This document shows, piece by piece, positions 1 to 39,122 of a DNA stretch of 39,122 nt. The DNA lies in the IMG/VR virus record IMGVR_UViG_3300026519_000026, positions 1 to 39,122 of that record, one strand, 5' to 3'. Both the position numbers and the translations under genes were made by a program. The stretch comes from a virus. Below the pieces are notes generated by a model that saw only the letters and a program-made list of their open reading frames with translations, had not been told where the DNA came from and did no database searches. Position 1 is the first letter of the stretch. Each line of letters opens with the position of its first letter.

Positions 1-383
1 TCGCCCGGCTTGGCAATCAGGCTGTCGGCGGGTTTTCCCAGCTTCTGCTCGCTGGCGCGCCAGCCCCTAAACGCCTTCAGCAGCAGCTCGTCCTTGTCCT
101 CGGTGGTCATGCCCTTCTTGGCCAGCCAGTCGCGCTCGTCGTTCAGGATCGTGTCGGCCTCCCACCAGGGCTTCCCACCGCCGGCGCCTTCGCCGCCGCC
201 TTCGCCTTCGCCGCCACCGGCACCACCGCCTGCACCCTCGCCGCCACCAGCACCCGCGCCACCGCCGCCTTCACCACCAGCGCCTTCACCACCGGCGCCA
301 GCACCGCCCGCGCCGCCGCCTGCGCCTTCGCCCGCGCCTTGCCAGAACGGGCGGGGCAGTTTCCAGAATTCAGTCAATGTCAT
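1..383 (-). CDS. Scaffolding protein, N-terminal part (left copy, cut by window edge)
   Basis: This is the N-terminus of the gene that is complete at 37695-38762. It begins at ATG 383 with MTLTEFWKLPRPFWQGAGEG, then a Gly/Ala/Glu low-complexity tract, then the start of the conserved region (around KPWWEADTIL) running off the left edge. The tract is 9 residues shorter than in the right copy. It starts inside the 3' end of the preceding small head gene, as in the other copy. It is partial only because the contig was opened here. See the full-length entry for function. Confidence 0.85.
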   Translation of the reverse strand, partial: MTLTEFWKLPRPFWQGAGEGAGGGAGGAGAGGEGAGGEGGGGAGAGGGEGAGGGAGGGEGEGGGEGAGGGKPWWEADTILNDERDWLAKKGMTTEDKDELLLKAFRGWRASEQKLGKPADSLIAKPG

Positions 384-684
384 TGTTCGTCTCCACGATT
401 TGTTGCAGTTCGAAAGGGTTGATGCTCATCAGCGCCAGCAGTTCCTGCGCCAGTTCCGCCCGGCCGCGCTCCACCGCCAGCCGGATCGGGTCGATCGGCA
501 GCTGCACCTCGACGCCGTCCTCAAAGGTCTTGGCGCGCTGTGCCAGGATGCCGCCCATGCGGATCACGTCCTGCGCCAGCGCCGGCTCGCGCTCGGCCGC
601 CGCCGCCCAGCGCGTTGCCAGCCGCTGAGCGGCGCGCCGGTTGGGCGACAGCTGGCGCAGGATGGTGATCTTGTCGAAGATCAT
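370..684 (-). CDS. Small head-module protein, Bbp19-like candidate (104 aa)
   Basis: A 104-residue, Ala/Arg/Leu-rich, probably all-helical protein encoded between portal and scaffold. Its ATG overlaps the portal stop (ATGA at 681-684), so it is probably translationally coupled to portal. Its position and C-terminal pattern (a charged AVERGRAELAQELLAL helix followed by INPFELQQIV) resemble the Bbp19-like phage domain found beside portals of Bordetella BPP-1-type podoviruses. That match is from memory and moderate. The role is probably in head assembly, but no catalytic motif is visible. A second copy lies at 38749-39063 with Leu instead of Phe at residue 91. It could also be an unrelated small head protein. 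Confidence 0.75.
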   Translation of the reverse strand: MIFDKITILRQLSPNRRAAQRLATRWAAAAEREPALAQDVIRMGGILAQRAKTFEDGVEVQLPIDPIRLAVERGRAELAQELLALMSINPFELQQIVETNNDID

Positions 685-2363
685 TGCGCGGGTGCTCCCT
701 GGGCGGCAGGATCGGCGCTATCGGCCGTCGGCAGAACGCCCGCCTGGGCCGCGTCCTTCAGCGCGCCGGCGCCCTGCCGGGCCATTTCCATCATCTGCGC
801 CATCTGCTGTTGCTGGGCGCGCGCCTGGGCGTCCTGGGCGGCCTCATCGCGCGATTTCAGGATGCGCGCCGGCACGCCGCGGGCCTCGTGCAGCACCTCG
901 ATCACGTCGTCCGGGCTGAAGCGCTCCATGTAGCGCGGATCGATTTGCGCCAGCGGCAGCACGTCCTGCAGGATGCGCACAACCGACGCCCCCTCGGCCG
1001 ACTTCTGCGCCAGGGCCGCGGCGCTCAGGTATTCCACGTCAAGCCCGACGCCTTCGGGCATGCCTTCAGGGGGCGGCGGCAACTGGCCCTGGCGCAGCAG
1101 CAGGCTGTAGCGGCGCGCGATCTTCGGGGCCAGGTATTCCTCCTGGATGCGGCCGTGGTTGGGCGCGCTCATGCGCAGCATCCGCTCCTGGATTTCCATG
1201 CTTTCGATCTGGTTCAGCCCGGTGCGGTTGGCCACGCTCAGCATCGACCACTGGAACGCCTCCTGTATCTGCTCCACCTTGGCGCGCTGCATTTCCATGG
1301 TCAGCCCGGTCGAGCTGAAATTGTCCAGCATCCGCACCAGCTGGTTGCCGCGCGTATCCACGCCGCCGTAAAGCACCTTGCCAGGACGCACCTGCCCGTT
1401 CAGCTGCCAGGTGCGCTTGTCCGGCGCCAGAAGCGTCGGGTCGGCGGCCTTCTGACCCGCGCGCAGGTTGGCCTCTTCCATGCGGTGATTGACGCGCGCC
1501 GAGGGCAGCGCCACGGCACCGGGGCCGCGCCCGTATGTCTGCCCGCTCTCGACGCTCCACCTTGGCGCATGGAACGGCATTTCGTCGTAGCCGGCGCGAC
1601 GCGTCACCGCTTCGCCCTCTTCGCAGGCATAGATCGACAGCCAGCGCTTGCCGCGCGGCCCCAGCTTGCCGCGCTGCCAGTCCATGTTGCGCTTGACGTG
1701 GTGATAATATGCGTGCTTGTCGTTGCTGCCCTTGGCCGCCGCCTCGGCGATCTTGGGCGGCAGGGCATCGAGACCGAACATGTCCACCGCCGCGCGCGGC
1801 TTCAGGAAGAACTTGCGCACCACCTCGACCACGCGCCCGAAGGCGTCGATGTCGAACACCACCTCGGCCAGGCTCAGCGTGACATCGAGTATCTTGCGCT
1901 CATTCGCGCGCACCTCGTCGTATTGCGCCCCGTTGCCAAAGCTCGCCACGTCCGAAAAAAGCTGGATGGCGCTGGAATAGAACGGCGACACCCTCGGCCG
2001 GAAGCTGGCCAGGATGGCGCGGGAAACAGCTTCAGTCCAGATTTTCGCGGGCTTCCAGGCATTCAGTTCCGGATCCTCAAGACGCAGGCCGAACCACGTG
2101 TTGGCAGGGTTGGTCAGCGTGCCGTAAAGCTCGGCCGAAAAGTTGTTCTGTGCAATGATCGGAACCGAGCTCAGCGCCAGCTTCTGGCGCAACTTGGCTT
2201 CGTTCGCACTGGCAAAATGACCGCCCTGGCCGCGGATCATCCAGCCGATATCTTCCCACTCGCGCTCATGGTGGCTGCGCTCCTGCTTCAGCTCGTCCCA
2301 GCGCGTGCGCGCCTCGATCGCCTCGGGGCTTTTTTGTAGCCCGATATCGCTGACGTGTTTCAT
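681..2363 (-). CDS. Portal protein (T7-type head-to-tail connector)
   Basis: A 560-aa protein of the Head-tail_con (T7 gp8-like) portal family, close to the family's usual length. It forms the dodecameric ring at the unique capsid vertex through which DNA is packaged and ejected, and it docks the tail tube. Recognisable features are the N-terminal helix region (RWDELKQERSHHEREWEDIG), a conserved LTNPANTWFGLRL stretch near residues 85-97, the central connector region, and a C-terminal Gln/Ala-rich helix ending in a flexible tail. ATG 2363 overlaps the stop of the preceding 64-aa gene (ATGA), and its own stop overlaps the next small head gene. It sits after TerL and before scaffold, the standard order. 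The C-terminal 20 codons recur at the right end of the window. Confidence 0.93.
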   Translation of the reverse strand: MKHVSDIGLQKSPEAIEARTRWDELKQERSHHEREWEDIGWMIRGQGGHFASANEAKLRQKLALSSVPIIAQNNFSAELYGTLTNPANTWFGLRLEDPELNAWKPAKIWTEAVSRAILASFRPRVSPFYSSAIQLFSDVASFGNGAQYDEVRANERKILDVTLSLAEVVFDIDAFGRVVEVVRKFFLKPRAAVDMFGLDALPPKIAEAAAKGSNDKHAYYHHVKRNMDWQRGKLGPRGKRWLSIYACEEGEAVTRRAGYDEMPFHAPRWSVESGQTYGRGPGAVALPSARVNHRMEEANLRAGQKAADPTLLAPDKRTWQLNGQVRPGKVLYGGVDTRGNQLVRMLDNFSSTGLTMEMQRAKVEQIQEAFQWSMLSVANRTGLNQIESMEIQERMLRMSAPNHGRIQEEYLAPKIARRYSLLLRQGQLPPPPEGMPEGVGLDVEYLSAAALAQKSAEGASVVRILQDVLPLAQIDPRYMERFSPDDVIEVLHEARGVPARILKSRDEAAQDAQARAQQQQMAQMMEMARQGAGALKDAAQAGVLPTADSADPAAQGAPAQ

Positions 2364-2554
2364 TTCCGACCCCCAAGCGTTGGCGTTGCCGGGATCCCCA
2401 CCGGACTGGTCAGGATGTCGGCCGCTGCCCCGGCGCGCTTGCGCCGCAACGCCGCCTCGATCGTGCCCGTGCGGCTCACCTGCCCGTTGTCAGGCTGCGC
2501 GATTACCTGCTGCACTGGCGCGGTCGGCGCCGGTTGTTTCCTCGTCAGACACAT
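2360..2554 (-). CDS. Small conserved phage protein, MCxxxKP type (64 aa)
   Basis: This short gene starts at ATG 2554, preceded by a strong Shine-Dalgarno (GAGGAGAAGGA on the minus strand). It begins MCLTRKQPAPTAPVQQ and contains an Arg-rich middle (EAALRRKRAGAAADILTSP) ending near GIPATPTLGG. Proteins of this plan, with Met-Cys start, Pro-rich N-terminus, Arg helix and ILTSPLG-like tail, are common next to portals in short-tailed phages. They may be small virion or head-completion components, but the function is unknown. The gene overlaps the 3' end of the GNAT-like gene by 65 bp and the portal start by 4 bp. The longer frame opening at 2719 lacks a comparable RBS and covers coding sequence of its neighbour. 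Confidence 0.7.
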   Translation of the reverse strand: MCLTRKQPAPTAPVQQVIAQPDNGQVSRTGTIEAALRRKRAGAAADILTSPVGIPATPTLGGRK

Positions 2555-3071
2555 GGTCCTTCTCCTCGTTTGTCGCCACCCAGGCGAACAGGTTGAAAAC
2601 GTCTCGACCACGCTGCCCGAAGCCAGGCATGATCGCTTCGTGTTGAAATCCGCAGGCGCGCAGAAACGCGCCAGCGGTGGGGTGTCCGGCCCAGCTTCGA
2701 GCCTCGATGCGGCGCACACCTACACGCGCGCACAGACCGGGCATTTCCCGGCGCACCATCAGGCCGAGCTGGGCCAGCTCCCGCCTGAAATACACATGGC
2801 GCCGGGCAAGCAGCGCCGCTTCCGCCACTCCGGCCTGCCCGGTTTCGTTGACGCCGACCACGGCAAACGGCACGGGCTTTCCGTCGCGCTGACAATAGGC
2901 CAGCCGTGACAGGAAACGCATCGAATTCAGCATGCGCCAGTCCGCAAACAGGCCAAGCGCGCCCTGCGTGCCGCCACGCGCCAGCTCGGCCTCGATCCAG
3001 TCGTATGGATCAAGCGCGCGAAACACCTGCACCGCGGCCTCGTCATCCCATTGCGCCAGCGTGACACCCAT
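2490..3071 (-). CDS. GNAT-fold virion protein (T7 gp13-like internal protein candidate)
   Basis: A 193-aa protein whose middle and C-terminal part read like an acetyltransferase fold: a strand PVPFAVVGVNETG, then helices, then the typical last motif HPTAGAFLRACGFQHEAIMPG near residues 125-145. T7-like phages place a GNAT-like protein (gp13/DUF2833 type, needed for assembly of the internal core) at an equivalent point of the structural cluster, so a virion-assembly role is likelier than an enzyme. I see no clear acetyl-CoA loop (Q/RxxGxG/A). The last about 20 residues (EETTGADRASAAGNRAA) form a low-complexity tail that overlaps the next gene. ATG 3071 lies 10 bp after the stop of the 122-aa gene. 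Confidence 0.65.
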   Translation of the reverse strand: MGVTLAQWDDEAAVQVFRALDPYDWIEAELARGGTQGALGLFADWRMLNSMRFLSRLAYCQRDGKPVPFAVVGVNETGQAGVAEAALLARRHVYFRRELAQLGLMVRREMPGLCARVGVRRIEARSWAGHPTAGAFLRACGFQHEAIMPGFGQRGRDVFNLFAWVATNEEKDHVSDEETTGADRASAAGNRAA

Positions 3072-3081
3072 GCCGCCCGCC

Positions 3082-3450
3082 TCACGTCATCTTGTTCAGC
3101 TGGCGGCGCGCTGCATTGGCCCAGTTGGTCATTACCACCCACTTTCCGGCTGTGCCGCCGATGTTGGAAATGGCACTGATGCCGGCCATCGTGACCTTGC
3201 AGCCGCCGGCGAAATCCTCGTGTAGCTTGATCCTTTTTTCGATCCGCCTCAGCTCGCCCAGGAAGGTTTCGAAATCGCCCCCATCGGCATCGCGGATCGC
3301 GCAGGCCAGCCGGTCCAGGCGTTCCGGGTCGACCTTTGGCTGCCGCGCGCGCTTCTTGGCGGGCTTTTTCGCCGCCTTCGGGGGCACTTCGGGTTCGACG
3401 CGGCCCTCGATCTCGGCCTCCGTCAGCGGTTCTGGCTGTTTTTCTTCCAT
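3082..3450 (-). CDS. Unknown 122-aa protein between TerL and the portal module
   Basis: I do not recognise a family. The N-terminal 45 residues are rich in Glu, Pro, Lys and Ala (KAAKKPAKKRARQPK is strongly basic). A predicted helical segment follows (PERLDRLACAIRDADGGDFETFLGELRRIEKRIKLH), then a Gly-containing hydrophobic stretch near AGISAISNIGGTAGKWVV that could be a weak membrane-associated or buried helix, and a short basic tail. It starts 4 bp after the TerL stop, so it is co-transcribed and probably coupled to it. Position suggests a packaging or head accessory role, but nothing in the sequence proves it. Confidence 0.7.
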   Translation of the reverse strand: MEEKQPEPLTEAEIEGRVEPEVPPKAAKKPAKKRARQPKVDPERLDRLACAIRDADGGDFETFLGELRRIEKRIKLHEDFAGGCKVTMAGISAISNIGGTAGKWVVMTNWANAARRQLNKMT

Positions 3451-3454
3451 GGTT

Positions 3455-5215
3455 TCAGTCTCCGTAAGGGTTCAGGACATCGAAGTCCGTTTGCAGGCCG
3501 CCCGCCGTGCCCGGCAGCCCTCCGATATTGCCCGGGGACACGCCGGGTAGGCTCTCGGGCGACATGCCGTCGCCGTGGCTCTTGCTCAACAGCAGGTATT
3601 GCAGGGCATCCAGCACGTTCGCCTCGGCGATCCGCTTGTTGGGCACCTTGCGTTTTTCGCCGCTGGCATCGATCTCGTCGGCCCAGATATAGCGCGCCTC
3701 GAAACCGCTGATCAGCGGTTCGTTTGACGGGTGATCCTCGATCAGCAACCCGGGCTCGCCGCCGCGAATGGTCTCCAGCGCCGCGCGCACCGCCTCCAGG
3801 CGCGGCTGGATGCGGTTGGTGCCGATACGCTGCGGCCAGATCGAAAACCCCGCGGTCTGCCCTACCAGCCTGTTCCAGGTCTCGTTCTCATCGCTCGCCA
3901 GCGACGATCCATGCTCACCGGCCATGTCGCCCCAGCCGCCCTCGATGGACTTGCCGGGAAACTCGTCATCCAGAAACTCGCGCAATCGTCGCCCGAATTC
4001 CTTGGCCATAAGGCGCTCACCCGGAAAAAACAGAGTGCGATATATGCGCCAGCGCCACGGGTGCACGAACTGACCGATCACTGCCGCGCCCATGAACCCC
4101 TGGTCCAGCCCGATCACCAGCGGCAGCTCGGCAATCACTTCCAGCGGGTCGGCACTGACATGGATCGACCGGTTGAACTCGCGCCGGAACACCGGATCGC
4201 CGATGCGCAGCCAGGTGATCTTGTTGTAGACCAGCCGATCGACCAGGTCGCCCTTGCCCTGCACCTGGAGCGCGGCAATCTGCGTCTGGTAGTAGCTCGA
4301 TGGCAGGTTCTGCAGGTTCTCGCAGCCATCCTCGCCAAAGCCCGGCTGCCGGTGAAACGCGATGCGCACGGGGGTGGCGCCGTCCGGCAGCCCGCTGTTG
4401 ATGCCGTCCAGTATCTTGCGACTGCGCACCGGGTCGTGAAACAGCTGGTAGCAGTAATTGTCCTTGTCCATCGCGTTCATGTCGCCGACGATCTGGCCAT
4501 AATCGCGCAGCTGGTCCGGGTAGCCGCGAAAATGCGACTGATCCGGGTGGCGCTTGATCCGGGTGATGCCGTTGGCCAGCACGTCGGCCGGATTGGTATC
4601 CATTTCGTGCAGCCAGATGTCGGTGGTCTGGTAGCCGCGCATCGAGCCCACGATATCGTCGCCGAACGCCATCATTTCCGCGATGAATTCGATCGGCCCA
4701 AGCTCGTCCTCGAAGGTCATCCGGAACGTGACCGGCCCGCCGCGGCCGCCGGACCACTCGCCCAGGTCCTTGGGGAAGACCTTCAGAAAATCAGGGATCG
4801 TCGTCGACCACAGCTGGCGGTAGGTCGCCCGGATGATCAGCAGCTTGTAATAACGCCAGCCGTCCCGCACGCTGCGCGGCATCATCTTGGCGCGCCTCAG
4901 CCGCGATTTGAGCAGGGTTGTCGTCTTTCCGGACCCAACGGGACCCTGAATGCCGACAATGGCGCTGTCATCCCAGAAAAACGCCTCGGCAATCGGTCCG
5001 GGAAAGCCTGCGTCCTCCAATCCGTCGATATCCGGCTTGACTTCGGCAAAATCACCCTGCAGGCTCTGAATTCCGTCACTGGCGCTCAGCGCGCGATAGT
5101 CATCTTCCGACATCGTCGCCGGATCAGGGGCTGATCTCCCCACACCCCCATCGGCCGCAGCCCAGGCTACCCCCACACCCCAATTCCGGCATCCGAATTT
5201 CGCGCCTGTCAGCAT
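3455..5215 (-). CDS. terL: Terminase large subunit (ATPase-nuclease)
   Basis: The DNA-packaging motor, which translocates DNA into the prohead through the portal and cuts the concatemer. With the ATG at 5215 the protein has 586 aa. Walker A is GPVGSGKTT at about residues 91-99. A Walker B-like segment DIWLHEMD follows, and the C-terminal RNase-H-type nuclease part begins near VIGLDQGFMGAAVIG with a first acidic residue. I chose 5215 because it has the only good Shine-Dalgarno (AAGGA, 7-nt spacing). The alternative ATG at 5113 (552 aa, beginning MSEDDYRALS) starts closer to where recognisable sequence begins but lacks an RBS. The 34 residues between the two look poorly conserved. It follows the TerS candidate and a small ORF. 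Confidence 0.93.
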   Translation of the reverse strand: MLTGAKFGCRNWGVGVAWAAADGGVGRSAPDPATMSEDDYRALSASDGIQSLQGDFAEVKPDIDGLEDAGFPGPIAEAFFWDDSAIVGIQGPVGSGKTTTLLKSRLRRAKMMPRSVRDGWRYYKLLIIRATYRQLWSTTIPDFLKVFPKDLGEWSGGRGGPVTFRMTFEDELGPIEFIAEMMAFGDDIVGSMRGYQTTDIWLHEMDTNPADVLANGITRIKRHPDQSHFRGYPDQLRDYGQIVGDMNAMDKDNYCYQLFHDPVRSRKILDGINSGLPDGATPVRIAFHRQPGFGEDGCENLQNLPSSYYQTQIAALQVQGKGDLVDRLVYNKITWLRIGDPVFRREFNRSIHVSADPLEVIAELPLVIGLDQGFMGAAVIGQFVHPWRWRIYRTLFFPGERLMAKEFGRRLREFLDDEFPGKSIEGGWGDMAGEHGSSLASDENETWNRLVGQTAGFSIWPQRIGTNRIQPRLEAVRAALETIRGGEPGLLIEDHPSNEPLISGFEARYIWADEIDASGEKRKVPNKRIAEANVLDALQYLLLSKSHGDGMSPESLPGVSPGNIGGLPGTAGGLQTDFDVLNPYGD

Positions 5216-5427
5216 CCGGTGATCCTTCCCAAAATATGAGATGGCCTCACAGCCAGGGGAATATTCTTTTCGGCGCGACCCACCCCCCCCTTGATGGCGG
5301 GCGCGCGATCCTGTCGGCCGATCGCGCGCTGCAGCTGGTCGGCAGCGCCGCCAGGGCGCAATGCCCACTGATTTTCAATCAGTTGGTCGGTGGAAATTTT
5401 CAATTGATATTTCAATAGCTTAATCAT
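5209..5427 (-). CDS. Possible small ORF between TerS and TerL (72 aa)
   Basis: A 72-codon frame starts at ATG 5427, overlapping the stop of the TerS candidate by ATGA, and ends inside the TerL start region, so it tiles the gap exactly. It begins MIKLLKYQLKISTDQLIENQ and becomes Gly/Arg-rich. No family is recognised. A run of ten C bases (on the plus strand, near 5282-5291) lies inside it, so an indel error could change its frame and relation to TerL. The gapless ATGA fit supports a gene; the ordinary composition of its second half argues against one. Confidence 0.4.
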   Translation of the reverse strand: MIKLLKYQLKISTDQLIENQWALRPGGAADQLQRAIGRQDRAPAIKGGVGRAEKNIPLAVRPSHILGRITGC

Positions 5428-6086
5428 TCCGTCCGACTTTCGGTATCCGACCCGACAGATTTCGATCCGCTAACCTGTTGTTTTTGTTGTATTTCGTCTG
5501 GAAGCGGTGGCGGAACCATCCGACGCGCTGATCCAGGCGTAATGTCGCGCGCCGTTTCGCCTGGACGTGGCCCCGGCGCGGCCGCGCCAGGCATGACGAT
5601 CGTGGTCGCCTGCTGGACGTTCACATCGCCGCTAACCTTCGCCAAGCCGTAAGGCAACAACGCATCGGCTGCGCGCAGTCGCACAGCCAACACCTGCTGC
5701 AGCGTTGCCAGGCGCTGAGCCATGGTTGGCTTGGCCTCGCGCTCACCGCCGCCAGGCGCGCGCTCCTTGGCCGCGCCATCCTGCGCCCACAGCAAGATTT
5801 CCTCGGTCTCGCGCATCGCGCCGGCCAGCACGCTTTCGCCGCTGTTCAGCCCGGCCAGCTCGGCCATGACTTGCTCAGGTAGCCGGTAACCCCTCGCCGC
5901 CAGGAATTCACGCATCTGGCTCAGCGCCTTGCCCTTGCCGCGCTTTGGCGCATTTGGATCCCGCGGCCCGGACTTGGCAGGCGCTTCATCCGCCAGAAAG
6001 GTCAGCTGCTCACCAGCATCATGCGCCCGCTGCACCCGTGCTGCAGCATCAGCGGCCAATTTCGCATATTTGGTCGGGCGAACCAT
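5424..6086 (-). CDS. Terminase small subunit candidate (220 aa)
   Basis: Located immediately upstream of TerL in transcription order, the usual place for the DNA-recognition subunit of the packaging enzyme. The ATG at 6086 has an AAGGG Shine-Dalgarno at 9-nt spacing; a TTG one codon earlier is less likely. The N-terminus (MVRPTKYAKLAADAAARVQ) is basic and helical as in many HTH-type small terminases. A middle helical region is followed by a Pro/Gly-rich tail (MPGAAAPGPRPGETARD). Sequence similarity alone does not prove TerS; the call rests on position, size and architecture. The origin-like element starts 41 bp upstream of its start codon, so that element could also serve as a packaging (pac) site. 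Confidence 0.65.
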   Translation of the reverse strand: MVRPTKYAKLAADAAARVQRAHDAGEQLTFLADEAPAKSGPRDPNAPKRGKGKALSQMREFLAARGYRLPEQVMAELAGLNSGESVLAGAMRETEEILLWAQDGAAKERAPGGGEREAKPTMAQRLATLQQVLAVRLRAADALLPYGLAKVSGDVNVQQATTIVMPGAAAPGPRPGETARDITPGSARRMVPPPLPDEIQQKQQVSGSKSVGSDTESRTE

Positions 6087-6126
6087 CAAAAAACACCCTT
6101 TTGGAGCGTTTTCAATGGCTTAGCCA

Positions 6127-6424
6127 AAAGTGCAACATTTTCTGCAACATGCCATTTTTTTGTTGCACCAAATGTTGCAGCGATTTGCCAATGATACCAA
6201 CAAGTTAGATAACTACTGCAACAATGCAACAAGATATGTATGAGGTTACGCGCGCAGCCGCGCGCGCCTGCGCATGCGCGTATAGCGCGCGCGCGCGCGA
6301 ATACGCGCGCGAGACGGATTTTGTTGCATTGTTGCAGGAGGTGTTTAAGTGATTGTTTTTGCTCGGAAATCGCTGCAACATTTGGTGCAACATCTAGTGC
6401 AACACTTTTAAAATGTTGCACCCT
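6127..6424. other. Nested dyad of 12 TGCAACA elements: origin or partition/pac-like site
   Basis: TGCAACA occurs at 6131, 6143, 6217, 6225, 6374, 6386 and 6398. Its complement TGTTGCA occurs at 6161, 6173, 6322, 6330 and 6414. Spacings are regular: 12 bp in the outer clusters and 8 bp in the inner ones. The elements form three nested perfect inverted repeats with nearly one centre: 6130-6141 with 6410-6421 (12 bp), 6161-6186 with 6367-6392 (26 bp), and 6216-6232 with 6321-6337 (17 bp); centres are 6275.5-6276.5. The centre (about 6248-6312) is an alternating C/G stretch with Z-DNA and cruciform potential. No gene fits here. Position between the helicase and the terminase, plus an adjacent DnaA box, favours a replication origin; pac or partition are alternatives. 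Confidence 0.8.
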
Positions 6425-6433
6425 GACCCGAGT

Positions 6434-6442
6434 TGTGGATAA
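6434..6442 (-). promoter_or_regulatory. Perfect DnaA box (TTATCCACA)
   Basis: The minus strand reads TTATCCACA, the high-affinity bacterial DnaA-box consensus, 10 bp outside the TGCAACA dyad and about 115 bp beyond the end of the helicase gene. Another identical 9-mer occurs at 16917-16925, but inside the holin gene and without iterons, so that one is likely chance. The phage encodes its own DnaA domain IV (15930-16313), which makes this site functionally interesting. About 110 bp from here to the helicase stop (6558) hold no gene, only a G/T-rich stretch. Confidence 0.6.
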
Positions 6443-6557
6443 CACCCGCCAGAGTGCTAAAGCCTCACCAGTATACCGCGTTTCAGGATATCCCGCAATG
6501 GGTGTGGGTGAGGGTTGAAGCGGTGGGTGTCGGGGTGCGGGGAACATGCCTTTCCTC

Positions 6558-8447
6558 CTACGCGAAGTCGTTGAAATCATGGGACGTATCAGGCAGATTG
6601 GCCGCAGTCGGCCGCGCCGCCTCCGGCACGCCTTGTTCGTCCAAAAATGCCGGCGCGGCCCGCAGCGTAAACTGCCGGGCCCTCGATCCCACCAGGTCAA
6701 ATCTCAGGCTGCCTGTGGAAAAGCTGCCGGGAATGCGCTTGATCGCCTGCGCCCAAACACCACGCTGGCCGGCATTTGCATGCCACTGCGTACCCTCAAA
6801 GAGACGCGCCAAGCCCGGATGAGCGTTTGCGATAGCCAGCTGCGCCGCGTCGCCGCGTCCATAAACTCGCAAACCTACAGACGCCAGAGCGCGCTGCGCG
6901 GCCTTGGGGTCTGCATCCTCGACCATTTCGGCCGCGCGCAGCACGTATTGGCCAACCGTCAACCGATCACCGCCCCTGTAAATATCCAACTGCTGGCCAA
7001 ACAGATGGTTCAGACACCGCTGCCAGTCGCTGGCCTTGTCTGTTTGCTCATCGATCACCGCAGCGCTCAGCTTTTCAGCCCAAGCCTTGCAGCGATCGGG
7101 GCTGGGGGTTGCGTCGTAAAGCGCTAAATCGGCGAGGGCCAGTAATGTGCCGAACTGATCCGCGCCGCGCTGCGGGTGCCCTTCAAACACCAGAGCCTGA
7201 CGATACAGCTCCAACGTGTCGTGCAGACGACCCCATCCCTCAATCACCCGTGTTCGGATACCACGCCCTACCCGCAGCCAATGGCGCGGTTCGATCTTTG
7301 GTGGCGGGGTATCGCGCGGTAGCGGCATAAGCTCCAGAAGGGCGATCCGGCTTATATCCTGGTCAAGCAGAGCCGGCACCAGGATTGATGAGAACAGGAA
7401 CGATGATCTGGCCTTGAACTCTTGACCCTTGTGATCAGCACCCCCGCGCAGGATTACGCCGCCGGATGCTGCCTGGCGCGCCAGCTTGATCACCGATTGC
7501 ACCTTGCGGCCGTCCGCCTCAGCCTCGATCTCATCCAGCGCGACCGGCACGGTTGATTGCATAAGAAATTGCCTGACGCTGGCCTCAGTCGCGTCGGTAG
7601 ATTGCAGGATCGCCCCCTCGCCGCCCATTACGTGGCGGATCAGCTTGTGCAGCGTGGATTTGCCAGTACCCATGTCACCCGTGATCCAGATCAACGGTCG
7701 CCAGTCCAGAGATCCGCCGAAGATCGCGCCGCATATCCAACCCAGCAAAAGATAGGCATCCACATCCTCACGCAACCAGTTCCAAGTGCCCAAAAGGTCC
7801 AGCAACTGTTGGGCCGGGCTGTGGTCAGCCTCACCCTCTAGCGCATCGAGCGGGCGCGGGATCACGACAGCAGACGGGTACACGTAGCCGTCGATCTCAC
7901 CCGGAACCTTCCAAACGCCCTTGTGCAGGACCGCATCGCCGCAATGCAGGATGACGCCGCCCTCATCATCAGGCCAGGCGCCAAGGCCTCGCACCTTTTC
8001 AAAGGCGTTCCACACACCCTTCTCAGTACACGCCCGGTGCATGCAGGACCGCGCTGTCTCTTGAGACCAACCAGATGCCTTGCCGCTCCTGTTGAATTGG
8101 GGAAACCAGTCCTGCAACAGATCGGTCCGCCCACCGAAGATCGCGCTGATCGTATCCTTTTCATGCTTGCGGATCGCGCGCAGCTGACCCAGCCAGTCGA
8201 GGTAGAAAAACGTGTCGCCGTGCACCCCGAGGGCCCTTACCGGACAGTTCGGCCATATCTCGCCCCGATCACGCCTGGCCAGGTCCTCCGCCAGCTTTGG
8301 GCCAGTAGATATTCGTGTTCCTAGTTCAGCCGGTTGCGGATCAGGAGCGGCGACAGGGTCAGGGTTGTCCAGCTCAGCGTTCAGCAATTTCAAGCTGGGC
8401 TTGGGTTGGCCTGGTGTTTTTTCCGGACTGCCGGAACCATCTGTCAT
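6558..8447 (-). CDS. Replicative ATPase/helicase (P-loop, 629 aa)
   Basis: A large P-loop protein in the replication operon. Walker A is GDMGTGKST at about residues 257-265, Walker B VPVALDEIE at about 300-308, and an SSFLFSS sensor-like segment near 348. This resembles primase-associated helicases of phages and plasmids (DUF927/D5-type plan), with an N-terminal region that may contact DNA. It probably unwinds the origin or fork for host polymerase III, since no phage polymerase is present. It ends in TAG, which shows that amber is a real stop codon in this genome. Its start overlaps the stop of the 117-aa gene (ATGA). It lies directly next to the origin-like dyad. The exact helicase superfamily is not settled from sequence reading. 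Confidence 0.85.
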   Translation of the reverse strand: MTDGSGSPEKTPGQPKPSLKLLNAELDNPDPVAAPDPQPAELGTRISTGPKLAEDLARRDRGEIWPNCPVRALGVHGDTFFYLDWLGQLRAIRKHEKDTISAIFGGRTDLLQDWFPQFNRSGKASGWSQETARSCMHRACTEKGVWNAFEKVRGLGAWPDDEGGVILHCGDAVLHKGVWKVPGEIDGYVYPSAVVIPRPLDALEGEADHSPAQQLLDLLGTWNWLREDVDAYLLLGWICGAIFGGSLDWRPLIWITGDMGTGKSTLHKLIRHVMGGEGAILQSTDATEASVRQFLMQSTVPVALDEIEAEADGRKVQSVIKLARQAASGGVILRGGADHKGQEFKARSSFLFSSILVPALLDQDISRIALLELMPLPRDTPPPKIEPRHWLRVGRGIRTRVIEGWGRLHDTLELYRQALVFEGHPQRGADQFGTLLALADLALYDATPSPDRCKAWAEKLSAAVIDEQTDKASDWQRCLNHLFGQQLDIYRGGDRLTVGQYVLRAAEMVEDADPKAAQRALASVGLRVYGRGDAAQLAIANAHPGLARLFEGTQWHANAGQRGVWAQAIKRIPGSFSTGSLRFDLVGSRARQFTLRAAPAFLDEQGVPEAARPTAANLPDTSHDFNDFA

Positions 8448-8797
8448 TGATCAGCCCCGATCCACAAATCGACCTCGCCCGCATGAGTGATCTCGTTTGC
8501 CGCATCGCAGATCACCTCAAGCGCGGTCTCACGTTGGCTCGAATGCGCGCTCTTGAACACATGGCGCTCACATGGTGCAAATGTCGCCCGGATCAGCGCC
8601 TTGATCAGTTCGACATCGCGCCGAGCGGCATTCGGATTGGTGCCCTCGGCATGGGCCCAATGGGTGATGCGCCCCCGATCGTCTGGCCGCACATAGTGGT
8701 CATCGCCAATGTTGATGCGCCAGCCCAACGGATCATGCGCCAGTTGGAACCGGGCGTGCAGGTCTGTCAGGATCAGGGAAGGGGCCGTGAATGCCAT
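8444..8797 (-). CDS. Unknown 117-aa protein of the replication operon
   Basis: Not recognised. It is a compact, soluble-looking protein with several Trp and His residues (HDPLGWRINIGDDHYVRP, ITHWAHAEGTNPNAARRDVE) and a helical C-terminal half with two Cys. It is encoded 3 bp after the zinc-ribbon gene and overlaps the helicase start by ATGA, so it is translated with the primase/helicase set. A role as a replication accessory is inferred only from neighbours. Confidence 0.75.
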   Translation of the reverse strand: MAFTAPSLILTDLHARFQLAHDPLGWRINIGDDHYVRPDDRGRITHWAHAEGTNPNAARRDVELIKALIRATFAPCERHVFKSAHSSQRETALEVICDAANEITHAGEVDLWIGADQ

Positions 8798-8800
8798 GGA

Positions 8801-8992
8801 TCACTCCATTAATGAAATACAGGATTTGGTTTCGCAGATCATGTGCAAATGTTGGCGATGGCCTGCCAGAATGGCGTGAATTTTCCCGCCGCAGCGCGGG
8901 CACTTCGTCCAGCCACGGGTCTTTCCCTTGCGCTGTAAAGCGCGTTTCACGCGCAGACCGAGCTTCAGGGTTTCTTCCAGGTCATCGCTCAT
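8801..8992 (-). CDS. Small zinc-ribbon protein (63 aa)
   Basis: It starts at ATG 8992 (MSDDLEETLKLGLRVKRALQ), overlapping the stop of the 39-aa gene by ATGA. Two pairs of metal ligands are visible: CPRCGGKIHA and a later HLHMICETKSC segment, a Cys-x2-Cys plus His/Cys ribbon that probably binds zinc. A basic helix precedes the ribbon. Such mini-ribbons accompany primases in many phages and may bind nucleic acid. Its specific function is unknown. A start further upstream at 9025 would add sequence antisense-free but without coupling, so I prefer 8992. Confidence 0.7.
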   Translation of the reverse strand: MSDDLEETLKLGLRVKRALQRKGKTRGWTKCPRCGGKIHAILAGHRQHLHMICETKSCISLME

Positions 8993-9108
8993 GCCGGGCA
9001 CCCCGCCATGCAGGACCACGTCCATTCATGCAATACGCGGGCGTAGGTCATCCAGAACACCCATTGATCCGCTACCTGGGCGGCCAAGTACTGCAGAAAA
9101 TCGCTCAT
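8989..9108 (-). CDS. Micro-gene of 39 aa, coupled on both sides
   Basis: ATG 9108 overlaps the primase stop and the TGA at 8989 overlaps the start of the zinc-ribbon gene, both as ATGA. It encodes an aromatic-rich peptide (MSDFLQYLAAQVADQWVFWM, then TYARVLHEWTW and a Cys-containing end). The peptide is amphipathic to hydrophobic and could associate with a membrane or partner. The exact tiling between two genes is the main support. Confidence 0.55.
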   Translation of the reverse strand: MSDFLQYLAAQVADQWVFWMTYARVLHEWTWSCMAGCPA

Positions 9109-10235
9109 GCCGCCCCCTCTGCCTTCATCGCAGCCACCAGCGCGTCGTTGATGTCCTTCCCGCCAAAGCGATTTTTCCAGACGCTTACGCGCCGCCCCTG
9201 GGCTGCGAATACCTCGACCGCGCGGTCGATCTGGTCGGTCTGCTCGGGCTTGGGGTCGTTGTCCGCAACCAGCACCACCTGCGTGATGTTTGGCGGCAGC
9301 AGCATTTCGCGAATGTTGCCCAAGTCGATCGCCGCCGCCACACGGCGCGTCGGATCCAGCATCGCGACGCTCAGCGCGTCCTCGATGCCCTCGGTGATAT
9401 AGAGTTTCGACCCCTTGGGCGCGCGGCTCAGCGGACGGCCATGGCCGCCGCGCGCACCGACACCGGCCCAGACGCGAATGTAACCGCCCTTCTTGGACCC
9501 CCAAAGCAGCTTGGGTTTGGTCACCGGCGCTTTGTCCCACGCACCGGAGGCCTGGCGCGCAAGATAGGTCTTGTGAATGCCGATAAAACGCGGGCGCTCG
9601 CCCTCAACCCAGCCGGAATAGATCGCGGCAACCATCGCCGGATACTCGCCCTCGATGACCTCACCGGTCTTCTTGTCGACCGCGTAATATTGCAGCTTTG
9701 GATGATAACGCAGGGTGTGGGGCATTCGCCCAAGCCGGTCGAACCGGATCGCGCGTGCGTTCAGATATCCCTCAACCGGCGTGCCATAAAGACGCTCATG
9801 GCTTTCCAGAAAAATGGCATGGGCGGCACGCTCGCGCTTGCGTCGGCGCCGGGCGTCTCGTTCGGCCTCGACTTTCTGGCGGGCTAGCGCCTTTTCCGCC
9901 TGCGCCAAGCGCAGCCGGCGCTGTTCGGGCGTCTCGCTGTGCATGCCAAGGAACCGCTTGGCCTCTTGCACCGCTTCACCCTTGGAGCAGCCCAGCGCAC
10001 GCTGGATCAGGTCCAGCCCGTCCCCCATGTCTCCGGTCACCTCATCGCGCCAGCGGCCTGCCCATTGCCCGGCCAAGCCCATGTAGAAGCTGCCGATGCG
10101 CCCATCCTGGCGCCCGGGGTCCAGCGCCCAGTATCGCCCGCCGCGCACGTAACCGCCCGGCGCAAACCGGCGCGCCACGTCCTCGGGGCGGGCCTGCAGC
10201 GCCTGGATGATTTCATTAAGTGTCGGGTAGGTCAT
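9105..10235 (-). CDS. TOPRIM-domain DNA primase
   Basis: Synthesises RNA primers for DNA replication. The 376-aa protein has an N-terminal region with GGRYWALDPGR and a DMGDGLDLIQ motif like primases that lack a complete zinc finger. A basic, Arg-rich coiled segment follows (about 108-140), then a C-terminal TOPRIM domain with the acidic motif TEGIEDALS (about residues 280-288), VLVADND (about 321-327) and a closing GGKDINDAL. I use ATG 10235; a GTG two codons upstream is possible, and neither has a clear RBS. It heads the coupled set primase, 39-aa gene, zinc ribbon, 117-aa gene, helicase. About 105 bp upstream without a gene separate it from Tad2, enough for an internal promoter that I could not define. 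Confidence 0.9.
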   Translation of the reverse strand: MTYPTLNEIIQALQARPEDVARRFAPGGYVRGGRYWALDPGRQDGRIGSFYMGLAGQWAGRWRDEVTGDMGDGLDLIQRALGCSKGEAVQEAKRFLGMHSETPEQRRLRLAQAEKALARQKVEAERDARRRRKRERAAHAIFLESHERLYGTPVEGYLNARAIRFDRLGRMPHTLRYHPKLQYYAVDKKTGEVIEGEYPAMVAAIYSGWVEGERPRFIGIHKTYLARQASGAWDKAPVTKPKLLWGSKKGGYIRVWAGVGARGGHGRPLSRAPKGSKLYITEGIEDALSVAMLDPTRRVAAAIDLGNIREMLLPPNITQVVLVADNDPKPEQTDQIDRAVEVFAAQGRRVSVWKNRFGGKDINDALVAAMKAEGAA

Positions 10236-10342
10236 GATCACTAAAGCTTAGGTTATGTGGTTTCGTCTGGCGCCTGAACCGGCCGATTAGCTGGCAGCTT
10301 CCTCGTTACCCCTGGAACCTTCCGCGCCCAGGACCAGGTCGC

Positions 10343-10573
10343 TTAGGTATCAGCCAGGATAAGCTCCCAATCATGCGCCAGAATGTCAGTCTGGCTCGCC
10401 AGCCAAGGCACAAGGTCACCCTGGGCTGTGCGCATGTAGATATATGGCAGCGTCATCTTCGATTTCTCATTTGGCAACTGCAGCGCCAGCCACATGTCAT
10501 TGCCATTCCAACCACGGCGCGCAATTCGGGCGCCTGCCTTCAATTCGTTCAGGGCTTCAGAAAATTCCATCAT
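10343..10573 (-). CDS. tad2: Anti-Thoeris protein Tad2 (DUF2829 family)
   Basis: A 76-aa protein with the full DUF2829 signature: an N-terminal EFSEALNELKAGARIARRGWNG, then PYIYMRTAQGDLVPWLASQTD, then ILAHDWELI. Characterised members (Tad2) form tetramers that sequester the cyclic-ADP-ribose-type signal made by Thoeris TIR proteins and so block this abortive defence. The length matches the family, and the conserved Trp-Asn-Gly and Pro-Trp-Leu-Ala-Ser motifs are intact. ATG 10573 overlaps the stop of the Myb-like gene (ATGA, with ATG doubled), so it is expressed early with the control genes, as expected for an anti-defence factor. Ligand preference cannot be read from sequence. Confidence 0.85.
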   Translation of the reverse strand: MMEFSEALNELKAGARIARRGWNGNDMWLALQLPNEKSKMTLPYIYMRTAQGDLVPWLASQTDILAHDWELILADT

Positions 10574-11655
10574 GCCGATTTCTCCTCTTTCCCTGCCCGG
10601 GCGCGCAGCACGCCGAGCAGCTTTTCCTGCTTGTCTATTGTCGGGTCCGGACACAGGTCTTGAAATCGCTTCACGACCTGGTCCCTTGTCATTTCCAGAA
10701 TTATGGCCACGTCCTGCGCCTTGGTGCCGCCCAGTAGCAACTCGACCATTTCCAGATCCAGATCGGGATCCCAGCCTGCTGCATATCCGAGCTTGTCCAG
10801 CCGCCGCTCGATCATTCGCCTGGCCAACAGCCCGCCCGCCGGCTGAACGGTTTCCACCTGCCGGTCCGACATGGGCGCATCTGTGGCTGCCAACACTGGC
10901 GCGCCCTGTCGTCCAGAAGCTGCGGCTTCTGGGGCCTTGGGAGTTGCAGGGGAAACCCCGGCAGGTGGAACTTGGGGGCCGGGCTCTGCCGGGCGCGCCT
11001 CTGCGCCGCCAGCATCCTCCTCGGCCACTTCCTTGCGCAAGCTGCGCAGCTTGAACGACGTCGCTTGATACGAGCGCCCCACGGCCCTGGAAATTTCCTT
11101 GGGACCGGCGCCCTCACGCAACAGGCGCTTGGCGGTCGCAATCTCTTTGTCGCTCCAACGTGGTGCTTTCTTGCGCCGGTCGGTGGACGCCGACGCTTCG
11201 ATACTATGCAGCTTTGATTTCACGCCTTCCACCGGCCGCCCCAGTACCTCGGCTATGTGACGAGCCGTCTGCCCACGCGATCGCATGCGCCGCGCCCGGG
11301 CTACCTCGTCCCTGGTCCAGCGCCTTAGCTGTTGTGGCGGTTTTTTGGCATCAGTCGACACGGCAGACCTGGACGGTTGCTCAGCTGAAGGCGATGGACC
11401 TTCTGCCACAAGCCCAACAGCCGCGCTGGACCCCGCCAGGATCACGCCGGTCTGCACTGAAAATGCCACAACCACCCGCGCCGACGGGCTGTCAACGCCG
11501 CTGATATCGACAAACGGCGCCAGGCCCAGCCCTTCCAGCGAATTCACCAGAACCTCGATCAATCCGAGCGCGCTGTCGGCCGCTTTCTGTGCCTCTCGCG
11601 CTTGGCTCAGGCGGGCTTTCAGATACCCTAGACCGTTATCACCGTCATCTGACAT
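10570..11655 (-). CDS. Protein with two Myb/SANT-like HTH repeats (361 aa)
   Basis: Two tandem DNA-binding-like modules of about 40 residues are visible. One contains RRWTRDEVARARRMRSRGQ and TARHIAEVLGRPVEGVKSKL; the other contains PRWSDKEIATAKRLLREGAG and PKEISRAVGRSYQATSFKL. Both have the Trp-led three-helix pattern of SANT/GcrA-like domains. The C-terminal part has a third helical segment (LLLGGTKAQDVAIILEMTRDQVVKRFQDL) that also reads like an HTH. Linkers are Pro/Ala-rich. ATG 11655 has AGGGA at 8-nt spacing; upstream Mets lack an RBS. It may be an early transcription regulator or an origin-binding factor. The arrangement of repeated HTH modules would suit binding to repeated DNA sites, but this is inference. 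Confidence 0.75.
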   Translation of the reverse strand: MSDDGDNGLGYLKARLSQAREAQKAADSALGLIEVLVNSLEGLGLAPFVDISGVDSPSARVVVAFSVQTGVILAGSSAAVGLVAEGPSPSAEQPSRSAVSTDAKKPPQQLRRWTRDEVARARRMRSRGQTARHIAEVLGRPVEGVKSKLHSIEASASTDRRKKAPRWSDKEIATAKRLLREGAGPKEISRAVGRSYQATSFKLRSLRKEVAEEDAGGAEARPAEPGPQVPPAGVSPATPKAPEAAASGRQGAPVLAATDAPMSDRQVETVQPAGGLLARRMIERRLDKLGYAAGWDPDLDLEMVELLLGGTKAQDVAIILEMTRDQVVKRFQDLCPDPTIDKQEKLLGVLRARAGKEEKSA

Positions 11656-12007
11656 CCATTGCATCCCTGTTTTGCCTGTCCAACCCGGCAAGCGCCTGAC
11701 TGGCTTCACCCAACCGCCAGAAAAAGAAATCAGCTAACTTTGTTGCGGCACGGAACCGAATGCTGTCCAACTCTTCACGACGGCTGTTAGGGCTCTCAAT
11801 GCTCTTGAGCCACTCCAGCCGGTCCGCCTGCTCCGCGATTGGTTCAATATAGGGATGGCCACGACTGACCCGGGGCAGCACCTCGCACACCTTGGAAACC
11901 GCCAGATCGACATGCCCGTTGTCAATGGCGCCGCAGCCAGCCACAACAGCCATGGCATTTACCAATACTTGGTCCGCAATGGTCAGTTTCGCCCACCCTT
12001 TACCCAT
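11645..12007 (-). CDS. Unknown 120-aa early protein
   Basis: It starts at ATG 12007 with GGAG at 7-nt spacing (MGKGWAKLTIADQVLVNAMA). Predicted mostly helical with two conserved-looking blocks (PYIEPIAEQADRLEWLKSIE and SIRFRAATKLADFFFWRLGE). No family is recognised. It overlaps the next gene by 11 bp and the preceding one by 8 bp, inside the early control operon. Confidence 0.65.
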   Translation of the reverse strand: MGKGWAKLTIADQVLVNAMAVVAGCGAIDNGHVDLAVSKVCEVLPRVSRGHPYIEPIAEQADRLEWLKSIESPNSRREELDSIRFRAATKLADFFFWRLGEASQALAGLDRQNRDAMDVR

Positions 12008-12278
12008 GTCCATGCTCCAAATCCGGGCGCGCATGCAGCTCTACCGCGTAACGCAGGTTTTCGCCCAGCCTCTCTATCTGCTCAGGATCACGCCAGTGCA
12101 TTTCGAACCCGGTGGCGAATTCGGTGCAGGCCAGGCGCAGCACGTCGCCCTCTTTCAGCAGCTGCTGTGCGGTGGCTACCATCGCATCCACGTCCATCTG
12201 ATCGCACCGCCCCAGCTTGGCGTTCATCGCCACGCTAAGCGCCGCCAGGCCGACGCTGACATTTATCTCGGCACTCAT
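12000..12278 (-). CDS. Unknown 92-aa early protein
   Basis: A small acidic helical protein (MSAEINVSVGLAALSVAMNA at the start; EGDVLRLACTEFATGFEMHW in the middle). ATG 12278 overlaps the stop of the Cro-like gene by ATGA, so it is coupled to it. No motif or family is recognised. Confidence 0.65.
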   Translation of the reverse strand: MSAEINVSVGLAALSVAMNAKLGRCDQMDVDAMVATAQQLLKEGDVLRLACTEFATGFEMHWRDPEQIERLGENLRYAVELHARPDLEHGHG

Positions 12279-12574
12279 TCCGCCGCCACAGCGCCCGCCG
12301 TCGCGCGCGCGCGGGCCAATTCAATTGCCTCGATGTCTTCGAGCGGCGCGCCGCGCACCAGGTGATCGGCGGTCACACCCAGCCCGTGCTGTTCGGAGTG
12401 ATCCAACAGGCGACGCATGTCGCGCGCGCTTGGAATGTCGCCAGCGTCGCGGCCGGAACTGGGATGCCGCCATTTATAGGCGCTTTTGCGGTGCCGACCG
12501 GAAATCATGGCAATATCTTCGATCGGTCCAATCAGCCGCTCGCATACTGCAAGTGGTGTCAAGTGCTTACTCAT
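12275..12574 (-). CDS. Cro-like HTH regulator
   Basis: A 99-aa protein divergent from the CI-like repressor gene and first in the early minus-strand operon. It starts MSKHLTPLAVCERLIGPIED and has a helix-turn-helix segment (IAMISGRHRKSAYKWRHPSS) followed by GDIPSARDMRRLLDHSEQHG, the plan of short Cro/YdaS-type regulators that read Trp-Arg-His after the recognition helix. It probably represses CI and its own operon, committing the phage to lysis. The 130-aa version opening at 12667 would run through the operator region and is unlikely. Its start region overlaps one of the two copies of a 17-bp direct repeat, suggesting autoregulation. The RBS is weak. Confidence 0.75.
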   Translation of the reverse strand: MSKHLTPLAVCERLIGPIEDIAMISGRHRKSAYKWRHPSSGRDAGDIPSARDMRRLLDHSEQHGLGVTADHLVRGAPLEDIEAIELARARATAGAVAAE

Positions 12575-12661
12575 ACCGCCAGATGTAGCGGCACGACCGC
12601 ATATATTGCAACACATTTTTTGCGTTTTTCGCACATTACTTTGCGGTGTCGAGTGCTTACT
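12555..12661. promoter_or_regulatory. CI/Cro intergenic switch with repeated operator-like sites
   Basis: GGTGTCAAGTGCTTACT (12555-12571) recurs as GGTGTCGAGTGCTTACT (12645-12661): the same 17-bp word in the same orientation, one mismatch, 90 bp apart. It lies at the start of the Cro-like gene and just before the CI-like start. Between them are an inverted repeat TGCG-TTTTT-CGCA (12621-12633) and a single TGCAACA (12607-12613) like the origin elements. The AT-rich stretch around 12599-12606 could hold the -10 box of the Cro promoter. Promoter boxes are not certain. Confidence 0.6.
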
Positions 12662-12669
12662 TGTCACGC

Positions 12670-13302
12670 ATGGATGATAAATGGTTCAAACTACGGCAAA
12701 AAAAGGTTGGCGTTACTGCTGAAGACATTGCCGCTCGCCTGGGGCGCGATCGATCTGTCGTGTCCCGGATTTATACCGGCCGCCAAAAAATGAGCTTCGA
12801 GTGGGCGCAGATATTCGCCGACGTACTAGAAGTGCCGTTGGCAGATGTGCTGGAGCATGCAGGCGTCGCCGACGCGCAGACCGCACGTCGCGCGGCACCA
12901 GGATTTACCGATGGTGATGCCGCCCCATGGACACCCAAAAGGGACGACGAAACTGCGAGCACCATTGCGCAACATCTTGGCGGTGAACGCCCTGGGATTG
13001 AAATCTGGCAAGTCAATGGGTCGGCCTTGGCTCTACAAGGCTACCTGCCTGGCGACATGATCCTGGTGGATACCCATCAAAGTGAAACATGCCGGCCGGG
13101 CGATGCAGTAGTTGCCCAGATATACGATTGGACAACCAGCACCGCCACGACGGTTTTGCGCATTTTCCAGCCGCCAGTCCTGATTTCCACAGCCACACCG
13201 CCCGAAGCTTTTCAAGTGCACGTGGTAGATGGCAACAATGTTGTTATAAAGGGTAAAATAGTGGCCAGCTGGCGCAGCCAGGACAACATCAGGCCAAACT
13301 AG
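12670..13302 (+). CDS. CI-like repressor with degenerate S24 domain
   Basis: A 210-aa lysogeny repressor. An N-terminal HTH covers about residues 13-37 (VTAEDIAARLGRDRSVVSRI). The C-terminal half follows the LexA/CI dimerisation fold (IEIWQVNGSALALQGYLPGD at about 110-129). The Ser-Met of the usual self-cleavage centre reads Ser-Ala (Ser118), and the Lys position reads Arg164 (TVLRIFQPP), so classical SOS self-cleavage looks disabled. Variants with this change are known among alphaproteobacterial phage repressors. I chose ATG 12670 (MDDKWFKLRQ) since the upstream Met lies inside the operator repeat. It ends in TAG. It is divergent from the Cro-like gene and upstream of the integrase operon. 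A BRO antirepressor elsewhere could be the inducer. Confidence 0.85.
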   Translation: MDDKWFKLRQKKVGVTAEDIAARLGRDRSVVSRIYTGRQKMSFEWAQIFADVLEVPLADVLEHAGVADAQTARRAAPGFTDGDAAPWTPKRDDETASTIAQHLGGERPGIEIWQVNGSALALQGYLPGDMILVDTHQSETCRPGDAVVAQIYDWTTSTATTVLRIFQPPVLISTATPPEAFQVHVVDGNNVVIKGKIVASWRSQDNIRPN

Positions 13303-13310
13303 CGATCACC

Positions 13311-13366
13311 TTTTTTGCATTTTTCACTTATTTTGCATTGACAGTTTCGGGTGCGCACCACTAACT
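13311..13366 (+). promoter_or_regulatory. Promoter/operator of the integrase operon
   Basis: A perfect -35 TTGACA lies at 13338-13343 and a weak -10 (about TAACTC) after 17-19 bp. The spacer holds a perfect 10-bp palindrome GGTGCGCACC (13350-13359). Just upstream, TTTTTTGCATTTTTCAC (13311-13327) matches TTTTTTGCGTTTTTCGC in the CI/Cro switch (12616-12632), so one regulator probably binds both places. The -10 box is the weak point. Confidence 0.55.
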
Positions 13367-13401
13367 CTTGTGTGAAAGACAACCACAAGGGAATGCTTCA
13401 C

Positions 13402-13650
13402 GTGGCACAAACTACACAAAAAGCGCGCATTGATCCGGCCCAGGGCGGCCCGATCACCGATGACGTCCTGGCCGAAATGATCCGACTTGCCGACGAACTG
13501 TCAGCCGGCACCATAAGCCATGAAGGCGGCACGCTCATCCTCCAGAACCTGGCACCGGTATTGCACGAACTTGCACACCGGCGACGCGTCATGGAACTCG
13601 TCCACCAGGTATCCACGCCCGACAACGTGGTTTTTCTGAACAAGACATGA
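13402..13650 (+). CDS. Unknown small protein, first gene of integrase operon
   Basis: I start it at GTG 13402 because AAGGGA (13387-13392) gives 9-nt spacing; the ATG at 13393 abuts the RBS. The 82-aa product is helical (DDVLAEMIRLADELSAGTIS, NLAPVLHELAHRRRVMELVH). No family is recognised. It overlaps the 40-aa gene by ATGA. Confidence 0.65.
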   Translation: MAQTTQKARIDPAQGGPITDDVLAEMIRLADELSAGTISHEGGTLILQNLAPVLHELAHRRRVMELVHQVSTPDNVVFLNKT

Positions 13651-13769
13651 CTTGCTGCGCGGGGCCGCTTTCGGTCAGGGAACTCGCATCCACCTGGGAG
13701 ACCGACCCGCTCACCACTCACGCCCTGGCCGGCAGGCGGCCCGGCCGGGCATCCAGGGATGAACCATGA
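13647..13769 (+). CDS. Micro-gene of 40 aa
   Basis: The frame starts at ATG 13647 inside the preceding stop and ends at TGA 13769 inside the next start, both by ATGA. It encodes MTCCAGPLSVRELASTWETD and an Arg-rich tail. The exact double overlap suggests it is translated. It may serve only as a coupling spacer. No function is seen. Confidence 0.5.
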   Translation: MTCCAGPLSVRELASTWETDPLTTHALAGRRPGRASRDEP

Positions 13770-14008
13770 ATTACACGAGCCCTTACCGAAAACACGCGCT
13801 TTCTGCGCCGCAGTTCACCTTCTTGCTGGGTGATGAAGTGCTTTGCCGCGAAAACCCCGCGCACCACGAGTTTCCGGCGCGCGTCGTTGGCGTAACAGGT
13901 GGCGCAAAACCAACATATGACGTGCGCGACCGCAATGAAAAGCTCTACCTCAACATCCAGCACATCCGCCTGAACGAAGCCGCGATGGCGGGACGGCACA
14001 ACCAATGA
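13766..14008 (+). CDS. Unknown 80-aa protein, SH3-like look
   Basis: An 80-aa protein with strand-rich composition (FTFLLGDEVLCRENPAHHEF, PARVVGVTGGAKPTYDVRDR) reminiscent of small barrel folds, upstream of the excisionase. It is coupled by ATGA on both ends within the integrase operon. No family assignment is possible by eye. Confidence 0.65.
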   Translation: MNYTSPYRKHALSAPQFTFLLGDEVLCRENPAHHEFPARVVGVTGGAKPTYDVRDRNEKLYLNIQHIRLNEAAMAGRHNQ

Positions 14009-14268
14009 CCAGAACATTCATAGATGCTGGCGACGTTGCCGATCTATTGGGCCTGTCAAGCCGTGCGGCTTTCTTACGCAAGCACAACCAGCTGCAGCGT
14101 GACTGCGGCTTCCCGGTGCCCATGCCGCACTCTGCGCAACCGCTCCTGTGGCGCCGTAGCTAGGTGATGGCATGGATCGAAGAAAATGGGCAACGGGCGC
14201 AAGCGCGCCAGATGCCACGCCAGGATGGCACCAATTTGGTATTGCTCAACGAGGCGGCACGCACATGA
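14005..14268 (+). pseudogene. AlpA/excisionase-like HTH gene interrupted by an amber codon
   Basis: From ATG 14005 the frame encodes 52 residues (TFIDAGDVADLLGLSSRAAF in the HTH, then GFPVPMPHSAQPLLWRRS) and stops at TAG 14161-14163. The same frame continues VMAWIEENGQ and on to TGA 14266-14268, exactly overlapping the integrase ATG (ATGA). AlpA/MerR-type excisionases of alphaproteobacterial phages typically read WRRS-x-V-x-AW-I across this point, so the stop replaces one residue of an 87-aa protein. TAG may come from GAG. Options are a recent nonsense mutation, a suppressed amber, a sequencing error, or a 52-aa truncated product plus restart at ATG 14167. Helicase and CI genes end in TAG, so general recoding is unlikely. 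Loss would impair prophage excision. Confidence 0.8.
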
Positions 14269-15443
14269 AACGCCTCATCGATCCGCCGGTCAAACGTCTG
14301 CGTGAACGCACGCTCGCATCGGGTCGCACAGCGATTTGGTGGGAGCCCGAGAAGGCGGTGCGGGAACTGGGCTTTTCGCGCGTCGACCTGGACGAAACCA
14401 AGCTCACCTGGTCGCGCCGGCAGGCAGAGGACCTGAACCGGGCAGTGGAACGGGCCCGCGCCATCGGCGGCCGCCAAGAGCCGCGCGCGCGCGGGCGCAC
14501 CGTTGAAGACCTGATCGAGGATTTCACAAGGTCGCGCAAGTTCCTGTCCAAGCGGGACAAGACGCGCCAGACCTACCGCGATTTTTTCCGCACGATCCGG
14601 GCCAAATGGGGCGATCATCCGGTCAGCCAGTTCACCAAACCGGTGATGGCGCGCTGGTATGAAACGCTCTACACAAACAACGGCGGCTACATGGCGCTGG
14701 CACTGATCCGGCATGCGTCGATCCTGTTCAAACACGCCGAACGTCTCGGCTGGCGGCCGGCCGGGTCGAACCCCTGCGCCGACCTCGATCTGGAAGTGCC
14801 GCCACCACGCGCGCGCGTTCTCAGCTGGGCAGAAGTCGATGCCCTGGTTGCGGCAGCCGACCAGCTGGGCCACCACGCGGTCGCCACTGCAATCTTGATG
14901 TCAATCCTTCAAGGACAGCGGCAAACCGACGTTCTCAACGCGCGCTGCACCGACCTTCAACTCCAGCAGGTTTTGAACCCGATTACCGGCAGCAGCGAAA
15001 CGGTCTGGATCTGGCGATTTGTCCGCTCCAAGCGCGGCAACGACGCGGTGATGCAGCTGCACCCGGACCTGGTTGAACGCGTGAGCACGACCATGTCCGA
15101 CCTGCCCCAGGGTGCCGAGTTTCTGTTAATGGACGAAACCGTCGCTCGCCCCTATGCCGACGTGCCGGACCTGTTTCGCAAGCGATACGCAGCCGCGCGC
15201 GCACTGGCGGCAACCGAACTTCCCGACATCAAAACCGCGCAGTTTCGCGACCTGCGCCGCACCTTTGGCGTGTTCGCGCGCCAGGGCGGCGCCAGCAAGG
15301 ACGACACCGGCGACGTGCTCGGCAACTCGGCCGCCGTCAACCCGAGGCTGGGGGAAACCTATATGCCATCGCAATTCTGGACCGCCAGCCGTGCCGTGCT
15401 GGCGGTGCAGAGACCCAAAACAAAAGGAAGGAAAAAGGCATGA
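14265..15443 (+). CDS. int: Tyrosine-recombinase integrase
   Basis: A 392-aa integrase, starting MKRLIDPPVK at ATG 14265, which overlaps the distal stop of the excisionase frame. It has an N-terminal arm/core-binding half and a C-terminal catalytic domain. Visible active-site positions are Arg219 (LQGQRQTDVL), Lys256 (RSKRGND), Arg331 (FRDLRRTFG) and the nucleophile Tyr366 (RLGETYMPSQ). The box-II His is Arg328, and the later His/Trp position is Asn354 (VLGNSA), substitutions seen in some alphaproteobacterial phage integrases as far as I recall. It acts on attP at 16344-16391, 900 bp downstream, to integrate into a tRNA-Thr gene. A longer frame from 14172 would run through the excisionase gene and is rejected. 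Confidence 0.93.
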   Translation: MKRLIDPPVKRLRERTLASGRTAIWWEPEKAVRELGFSRVDLDETKLTWSRRQAEDLNRAVERARAIGGRQEPRARGRTVEDLIEDFTRSRKFLSKRDKTRQTYRDFFRTIRAKWGDHPVSQFTKPVMARWYETLYTNNGGYMALALIRHASILFKHAERLGWRPAGSNPCADLDLEVPPPRARVLSWAEVDALVAAADQLGHHAVATAILMSILQGQRQTDVLNARCTDLQLQQVLNPITGSSETVWIWRFVRSKRGNDAVMQLHPDLVERVSTTMSDLPQGAEFLLMDETVARPYADVPDLFRKRYAAARALAATELPDIKTAQFRDLRRTFGVFARQGGASKDDTGDVLGNSAAVNPRLGETYMPSQFWTASRAVLAVQRPKTKGRKKA

Positions 15444-15709
15444 GCGACAAAAGAAACATCCTCAGCAACAGGAAGATAACTGCAATTTTAGGACGCCTGG
15501 ACAGGGAAATTGCATCGACCTGCCGCAAGGTCGGCGTCGACAACAAGTTGACCGCAACAATACACGTGTCCGATATTGGAACGTCCATTGCCTGGCATGG
15601 CTGCAATTGCCCGACCTGCGCCGAGAAGGCAATCACTGCATTGGCCAGATCGCTCGGGGCACATGTGGTTTCCGACGCCTTCACATCCTCAGACAAACAG
15701 GTGCACTGA
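15440..15709 (+). CDS. Unknown 89-aa protein with Cys pair
   Basis: A small protein (MSDKRNILSNRKITAILGRL, helical; later GTSIAWHGCNCPTCAEKAIT). The CNCPTC cluster could bind metal. It overlaps the integrase stop by ATGA and the next gene by TGATG, so it is part of the same operon. No family is recognised. Confidence 0.65.
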   Translation: MSDKRNILSNRKITAILGRLDREIASTCRKVGVDNKLTATIHVSDIGTSIAWHGCNCPTCAEKAITALARSLGAHVVSDAFTSSDKQVH

Positions 15710-15933
15710 TGCCCTCGTTGGATGTGCGCGGCTGTGGCAGATCGTGGGCCATCTACGACGGCGACAAGCGTATCAGCGGTTTTTTCGGCAATTTCCAGCT
15801 TGCCGCGGACAGCGCGGCCGTAAAGGAAAAAAAACGTAGACTGCGCGACCGCGCCTGTCTTTGCTGCTGTGCCACTTTCAAAAGCGAAGGGTCGCACAAC
15901 CGGCTCTGCGACAGGTGCAGGAGGATGTCGTGA
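15709..15933 (+). CDS. Small zinc-finger-like protein (74 aa)
   Basis: A basic protein ending in a Cys-rich finger: CLCCCATFKSEGSHNRLCDR then CRR, that is Cys-x2-Cys, spacer, Cys-x2-Cys. This ending (..C..C.A.F.S.G.HNR.C..CR) is common in small alphaproteobacterial phage proteins that probably bind nucleic acid. ATG 15709 shares its A with the preceding TGA. An AGGAGG near its 3' end serves as RBS for the next gene. Confidence 0.7.
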   Translation: MPSLDVRGCGRSWAIYDGDKRISGFFGNFQLAADSAAVKEKKRRLRDRACLCCCATFKSEGSHNRLCDRCRRMS

Positions 15934-16313
15934 CGGTATCCATGGGCTTCATCATCAAGGAAACCTGCGAACGCTTCATGGTCTCACCGACGGAAATCAT
16001 CGGCCCGTCGCGGCAGCGCCATATCTTTCGCGCCCGCCAGGCGGCAATGTATGTTGCCCGCGTGACGGGTCAAAACTCCTATCCCGCCATCGGCCGCATG
16101 TTTGGGGGCCGAGACCACACCACCGTTTTGCACGCGGTGCGTTCTGTGCCGGATGTCATGACTTCAGAGCCGGAATTTCAAGAGGCGATCGTGGCAATCA
16201 TTTCCGCCGTCATTGCACACCAGGTGCAGGCATCCGAGGCCGCACGGGGTGGCGTCTTCAGGCATCGTCCAACTCGGATCAATTCGGACGGTCGGACGAC
16301 ATTGGGTTGTTGA
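15930..16313 (+). CDS. Orphan DnaA domain IV (DnaA-box-binding HTH) protein
   Basis: A 127-aa protein starting at GTG 15930, overlapping the preceding stop (GTGA), with a perfect AGGAGG at 5-nt spacing. Residues about 10-70 match the DnaA C-terminal DNA-binding domain: basic RQRHIFRARQAAMYVARVTG, AIGRMFGGRDHTTVLHAVRS. The signature GGRDHTTVLHA and the basic-loop arginines, which in DnaA contact the box TTATNCACA, are intact. There is no AAA+ domain, so it cannot act as initiator alone. It could bind the phage DnaA box at 6434-6442, help or block host DnaA, or regulate transcription. The C-terminal 40 residues are unrelated. It is last in the integrase operon, 30 bp before attP. Confidence 0.85.
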   Translation: MTVSMGFIIKETCERFMVSPTEIIGPSRQRHIFRARQAAMYVARVTGQNSYPAIGRMFGGRDHTTVLHAVRSVPDVMTSEPEFQEAIVAIISAVIAHQVQASEAARGGVFRHRPTRINSDGRTTLGC

Positions 16314-16343
16314 ATATTTTTATGGTGCATTTTCAACGCGTTA

Positions 16344-16391
16344 TGGTGCCCCCACACGGACTTGAACCGCGGACCTACTGATTACAAATCA
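16344..16391 (-). other. attP core: 3' half of tRNA-Thr(UGU)
   Basis: Read on the minus strand, this stretch gives an anticodon loop TTTGTAA (anticodon UGU, Thr), the 3' anticodon stem TCAGT, variable loop, a T-arm CGCGG-TTCAAGT-CCGTG, the 3' acceptor strand TGGGGGC, and ACCA. The 5' half of a tRNA is absent. This is the classic attP of a phage that integrates into the 3' end of a tRNA and restores it. Flanking direct repeats TATGGTGC (16321-16328 and 16342-16349) may be integrase arm sites. The 185-bp gap 16314-16498 holds only this and AT-rich flanks. Confidence 0.85.
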
Positions 16392-16498
16392 TTGATCTAT
16401 TGTTCAAAATCAATTACTTATATTTCATATCGTCATCCACATGCTTCTTATAAGACAATGGCTTGCATTGTGCCGGAAATCGATCTCAATACGTAGTC

Positions 16499-16768
16499 TC
16501 AGCCATACCACGCGGTGATGCCGGTGGCGGTGGTGCCGGTCTGCATGATCATGCGGACATCGCCAATGATTGTTTCTCCGATTTGTACATTCGGGATAGT
16601 CTCGGTTTCGCCCCTTCGCGAAACCACCCTCACGTCGCCGGCTGTTCCACCAACGCGGAAATAGCGGATCATGTGTGGCTGATCCAAATTGTCGTCCGGC
16701 GTAACCGTGAAAATCCCCGTGGCCGGATCATTGCGCGTGACCGGGACGTTTTGAAATAGGTCTGACAT
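16499..16768 (-). CDS. Spike base-like protein (Rhodobacter phage/GTA type)
   Basis: An 89-aa protein, last gene of the late transcript. The pattern FTVTPDDNLDQPHMIRYFRV, GGTAGDVRVVSRRGET and TGTTATGITAWYG matches, from memory, the small spike-base proteins of Rhodobacterales phages and RcGTA (a strand-rich fold with a final GTTATGI.AW). Those sit under capsid or tail spikes. Here it follows the lysis genes, away from the other structural genes, so it could be a later-acquired adhesin base. GGAGAG lies 6 nt before ATG 16768. Confidence 0.6.
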   Translation of the reverse strand: MSDLFQNVPVTRNDPATGIFTVTPDDNLDQPHMIRYFRVGGTAGDVRVVSRRGETETIPNVQIGETIIGDVRMIMQTGTTATGITAWYG

Positions 16769-16813
16769 ATTCTACTCTCCTGCTTGCTGGCACGTATCAT
16801 CCGCACCGTGGTT

Positions 16814-17185
16814 TCATTTACCGAACCGGTTTAAACCAATCACCCCAAATATCGACATGATGATCCATCCCGCCCACTCATCGAGCGGTGGCGGTAGCGC
16901 CGCGATAATCCATGTCTGTGGATAAGCGCATCTCTCGCACCACAGGACACTGTAGACCAGCACCGATGCAAACCAGAACGCCAGTGGCACCGCGAACAGG
17001 AGCATCAGGACAAACCCGCCCGCGCGCATGAACCCCGCGCGCGTTCTCAGATGCGCCTTGATCAATTCGCCCTTGATGATGTCCCGGTTGGCCTCATTCT
17101 CGATCTTCTTGTCCACAGTCGAAAGGATGCGGTCAAGGACACCGCCGGTCAGCCAGCCCAGGATCGTGCGGAGAAACCCCATCAT
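16814..17185 (-). CDS. Three-TM holin of GTA/Hol type
   Basis: A 123-aa membrane protein with an amphipathic N-terminus ([20 protein letters not shown]), a cytosolic KKIENEANRD segment and hydrophobic segments around FVLMLLFAVPLAFWFASVLV, TWIIAAL and WAGWIIMSIFGVIGLNRF. This is the plan of the GTA_holin_3TM family, which permeabilises the inner membrane so the endolysin can leave. ATG 17185 overlaps the stop of the 52-aa gene by ATGA. It lies next to the GH19-like endolysin. Confidence 0.75.
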   Translation of the reverse strand: MMGFLRTILGWLTGGVLDRILSTVDKKIENEANRDIIKGELIKAHLRTRAGFMRAGGFVLMLLFAVPLAFWFASVLVYSVLWCERCAYPQTWIIAALPPPLDEWAGWIIMSIFGVIGLNRFGK

Positions 17186-17340
17186 TCGCCCCAACTTCCA
17201 ATCCGCTTGCGCACTCTGCGCATGGCTTCATCTTCGCGCCTTCTACGATCTGCAATCGCGTGCCCTACGATAGCCGCAAAGATCGCTGCGACAAAAATCG
17301 CAGCGCCAACAGCAAATGATACGGCAAGCCACATGCTCAT
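17182..17340 (-). CDS. Single-TM small protein of the lysis cassette (52 aa)
   Basis: It begins [20 protein letters not shown], a single hydrophobic helix, then a strongly charged C-terminus ([18 protein letters not shown]). This is consistent with a holin-modulating or Rz-like inner-membrane protein, although it is short for a spanin and no partner lipoprotein is visible. ATGA overlaps occur on both sides (endolysin and holin). Confidence 0.65.
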
Positions 17341-18077
17341 TTGCCCACCAGACCCAGTATGCTGGCCCACCAGCCGCTTAACTGATTTCTGCGCGCCCCA
17401 CCACCTGGGGCGTATCCACCGGCCCTGAGCGCGCGCTCAAACCACTCGGCGTAGTGAGCGTAACGGTCAGCCTCGAACAGACCGTTCCAAATGCGCCGTG
17501 CTCGGCGGTAGTCCGTCTTGTGCTTGTTGATGTAGTCTTCAAGCCTCTTGCCCGTGGCCAGCCCGTCACGCATCCCCAGCACAAGCGCCTTCGCTGACGT
17601 GTTCAGATCAAGCATCAGGCCAGGCTGCTGCTCAAGCGGCACGCCGAGCACCTTGCCGAATTTCCGGTAGTTTGCTCGACCCGTGATCTGGCCCATCCCA
17701 CGACCACGGTAGAGCCAGCCGTCACCCGAAGCCTCATCACGATTTCCAAGCCGGTTAGCATAGACCCGATTGGCCAATAGACGATCATTACGAAGATATT
17801 TTCGGATGTTCTGGTCACCCCTCAGAGTGCGACCAAATACGGTGCGCAGTCGCTTGATGCTGGTGTAATTCAGGTTTTCCTCGATCGGCCGCATCGTTGT
17901 GCCGGTTTCGCCGTAAGCGGTTGCCAACACATACGCGGCCTGCGGCAGGGTCAGGCCAGCCACCGCGGCCGCCCGCAGGACCGCATTCAGGCCATCAACA
18001 TGCGATTGGCGGATCCCGCCCTGGAACAACCGGGAACGGCGCAAATCATCGAAGAAAGCTCTCTCATTCCTCATCAT
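17337..18077 (-). CDS. Endolysin, GH19 chitinase-like
   Basis: A 246-aa peptidoglycan hydrolase. The catalytic core shows [20 protein letters not shown] (first acidic motif, Glu in YGETG) and [20 protein letters not shown] (YRGRG-x-GQITGR-x-NY), hallmark segments of the GH19/lysozyme-like endolysins that cleave glycan strands. There is no signal peptide, so release depends on the holin. ATG 18077 has GAGGA at 6 nt and overlaps the preceding membrane-protein gene by 14 bp. The C-terminal tail ([20 protein letters not shown]) ends with an aromatic patch of unclear role. Confidence 0.85.
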
Positions 18078-18462
18078 TGTCTTTCCTCGGAAACAACCGG
18101 TCGAACAACCAGTCAGCCGCGTCGTCAGCCCGCCCCCCCATCCGGTCGAACACCCGAGCCATAAAATTCATGATCCAGCCAGAACCCAGTCCAGTGAGCC
18201 CCATCCAGACTTGGATCGGCACCTTGTTCGTCTCACCGAGCAAGACGGCGACAAGGGTAGCGAAGAACCACCCGGTCAGGACGATGGTCCAGAATTTCCT
18301 CGGGTCTTTTCGATTTCGCGCCATGGCACTGGCGCCAGCCAATGCGAAGAACATGCCGCCGAGGTAAACGTGCCACTGGAACGTCACGCCCAAGCCCGCG
18401 AGAAATAGCGTAAGCCAGTCACGAGCAGCACTTGTTGCTTGTTGAGCCAGCATCTTTTTCAT
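18064..18462 (-). CDS. Multi-TM membrane protein, second holin candidate
   Basis: A 132-aa protein with hydrophobic stretches [49 protein letters not shown] and [18 protein letters not shown], and a charged C-terminus (RKDNDEE). It starts at ATG 18462 with a purine-rich RBS and overlaps the spike stop by ATGA. Lying directly upstream of the endolysin, it could be a holin or antiholin paired with the three-TM protein. Confidence 0.65.
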
Positions 18463-20291
18463 TCCCTCGCCCCCCTGTTCGCCGGTGACGGTCTGACAGC
18501 CGCGAGTATGTCGCGCCTGGCAATGTTGCCGGTTGTGGCCGCATCCAGTGCAGCCGACCCAGCTTGCAGCGTGAACGATGCTGGATCGCCTGCTGGCGTT
18601 GCGGTGCCGGCAACGGGGGTTGGGTTTGTCGTGGTCCAATACCCCTTTTCGCGGACACTGAACAATGTCGGGCTGGCTTCAAGCGGCGCATCCGCTGTCT
18701 GAGGTGTGCCGATGTTTGGCTGATGGATTACGTTGTTCTCTGCTGAGGTATTCGTGAACCCTGCATCTGCGTTCAAAGCGACCGCGCCGCTACCCGACGC
18801 GCTCAGGTTTACCAGGGTATTGTTATAGAAATTCACGGGTTCTGATGTGTTTGTCCCGGCGCTTGATTGCTCCTCGACACGAACAAACTCATTCGGATCG
18901 TTTGTCCCTGCTATCCGCGTTGAGCTTGGAAAGACCATCGTGTTGTTTCGCAGCGTGACGCCGGTTTCCGTGAGCATGACAACGCTGTAAGTTTGATAAT
19001 CTCCGAGCAAATAGTTGCCATCTATAACCGCATTGACCGGGTTTGATGGCGACCCAGCAGCCGACTTGAACCCGAGGACGCCATGCCCACCCTCAAGGGT
19101 GTTTTGCACACAGACAACCCGGACACCCGCAGCCCCCTCCGAATTGAACCTGATACAATGCTGCGTTGCCTTTGCATTTGGTCCGTGGTCGGTCCAGCCC
19201 TGTCGGCTGAAAAGCTCTGACCTTGATACAACAGCATCCCCGTCAAAGCCGCGCAACGGCCCGCCACCGTTCACCGGGCAGTCGGAGAATGCGTCAACAT
19301 CCGACATGATGCGACAGCCGGTTATGGCGGTGATCAGCTTGTCAGCATCAGCAAATCCCCAATAGGTGTAATCGACAATCACGCTGTCATTAAGAATTGT
19401 TCCCCGGTGCGCGGCTGAGGCCGACGCGCCAGATGCCGAATTGTAAATGTGATGATCCCAACCATCACTTTCCACGCCGTCCCAGAGCAGCAAGTTAGGT
19501 GCGCTTGCTCCGAGTGCTGTGCAAAAGTCAGTCGTAACGCGCGTGTTCGTCGTGCTGTCGCATGGCCCGTTGAACACGATATTCTGCAAGACAAAGTCCT
19601 TGCCGGAACCGAGGCCGTGCAATCCGAACCCACCAGATGCTGTAACCACCGGCTTTGCGCCTGCCCCAGGCCCGGCCACAATGTAGGTGGTGGCATCTGT
19701 GGCACCGAACCCTGTTCCGGTCATGCTGTAGCTTTCGCCCCGGTTCAGCATGATGCGCTGTGCCGTTGCACCTGCCCCCTTGACCGCTGCGATTGCCCCA
19801 TCAAGCGTTGTGTGTTGCGCCGCCCCGGTCGGGGCATTTGTCCAGTCTGATGATGGGCTGACAAACTTTGTGGCCGTTCCTGGGAATGTTGCGTCTGCAT
19901 TGCCAACAACAACCGAAAAAGTGCCCGTGGCGCTTTTGCCACTCGCAGGCTCATAGACCGTCACCGTCACCGTATATGTGCCTGCGGCGCGATAAGTGTG
20001 GCTTGCAACCGGCCCGATGGCATTGCCAGAGGACGTTGCCGCCGAAAGCGTATTCTGCGGCGCGGTGAACGTGTAGCTGTCGCCGAAGTCCCAGTAATAG
20101 TCTAATTCATGGAAGCGGTCGTCATAGACCGCCACGCCGGTCGGCCCGGTCGCATTGAACCCGGCCACAGAAACATCAAAGACAAGGGCTTCCGGGGCCA
20201 CCTGCTCAAGACTACGCTTGATCACGTTGATCGTCGCGGTAACACCGCTTGATCCGCCGCCAACCATGCCGGTAAAGGTGAAGTCTGGCAT
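18459..20291 (-). CDS. Tail spike with PKD and parallel beta-helix (610 aa)
   Basis: Likely receptor-binding protein or surface-polysaccharide enzyme. The N-terminus includes a PKD-like domain (about residues 30-130: WDFGDSYTF, SHTYRAAGTYTVTVTVYEPA). The long C-terminal part has the repetitive NNT/DGNY pattern of a right-handed parallel beta-helix (pectate-lyase fold; for example VIDGNYLLGD, TLRNNTMVFP, NFYNNTLVNL). ATG 20291 with GGGGA at 7 nt; the GTG one codon earlier is possible. It shares its start with the preceding fibre stop (TGATG). Catalytic residues were not identified. Confidence 0.8.
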   Translation of the reverse strand: MPDFTFTGMVGGGSSGVTATINVIKRSLEQVAPEALVFDVSVAGFNATGPTGVAVYDDRFHELDYYWDFGDSYTFTAPQNTLSAATSSGNAIGPVASHTYRAAGTYTVTVTVYEPASGKSATGTFSVVVGNADATFPGTATKFVSPSSDWTNAPTGAAQHTTLDGAIAAVKGAGATAQRIMLNRGESYSMTGTGFGATDATTYIVAGPGAGAKPVVTASGGFGLHGLGSGKDFVLQNIVFNGPCDSTTNTRVTTDFCTALGASAPNLLLWDGVESDGWDHHIYNSASGASASAAHRGTILNDSVIVDYTYWGFADADKLITAITGCRIMSDVDAFSDCPVNGGGPLRGFDGDAVVSRSELFSRQGWTDHGPNAKATQHCIRFNSEGAAGVRVVCVQNTLEGGHGVLGFKSAAGSPSNPVNAVIDGNYLLGDYQTYSVVMLTETGVTLRNNTMVFPSSTRIAGTNDPNEFVRVEEQSSAGTNTSEPVNFYNNTLVNLSASGSGAVALNADAGFTNTSAENNVIHQPNIGTPQTADAPLEASPTLFSVREKGYWTTTNPTPVAGTATPAGDPASFTLQAGSAALDAATTGNIARRDILAAVRPSPANRGARE

Positions 20292-21739
20292 CACAAATTC
20301 CCCGTTGCGAAGTTGTCAAGGGCACAAGTGCTTTCGGTGTAGCCGTAAAGCCCGGACGATCCGCCAGACCACTGGGCATTTGTGGTCGTCAGAACCTCCA
20401 ATCCATTTTTCAACACACGGATTGTGGTTCCTTGTGCCTCGATCTTGAACACGTCGCCAGCACTCACGGTCACGGTTCCAGTAGCAAGGGCGTTCCACCG
20501 ATCTTTCAACTGAAGGCTTCCGTTCGCCAGGTTCAGTTGGAAATAATACCCTTGGGTGGCCCAATCGCCGGATGCGCGCACCCGGCATCCGACTGACCGC
20601 TCGGACGCGCCCGTCCCGAGGTCAGCTATTTCAATCTGCGCATATTGGTCATTGTTCAGTGCGGCGCTACAAAGGGCTGAGCGCACCGAGGCATCGTTAT
20701 CCAACTGCACCCGGTTGGATACAATGTTGATTGCGCCAGGATCGGTGGAAGTCCAGTTGGGACTAGCCGCAAGCGCTTCATCCGCCCTGTTGAAGTTGTC
20801 CTCGAACACATGCGCGGCTGTAGCGTTGATCGTGAAGTTGGTCGCCAGTGCATCCGAAGATGCCGTTGCCGCCTCAAGATAGACCGTCATTTTGCGTGTG
20901 TCGCCGCCAGCACCGGATGCAGCGGTCAGGGCCGCCACCAGATTGAACGCCCCGGACGCCGGGATTGTCACCGTGCCGGTTTCCAGTGTCGTGCCTGACC
21001 AGCCGCCCAGGCCGTCAGGTGCTGGGCTTTCCGTGGTCAGCGACGTAGCCCAATGCAGGGTGCCCGATACGCTCGGCGTCAAGTCCCAAGTGTCCGCAGC
21101 TTCATCAAACGTCTGCGGGGTCAGCGTCGGCGCGGCAGCAACAACAATTGCCGAGCTATAGAACGTCGCGTTCGGCGCGTTGCTTGCGCTGACCACGACT
21201 TTCTTGCGCAGCGTCCAACCCGCTTGCGCTAGTGCCGTTCCAACCTGCGCAGCCCACCCGCCGTTGTCTCGCTCATAGGTCACAACCGTTCCGGTGATGG
21301 TGCCGCCAGGAACGCTATATGCACCATCCGTCCCGCTTTCGCCATCAATCCGCTGATTGTGCCCCCGCACGCCCATAACCGGGCTGGTATCAGCCACGAT
21401 TGCTGTAGCCGTCACCACGTTCACGATGTTGCTGTATGCGATTGTCGATCCATCGAGGTCAGTCGCGGTCACACGGCACCGAACCGCTGCTCCATCATCT
21501 GCATTTGCCAACATGTAGGTGGCGCTCGTTGCTCCGGCGATTACTGCGCCATTACGTAGCCACTGGTAAGCATAGGTAATAGTGCCGTTGCCGACCCAGT
21601 TGCCGGGGGAGCATGTCAGCACCTGATTGACAACACCAGAACCAGTGACTGCTGGCGCAACCGTGTTGGTCGGGCCGGCGGACGATTGGCCATTTGGCCA
21701 CCGCCGAACCAAAAAGCTGAAAGGACCGATGCACATCAT
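20291..21739 (-). CDS. Tail fibre with Ig-like and LamG/ConA-like parts (482 aa)
   Basis: An N-terminal Ig-like repeat (NTVAPAVTGSGVVNQVLTCS, YAYQWLRNGAVIAGATSATY) is followed by further beta-rich segments. A C-terminal carbohydrate-binding-like jelly roll follows (FEDNFNRADEALAASPNWTS, YFQLNLANGSLQLKDRWNAL, VLKNGLEVLTT). It is presumably exposed at the tail tip and binds host or sugar surfaces. It starts at ATG 21739 (ATGATG), overlapping the preceding fibre stop by ATGA. Confidence 0.75.
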   Translation of the reverse strand: MMCIGPFSFLVRRWPNGQSSAGPTNTVAPAVTGSGVVNQVLTCSPGNWVGNGTITYAYQWLRNGAVIAGATSATYMLANADDGAAVRCRVTATDLDGSTIAYSNIVNVVTATAIVADTSPVMGVRGHNQRIDGESGTDGAYSVPGGTITGTVVTYERDNGGWAAQVGTALAQAGWTLRKKVVVSASNAPNATFYSSAIVVAAAPTLTPQTFDEAADTWDLTPSVSGTLHWATSLTTESPAPDGLGGWSGTTLETGTVTIPASGAFNLVAALTAASGAGGDTRKMTVYLEAATASSDALATNFTINATAAHVFEDNFNRADEALAASPNWTSTDPGAINIVSNRVQLDNDASVRSALCSAALNNDQYAQIEIADLGTGASERSVGCRVRASGDWATQGYYFQLNLANGSLQLKDRWNALATGTVTVSAGDVFKIEAQGTTIRVLKNGLEVLTTTNAQWSGGSSGLYGYTESTCALDNFATGNL

Positions 21740-23007
21740 CCCCACTCACTCCATTGCTCAATCGTCCCGCTGACAAGCCGGTATTTCCAGTTTGGCGGGA
21801 TCCATGCTGAAAGATGTCCACGGGCGACGCCGGAGGCCTTTAAGTCAGCCACATCCGTCACCATCGATGGGGCTATTCGCTCCAGCATGACTTCTCCAAT
21901 ACTGGCGGTCACCAAAACCTCAACCCTGCGGGGCCCAGGGTCGGTATTGGTGTATTCAACCCCAACCGAGCGTGCCTGTGACACATCGACCGGTGTCTTG
22001 CCGCCAAGGCTGTTTGCCCACAGGTCGAACTGGCTGGGAGGCCAGCTATCGTGTCTGGACGCAAGCGTCGGGTCACTGAACACCTTCACTGGACCCGGCA
22101 AATCTACCGTTGCGCACGGTGACAGAATGATCATGTCGGCTCCATCGAAGATGATCGGGCTGAACTGTCCCGCCTGCACGGCGCCCGTGCGCGCCGTCAT
22201 CTTGCTGCCGAACTTGTCGAATGTCTTCAAGGGCACCGCAGGAAGGCCATCAATCGATATGTCGGGATTTGGCGCGCCAAGAGCATCGTGAAACCGGGGA
22301 TACCAGACCATGCCGGCAACCAGCGCGGAAACCGGCTCTGGCGATGTAAGAGTAAAATTCGGTGGCGTTCCACTGGTCACCGCCAGGGTGTGCATGTTTT
22401 TGAGAAAGCTGACGCCAATCGACTTCTGGGCTTTGACCTGGTCGATTTCCGAAAGGGTGCCATCGATCGGCACGCGAGTGTCGATCAACCCATCTATGTA
22501 GGCCTGCGTCTGAGCGAAATCAGGTGTCAGCTGCGCAAGGATGTTCGGGTCTTCGGCGTAGATTTGCTTGTTCTCGTCCACAGCGACCAGGGAATTCGGT
22601 TTCAAGGCCAGAACGCCAAGCGCGTAGTCGAGGCGCATGGCGCGGGCCAGATCGCGCTGCACGTCCTGCAGCCCCTGTGCCAGCTTGTCCAGCTGGGCCT
22701 CCAGGCCTGCCTCTCTTGCGCCATTTGTGCCCTGCCATCCCTGATCGGCAACCGTTGCGCGCGAAATGTAAAGGCGGCCCGTATTGTAAAGTGCGGCCGC
22801 GGCCGCGCTCAGGGTGACATCGCCGCCCGTATCGCTGCTGTCCGGGCTCACGAAGAAATCGGTGTCCAGCACAAGATCGGCGCGGGTGTTGTCCAGGATC
22901 ACGGCCGCCAGGATATCAGCCTTGGCAGAATAGCCATGGGTGATGGCATAAGGTCCAGTCCCCTGGATCAGATATTCCGGTGTCGGCGTCAAGGCGCTTT
23001 GGGTCAT
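21736..23007 (-). CDS. Tail fibre with T7 gp17-like N-terminal adaptor (423 aa)
   Basis: It starts MTQSALTPTPEYLIQGTGPY at ATG 23007, in an ATGA overlap with the preceding stop. The first about 140 residues (YAITHGYSAKADILAAVILD, AAALYNTGRLYISRATVADQ) match the T7-type tail-fibre N-terminal domain that attaches to the tail nozzle, including an Arg-rich helical section (LDKLAQGLQDVQRDLARAMR). The C-terminal part (SEWG end) is strand-rich and not assigned. It probably anchors the following two fibre/spike proteins to the virion. Confidence 0.85.
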   Translation of the reverse strand: MTQSALTPTPEYLIQGTGPYAITHGYSAKADILAAVILDNTRADLVLDTDFFVSPDSSDTGGDVTLSAAAAALYNTGRLYISRATVADQGWQGTNGAREAGLEAQLDKLAQGLQDVQRDLARAMRLDYALGVLALKPNSLVAVDENKQIYAEDPNILAQLTPDFAQTQAYIDGLIDTRVPIDGTLSEIDQVKAQKSIGVSFLKNMHTLAVTSGTPPNFTLTSPEPVSALVAGMVWYPRFHDALGAPNPDISIDGLPAVPLKTFDKFGSKMTARTGAVQAGQFSPIIFDGADMIILSPCATVDLPGPVKVFSDPTLASRHDSWPPSQFDLWANSLGGKTPVDVSQARSVGVEYTNTDPGPRRVEVLVTASIGEVMLERIAPSMVTDVADLKASGVARGHLSAWIPPNWKYRLVSGTIEQWSEWG

Positions 23008-25487
23008 CGGCTTGCTCCTGCGTTGGAAAGATCGGGAAATCGTGACGGCGCCGGATCGCCACGACGCCACCAGCTGCGGGTGCCATAGTCACGCTCCTGG
23101 CGGCGTGCCTGGCGGTTCCAGACAGCCTCGGCCTCCGGATCCAGAACGGACTGCAACTGATCTCCGATGACCCGCCCCCATGCCAGCTTCGAATACCAGA
23201 GCGTCGAGGCAACTGGCGTCTGATAGCGCACGAAATTTGCGGTATCGCGACCCAGCAGGATCGGTTTGCCATCGACCGCACGGCTAGCATTCGACATGAC
23301 CGGCGTCAGCACGTCGCCGGCAAGGCCAACGACCGGGCCGGCGAGGGTTTCTGACAACCCGCCGCCGATCCGGCTGGTCGAGGACGACAGGAAGTCTCCG
23401 AAAATACCAAGGCCGCCGAACTGCAGCAACGCAGCGCCCCAGAAATTCGCGTCCGACATCGGCCGCAAATCGTTGCCCCGCGCCAGTTCTTTCAACTGGA
23501 TCGCCAGCGCGCCGCTCAGCACACCCGCGACGGCGAAAGTCGCCAGATAGCCGGCCGCAGCACCCGCGCCCTGAATTGTTTTCAGTTGGCGCATTTGTCC
23601 AAGCGTCATGGATATCGCAAAGCTCTTGTACATCAGTGCCGAGTTCAGGAATTCGCCGCCGATGGCCCCGGGCCTGGCTGCGCCCTTGAACGCCGCGCGC
23701 CCTTCCAGGCTGGCCGTCGGGATGGCCAGTTCCTGGCGCTCCTGGAACAGGCTTTGCAGGCGCAGCGCCAATCCTTCAGCTTCCGCGCGCGGCAGGGCGG
23801 TCTGGTTTTCGAGCCAGTGCCAGGGCGCCAGAAAGGTCGATCCGTTGCGCGCGGTGAACAGGGTGGATCGCAACGCGTCCCATTCGCCTGGTATAAACCC
23901 CCGCGCTTCCAGCGCCCGGCGCAACGGCATATCGATCTCGCTGAATTCGCGCCCGGCGTTGCCCGCCAGGTAGCCGGCCATTTCCAGCTTGAAAGCGACA
24001 CGTCTCAGGTCTGTCATTGCGTTCAAACCGGACGCCCGCAGCGTGATGCTGGCCAGCCGCCCGGTCACACCGCCGCCCACCATCTTGCCGAAATAGCGCC
24101 CGGAACCGCTGGCCGCGTCGGCCAGGGTCTCGGCGATGAACCCCATGCGCGCGGCGTCCTCACGCGTGGCATGGCTGGCAATCAGCTGCATCTGGCGCAC
24201 GAACGGGCCGGCCGGGTTCGCGCCGATCACTTTGGCCGCCAGGCTTGATGTCACCTCGTCGGAAAGGGATGATATCACCGCGCTCCCCAACTGTGTCGAT
24301 ACCGCGAAATTCCGGGTTCCGCGCATGAAGCTCGCAAGCGCGATGTCTTCAGGAACGCTGGCGCTGCCGTCCTGGGCCGCCAGCATGTTGCGCGCCCAGC
24401 TCGCGTCTCGCTGCACCCGGCGCGCCAGCTTGGCGTCCCCGCTCGTCGCGGCGCGCTTTTCGGCGACCTGGACGGCGAAATCCAGCCCCGCGCGCGGGTT
24501 CGGCCCGAGCACGCGCATCTGCGCCACGTCGCTGGCAAGACCGCGTAGACCCTCGATAATCGCGGTAAATGGCTCTGCCCCGCCGAAAGACTGGTTGTAC
24601 TCGATCCAGCCGGACCCGTCCTTGAAGTGCAGCACCCGGTGGTCGGCGCGCTGGTTGTAGAGCGCCTTGCCACCGACCGCCAGCGACGGCTCGCGGCTGG
24701 ACCATCCGCGCGTGGTGATGTTGTCGTAGACTTCCTTCAGGAACCGTTGCGCCGCCGGCCCGGTCGGCACTTCACCCGCCGCGGCAAAAGCGCGACCGGT
24801 CGCCCGGTCGATGATCCGCTCCCAGGCCAGCTTTGGTGCAATGAATTCCGCCCATTTATCGAAGCCGGCACGCGCGATTTCCTCGGCATCGTGACGATGC
24901 GGCAGGCCGAAACCCTCCAGCTTGCCGATGTCGCCGCCATGGGCGTTGAACAGCTGGCGCATGCGCTCGTAGGCGCGCGCCACACCCTTGGCCAGGTCGG
25001 CGGCGTCGGCGCTGCCGGTCGCTTCGCCATGCAACTCGCGCACGATGTCGAGCAACAGCGCCTTGTTGCGGCTGCGCCCGGCCACGTCCAGCCCGGTCCG
25101 ACGCAGGAAATGCTGCAGGTCGGCGCGCATGAAGGCCTCGTAGCTTTCCGCCAGGAAGCGCACGCTTTCACCCTTGTGGCCGCTGTCCACTGAAAATTCC
25201 AGCATCGCCTTCAGAGCGCGCGCGGGGTCCGGCGCGCCTTCGATCTGCCGCTTGATCCGGCGCAGTGCCTGCAGCTGGTTCACCACCATGTGAAAGCGCG
25301 ATCGCGCCGCCCGTTTCGTGGCCTCTTTCAGGTCGGCCGCCGCCATCGCCTGGGCCTGGTGGATCGGGAACTCGCTGGCGTAGACGTTGACCATTTCGTC
25401 GAACAGCCGTCGCGCCTCGATGCCGCGGCTCCGGTCCAGATCGCCGCTGTCGATCGCGCGCTGGATGCAATCGTGCATGTTCGCCAT
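23004..25487 (-). CDS. Large internal virion/ejection protein (827 aa)
   Basis: A long, largely helical Ala/Arg-rich protein in the slot of T7 gp16-type ejection proteins, after the giant polyvalent gene. The N-terminus is HDCIQRAIDSGDLDRSRGIE. A hydrophobic C-terminal segment (GAGAAAGYLATFAVAGVLSG) could span the membrane during DNA ejection. No enzymatic motif is seen. ATG 25487 shares its A with the upstream TGA (TGATG). It is probably packaged in the capsid core and injected. Confidence 0.75.
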   Translation of the reverse strand: MANMHDCIQRAIDSGDLDRSRGIEARRLFDEMVNVYASEFPIHQAQAMAAADLKEATKRAARSRFHMVVNQLQALRRIKRQIEGAPDPARALKAMLEFSVDSGHKGESVRFLAESYEAFMRADLQHFLRRTGLDVAGRSRNKALLLDIVRELHGEATGSADAADLAKGVARAYERMRQLFNAHGGDIGKLEGFGLPHRHDAEEIARAGFDKWAEFIAPKLAWERIIDRATGRAFAAAGEVPTGPAAQRFLKEVYDNITTRGWSSREPSLAVGGKALYNQRADHRVLHFKDGSGWIEYNQSFGGAEPFTAIIEGLRGLASDVAQMRVLGPNPRAGLDFAVQVAEKRAATSGDAKLARRVQRDASWARNMLAAQDGSASVPEDIALASFMRGTRNFAVSTQLGSAVISSLSDEVTSSLAAKVIGANPAGPFVRQMQLIASHATREDAARMGFIAETLADAASGSGRYFGKMVGGGVTGRLASITLRASGLNAMTDLRRVAFKLEMAGYLAGNAGREFSEIDMPLRRALEARGFIPGEWDALRSTLFTARNGSTFLAPWHWLENQTALPRAEAEGLALRLQSLFQERQELAIPTASLEGRAAFKGAARPGAIGGEFLNSALMYKSFAISMTLGQMRQLKTIQGAGAAAGYLATFAVAGVLSGALAIQLKELARGNDLRPMSDANFWGAALLQFGGLGIFGDFLSSSTSRIGGGLSETLAGPVVGLAGDVLTPVMSNASRAVDGKPILLGRDTANFVRYQTPVASTLWYSKLAWGRVIGDQLQSVLDPEAEAVWNRQARRQERDYGTRSWWRRGDPAPSRFPDLSNAGASR

Positions 25488-28400
25488 CAGCCCGGGCCCC
25501 CGCAAAGATTTATGATGTCGGCCAGGTCCTGATCCGCCTCGATGTCATCGAGCAGATCGCTGCCGCGCAGCTTCGTGCCATCGGGCAGATCAAGCTCGAT
25601 GTCGCCGAAATCGGCGCGCAGGGTGTTGACATCAGCCGTGGCAGTCCCGATATTTGAAGTGTCTCCAACCAAAGGAGGACTTTCCATGGCACGCGTATTC
25701 TTTTGCGACTGGGACCGGCGCCCGGCTGTTCTGTTTGACGGCGACGGAAAACTTTCAGCGCTCGCCCTGCTGGCCCCTGGCGCGGACTGGGCTGCTGTTG
25801 ATGCCGATGACGTGTTCGAAACGGCCAAGACGTTTCGGTCGGAGGAAGAATTTCGCACGTCCTTCAGGACAAGGTTCGGAGATTTCGAGCTTCCCGACAC
25901 ACCGGACGGGAAATCCAGATCCATGGCTGCAGAATAGATCGCATTTTCCTCCTGCCTGAGCCGTATTGCCTTGGGATCATTCTCCGGCAACGCGCGCCGC
26001 TCATTGTAGAGCTTGGTGCCTGCGTCTTTGGCTTTCTTCATCTCCGGGGTCCATATCTGAACCTCCGAAAGCATTCCGTTGTCGTGACGGATGACGATCT
26101 TGCGGTCCGTGTAGGCGACGGGAGATCGCGACCAGCCCTCATCCACTAGGTCAAAACTGGAACCAATCTCACGCACCAGTGCATCCGCGTCCTCGACATT
26201 CCTGACAGTCACACCGACGCGCGATATATCCGTCAGGCGGCGCGGGGTATCGTATTTCTTCCGCCCGATCTTGCTCTCTGCATCGCTGCGACTTTTTAAT
26301 CCGGGGTCGGAAAACCGCCCACCAACCTTGCGCGCAGCGTCGCGCACGACAGGAACCATATCTGCCTGCGCCCGCGCCGCCAGCCGATACAGGGTGTCGA
26401 GATCATCGAAAGGCTGGGCCAGGGCAAGCTCCTGCACATATTCATCAGGCTCGACGCGCGCCAGTATTTCGTGCGTGCCGCGAGACGGCCGCAATTCCTC
26501 GATCGCCGCCTCATCCGCCGCCACGACCTCCGGCGACCTGGCGCCCTCGCTGAACGCGCCTTCGGCCAGCGGCGCGTCCCGCTCTGCGCGCAGATCGACC
26601 GGGCGCGGCTGGCCCAGATCGTCCGGCAGATCGCCGAAGGTCTTCCTGTCGATCGCGCGCAGCACATCTGCCGGGCCGATCTTCGACACCCCGTCGCCTA
26701 CACGCCCGGCTTTCATCGCCTCGTCCACGTATTTGCGCAGGAAAGCGGCGATCTTGTCGGCCGGCGCCTGGCGACCGCCGGGCATGAACTTGCGCACCAG
26801 CGCCACGGTCAACGGCGAGAACGCATCTTCGAACAGCCCACCCTGGGCGAGTATTTCGTCGAGAGACCCGGCCGCATCGCCGCCCTGGCGCGCTGCCTGT
26901 TCGCGCGCGGCGGTGATCAGGCGCATCGCGTCCAGAACGAAAGGCGATATGTCCATTTCCGGGCGCACCCGGCCGGCCTCGATCTCGGACCTGAGCATGG
27001 CCCATTCCGGCGCCGCGTCGTCCAGCGCCTGCATCAGGCTGCGCAGGTCGCCCTCGGCCACCTCGACGCGACGTGCGATGAAATCCGGCGCTTCCCAGGC
27101 GCGCGCGAACAGGCTGTCCTGCAGCTGCCGTCGCCCGTCGATGCTGAGCGATCCGTCGGCGGCAAAAAACGCATTACGCTCGGAGCGCGGGAAACTGGCC
27201 GCAAAGTCGCGCGCAAAAGCGCGGTTCTCGGGCGAGGTGAACTTGAAGCCGGGGCGGTATTTTGCCATGAGATCGGCGCTCAGGGCGCGCGTGCCCACCT
27301 GGGCGCGCTCGGTCGCGTTCATCCGCGCAACGCCGCTGTCCTGTGCGTCAACCACAAGACGACGGCGGTCGGCACCGCTCAGCTCCGTCTTGCGCCGTGC
27401 GATCAGAACCGGTTGCTTCACACCCTCCGGGATCGGCTTGCCGGTCAGTTCCTCGATGGCGCCGCGATAGGCGGCGGCGCGATCCGGGTGGCGCTCGTAA
27501 GCGCGCTGGATCACGCGCACCCGCCCGTTGCCGCTTTCGATCACGTTGTCGGGGCCGACCAGCGGCGCGCCGCGGTCAGCTGACGGCGAGGGCATCAACA
27601 ACCCCGGTTCCAGCCGCGCGGCAGTGGCCGCCACCCAGGCATCGCTGGCCGCGCGCGCCCGGTCGCGCGGCTGCAGATCGCCGCTGGCCTGGCGCAGGAT
27701 CGAGGCATCGACCACCTCGTAGCCCACGTCCAGCCGGATATCGTCACCGGCCAGCACCTGTCCGCGCCCGGTATAACCACGGCTTGTGGCAAAGGTCGGC
27801 ACATCCTCGGCTGCAGCCGGCAGCGCGCGCTTCCAGCGTGGCACCTCACCTGACTGGAATTGCTGCGCCAGATCTTCGGCATAGGCAATTCGCCGGCCAT
27901 TGTGGGGCTCGCCCGGGCGCTCGAAGTGTCTGGAAAACAGCAGGGCCGCTTCACGTGCCGTGCGCGCCTGGCGGATTTTTTCCCAGTTCGCGCGCTCCGG
28001 CCCCTTCAGCTCGAAATCCAGAAAATCGATCTGCAGGTCCAGGTCGCGCCAGTCCTTGCCGCGGGTCCGAGCGTATTCCTTCAGCGCCGCGAACCGCGGC
28101 CCGTTCCACTGCGCGATCCCGCCGGCCGCGCCACCATCGCCCCTGATCTGGGGGTGCAGGGCGACGGTGCTTTCCTGCATCAGGTTGCCAACGATACCCG
28201 ACGCAATATGGGGCTCATAGCCGCGCTCCAGCAGCTTGCCGAAAACATATCCCGCTCGGTTGGTTCGCGGCGACGCGTTGCCAGACGGCGAAAAGTCGAA
28301 ATCGCCGAAGGCCGGCGGGCGCGCGGGCATGTCGCGCCCATCTGCGCCGAGCGCGCGCGTCGCTTCCTCGATGCGGGCATCGAACTCAAACGCGTTCGTG

Positions 28401-29224
28401 TCATCCGGCCGGTGCCGCCGAACGGCGGCGCGCCGCTCGCGCAAATAGCCGCCAAAGCGAAACGCGCCCGGCAAGGCAGTGCTCAGCACAGCGCCAACAA
28501 CGCCGGCAATGCCCATCTGTTTCAACGGTTCCGGTTTTGGCAACAGGTCCAGCAGGGCTGCCATTTCGTATTGGCGCGGCAGGGTCAGCCCCTCACCTGT
28601 TACCCCGAGCGCGAGTCCCATCAGCGCGATGCGCGCCAGCGATGCGCCGCTGGCCAGGCCGACCGGTGCTGTTACCACCGATGCCGGATCACTCAGGCCG
28701 GTCCACAGCCCGCCGGAAAGCTCGGCCGCCCAGCTGCCCTCGGGGCGCAATCCGATCGTCTTTATCGCGTCCTCCAGCTCGGCCTCAAGGCGACGGTTCA
28801 CCTCGGCGTCGAACTCGGCCCGGCTGGCGGGCAGAAAGTCGAGCTCGGCACGCATGTTGCCGTCCAGATCGGCCGATGCTTGCTTCAGAGCAGCGACCTG
28901 CTCCCAGGGCGGCAGCTCGTTATCCGGGTAGTAGGTCGCCAGGCGTCCGCGCGGATGCTCAGTAATCGATGCCATCGGAAAAATCTCGCTGCCATCGTTA
29001 ATCGGAACATCAGCAGGGCCGCGATCCGTTTTGCCCAGGGCAGAGCGGATTTCATGTTCGACCCCACCGGCCACGCGCTCGCGCAGGCTCCACCAGTCCG
29101 TGCGCACCTTTTCCATGTACGAGGACGCCCGGAACGCTTCGCCCGCCGTGGTCGGCGCGTCGGGCAAGGGCGCTCCGACCGTCGCCGCCTGCTCGGTGTC
29201 GATGCCGCGCAGAAAGAACGTCAT
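25487..29224 (-). CDS. Giant polyvalent internal virion protein: lysozyme, DdrB/ParB-like and RelA/SpoT-like domains
   Basis: A 1245-aa injected protein. Residues about 322-455 form a phage-tail lysozyme domain (GIVGNLMQES with Glu351; GGAAGGIAQWNGPRFAALKE), which opens the cell wall during ejection. Residues about 500-650 resemble the DdrB/ParB-like domain of polyvalent proteins (VGPDNVIESGNGRVRVIQRA, GVKQPVLIARRKTELSGADR). Residues about 945-1085 read as a RelA/SpoT-type nucleotidyltransferase (GLKSRSDAESKIGRKKYDT, RRLTDISRVGVTVRN with Asp999, MLSEVQIWTP with Glu1054). The last 45 residues (ADFGDIELDLPDGTKLRGSD) are typical of such proteins. Residues about 1107-1196 are Ser-rich and antisense to a plus-strand gene, so they may be an insertion. 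Its start overlaps the gp15-like stop (ATGA). Confidence 0.85.
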   Translation of the reverse strand: MTFFLRGIDTEQAATVGAPLPDAPTTAGEAFRASSYMEKVRTDWWSLRERVAGGVEHEIRSALGKTDRGPADVPINDGSEIFPMASITEHPRGRLATYYPDNELPPWEQVAALKQASADLDGNMRAELDFLPASRAEFDAEVNRRLEAELEDAIKTIGLRPEGSWAAELSGGLWTGLSDPASVVTAPVGLASGASLARIALMGLALGVTGEGLTLPRQYEMAALLDLLPKPEPLKQMGIAGVVGAVLSTALPGAFRFGGYLRERRAAVRRHRPDDTNAFEFDARIEEATRALGADGRDMPARPPAFGDFDFSPSGNASPRTNRAGYVFGKLLERGYEPHIASGIVGNLMQESTVALHPQIRGDGGAAGGIAQWNGPRFAALKEYARTRGKDWRDLDLQIDFLDFELKGPERANWEKIRQARTAREAALLFSRHFERPGEPHNGRRIAYAEDLAQQFQSGEVPRWKRALPAAAEDVPTFATSRGYTGRGQVLAGDDIRLDVGYEVVDASILRQASGDLQPRDRARAASDAWVAATAARLEPGLLMPSPSADRGAPLVGPDNVIESGNGRVRVIQRAYERHPDRAAAYRGAIEELTGKPIPEGVKQPVLIARRKTELSGADRRRLVVDAQDSGVARMNATERAQVGTRALSADLMAKYRPGFKFTSPENRAFARDFAASFPRSERNAFFAADGSLSIDGRRQLQDSLFARAWEAPDFIARRVEVAEGDLRSLMQALDDAAPEWAMLRSEIEAGRVRPEMDISPFVLDAMRLITAAREQAARQGGDAAGSLDEILAQGGLFEDAFSPLTVALVRKFMPGGRQAPADKIAAFLRKYVDEAMKAGRVGDGVSKIGPADVLRAIDRKTFGDLPDDLGQPRPVDLRAERDAPLAEGAFSEGARSPEVVAADEAAIEELRPSRGTHEILARVEPDEYVQELALAQPFDDLDTLYRLAARAQADMVPVVRDAARKVGGRFSDPGLKSRSDAESKIGRKKYDTPRRLTDISRVGVTVRNVEDADALVREIGSSFDLVDEGWSRSPVAYTDRKIVIRHDNGMLSEVQIWTPEMKKAKDAGTKLYNERRALPENDPKAIRLRQEENAIYSAAMDLDFPSGVSGSSKSPNLVLKDVRNSSSDRNVLAVSNTSSASTAAQSAPGASRASAESFPSPSNRTAGRRSQSQKNTRAMESPPLVGDTSNIGTATADVNTLRADFGDIELDLPDGTKLRGSDLLDDIEADQDLADIINLCGGPG
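25626..25654 (+). promoter_or_regulatory. Sigma-70-type promoter of the embedded plus-strand gene
   Basis: Perfect -35 TTGACA (25626-25631), exactly 17 bp spacer, -10 GATATT (25649-25654, 4 of 6 consensus). An ideal Shine-Dalgarno AAAGGAGG (25671-25678) follows, 7 nt before ATG 25686. This whole set faces against the late genes and lies inside the polyvalent gene. Activity is not proven. Confidence 0.6.
25686..25937 (+). CDS. Embedded antisense mini-gene (83 aa), moron candidate
   Basis: A plus-strand gene nested in the minus-strand polyvalent gene. It starts MARVFFCDWDRRPAVLFDGD after AAAGGAGG with 7-nt spacing and has its own promoter. The product is acidic (17 Asp/Glu against 11 Lys/Arg), soluble-looking, with mixed alpha/beta character (LSALALLAPGADWAAVDADD, FETAKTFRSEEEFRTSFRTR). 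No family is recognised. The opposite reading is unusually Ser-rich here, which suggests that the plus strand carries the selected protein and was inserted or overprinted in the linker after the RelA/SpoT-like domain. Own promoter and opposite orientation are moron hallmarks, so it may be expressed in the prophage. Roles such as superinfection exclusion, anti-defence, or immunity to the adjacent domain are speculation. Confidence 0.65.
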   Translation: MARVFFCDWDRRPAVLFDGDGKLSALALLAPGADWAAVDADDVFETAKTFRSEEEFRTSFRTRFGDFELPDTPDGKSRSMAAE

Positions 29225-31338
29225 CGCACCACCCTCGCCACCAGGTCGCGCAGGCTGAAGGTGAAGGTCTTGCCGTTTTCGTCCTCAACGTAGTAATTCC
29301 CGCTCTGCGCCGGGAACACCAGGCGATAGGTATCGTCGCCGACCGCTTGCAGCTGCACCTGGGAAAAGGTCTGTGCATCGATCGGCTTACCGGCGACAAA
29401 CGGACGCGCACCACCGGCGGCCTGCTGCAGCAAAGACACTGCCAGGTCAGCCCGGGTGCTGTCGGTGTCCTGGAACAGGCGCTTCAGGCGGCCGCTTTGC
29501 GGGTCGCCACCCTGCAACATGACGTGCAGGTCCGATATCACGTTTTCGGCATCAGCGGCACGCATCCCGGCAGGCAGAACCACAAGGCGGCCGTCCACGT
29601 CCTGAACGCCACCGCGCGCCTCGTCGCTGTCAAAGATGCCGGTGCCGCCCATGACCTCGTGCAAGGCCTGACGATACTTGTCATCGTCCATCCTGGCCGT
29701 CGGGTCATCAATCGATGCGCGCGCGGCATAAAGAGCATCGGCGGCCGCCACGACTTGTGCCTGAATGCCCGCGCCACCAGGCAGGTCGGCAAAAACGGTC
29801 CCGAGCTGACTGAAGGTCGATCCCAGACGATCCTTCGGTTTCGGCATCACGATGCCCTTGGTGGCCATGACCTGCTGACCGCGGAAAACTTCCTGTGCCA
29901 ATTCCGGGCTGCCGCCGGCAGAAATCAGGCCGCCAACCTGCACGAACACGGGATCGTCTGAAATTGCCATCATGGCCGACGGATCGCGGGCGCCAAGCGT
30001 CCGGTCCAGGATGCTGGCCAGTTCAGCCCGCCGTGCGGGGTCAACACTGACGTCGGTCGCTGTCTTCAGGGCTGCAACCTCGGCACGGCTCAGGTAGGTC
30101 GCGCGCTCGACATAGCCCTGGTCTTTCAGGTGATCGCCAAACATCAGGCGCTGGACCAGCGCGCGCCCCAGATCATCCGGCGCGGCCTGTGCCGGATCGG
30201 GCAGGTCCGGCACCGGGAAGCCGCTGCGCGCGGCCTGATCGATCGGGTCGCTCTGCCAGCCCTTGACTGCCTCGTCGCGAAACCCGCGCAACACCTCCAG
30301 CCGTTCGGCCTGCCACTTGCGGGTGATCGGGCGTTTTTCTTCGGCGGCGATCCTCTCGTCCAGCACCGACACGGGGAGGAACGGCAGGTCGGCCTGCTCG
30401 TTGCGCAACTGCAGCGCCGCCATGGCGCGTGCGTATTTCGGGTGGGCCTTGACTTCCGGATCATTCAGGAATGCCTCATCGACCGCCACCCGGCCGGCAT
30501 CGAATATTCCCGTCAGCTCGTCCAGGCGTGCGCCGATTTCACCCTGCCGCTCCCTGGCCGCAACCTCGGCCGCCTTCAGATCGGCCGCCGCCTGGCGATC
30601 GAGCCGACCTTGTGCCTGAACTTTCAGCCGCGCAAGCCCACTGGCCTCGATGCCGGCAAACTGTCCGGCCTCAACAGCATCCAGAAACCCCTTCGGGTCC
30701 GAGGAAATCATCGAAATGGCTGCCGCGCCATCAGCCTCTTCGCGCACCGTCAACCGGCGGCGCGCGGCCTCCAGATCATCGATGGCGCCGGCGTCCAGGT
30801 CGCGCTGAATTGCCTCATCGGCCTGCCCGATCATCGCCGCTCTCGTCTCGCCATCGACAACGGCCGCCTGGTTGACGACTTCTCGTGAGTATTCCAGCCA
30901 ATTTGCCTGGCGCTGCGTCTGCCGCGCCCGCACGGCCACGCGCCCCAGCGCCAACCCGTGCCGCACTGCCAGATCATCGAACGCCAGCCCGACGCGGCCC
31001 TTGATCTTTGCGTCAATCCGCGGCCGACCGTCTTCAGTCTGGCCATCCAGCAGCCGTGTACGAATTTCCTGAACCCGCTCGCTCCAGCCGCGATCAATGG
31101 CATCCGGGTCGTTTACCTGCTCCAGGTCAAGGCGCGCCTGGCCCAGTTCCCGCGTCATCTCGATCTGCACCCGGCTGGCTTCCCGGTCCAGCCGATCCGC
31201 TTCCAGGCGCGCGCCGACCTGCGCGATGCGCTGCCCGAATTGCGCCACGGCATCGGCCGCCGCACCACCTGTATCGGCCACCCGGATATCCGCACTGCGA
31301 CCGGCGCTGACGCCTGCCTTTGGCGTGACCAGGCTCAT
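29221..31338 (-). CDS. Internal virion protein, T7 gp15-like (705 aa)
   Basis: A long helical, Ala/Arg/Asp-rich protein in the T7 gp15 position, between the gp14-like gene and the giant polyvalent gene. The N-terminus (MSLVTPKAGVSAGRSADIRV) is followed by long amphipathic helices (ARLEADRLDREASRVQIEMT). It probably forms part of the internal core and the trans-envelope ejection channel. No catalytic motif is visible. ATGA overlaps occur at both ends. Confidence 0.75.
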   Translation of the reverse strand: MSLVTPKAGVSAGRSADIRVADTGGAAADAVAQFGQRIAQVGARLEADRLDREASRVQIEMTRELGQARLDLEQVNDPDAIDRGWSERVQEIRTRLLDGQTEDGRPRIDAKIKGRVGLAFDDLAVRHGLALGRVAVRARQTQRQANWLEYSREVVNQAAVVDGETRAAMIGQADEAIQRDLDAGAIDDLEAARRRLTVREEADGAAAISMISSDPKGFLDAVEAGQFAGIEASGLARLKVQAQGRLDRQAAADLKAAEVAARERQGEIGARLDELTGIFDAGRVAVDEAFLNDPEVKAHPKYARAMAALQLRNEQADLPFLPVSVLDERIAAEEKRPITRKWQAERLEVLRGFRDEAVKGWQSDPIDQAARSGFPVPDLPDPAQAAPDDLGRALVQRLMFGDHLKDQGYVERATYLSRAEVAALKTATDVSVDPARRAELASILDRTLGARDPSAMMAISDDPVFVQVGGLISAGGSPELAQEVFRGQQVMATKGIVMPKPKDRLGSTFSQLGTVFADLPGGAGIQAQVVAAADALYAARASIDDPTARMDDDKYRQALHEVMGGTGIFDSDEARGGVQDVDGRLVVLPAGMRAADAENVISDLHVMLQGGDPQSGRLKRLFQDTDSTRADLAVSLLQQAAGGARPFVAGKPIDAQTFSQVQLQAVGDDTYRLVFPAQSGNYYVEDENGKTFTFSLRDLVARVVR

Positions 31339-31778
31339 GACAGCACCTTGTCATTGCGCAACCCCGGCCAGATATCCGGGGCCGCCTCCAGCAGCGTGCC
31401 GGCCGCGCTCAGCCCGCCTTTGAACATGGCCAGCCGTCCGCGCGCGCGCGCCGCGCGCGCCGATGCGCTCAGCTCGGCGCCGCGTGCCGCACCTCGCGCG
31501 CGCACCTCCTGGCTGGCGAAACTCTTCTCGCGACCGGCATCTTCCGCAAGCAACAGCGCCGTCGGGCTGTCAAGCGACACCCCCTTGGTCGCAAGCTGGG
31601 CGGTCTGCCGGGAAATCTCTGCACGGTAACGCTCACGCGTGCGAACATCCTCGATCGCCGACAGGGCAGCTTCGGTCTTGGCGCGTTTTTCCAGCAGGCT
31701 GGCCTGTTTCTGCTGGCTTCGGTTTTCGGCCGCACCGGCCGCGAGCTGAAGTACTGAAAGAAATGCAGGATTACACAT
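31335..31778 (-). CDS. Internal virion protein, T7 gp14-like (147 aa)
   Basis: The N-terminus MCNPAFLSVLQLAAGAAENR is typical of T7 gp14-type core proteins (MCxP start, hydrophobic helix). A coiled-coil-prone charged middle (KRAKTEAALSAIEDVRTRER) and Ala/Arg-rich end follow. gp14 forms the outer-membrane pore of the ejection apparatus in T7. It follows the nozzle gene with a TGATG overlap. Confidence 0.75.
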   Translation of the reverse strand: MCNPAFLSVLQLAAGAAENRSQQKQASLLEKRAKTEAALSAIEDVRTRERYRAEISRQTAQLATKGVSLDSPTALLLAEDAGREKSFASQEVRARGAARGAELSASARAARARGRLAMFKGGLSAAGTLLEAAPDIWPGLRNDKVLS

Positions 31779-34000
31779 CAGCCGGCCGCCCCGTCAATCA
31801 TTGCCGTCAGGGCCAGCACCGTGGCCGGCGCGCCACCAACCGGTTGAAACCTGATCGATGTTTCCACCGCGTAACCTCCCGCGAGCTGCAATTCACTGAC
31901 CCCGGAAAAGCCCTGCGTCAGCGCGGCCGCCACCGGCAGGTCGAGCACGTATTCATTGTCGTGGACGTACTCTGATTGCCCGGCCTCTCTCTCGACCACA
32001 GACGCCTGCAATGCCGCCGTGCGGTGCAGGCGAATGCCGTTGCCTGGCAAAATCCGCTTCAGCCGGCCGCCCCAGTCACCGTCAGCACCGGCCTGGCGAA
32101 TATCGAGCGTTTCCACTTCGTGGGTGCTGTCCAGCAACCCGATCACGGCGGTATTGACCGGGCTGTCCAACACCAGCGCACCTCCTGGCGGCACCACGAG
32201 CGGGCCGAACTCCCCCTGGTCGGTCCAGGCATGGACGGTCTCGCCAACCATATGGGGCAGCTGGAACGTATCGGTGGCCGGGTTCGGGGCAAACTTCGAT
32301 GCCGAAAACAAGTGCACCGCATCCGTGATCGGCTCGCTGCCGCGCAACATCCCGAAGGGCAAGGGCTGCTCTTCGACATGGCGCACCGTCGCCCCGTTGA
32401 TCGTGCGTTTCACGATCATCAACAGGCTGTCCAGCCCGGTGACCGGGTCGGGACTGGCGCAAATGCTTTCTACCTCGCCCCCCGCCAGGCTCAAGGTGGA
32501 CCAGCCAAGCACCTCTTCATCCGGGTCATACAGCATGACGGCCAGGCTGCCGTCGCCGCGGCGCAGCCAGATCAGGCGTTGCGATGCGTTCTGCCAGACC
32601 ATTTCGACAAAACCCGGATTGCCCAGGTGATCGGACGGCAGCGACAGCTCGACCATGGCGTTGCGGTCCTCGGCAAAGGCGTAGCGCAGTTCGAACACCC
32701 GCTGGCCGTCCTTTGAAATGAAAATCGGCTTGCCGTCCGGCACCGCCGGCCGCGCCGGGCTGACGCCCAGGCTGGCGTCGCGCTTCATCATGAAAGTGGT
32801 GGGTCCGATAGCCTGTTCGCGCGTGTCGGAGCGTGACGAAAACACATCGCCCAGGGCGCCGGCATGCAGGCCTCTACTGCCCGCCGCCAGCCACTGGATG
32901 GCGTTCAGGCTTTGCGATCCGTCGATCGCGTAGGCAAAACTGTCGGCAGCATTCACGCCGGGCTGGAAACCCGCGTAATTGCCGATTTCGGAAAACCACA
33001 TCGTGCGCGGCTCGGCCGTTGTGCCAGCGGCAACCAGGCGCTGGTCATGTATTGCGATGGCCTTGGGGTGGCCGTTCTCATTACTCCAGGCCCCAAGCGC
33101 CCAGCGGTATGTCGAATTCGCAACGCAAGGCGATGGAATGCGCTTGAGAACCGTTGCATCGACCGTGTTGGCATTGGTGAAGGCGGTGATGCGCGCGACG
33201 CCAACGCCGTCGGAAATGAAATCCCACTTGACCCCGGCGGCAACCTCTTCCTGGCCTTCGGTGTGCTGCGGCGGCACGCTCTTGGAGTTCGAGCCGGCCG
33301 CCAGCTGGTAGATGTTGCCGTCGTAGCGGCGCTGCGCGCCGACGCTCAGCGCCTCGTTTGCCGTCCAGATCGGAATGCCGGGGTAGCTGACCGGCTTCAT
33401 CTGGATCAGCGCACCCACCATGTTTGCCGTGAACATCGCGGCGATCGCCTGGATGGTGATCGCGCCGGTCTCGCCGCTTGGCGTGATGGTCCTGGCCGTA
33501 TTGGTATTGGCCGCCATGAACGGGCCGTCGTCGATCTGGTGGTCGGCAATCGTCCAGTTGTCCAGTGCCAGGCGCGACAGTTTCTGCATCGGCAACTGAC
33601 CATCCACAAGGTAGATCACATCGGCCGACTGCACCCAGGCCAGACGCGCAATGGCCGCGGCGTCGTACGGGGTTGCCAGCTCGTAGGGCGTCCCAGGGCT
33701 TGCACTGTCATCGACCAGCTGGCCATAGCGCCAGACCCGCATCTTGAACGGGGTGAATTCCAGTTGCAGCGCATCGTTCACCGCAAACTCGAAGGCGATC
33801 AGCCGGCCGGCATTGTTGCCGTCGGTCGCGCCCCGGAAAAGCGTTCCTGGCGCGCGCGTAAATCCCCCCTGGCGCATTGGCAGAAAGCCCGCGCAGCGGC
33901 GCAACCCGGTCTGAAAGCGCTGAAAATCCGGCCGCCCGTACAGGAGCGGCGACACCTCGCCCGACGAAAAGGCATATTGCGCGCTGGAAACCCGGCTCAC
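31778..34000 (-). CDS. Tail tubular protein B / nozzle (T7 gp12-like)
   Basis: A 740-aa beta-rich protein with the family's N-terminal pattern SSAQYAFSSGEVSPLLYGRP and FQTGLRRCAGFLPMRQGGFT (tail tubular B start), plus VYLVDG-like and GPTTFMMKRDASLG blade segments. It forms the distal tail tube and nozzle that closes the DNA channel. I start it at GTG 34000: GGAGG at 7 nt and a GTGA overlap with the TTPA stop. The ATG at 34021 overlaps the previous gene without RBS. Confidence 0.92.
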   Translation of the reverse strand: MSRVSSAQYAFSSGEVSPLLYGRPDFQRFQTGLRRCAGFLPMRQGGFTRAPGTLFRGATDGNNAGRLIAFEFAVNDALQLEFTPFKMRVWRYGQLVDDSASPGTPYELATPYDAAAIARLAWVQSADVIYLVDGQLPMQKLSRLALDNWTIADHQIDDGPFMAANTNTARTITPSGETGAITIQAIAAMFTANMVGALIQMKPVSYPGIPIWTANEALSVGAQRRYDGNIYQLAAGSNSKSVPPQHTEGQEEVAAGVKWDFISDGVGVARITAFTNANTVDATVLKRIPSPCVANSTYRWALGAWSNENGHPKAIAIHDQRLVAAGTTAEPRTMWFSEIGNYAGFQPGVNAADSFAYAIDGSQSLNAIQWLAAGSRGLHAGALGDVFSSRSDTREQAIGPTTFMMKRDASLGVSPARPAVPDGKPIFISKDGQRVFELRYAFAEDRNAMVELSLPSDHLGNPGFVEMVWQNASQRLIWLRRGDGSLAVMLYDPDEEVLGWSTLSLAGGEVESICASPDPVTGLDSLLMIVKRTINGATVRHVEEQPLPFGMLRGSEPITDAVHLFSASKFAPNPATDTFQLPHMVGETVHAWTDQGEFGPLVVPPGGALVLDSPVNTAVIGLLDSTHEVETLDIRQAGADGDWGGRLKRILPGNGIRLHRTAALQASVVEREAGQSEYVHDNEYVLDLPVAAALTQGFSGVSELQLAGGYAVETSIRFQPVGGAPATVLALTAMIDGAAG

Positions 34001-34593
34001 AGGATCGCCTCCGATGCCCAATCGCCCGGCTCGGGCCGGTCGTCATAACGCCCCGGCGAGGCATCGATGCGGTCTGCCTCCAGGGCATCCGCCATCGCAT
34101 CAGCCGCATCGGCAATCAACGCCTGGCGTTTTGACCGGCTGGTTTGCAGTTCCGGCATCAAGGTGGCCAGCTTGTAGGCAACGGCCACCTGGAAACTCTG
34201 CGGAAGGCGCGCCGGATCGCTGACCTCGGCGGTGTAGATGATGCGCAGCGGTCCGGCCTGATCGGCGTGCAAATAGTCCTTGTCGGCGCGCCAGCAGATA
34301 TTTCCATCGCCCACCTTGCGGATCCTCACCAGATCGGACGGCAGGCTGTAACCATGGGAAAGATCGACATCGACCAGGTATCCCGGCGTCGCACTGTTCA
34401 CCTCGGGCAAATCGGCGATGACCCTGGCAAACCCCCAATCGGCGCGTTCCAGGCAAACCCTCAGCGCGCGCGGCCAGGCATCGGCGGCGGCCTGCGCCTT
34501 GGGGCTGGTGTCGGAAAGGGAAGAAATCGGGCGCTGCTCCAACAGCCGAAAGGCCATTGCGACAATTCCGTTGTTGGCAATTGGGTTGGCCAT
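33997..34593 (-). CDS. Tail tubular protein A / adaptor (T7 gp11-like)
   Basis: A 198-aa protein with the gp11-like plan: an N-terminal helical part (MANPIANNGIVAMAFRLLEQ), conserved ADWGFARVIADLP, YSLPSDLVRIRKVG and RIIYTAEVSDPARLPQSFQV, and a helical end. It docks under the portal to connect the nozzle. It lies directly before TTPB. A 71-bp gap upstream holds a 7-bp GC-rich hairpin (about 34624-34648) without a T-run. Confidence 0.9.
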   Translation of the reverse strand: MANPIANNGIVAMAFRLLEQRPISSLSDTSPKAQAAADAWPRALRVCLERADWGFARVIADLPEVNSATPGYLVDVDLSHGYSLPSDLVRIRKVGDGNICWRADKDYLHADQAGPLRIIYTAEVSDPARLPQSFQVAVAYKLATLMPELQTSRSKRQALIADAADAMADALEADRIDASPGRYDDRPEPGDWASEAIL

Positions 34594-34664
34594 GCGTTTC
34601 GCCCGCTATCAGGGATGTCACGCCGGGCACGGATGCGCGCCCGGCATGGTTGTCGTCGGCCGGC

Positions 34665-35120
34665 TCAGGCCAGAAAGCTGATCCGGAACGGCATCGATCC
34701 GGCACCGGCAGCGCCAGCCGCCGCGCCGTGCTTGTAAAGCGTGATGAAACCACCGGGATCGGCGGCGAGCCCCAGAATTTCCCACAGCGCCTTGCCGTGA
34801 TTGGCATCGCCGAACACCTTCGGGCTGACGGTGTTGCCGGCGGCCTTGGCGACGTTGACCAGCGCCGTCGCGTCGGTGAGCGTCCCGATCTCGATCTGGG
34901 CATAACCGTCGTTTTGCACGTCAAACGCCGTGCTTTCATCGACCAGGCAGTTGGACGGCAACTCGCACAGCTTGTAGGTGGAGCCCTGGCTGTCGGCCGC
35001 GCCGTTCGAAACCGTGCCGGTGATGGTGTAAAGCCGGGCCTTGGCCCGGGCCGCGTCGATGACCTGGCCGCCGGCCAGCTCGTCGCGGTAGATGTCGGAA
35101 TTGAGATTGACAACGGGCAT
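34665..35120 (-). CDS. Capsid cement/decoration candidate (151 aa)
   Basis: It is encoded right after the major capsid protein, the usual place of cement proteins (compare Bbp16 in BPP-1-type phages). It begins MPVVNLNSDIYRDELAGGQV, is strand-rich (KARLYTITGTVSNGAADSQG, TAFDVQNDGYAQIEIGTLTD) and ends with a Gly/Ala flexible loop and SMPFRISFLA. The family match is by position, not clear homology. GGAGGG lies close before ATG 35120, preceded by a strong hairpin. Confidence 0.7.
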   Translation of the reverse strand: MPVVNLNSDIYRDELAGGQVIDAARAKARLYTITGTVSNGAADSQGSTYKLCELPSNCLVDESTAFDVQNDGYAQIEIGTLTDATALVNVAKAAGNTVSPKVFGDANHGKALWEILGLAADPGGFITLYKHGAAAGAAGAGSMPFRISFLA

Positions 35121-35147
35121 CTTGCCCTCCTTTTCGCTTTGATTTTA

Positions 35148-35173
35148 CCCGCGGCGGGATCAGCCGCCGCGGG
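35148..35173 (-). terminator. Strong GC hairpin between capsid and cement genes
   Basis: A perfect 10-bp stem (CCCGCGGCGG at 35148-35157 with CCGCCGCGGG at 35164-35173, loop of 6). Neither side has a proper T-run, so it may be a partial terminator, an RNA-processing or an mRNA-stabilising element that sets the capsid to downstream gene ratio. Confidence 0.5.
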
Positions 35174-35182
35174 TTGCTACAA

Positions 35183-36097
35183 TCAGGCTTCCTGCGCCTC
35201 GATCACGTGCACGCCCAGATCCTCGGTGCGGGTCGCATCCATGTAGGCATCCACGTGGATGTAGGGGGTGTTGCGCGCATGCGTGTCGTTCCACATGTCG
35301 GGCTTGATGTCCTGCCAGACGCCCAGCACGACCTTGTCCTTGATCCAGACCGGGCAGGACCGGATGTTTGACACCTTGGGCAGGCGGTTCACCTCGACGA
35401 ACTCGAACCCCATCAGTCGCTTGACCTTGCCCTCAACGACCGCCGGCTGTTCCAGCATGTTCAGGCTGGCGCTGGCGCTCTCGACGATCCCCAGCAGGTC
35501 GTCGTGCTGGTTGGTGGTGATCGCCATCACCGGAGTGTTGAACTCCAGGTCGTTTTCGTCCAGCCCCAGCTGCTTGCGCGCGGCGCGCAGCTTGGCGATG
35601 GTCAGACCCTGGTTGTTGTGCACGGTCTTGTAGGTCGCCGGCAGCGCGGTGCCGGCATTGCCGGGCCGCTTGCCTTCGCTGACCGCGCCCAGGATCCCGC
35701 CATCGGCCAGCGCGCCGTTCCCATCAAGCCCCAGGATGGTGTCATCGATGCCGCGCCGGATGGCCATGACATGGGCATTCATCAGCCGCGAACTGGCGTC
35801 GGACGACTGGCGGAACTTGTCCTCGCTATCGAGATACTGGCCAGTTTCGATCGGGTCGCGATAGATCAGCCAGCGCCGGGTGCGGTTCGGCACGTTTTCG
35901 ATATTCGATCGGCGCCGGCCGGTGCCCCGGCGATAGTTCACCTCGCCGATGATGTTGGCGGCAACGGCACCTTCGCCGGTCGCCGGTTGTTCGGTCACAT
36001 ATTTGCGCAGCTTCGAGCCGCGATACTGGGTCGCCAGCATGAATTCGTCGCGAAACATCATGCGATGATGCTGTTCCACCAATTGATCAAAGGACAT
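35183..36097 (-). CDS. Major capsid protein (Phage_capsid_2-like)
   Basis: A 304-aa coat protein. Typical segments are MSFDQLVEQHHRMMFRDEFM, IIGEVNYRRGTGRRRSNIEN, NRTRRWLIYRDPIETGQYLD, a central MAIRRGIDDTILG and late VSNIRSCPVWIKDKVVLGVW. This fits the HK97-fold coat family of BPP-1-like podoviruses (length about 300-330). GGAGG is well spaced before ATG 36097. Unlike the rest of the head module, it follows its own terminator and promoter, because of the antirepressor cassette inserted upstream. The 240-bp gap 36098-36338 holds these signals. Confidence 0.9.
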   Translation of the reverse strand: MSFDQLVEQHHRMMFRDEFMLATQYRGSKLRKYVTEQPATGEGAVAANIIGEVNYRRGTGRRRSNIENVPNRTRRWLIYRDPIETGQYLDSEDKFRQSSDASSRLMNAHVMAIRRGIDDTILGLDGNGALADGGILGAVSEGKRPGNAGTALPATYKTVHNNQGLTIAKLRAARKQLGLDENDLEFNTPVMAITTNQHDDLLGIVESASASLNMLEQPAVVEGKVKRLMGFEFVEVNRLPKVSNIRSCPVWIKDKVVLGVWQDIKPDMWNDTHARNTPYIHVDAYMDATRTEDLGVHVIEAQEA

Positions 36098-36250
36098 TGG
36101 GCCCCTCCACGAAAAACAGTTGCAATTGAGGTTTTTCGGAAGGGATGCCCGGCTCGAAACCGGACCCGCCCTGGGGCATCACGCGCCATGTTCGGCAGTC
36201 TGTTCCCGCGGTCAAACGGACGGCACAATGCACCGATACCCGTTGCGCAG

Positions 36251-36279
36251 AAAATCCAGAACCGACTCGCGCTTGTCAA
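36251..36279 (-). promoter_or_regulatory. Probable promoter for the capsid operon
   Basis: On the minus strand TTGACA (36279-36274), 17-bp spacer, then GATTTT (36256-36251; 3 of 6). It lies directly behind the terminator of the antirepressor cassette and about 150 bp before the capsid start, so it would restore transcription of the coat and tail genes. The -10 match is weak. Confidence 0.5.
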
Positions 36280-36281
36280 GC

Positions 36282-36322
36282 CAAAAAATCAAAATATGCC
36301 CCGGCACCGATGGAACCGGGGC
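36282..36322 (-). terminator. Rho-independent terminator after the BRO cassette
   Basis: On the minus strand a 7-bp stem GCCCCGG/CCGGGGC (36316-36322 with 36298-36304, 11-nt loop) is followed by a T-rich tract ATATTTTGATTTTTT (36297-36283). It would end transcripts of the 79-aa gene and the BRO gene before the capsid promoter. Confidence 0.75.
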
Positions 36323-36338
36323 AGATGTGGGGGCCGGA

Positions 36339-36578
36339 TCAGCCCGAACACATGCGTGTCAGCACGTCCGCATGGCCCTTCGCGCGCAGCCGGAACCCGC
36401 CGATCGCGGCCAGCAACGCCAGCGCCTGCTGGCCGCGGTCCGGCTCGCGCGCCAGCTTTTGCGCCAGCATGTTGTGCAACGCCGCCTCGCAGCCTTCGGC
36501 ATAATGCAGCGCCTCGGTGATTTCCTCGCCGATCTCGAAACCGGCCTGTTCCAGATCTTCACGCTCACGATCAGGCAT
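36339..36578 (-). CDS. Unknown 79-aa protein of the antirepressor cassette
   Basis: An acidic N-terminus (MPDREREDLEQAGFEIGEEI) followed by helices (EALHYAEGCEAALHNMLAQK). It overlaps the BRO gene by 8 bp and ends 17 bp before the terminator, so it belongs with the BRO gene, not the capsid module. No family is recognised. Confidence 0.65.
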   Translation of the reverse strand: MPDREREDLEQAGFEIGEEITEALHYAEGCEAALHNMLAQKLAREPDRGQQALALLAAIGGFRLRAKGHADVLTRMCSG

Positions 36579-37410
36579 CGGCCACCTCCCGCGCTTCGAC
36601 CAGCGCGCCGGGCACCACGACGCCGCGCGTCGCCTCGCCGCCGATCGACAGCACCTGGTTGCTGATCATCGCCCCGCCCAGCGCCAGCAGCGCCGCGCGC
36701 CAGCCGCCGCCGGCCCAGCGTGTGCCTGCAAACAGCGACGCCACCGCCGGATGCGCCGGGTTGGCCACGAACAGGCCGTCCTCGACCAGGCGCAGCCCCC
36801 AGCCGTTCAGCGCCCGCACGTCGCGCGCCGCGATCGCCGCGCCGGCCACGTCCAGAACATGGGCCAGGCATTCGCGCCCCTCGGCCGCGCTCGCCGGCGC
36901 ATTGTCGGGGCCGATCTGCGGCAGCGGGCTGCGCGTCCAGATCGACACCGCCGCCCGGCGCCCGCGCGTCAGCCGCGCCTCGCGCACCAGCTGCAGCCAG
37001 ATTTCCGCCTCGCGCAGCGGCAGCCCGGCGATCTCGCCGCCCGTGGCCGCGCCCGCCGGCAGCCGGTGTTCATAGCGCCCCTGCTTGCGGATCGCCGGCA
37101 GAACCTCGGCCGTGACCCACTTGCGGAACCGGCGCGCCTGTTCCTTGCGGCTGGTCAGCACCAGCGCGTAAAGACCGCTTTCGGAAATGATGGTGGCGTT
37201 CGGGTTCCCGCGAATAGTGTCGGTTTTACCGACGGTATTCAGGTTCACAACCTCACGCTCGTCATCATCGAGCCGGGAAACTGCATCTCGCGAGTTTCCA
37301 ATCTCCAAAACGCGGCAGACATCCGCCGCCACGAACCACGGCTCGTCCTCGCGCATCACCACGCGCACGGCCTGTTCCTCGAAATCGAATGGGAGTATTT
37401 CGGTGCTCAT
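36571..37410 (-). CDS. BRO-N domain antirepressor
   Basis: A 279-aa protein. Its first about 110 residues are a BRO-N (Bro/antirepressor) domain: ILPFDFEEQAVRVVMREDEP, WFVAADVCRVLEIGNSRDAV, ISESGLYALVLTSRKEQARR, FRKWVTAEVLPAIRKQGRYE. Such proteins bind DNA or repressors and can trigger prophage induction. The C-terminal half is variable and not assigned. It has a perfect AGGAGG 7 nt before ATG 37410. An operator-like CCACTAGG overlaps this RBS, which suggests autoregulation. It is an outsider between scaffold and capsid genes. Confidence 0.85.
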   Translation of the reverse strand: MSTEILPFDFEEQAVRVVMREDEPWFVAADVCRVLEIGNSRDAVSRLDDDEREVVNLNTVGKTDTIRGNPNATIISESGLYALVLTSRKEQARRFRKWVTAEVLPAIRKQGRYEHRLPAGAATGGEIAGLPLREAEIWLQLVREARLTRGRRAAVSIWTRSPLPQIGPDNAPASAAEGRECLAHVLDVAGAAIAARDVRALNGWGLRLVEDGLFVANPAHPAVASLFAGTRWAGGGWRAALLALGGAMISNQVLSIGGEATRGVVVPGALVEAREVADA

Positions 37411-37417
37411 CTGGCAT

Positions 37418-37581
37418 CCTCCTAGTGGTTGAATGATCCCACCCACCCCCTGTCAACAGGGTGGCCAGGCAACAGCGGGTTGACAGACCGCCACTAGGAA
37501 CGGCAGACCTTTCGGTCTCCCACTGCGCCTGACCATGGAAAAGGCCGCGTTACGGGCGGCCTCGGTTGCGCCTAGTGGTTG
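37418..37581 (-). promoter_or_regulatory. Control region of BRO cassette with CCTAGTGG operators
   Basis: CCTAGTGGTTG occurs at 37421-37431 and 37571-37581 and its inverse CCACTAGG at 37491-37498. TTGACA boxes on the minus strand lie at 37456-37451, 37595-37590 and 37657-37652, with only weak -10 candidates (about 3 of 6 or less). A hairpin CCACC..CAGGGTGG lies around 37443-37464. The 285-bp gap 37411-37694 contains no gene. Confidence 0.55.
37539..37562 (-). terminator. Rho-independent terminator after scaffold gene
   Basis: On the minus strand GGCCGC, loop of 7, GCGGCC (37561-37556 with 37548-37543, extended by one A-T pair) is followed by TTTTCC (37542-37537). It closes the packaging and scaffold transcript before the BRO control region. 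Confidence 0.65.
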
Positions 37582-37694
37582 GGTCGGGCTGTCAATCCCG
37601 GCGGGCACATGGGGTGCCCGCACCGGGGATGTTGCCAGACGGCGCGGGTTGTGTCAATCGCCCCGCCCGAAGATGCCGACGGGGCGCGCGCGGC

Positions 37695-38762
37695 TCATCC
37701 GGCGGCGGAGGCGATCTTGGTCAGCCGCTCGATCTCCGGGCGCAGCCGGTTCATCGCCGCCACGTCGCCGGCGGCCATGGCCTTGCCGTAATCGCCGTCG
37801 GGGCCGCGCAGCCGCGCCAGCTGCTGACGCGCCTCCGCCGGGGTGGTGCCAAGCGCGGTGCCGCCCTTGCCCAGCCCCTTGATGCCGTCCTCGCCCAGCA
37901 TCTCGCCGATCGCCGCGCCCATGCGGATGATCGCGGCGTCGCCGGTTGCCTCTTTCAGCGCCGCGGTCAGGTTCTGCAAGGCGGCGTTGTCCAGCCCGGC
38001 GGCCTCGGCGATCGCGCTCATGCCCTGGCGCGCGATCTGCAGCTTGGCCGGCAACTCGTCGCCCCAGTCCTTGCGCAGATCCTCCATCATCGCTTCGGTG
38101 GCCTGGTTCAACTCGTCCTGAACGCCCTGCACGGTGCCGCCCACGTGCTTGGCATAGGCCTCGACCAGGCGCTGCACCGCGCCCGGCGGCACCCCTTCCT
38201 CGAAGGCGATTTCGCGCACCTGCGCTTCCAGCGCCTCGTCGTATTCGACGCCCTTGGGCAGTTCCGGGCGCTTGATCTCGTAGCCGTCGGCCTTCTCCGG
38301 CAGGCCGAACAGCTCGCGGTTGGCCTTGACCCAGTCCTTGACGTCTTCGCCCTCGCCCGGCTTGGCAATCAGGCTGTCGGCCGGTTTGCCCAGCTTCTGC
38401 TCGCTGGCGCGCCAGCCCCTAAACGCCTTCAGCAGCAGCTCGTCCTTGTCCTCGGTGGTCATGCCCTTCTTGGCCAGCCAGTCGCGCTCATCATTCAGGA
38501 TCGTGTCGGCCTCCCACCAGGGCTTGCCACCGCCTGCACCTTCGCCGGCGCCTTCGCCGCCGCCTTCGCCTTCGCCGCCACCGGCACCACCGCCTGCACC
38601 CTCGCCGCCACCAGCACCCGCGCCACCGCCGCCTTCACCACCAGCGCCTTCACCACCGGCGCCTTCACCACCGGCGCCAGCACCGCCCGCGCCGCCGCCT
38701 GCGCCTTCGCCCGCGCCTTGCCAGAACGGGCGGGGCAGCTTCCAGAATTCAGTCAATGTCAT
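37695..38762 (-). CDS. Scaffolding protein with Gly-Ala-Glu repeat tract
   Basis: A 355-aa protein between the portal-side small gene and the capsid, the place of the assembly scaffold. After MTLTEFWKLPRPFWQ there is a roughly 65-residue low-complexity tract of GAGGE-type repeats. Then come a conserved module (KPWWEADTILNDERDWLAKK, LLLKAFRGWRASEQKLGKPA) and a long helical C-terminal part (VREIAFEEGVPPGAVQRLVE and on) as in podophage scaffolds. The repeat tract differs by 9 residues between the two copies in this window, so it is length-variable. It overlaps the preceding small gene by 14 bp. A terminator follows about 130 bp downstream. Confidence 0.85.
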   Translation of the reverse strand: MTLTEFWKLPRPFWQGAGEGAGGGAGGAGAGGEGAGGEGAGGEGGGGAGAGGGEGAGGGAGGGEGEGGGEGAGEGAGGGKPWWEADTILNDERDWLAKKGMTTEDKDELLLKAFRGWRASEQKLGKPADSLIAKPGEGEDVKDWVKANRELFGLPEKADGYEIKRPELPKGVEYDEALEAQVREIAFEEGVPPGAVQRLVEAYAKHVGGTVQGVQDELNQATEAMMEDLRKDWGDELPAKLQIARQGMSAIAEAAGLDNAALQNLTAALKEATGDAAIIRMGAAIGEMLGEDGIKGLGKGGTALGTTPAEARQQLARLRGPDGDYGKAMAAGDVAAMNRLRPEIERLTKIASAAG

Positions 38763-39063
38763 TGTTCGTCTCCACGATTTGTTGCAGTTCCAAAGGGTTG
38801 ATACTCATCAGCGCCAGCAGTTCCTGCGCCAGTTCGGCCCGGCCGCGTTCTACCGCCAGCCGGATCGGGTCGATCGGCAGTTGCACCTCGACGCCATCCT
38901 CAAAGGTCTTGGCGCGCTGTGCCAGGATGCCGCCCATGCGGATCACGTCCTGCGCCAGCGCCGGCTCGCGCTCGGCCGCCGCCGCCCAGCGCGTCGCCAG
39001 CCGCTGAGCGGCGCGCCGGTTGGGCGACAGCTGGCGCAGGATGGTGATCTTGTCGAAGATCAT
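38749..39063 (-). CDS. Small head-module protein, Bbp19-like candidate (second copy)
   Basis: Same gene as 370-684, with Leu instead of Phe at residue 91 and otherwise synonymous differences. It overlaps the scaffold start by 14 bp and the portal stop by ATGA. Its presence at both ends comes from contig closure, not from gene duplication inside one genome, unless tandem prophages are involved. Confidence 0.75.
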   Translation of the reverse strand: MIFDKITILRQLSPNRRAAQRLATRWAAAAEREPALAQDVIRMGGILAQRAKTFEDGVEVQLPIDPIRLAVERGRAELAQELLALMSINPLELQQIVETNNDID

Positions 39064-39122
39064 TGCGCGGGTGCTCCCTGGGCGGCAGGATCGGCGCTAT
39101 CGGCCGTCGGCAGAACGCCCGC
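39060..39122 (-). CDS. Portal protein, C-terminal end (second copy, cut by window edge)
   Basis: The last 20 codons and stop of the portal gene, identical in frame and position to the end of 681-2363. Partial only because the window ends here. Confidence 0.85.
   Translation of the reverse strand, partial: AGVLPTADSADPAAQGAPAQ

Follow-up and report, generated by a model that had tools for sequence, protein, structure and literature searches.

Gene content and architecture of the locus

The window analyzed here is the whole 39,122-base virus record IMGVR_UViG_3300026519_000026. The virus is a temperate podovirus with genes for a T7-type portal, terminase, capsid, tail, endolysin, repressor and integrase, and its portal, capsid, tail, terminase and endolysin genes set the element apart from PICIs, which are satellites without a full virion gene set. 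On the minus strand, the order of features is a Toprim primase, a Rep-like helicase, a large nested dyad, a TerS-like gene of family F4, the TerL gene (3455–5368) and the portal gene (Table 1). The helicase gene therefore flanks the dyad on one side, as stated in the original prediction made from the sequence, and the TerS-like gene flanks it on the other. A helix-turn-helix (HTH) protein is encoded at 10570–11709 in the replication module of the window. Some distant relatives encode the primase and the helicase as a single fused protein.

The dyad is built from the 7-bp word TGCAACA, of which twelve exact copies fall within 290 bp, six on each side of the center. The full 39 kb window contains 17 copies compared to 5.5 expected, a number that none of 100 shuffled sequences reached. 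The copies are embedded in three nested inverted repeats with maximal perfect arms of 12 bp (6130–6141/6410–6421, center 6275.5), 26 bp (6161–6186/6367–6392, center 6276.5) and 17 bp (6216–6232/6321–6337, center 6276.5). Spacing of the word is 12 bp on the outside, with two gaps of 16–18 bp, and 8 bp on the inside. In the central 41 bp, purine–pyrimidine alternation reaches 0.875. These exact recounts reproduce the copy number, the nested arms and the alternating C/G center given in the original prediction, and add the two longer gaps to its 12- and 8-bp spacings. The perfect DnaA box that it had placed beside the dyad is also present, as TTATCCACA at 6434–6442 on the minus strand.

Table 1. 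Positions of the nested dyad, its sites and the flanking replication and packaging genes in the window
Feature	Position	Strand	Basis
Complete nested dyad (proposed origin of replication), located ~137 bp 3' of the stop codon of the helicase gene	6130..6421		
Site 1 (far left), TGCAACA	6131..6137	+	
Site 2, TGCAACA	6143..6149	+	
Site 3 (outer cluster, opposite strand)	6161..6167	-	
Site 4 (outer cluster, opposite strand)	6173..6179	-	
Site 5 (inner pair, 8 bp apart)	6217..6223	+	
Site 6 (inner pair)	6225..6231	+	
Center: largely alternating purine–pyrimidine tract, mostly CG; proposed melting/entry zone between the half-sets	6249..6309		
Site 7 (inner pair)	6322..6328	-	
Site 8 (inner pair)	6330..6336	-	
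Site 9 (outer cluster)	6374..6380	+	
Site 10 (outer cluster)	6386..6392	+	
Site 11 (outer cluster)	6398..6404	+	
Site 12 (far right)	6414..6420	-	
TerS-like protein (F4 family), encoded by the first gene beyond the proposed origin	5424..6089	-	Weak fold likeness to phage G20c small terminase
Rep-like AAA+ helicase, 629 aa; proposed word reader and self-loading initiator	6558..8447	-	AlphaFold model, fold matches
Toprim primase (DUF7146 + Toprim_3), same replication module	9105..10241	-	

Conservation of the array in related loci

Related loci were collected via homology of the adjacent helicase, which yielded 112 non-redundant loci that include prophages of Albimonas, Sphingomonas, Zavarzinia, Palleronia, Oricola, Nitratireductor, Jiella, Croceicoccus and Brevundimonas. 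Zavarzinia aquatilis, Sphingomonas sanguinis and Nitratireductor indicus are among the prophage hosts. The array detector is based on simple word enrichment and is applied with a cut-off score of ≥30. Arrays at this score are found in 86 of the 112 helicase-collected loci and in none of 6,540 control stretches taken from the same loci. The word itself varies. In the closest relative, whose helicase is 70% identical, there are no copies of TGCAACA, and 12 copies of GGTAAC are found at the corresponding position, spaced in a similar way by 12 and 8 bp. Other words include GTTCC, GTTAC, GTCCC, GTTGC, GTTTC, GTCTT, GTTCT, GTCGT and GTTAG, among others, and a GT[T/C]N core is common to nearly all of them. 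The search of related prophages proposed with the original prediction thus finds the symmetric layout kept, rather than lost, under a different word.

The distances of the sites from the center form two groups, at ~24–56 and ~84–132 bp, and the outer cluster lies mostly on the opposite strand. Sites were counted in 61 representatives with helicase identity below 70%. Halves with six sites are the most common class, accounting for 65 of the 122 halves when the laxest threshold is applied, and arrays most often have 12 sites in total, against a chance expectation of fewer than 0.5 sites per 340 bp. The array is located at most 600 bp 3' of the helicase in 45 of the 61 representatives and more than 600 bp away in the remaining 16. 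Relative to the dyad center, 41 loci have the GT[T/C]N word pointing outward and another 41 have it pointing inward; the layout is otherwise alike.

Over the 86 loci, the central 41 bp alternate between purine and pyrimidine at 0.77 of steps, compared to 0.52 in the flanks. The GC content of the center is 0.64 versus 0.66 in the flanks, which indicates that no AT-rich element lies between the half-sets; the AT-rich centers of phages phi1422 and Acjo_20 are exceptions. No array is seen in L021/L077, where the contig ends 448 bp past the helicase, and the array is weak or absent in Bordetella phage PBb002 and Synechococcus phage S-H1. Tandem arrays of hexamers on one strand also occur far from the helicase in L139 (1434–1656, CGTAGC), L065 (2543–2759, ACGGCT) and L125 (4648–4843, GCAGCA); these are likely coding repeats, separate from the dyads.

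Linkage of the word to helicase and terminase

Because the array usually stands just before the TerS-like gene, the dyad was also considered as a cos or pac packaging site read by F4, in which the cut would fall in the GC-rich center with TerS sites on both sides. The array is mostly found 20–100 bp before F4, even when unrelated genes lie between the array and the helicase, and in L218 (1175–1948) and L223 (1331–2104) array and F4 are neighbors upstream of the helicase, separated from TerL. F4 itself weakly resembles a small terminase: its fold search returns weak matches alone, several of them to the G20c small terminase. The cosB of phage lambda likewise stands just before the TerS gene with short GTTTC-core repeats, and its R sites contain CGTTTCC. 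There are, however, three R sites, all on one side of cosN and with no mirrored six-plus-six arrangement. In the lambda cos sequence (L148, 1–190), CGTTTCC fits a GT[T/C]NC core, probably by chance. In PICIs as well, the origin may be followed by terS (PMC6092414).

The two readings would make the word follow different proteins. A pairwise comparison covered 115 loci, nearly all collected by helicase and forming pairs that are not independent; the word is common to 20 of 26 pairs in which the helicases are ≥55% and the F4 proteins <35% identical, and to 0 of 38 pairs in which F4 is ≥45% and the helicase <45% identical. The word thus survives exchange of F4 and differs where F4 is kept, and none of the 38 pairs has the recognition word tied to TerS as in a cos/pac site. 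Across all pairs, word similarity and protein identity are weakly correlated for every protein. Two pairs of close helicases have differing words, L051/L059 and L136/L138, which may represent recent respecifications. The L051 and L059 helicases are 73% identical, with identity falling to 24–36% near residues 105–130 and to 41–48% near residues 513–529. On the basis of this alignment, residues ~105–130 and ~513–529 are candidate specificity regions. Window-wise covariation for a reading domain gives weak, conflicting signals; its closer pairs point to the N-terminal third, and homology points to the C-terminal domain.

The distribution of the array agrees with the pairwise comparison in disfavoring a packaging site. 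In terminase-collected contigs of 34 and 31 kb that carry F4 and TerL with no helicase, no array is present near the terminase genes, and an array-bearing contig that appeared to be helicase-free (L190) has its helicase further away. The helicase is present in all array-bearing contigs checked, most of which were collected by it. Conversely, arrays occur at the helicase in loci with no detectable F4/TerL of the window type, namely L084, which has a different terminase type, L109, L111, L140 and L141. Isolated phages with distant helicase homologues (25–31% identity) carry the array whatever their packaging genes. Bdellovibrio phage phi1422 has 11 copies of GGTAACA ~10 bp after its primase-helicase, at a distance of 7.5 kb from TerL; Acinetobacter phage Acjo_20 has 12 copies of GTTACA just upstream of the helicase homologue; Synechococcus phage MinM1 has 12 copies of CTCACA at the 3' end of the helicase homologue; and in Pseudomonas phage ZRG1, the helicase is 4.6 kb and TerS 3 kb away from the 12 copies of CGTTAG. 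Finally, the array is internal, and not at a contig end, in the window and in nearly all long contigs. Taken against the position of the array before F4, these observations make a packaging site, which the original prediction had listed as an alternative, improbable, and F4 is probably not the reader of the word.

Locus L140 (5695–10614, from Micavibrio MAG UBA5572) combines the array and the helicase with an integrase and a 293-aa gene, and no structural gene of a phage is seen in the vicinity. It resembles a minimal satellite or an integrative element that employs this replicon.

Helicase fold and comparison with known systems

The AlphaFold model of the helicase has a pLDDT of 89. Its best structural match is SCCmec Cch (Z 16.4, 434 residues aligned), followed by the SaPI5 Rep primase-helicase (Z 15.6) and then by MCM helicases, and residues 474–540 form a helix-helix-helix-strand-strand unit. 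The matches to Cch and SaPI5 Rep place the protein among hexameric helicases of the SaPI-Rep/Cch type that act as initiators, and hexamers are predicted. At the sequence level, there is a weak match to the P4-family primase C-terminal region (E 0.002), and a PDB sequence search with the helicase profile returned nothing useful. The alpha protein of phage P4 is a primase-helicase that reads its own origin repeats, and the ori and crr of P4 are separate. Elsewhere in the window, residues 211–282 of an anti-repressor (36571–37446, minus strand) match positions 521–601 of the helicase-family profile phrog_21086 (E 2.9e-7), and the two proteins seem, from this match, to have a C-terminal module in common.

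In PICI and SaPI elements, the origin is located directly 3' of a Rep-type helicase gene, and two sets of short repeats flank its center (PMC6092414, PMC7581432). The window and its family have the same arrangement, with the array 3' of the rep gene (~137 bp in the window) and two sets of short iterons around a center, and they resemble SaPIbov1, SaPI5 and EcCICFT073 further in their element-specific words and in a Rep-type helicase that, by its fold match to SaPI5 Rep, is predicted to be self-loading. The rep-ori of EcCICFT073, an island of E. coli, drives plasmid replication (PMC6092414). The same detector finds in it a mirrored nested array of 11 exact GGTAGA copies (12 including one near-match), at offsets −109, −100, −54 (reversed), −32, −21 and −12 on one side and +19, +30, +52 (reversed), +98 and +107 on the other. 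A search with the helicase profile gives no sequence match to the EcCICFT073 Rep. The PICI and SaPI elements are satellites with an AT-rich region between the repeat sets, whereas the window is a complete temperate phage with a GC-rich alternating center.

Two other systems are alike in part. SCCmec encodes Cch, the closest structural match, and its Cch2 binds short repeats 3' of its own gene and behaves like Rep; the putative Cch2 origin, however, has only three AAGTG repeats, the element is a cassette and not a phage, and its primase, CCPol-MP, is a different enzyme (PMC7581432). In the PLE of Vibrio cholerae, the initiator and the iteron words change together and are exchanged, as they are in the window family; in the PLE, the pressure to do so probably comes from Odn, a nuclease directed at the origin. 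The PLE origin, however, has three semi-palindromic iterons of ~30 bp and its initiator is a RepA_N protein, RepA, and not a helicase of this kind (PMC8263062). By eye, a smaller mirrored set of GATAGGG with an AT-rich center is also visible at the record start of Burkholderia phage BcepC6B (L143, 1–114), just before gp01/TerS; it may be an origin of this kind that uses a different initiator.

Interpretation of the dyad

The dyad is interpreted as the replication origin of the temperate podovirus, read by the phage's own Rep-like AAA+ helicase, with a probability of roughly 0.83. This reading is drawn from sequence comparison and analogy: the array is linked with the replicative helicase rather than with the terminase, and its layout matches that of a functional PICI origin. 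The origin function suggested in the original prediction gains support from the linkage of array and helicase across phages and from the likeness to the EcCICFT073 layout. The dyad is very probably a variant of the PICI/SaPI Rep-helicase origin found in complete temperate phages. As its center has no AT-rich element, the replicon is classed as a variant that would work like PICI origins and not as a member of that group.

The further claim that this is a new type of origin holds in part. An origin 3' of the helicase with two repeat sets is already published for PICI and SaPI (PMC6092414, PMC7581432), while the presence in complete temperate phages, the mirrored six-plus-six layout, the GC-rich alternating center and the fast turnover of the word seem to be new. 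A literature search, with most subscription papers outside its reach, found no description of such an origin in complete temperate phages. The strand skew that had been proposed as a check exhibits no clear switch; four-fold sites give small, partly significant differences between genes.

Less probable still than a packaging site is an operator or promoter region of the late operon, with the words as sites for a phage transcription regulator. The dyad does lie between the early replication genes and the late terminase genes, ahead of the first late gene, but an operator needs neither exact two-sided symmetry nor six-plus-six counts, the words follow the helicase, and the arrays of phi1422 and Acjo_20 lie elsewhere than at the beginning of the terminase or late genes. 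A classical DnaA-dependent or plasmid-type iteron origin, read by host DnaA or by another phage protein such as the HTH protein, is very unlikely. The DnaA box adjoins the array and the HTH protein is encoded in the same module as the helicase; against this, a box of the form TTWTNCACA is present near the array in only 1 of the 86 loci, the window itself, and is therefore most likely there by chance, so that the involvement of DnaA raised by the original prediction is not borne out. The dyad also has no AT-rich unwinding element, and the protein common to all array-bearing contigs checked, most of them collected by it, is the helicase. A protelomerase-type telomere, a reading prompted by the nested palindrome around a CG center, was set aside, as the palindrome is not perfect at the center and the scanned proteins gave no match to a protelomerase.

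In the proposed mechanism of the helicase-read origin, the helicase would recognize the 7-bp word, and the six sites on each side would gather one hexamer each, at one site per subunit and in mirror orientation. The flexible alternating purine–pyrimidine center would then open and take up both rings, which would depart in opposite directions while the neighboring Toprim primase primes synthesis. The array may further constitute a stoichiometric loading code, a tentative proposal that falls somewhat short of even odds. Under such a code, the six sites of each half would load one six-subunit ring and the two halves would load a head-to-head helicase pair with no separate loader, with the word freely recoded and the geometry fixed. 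Recoding of the word perhaps serves escape from rivals that target the origin or from incompatibility between co-infecting phages.

Implications

Earlier descriptions of this mirrored kind of layout come only from small parasitic DNA islands. The origin kind proposed here is now seen in ~100 temperate phages and prophages, the majority of them from Alphaproteobacteria, and also in isolated phages that infect Bdellovibrio, Acinetobacter, Synechococcus and Stutzerimonas. Satellites and phages would thereby be linked through their replicon, which is available in many natural variants that have one geometry and different words. With the six-plus-six count, the way in which a self-loading hexameric helicase assembles on duplex DNA becomes open to direct testing. 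Swaps of the word provide matched helicase–word pairs for studies of specificity.
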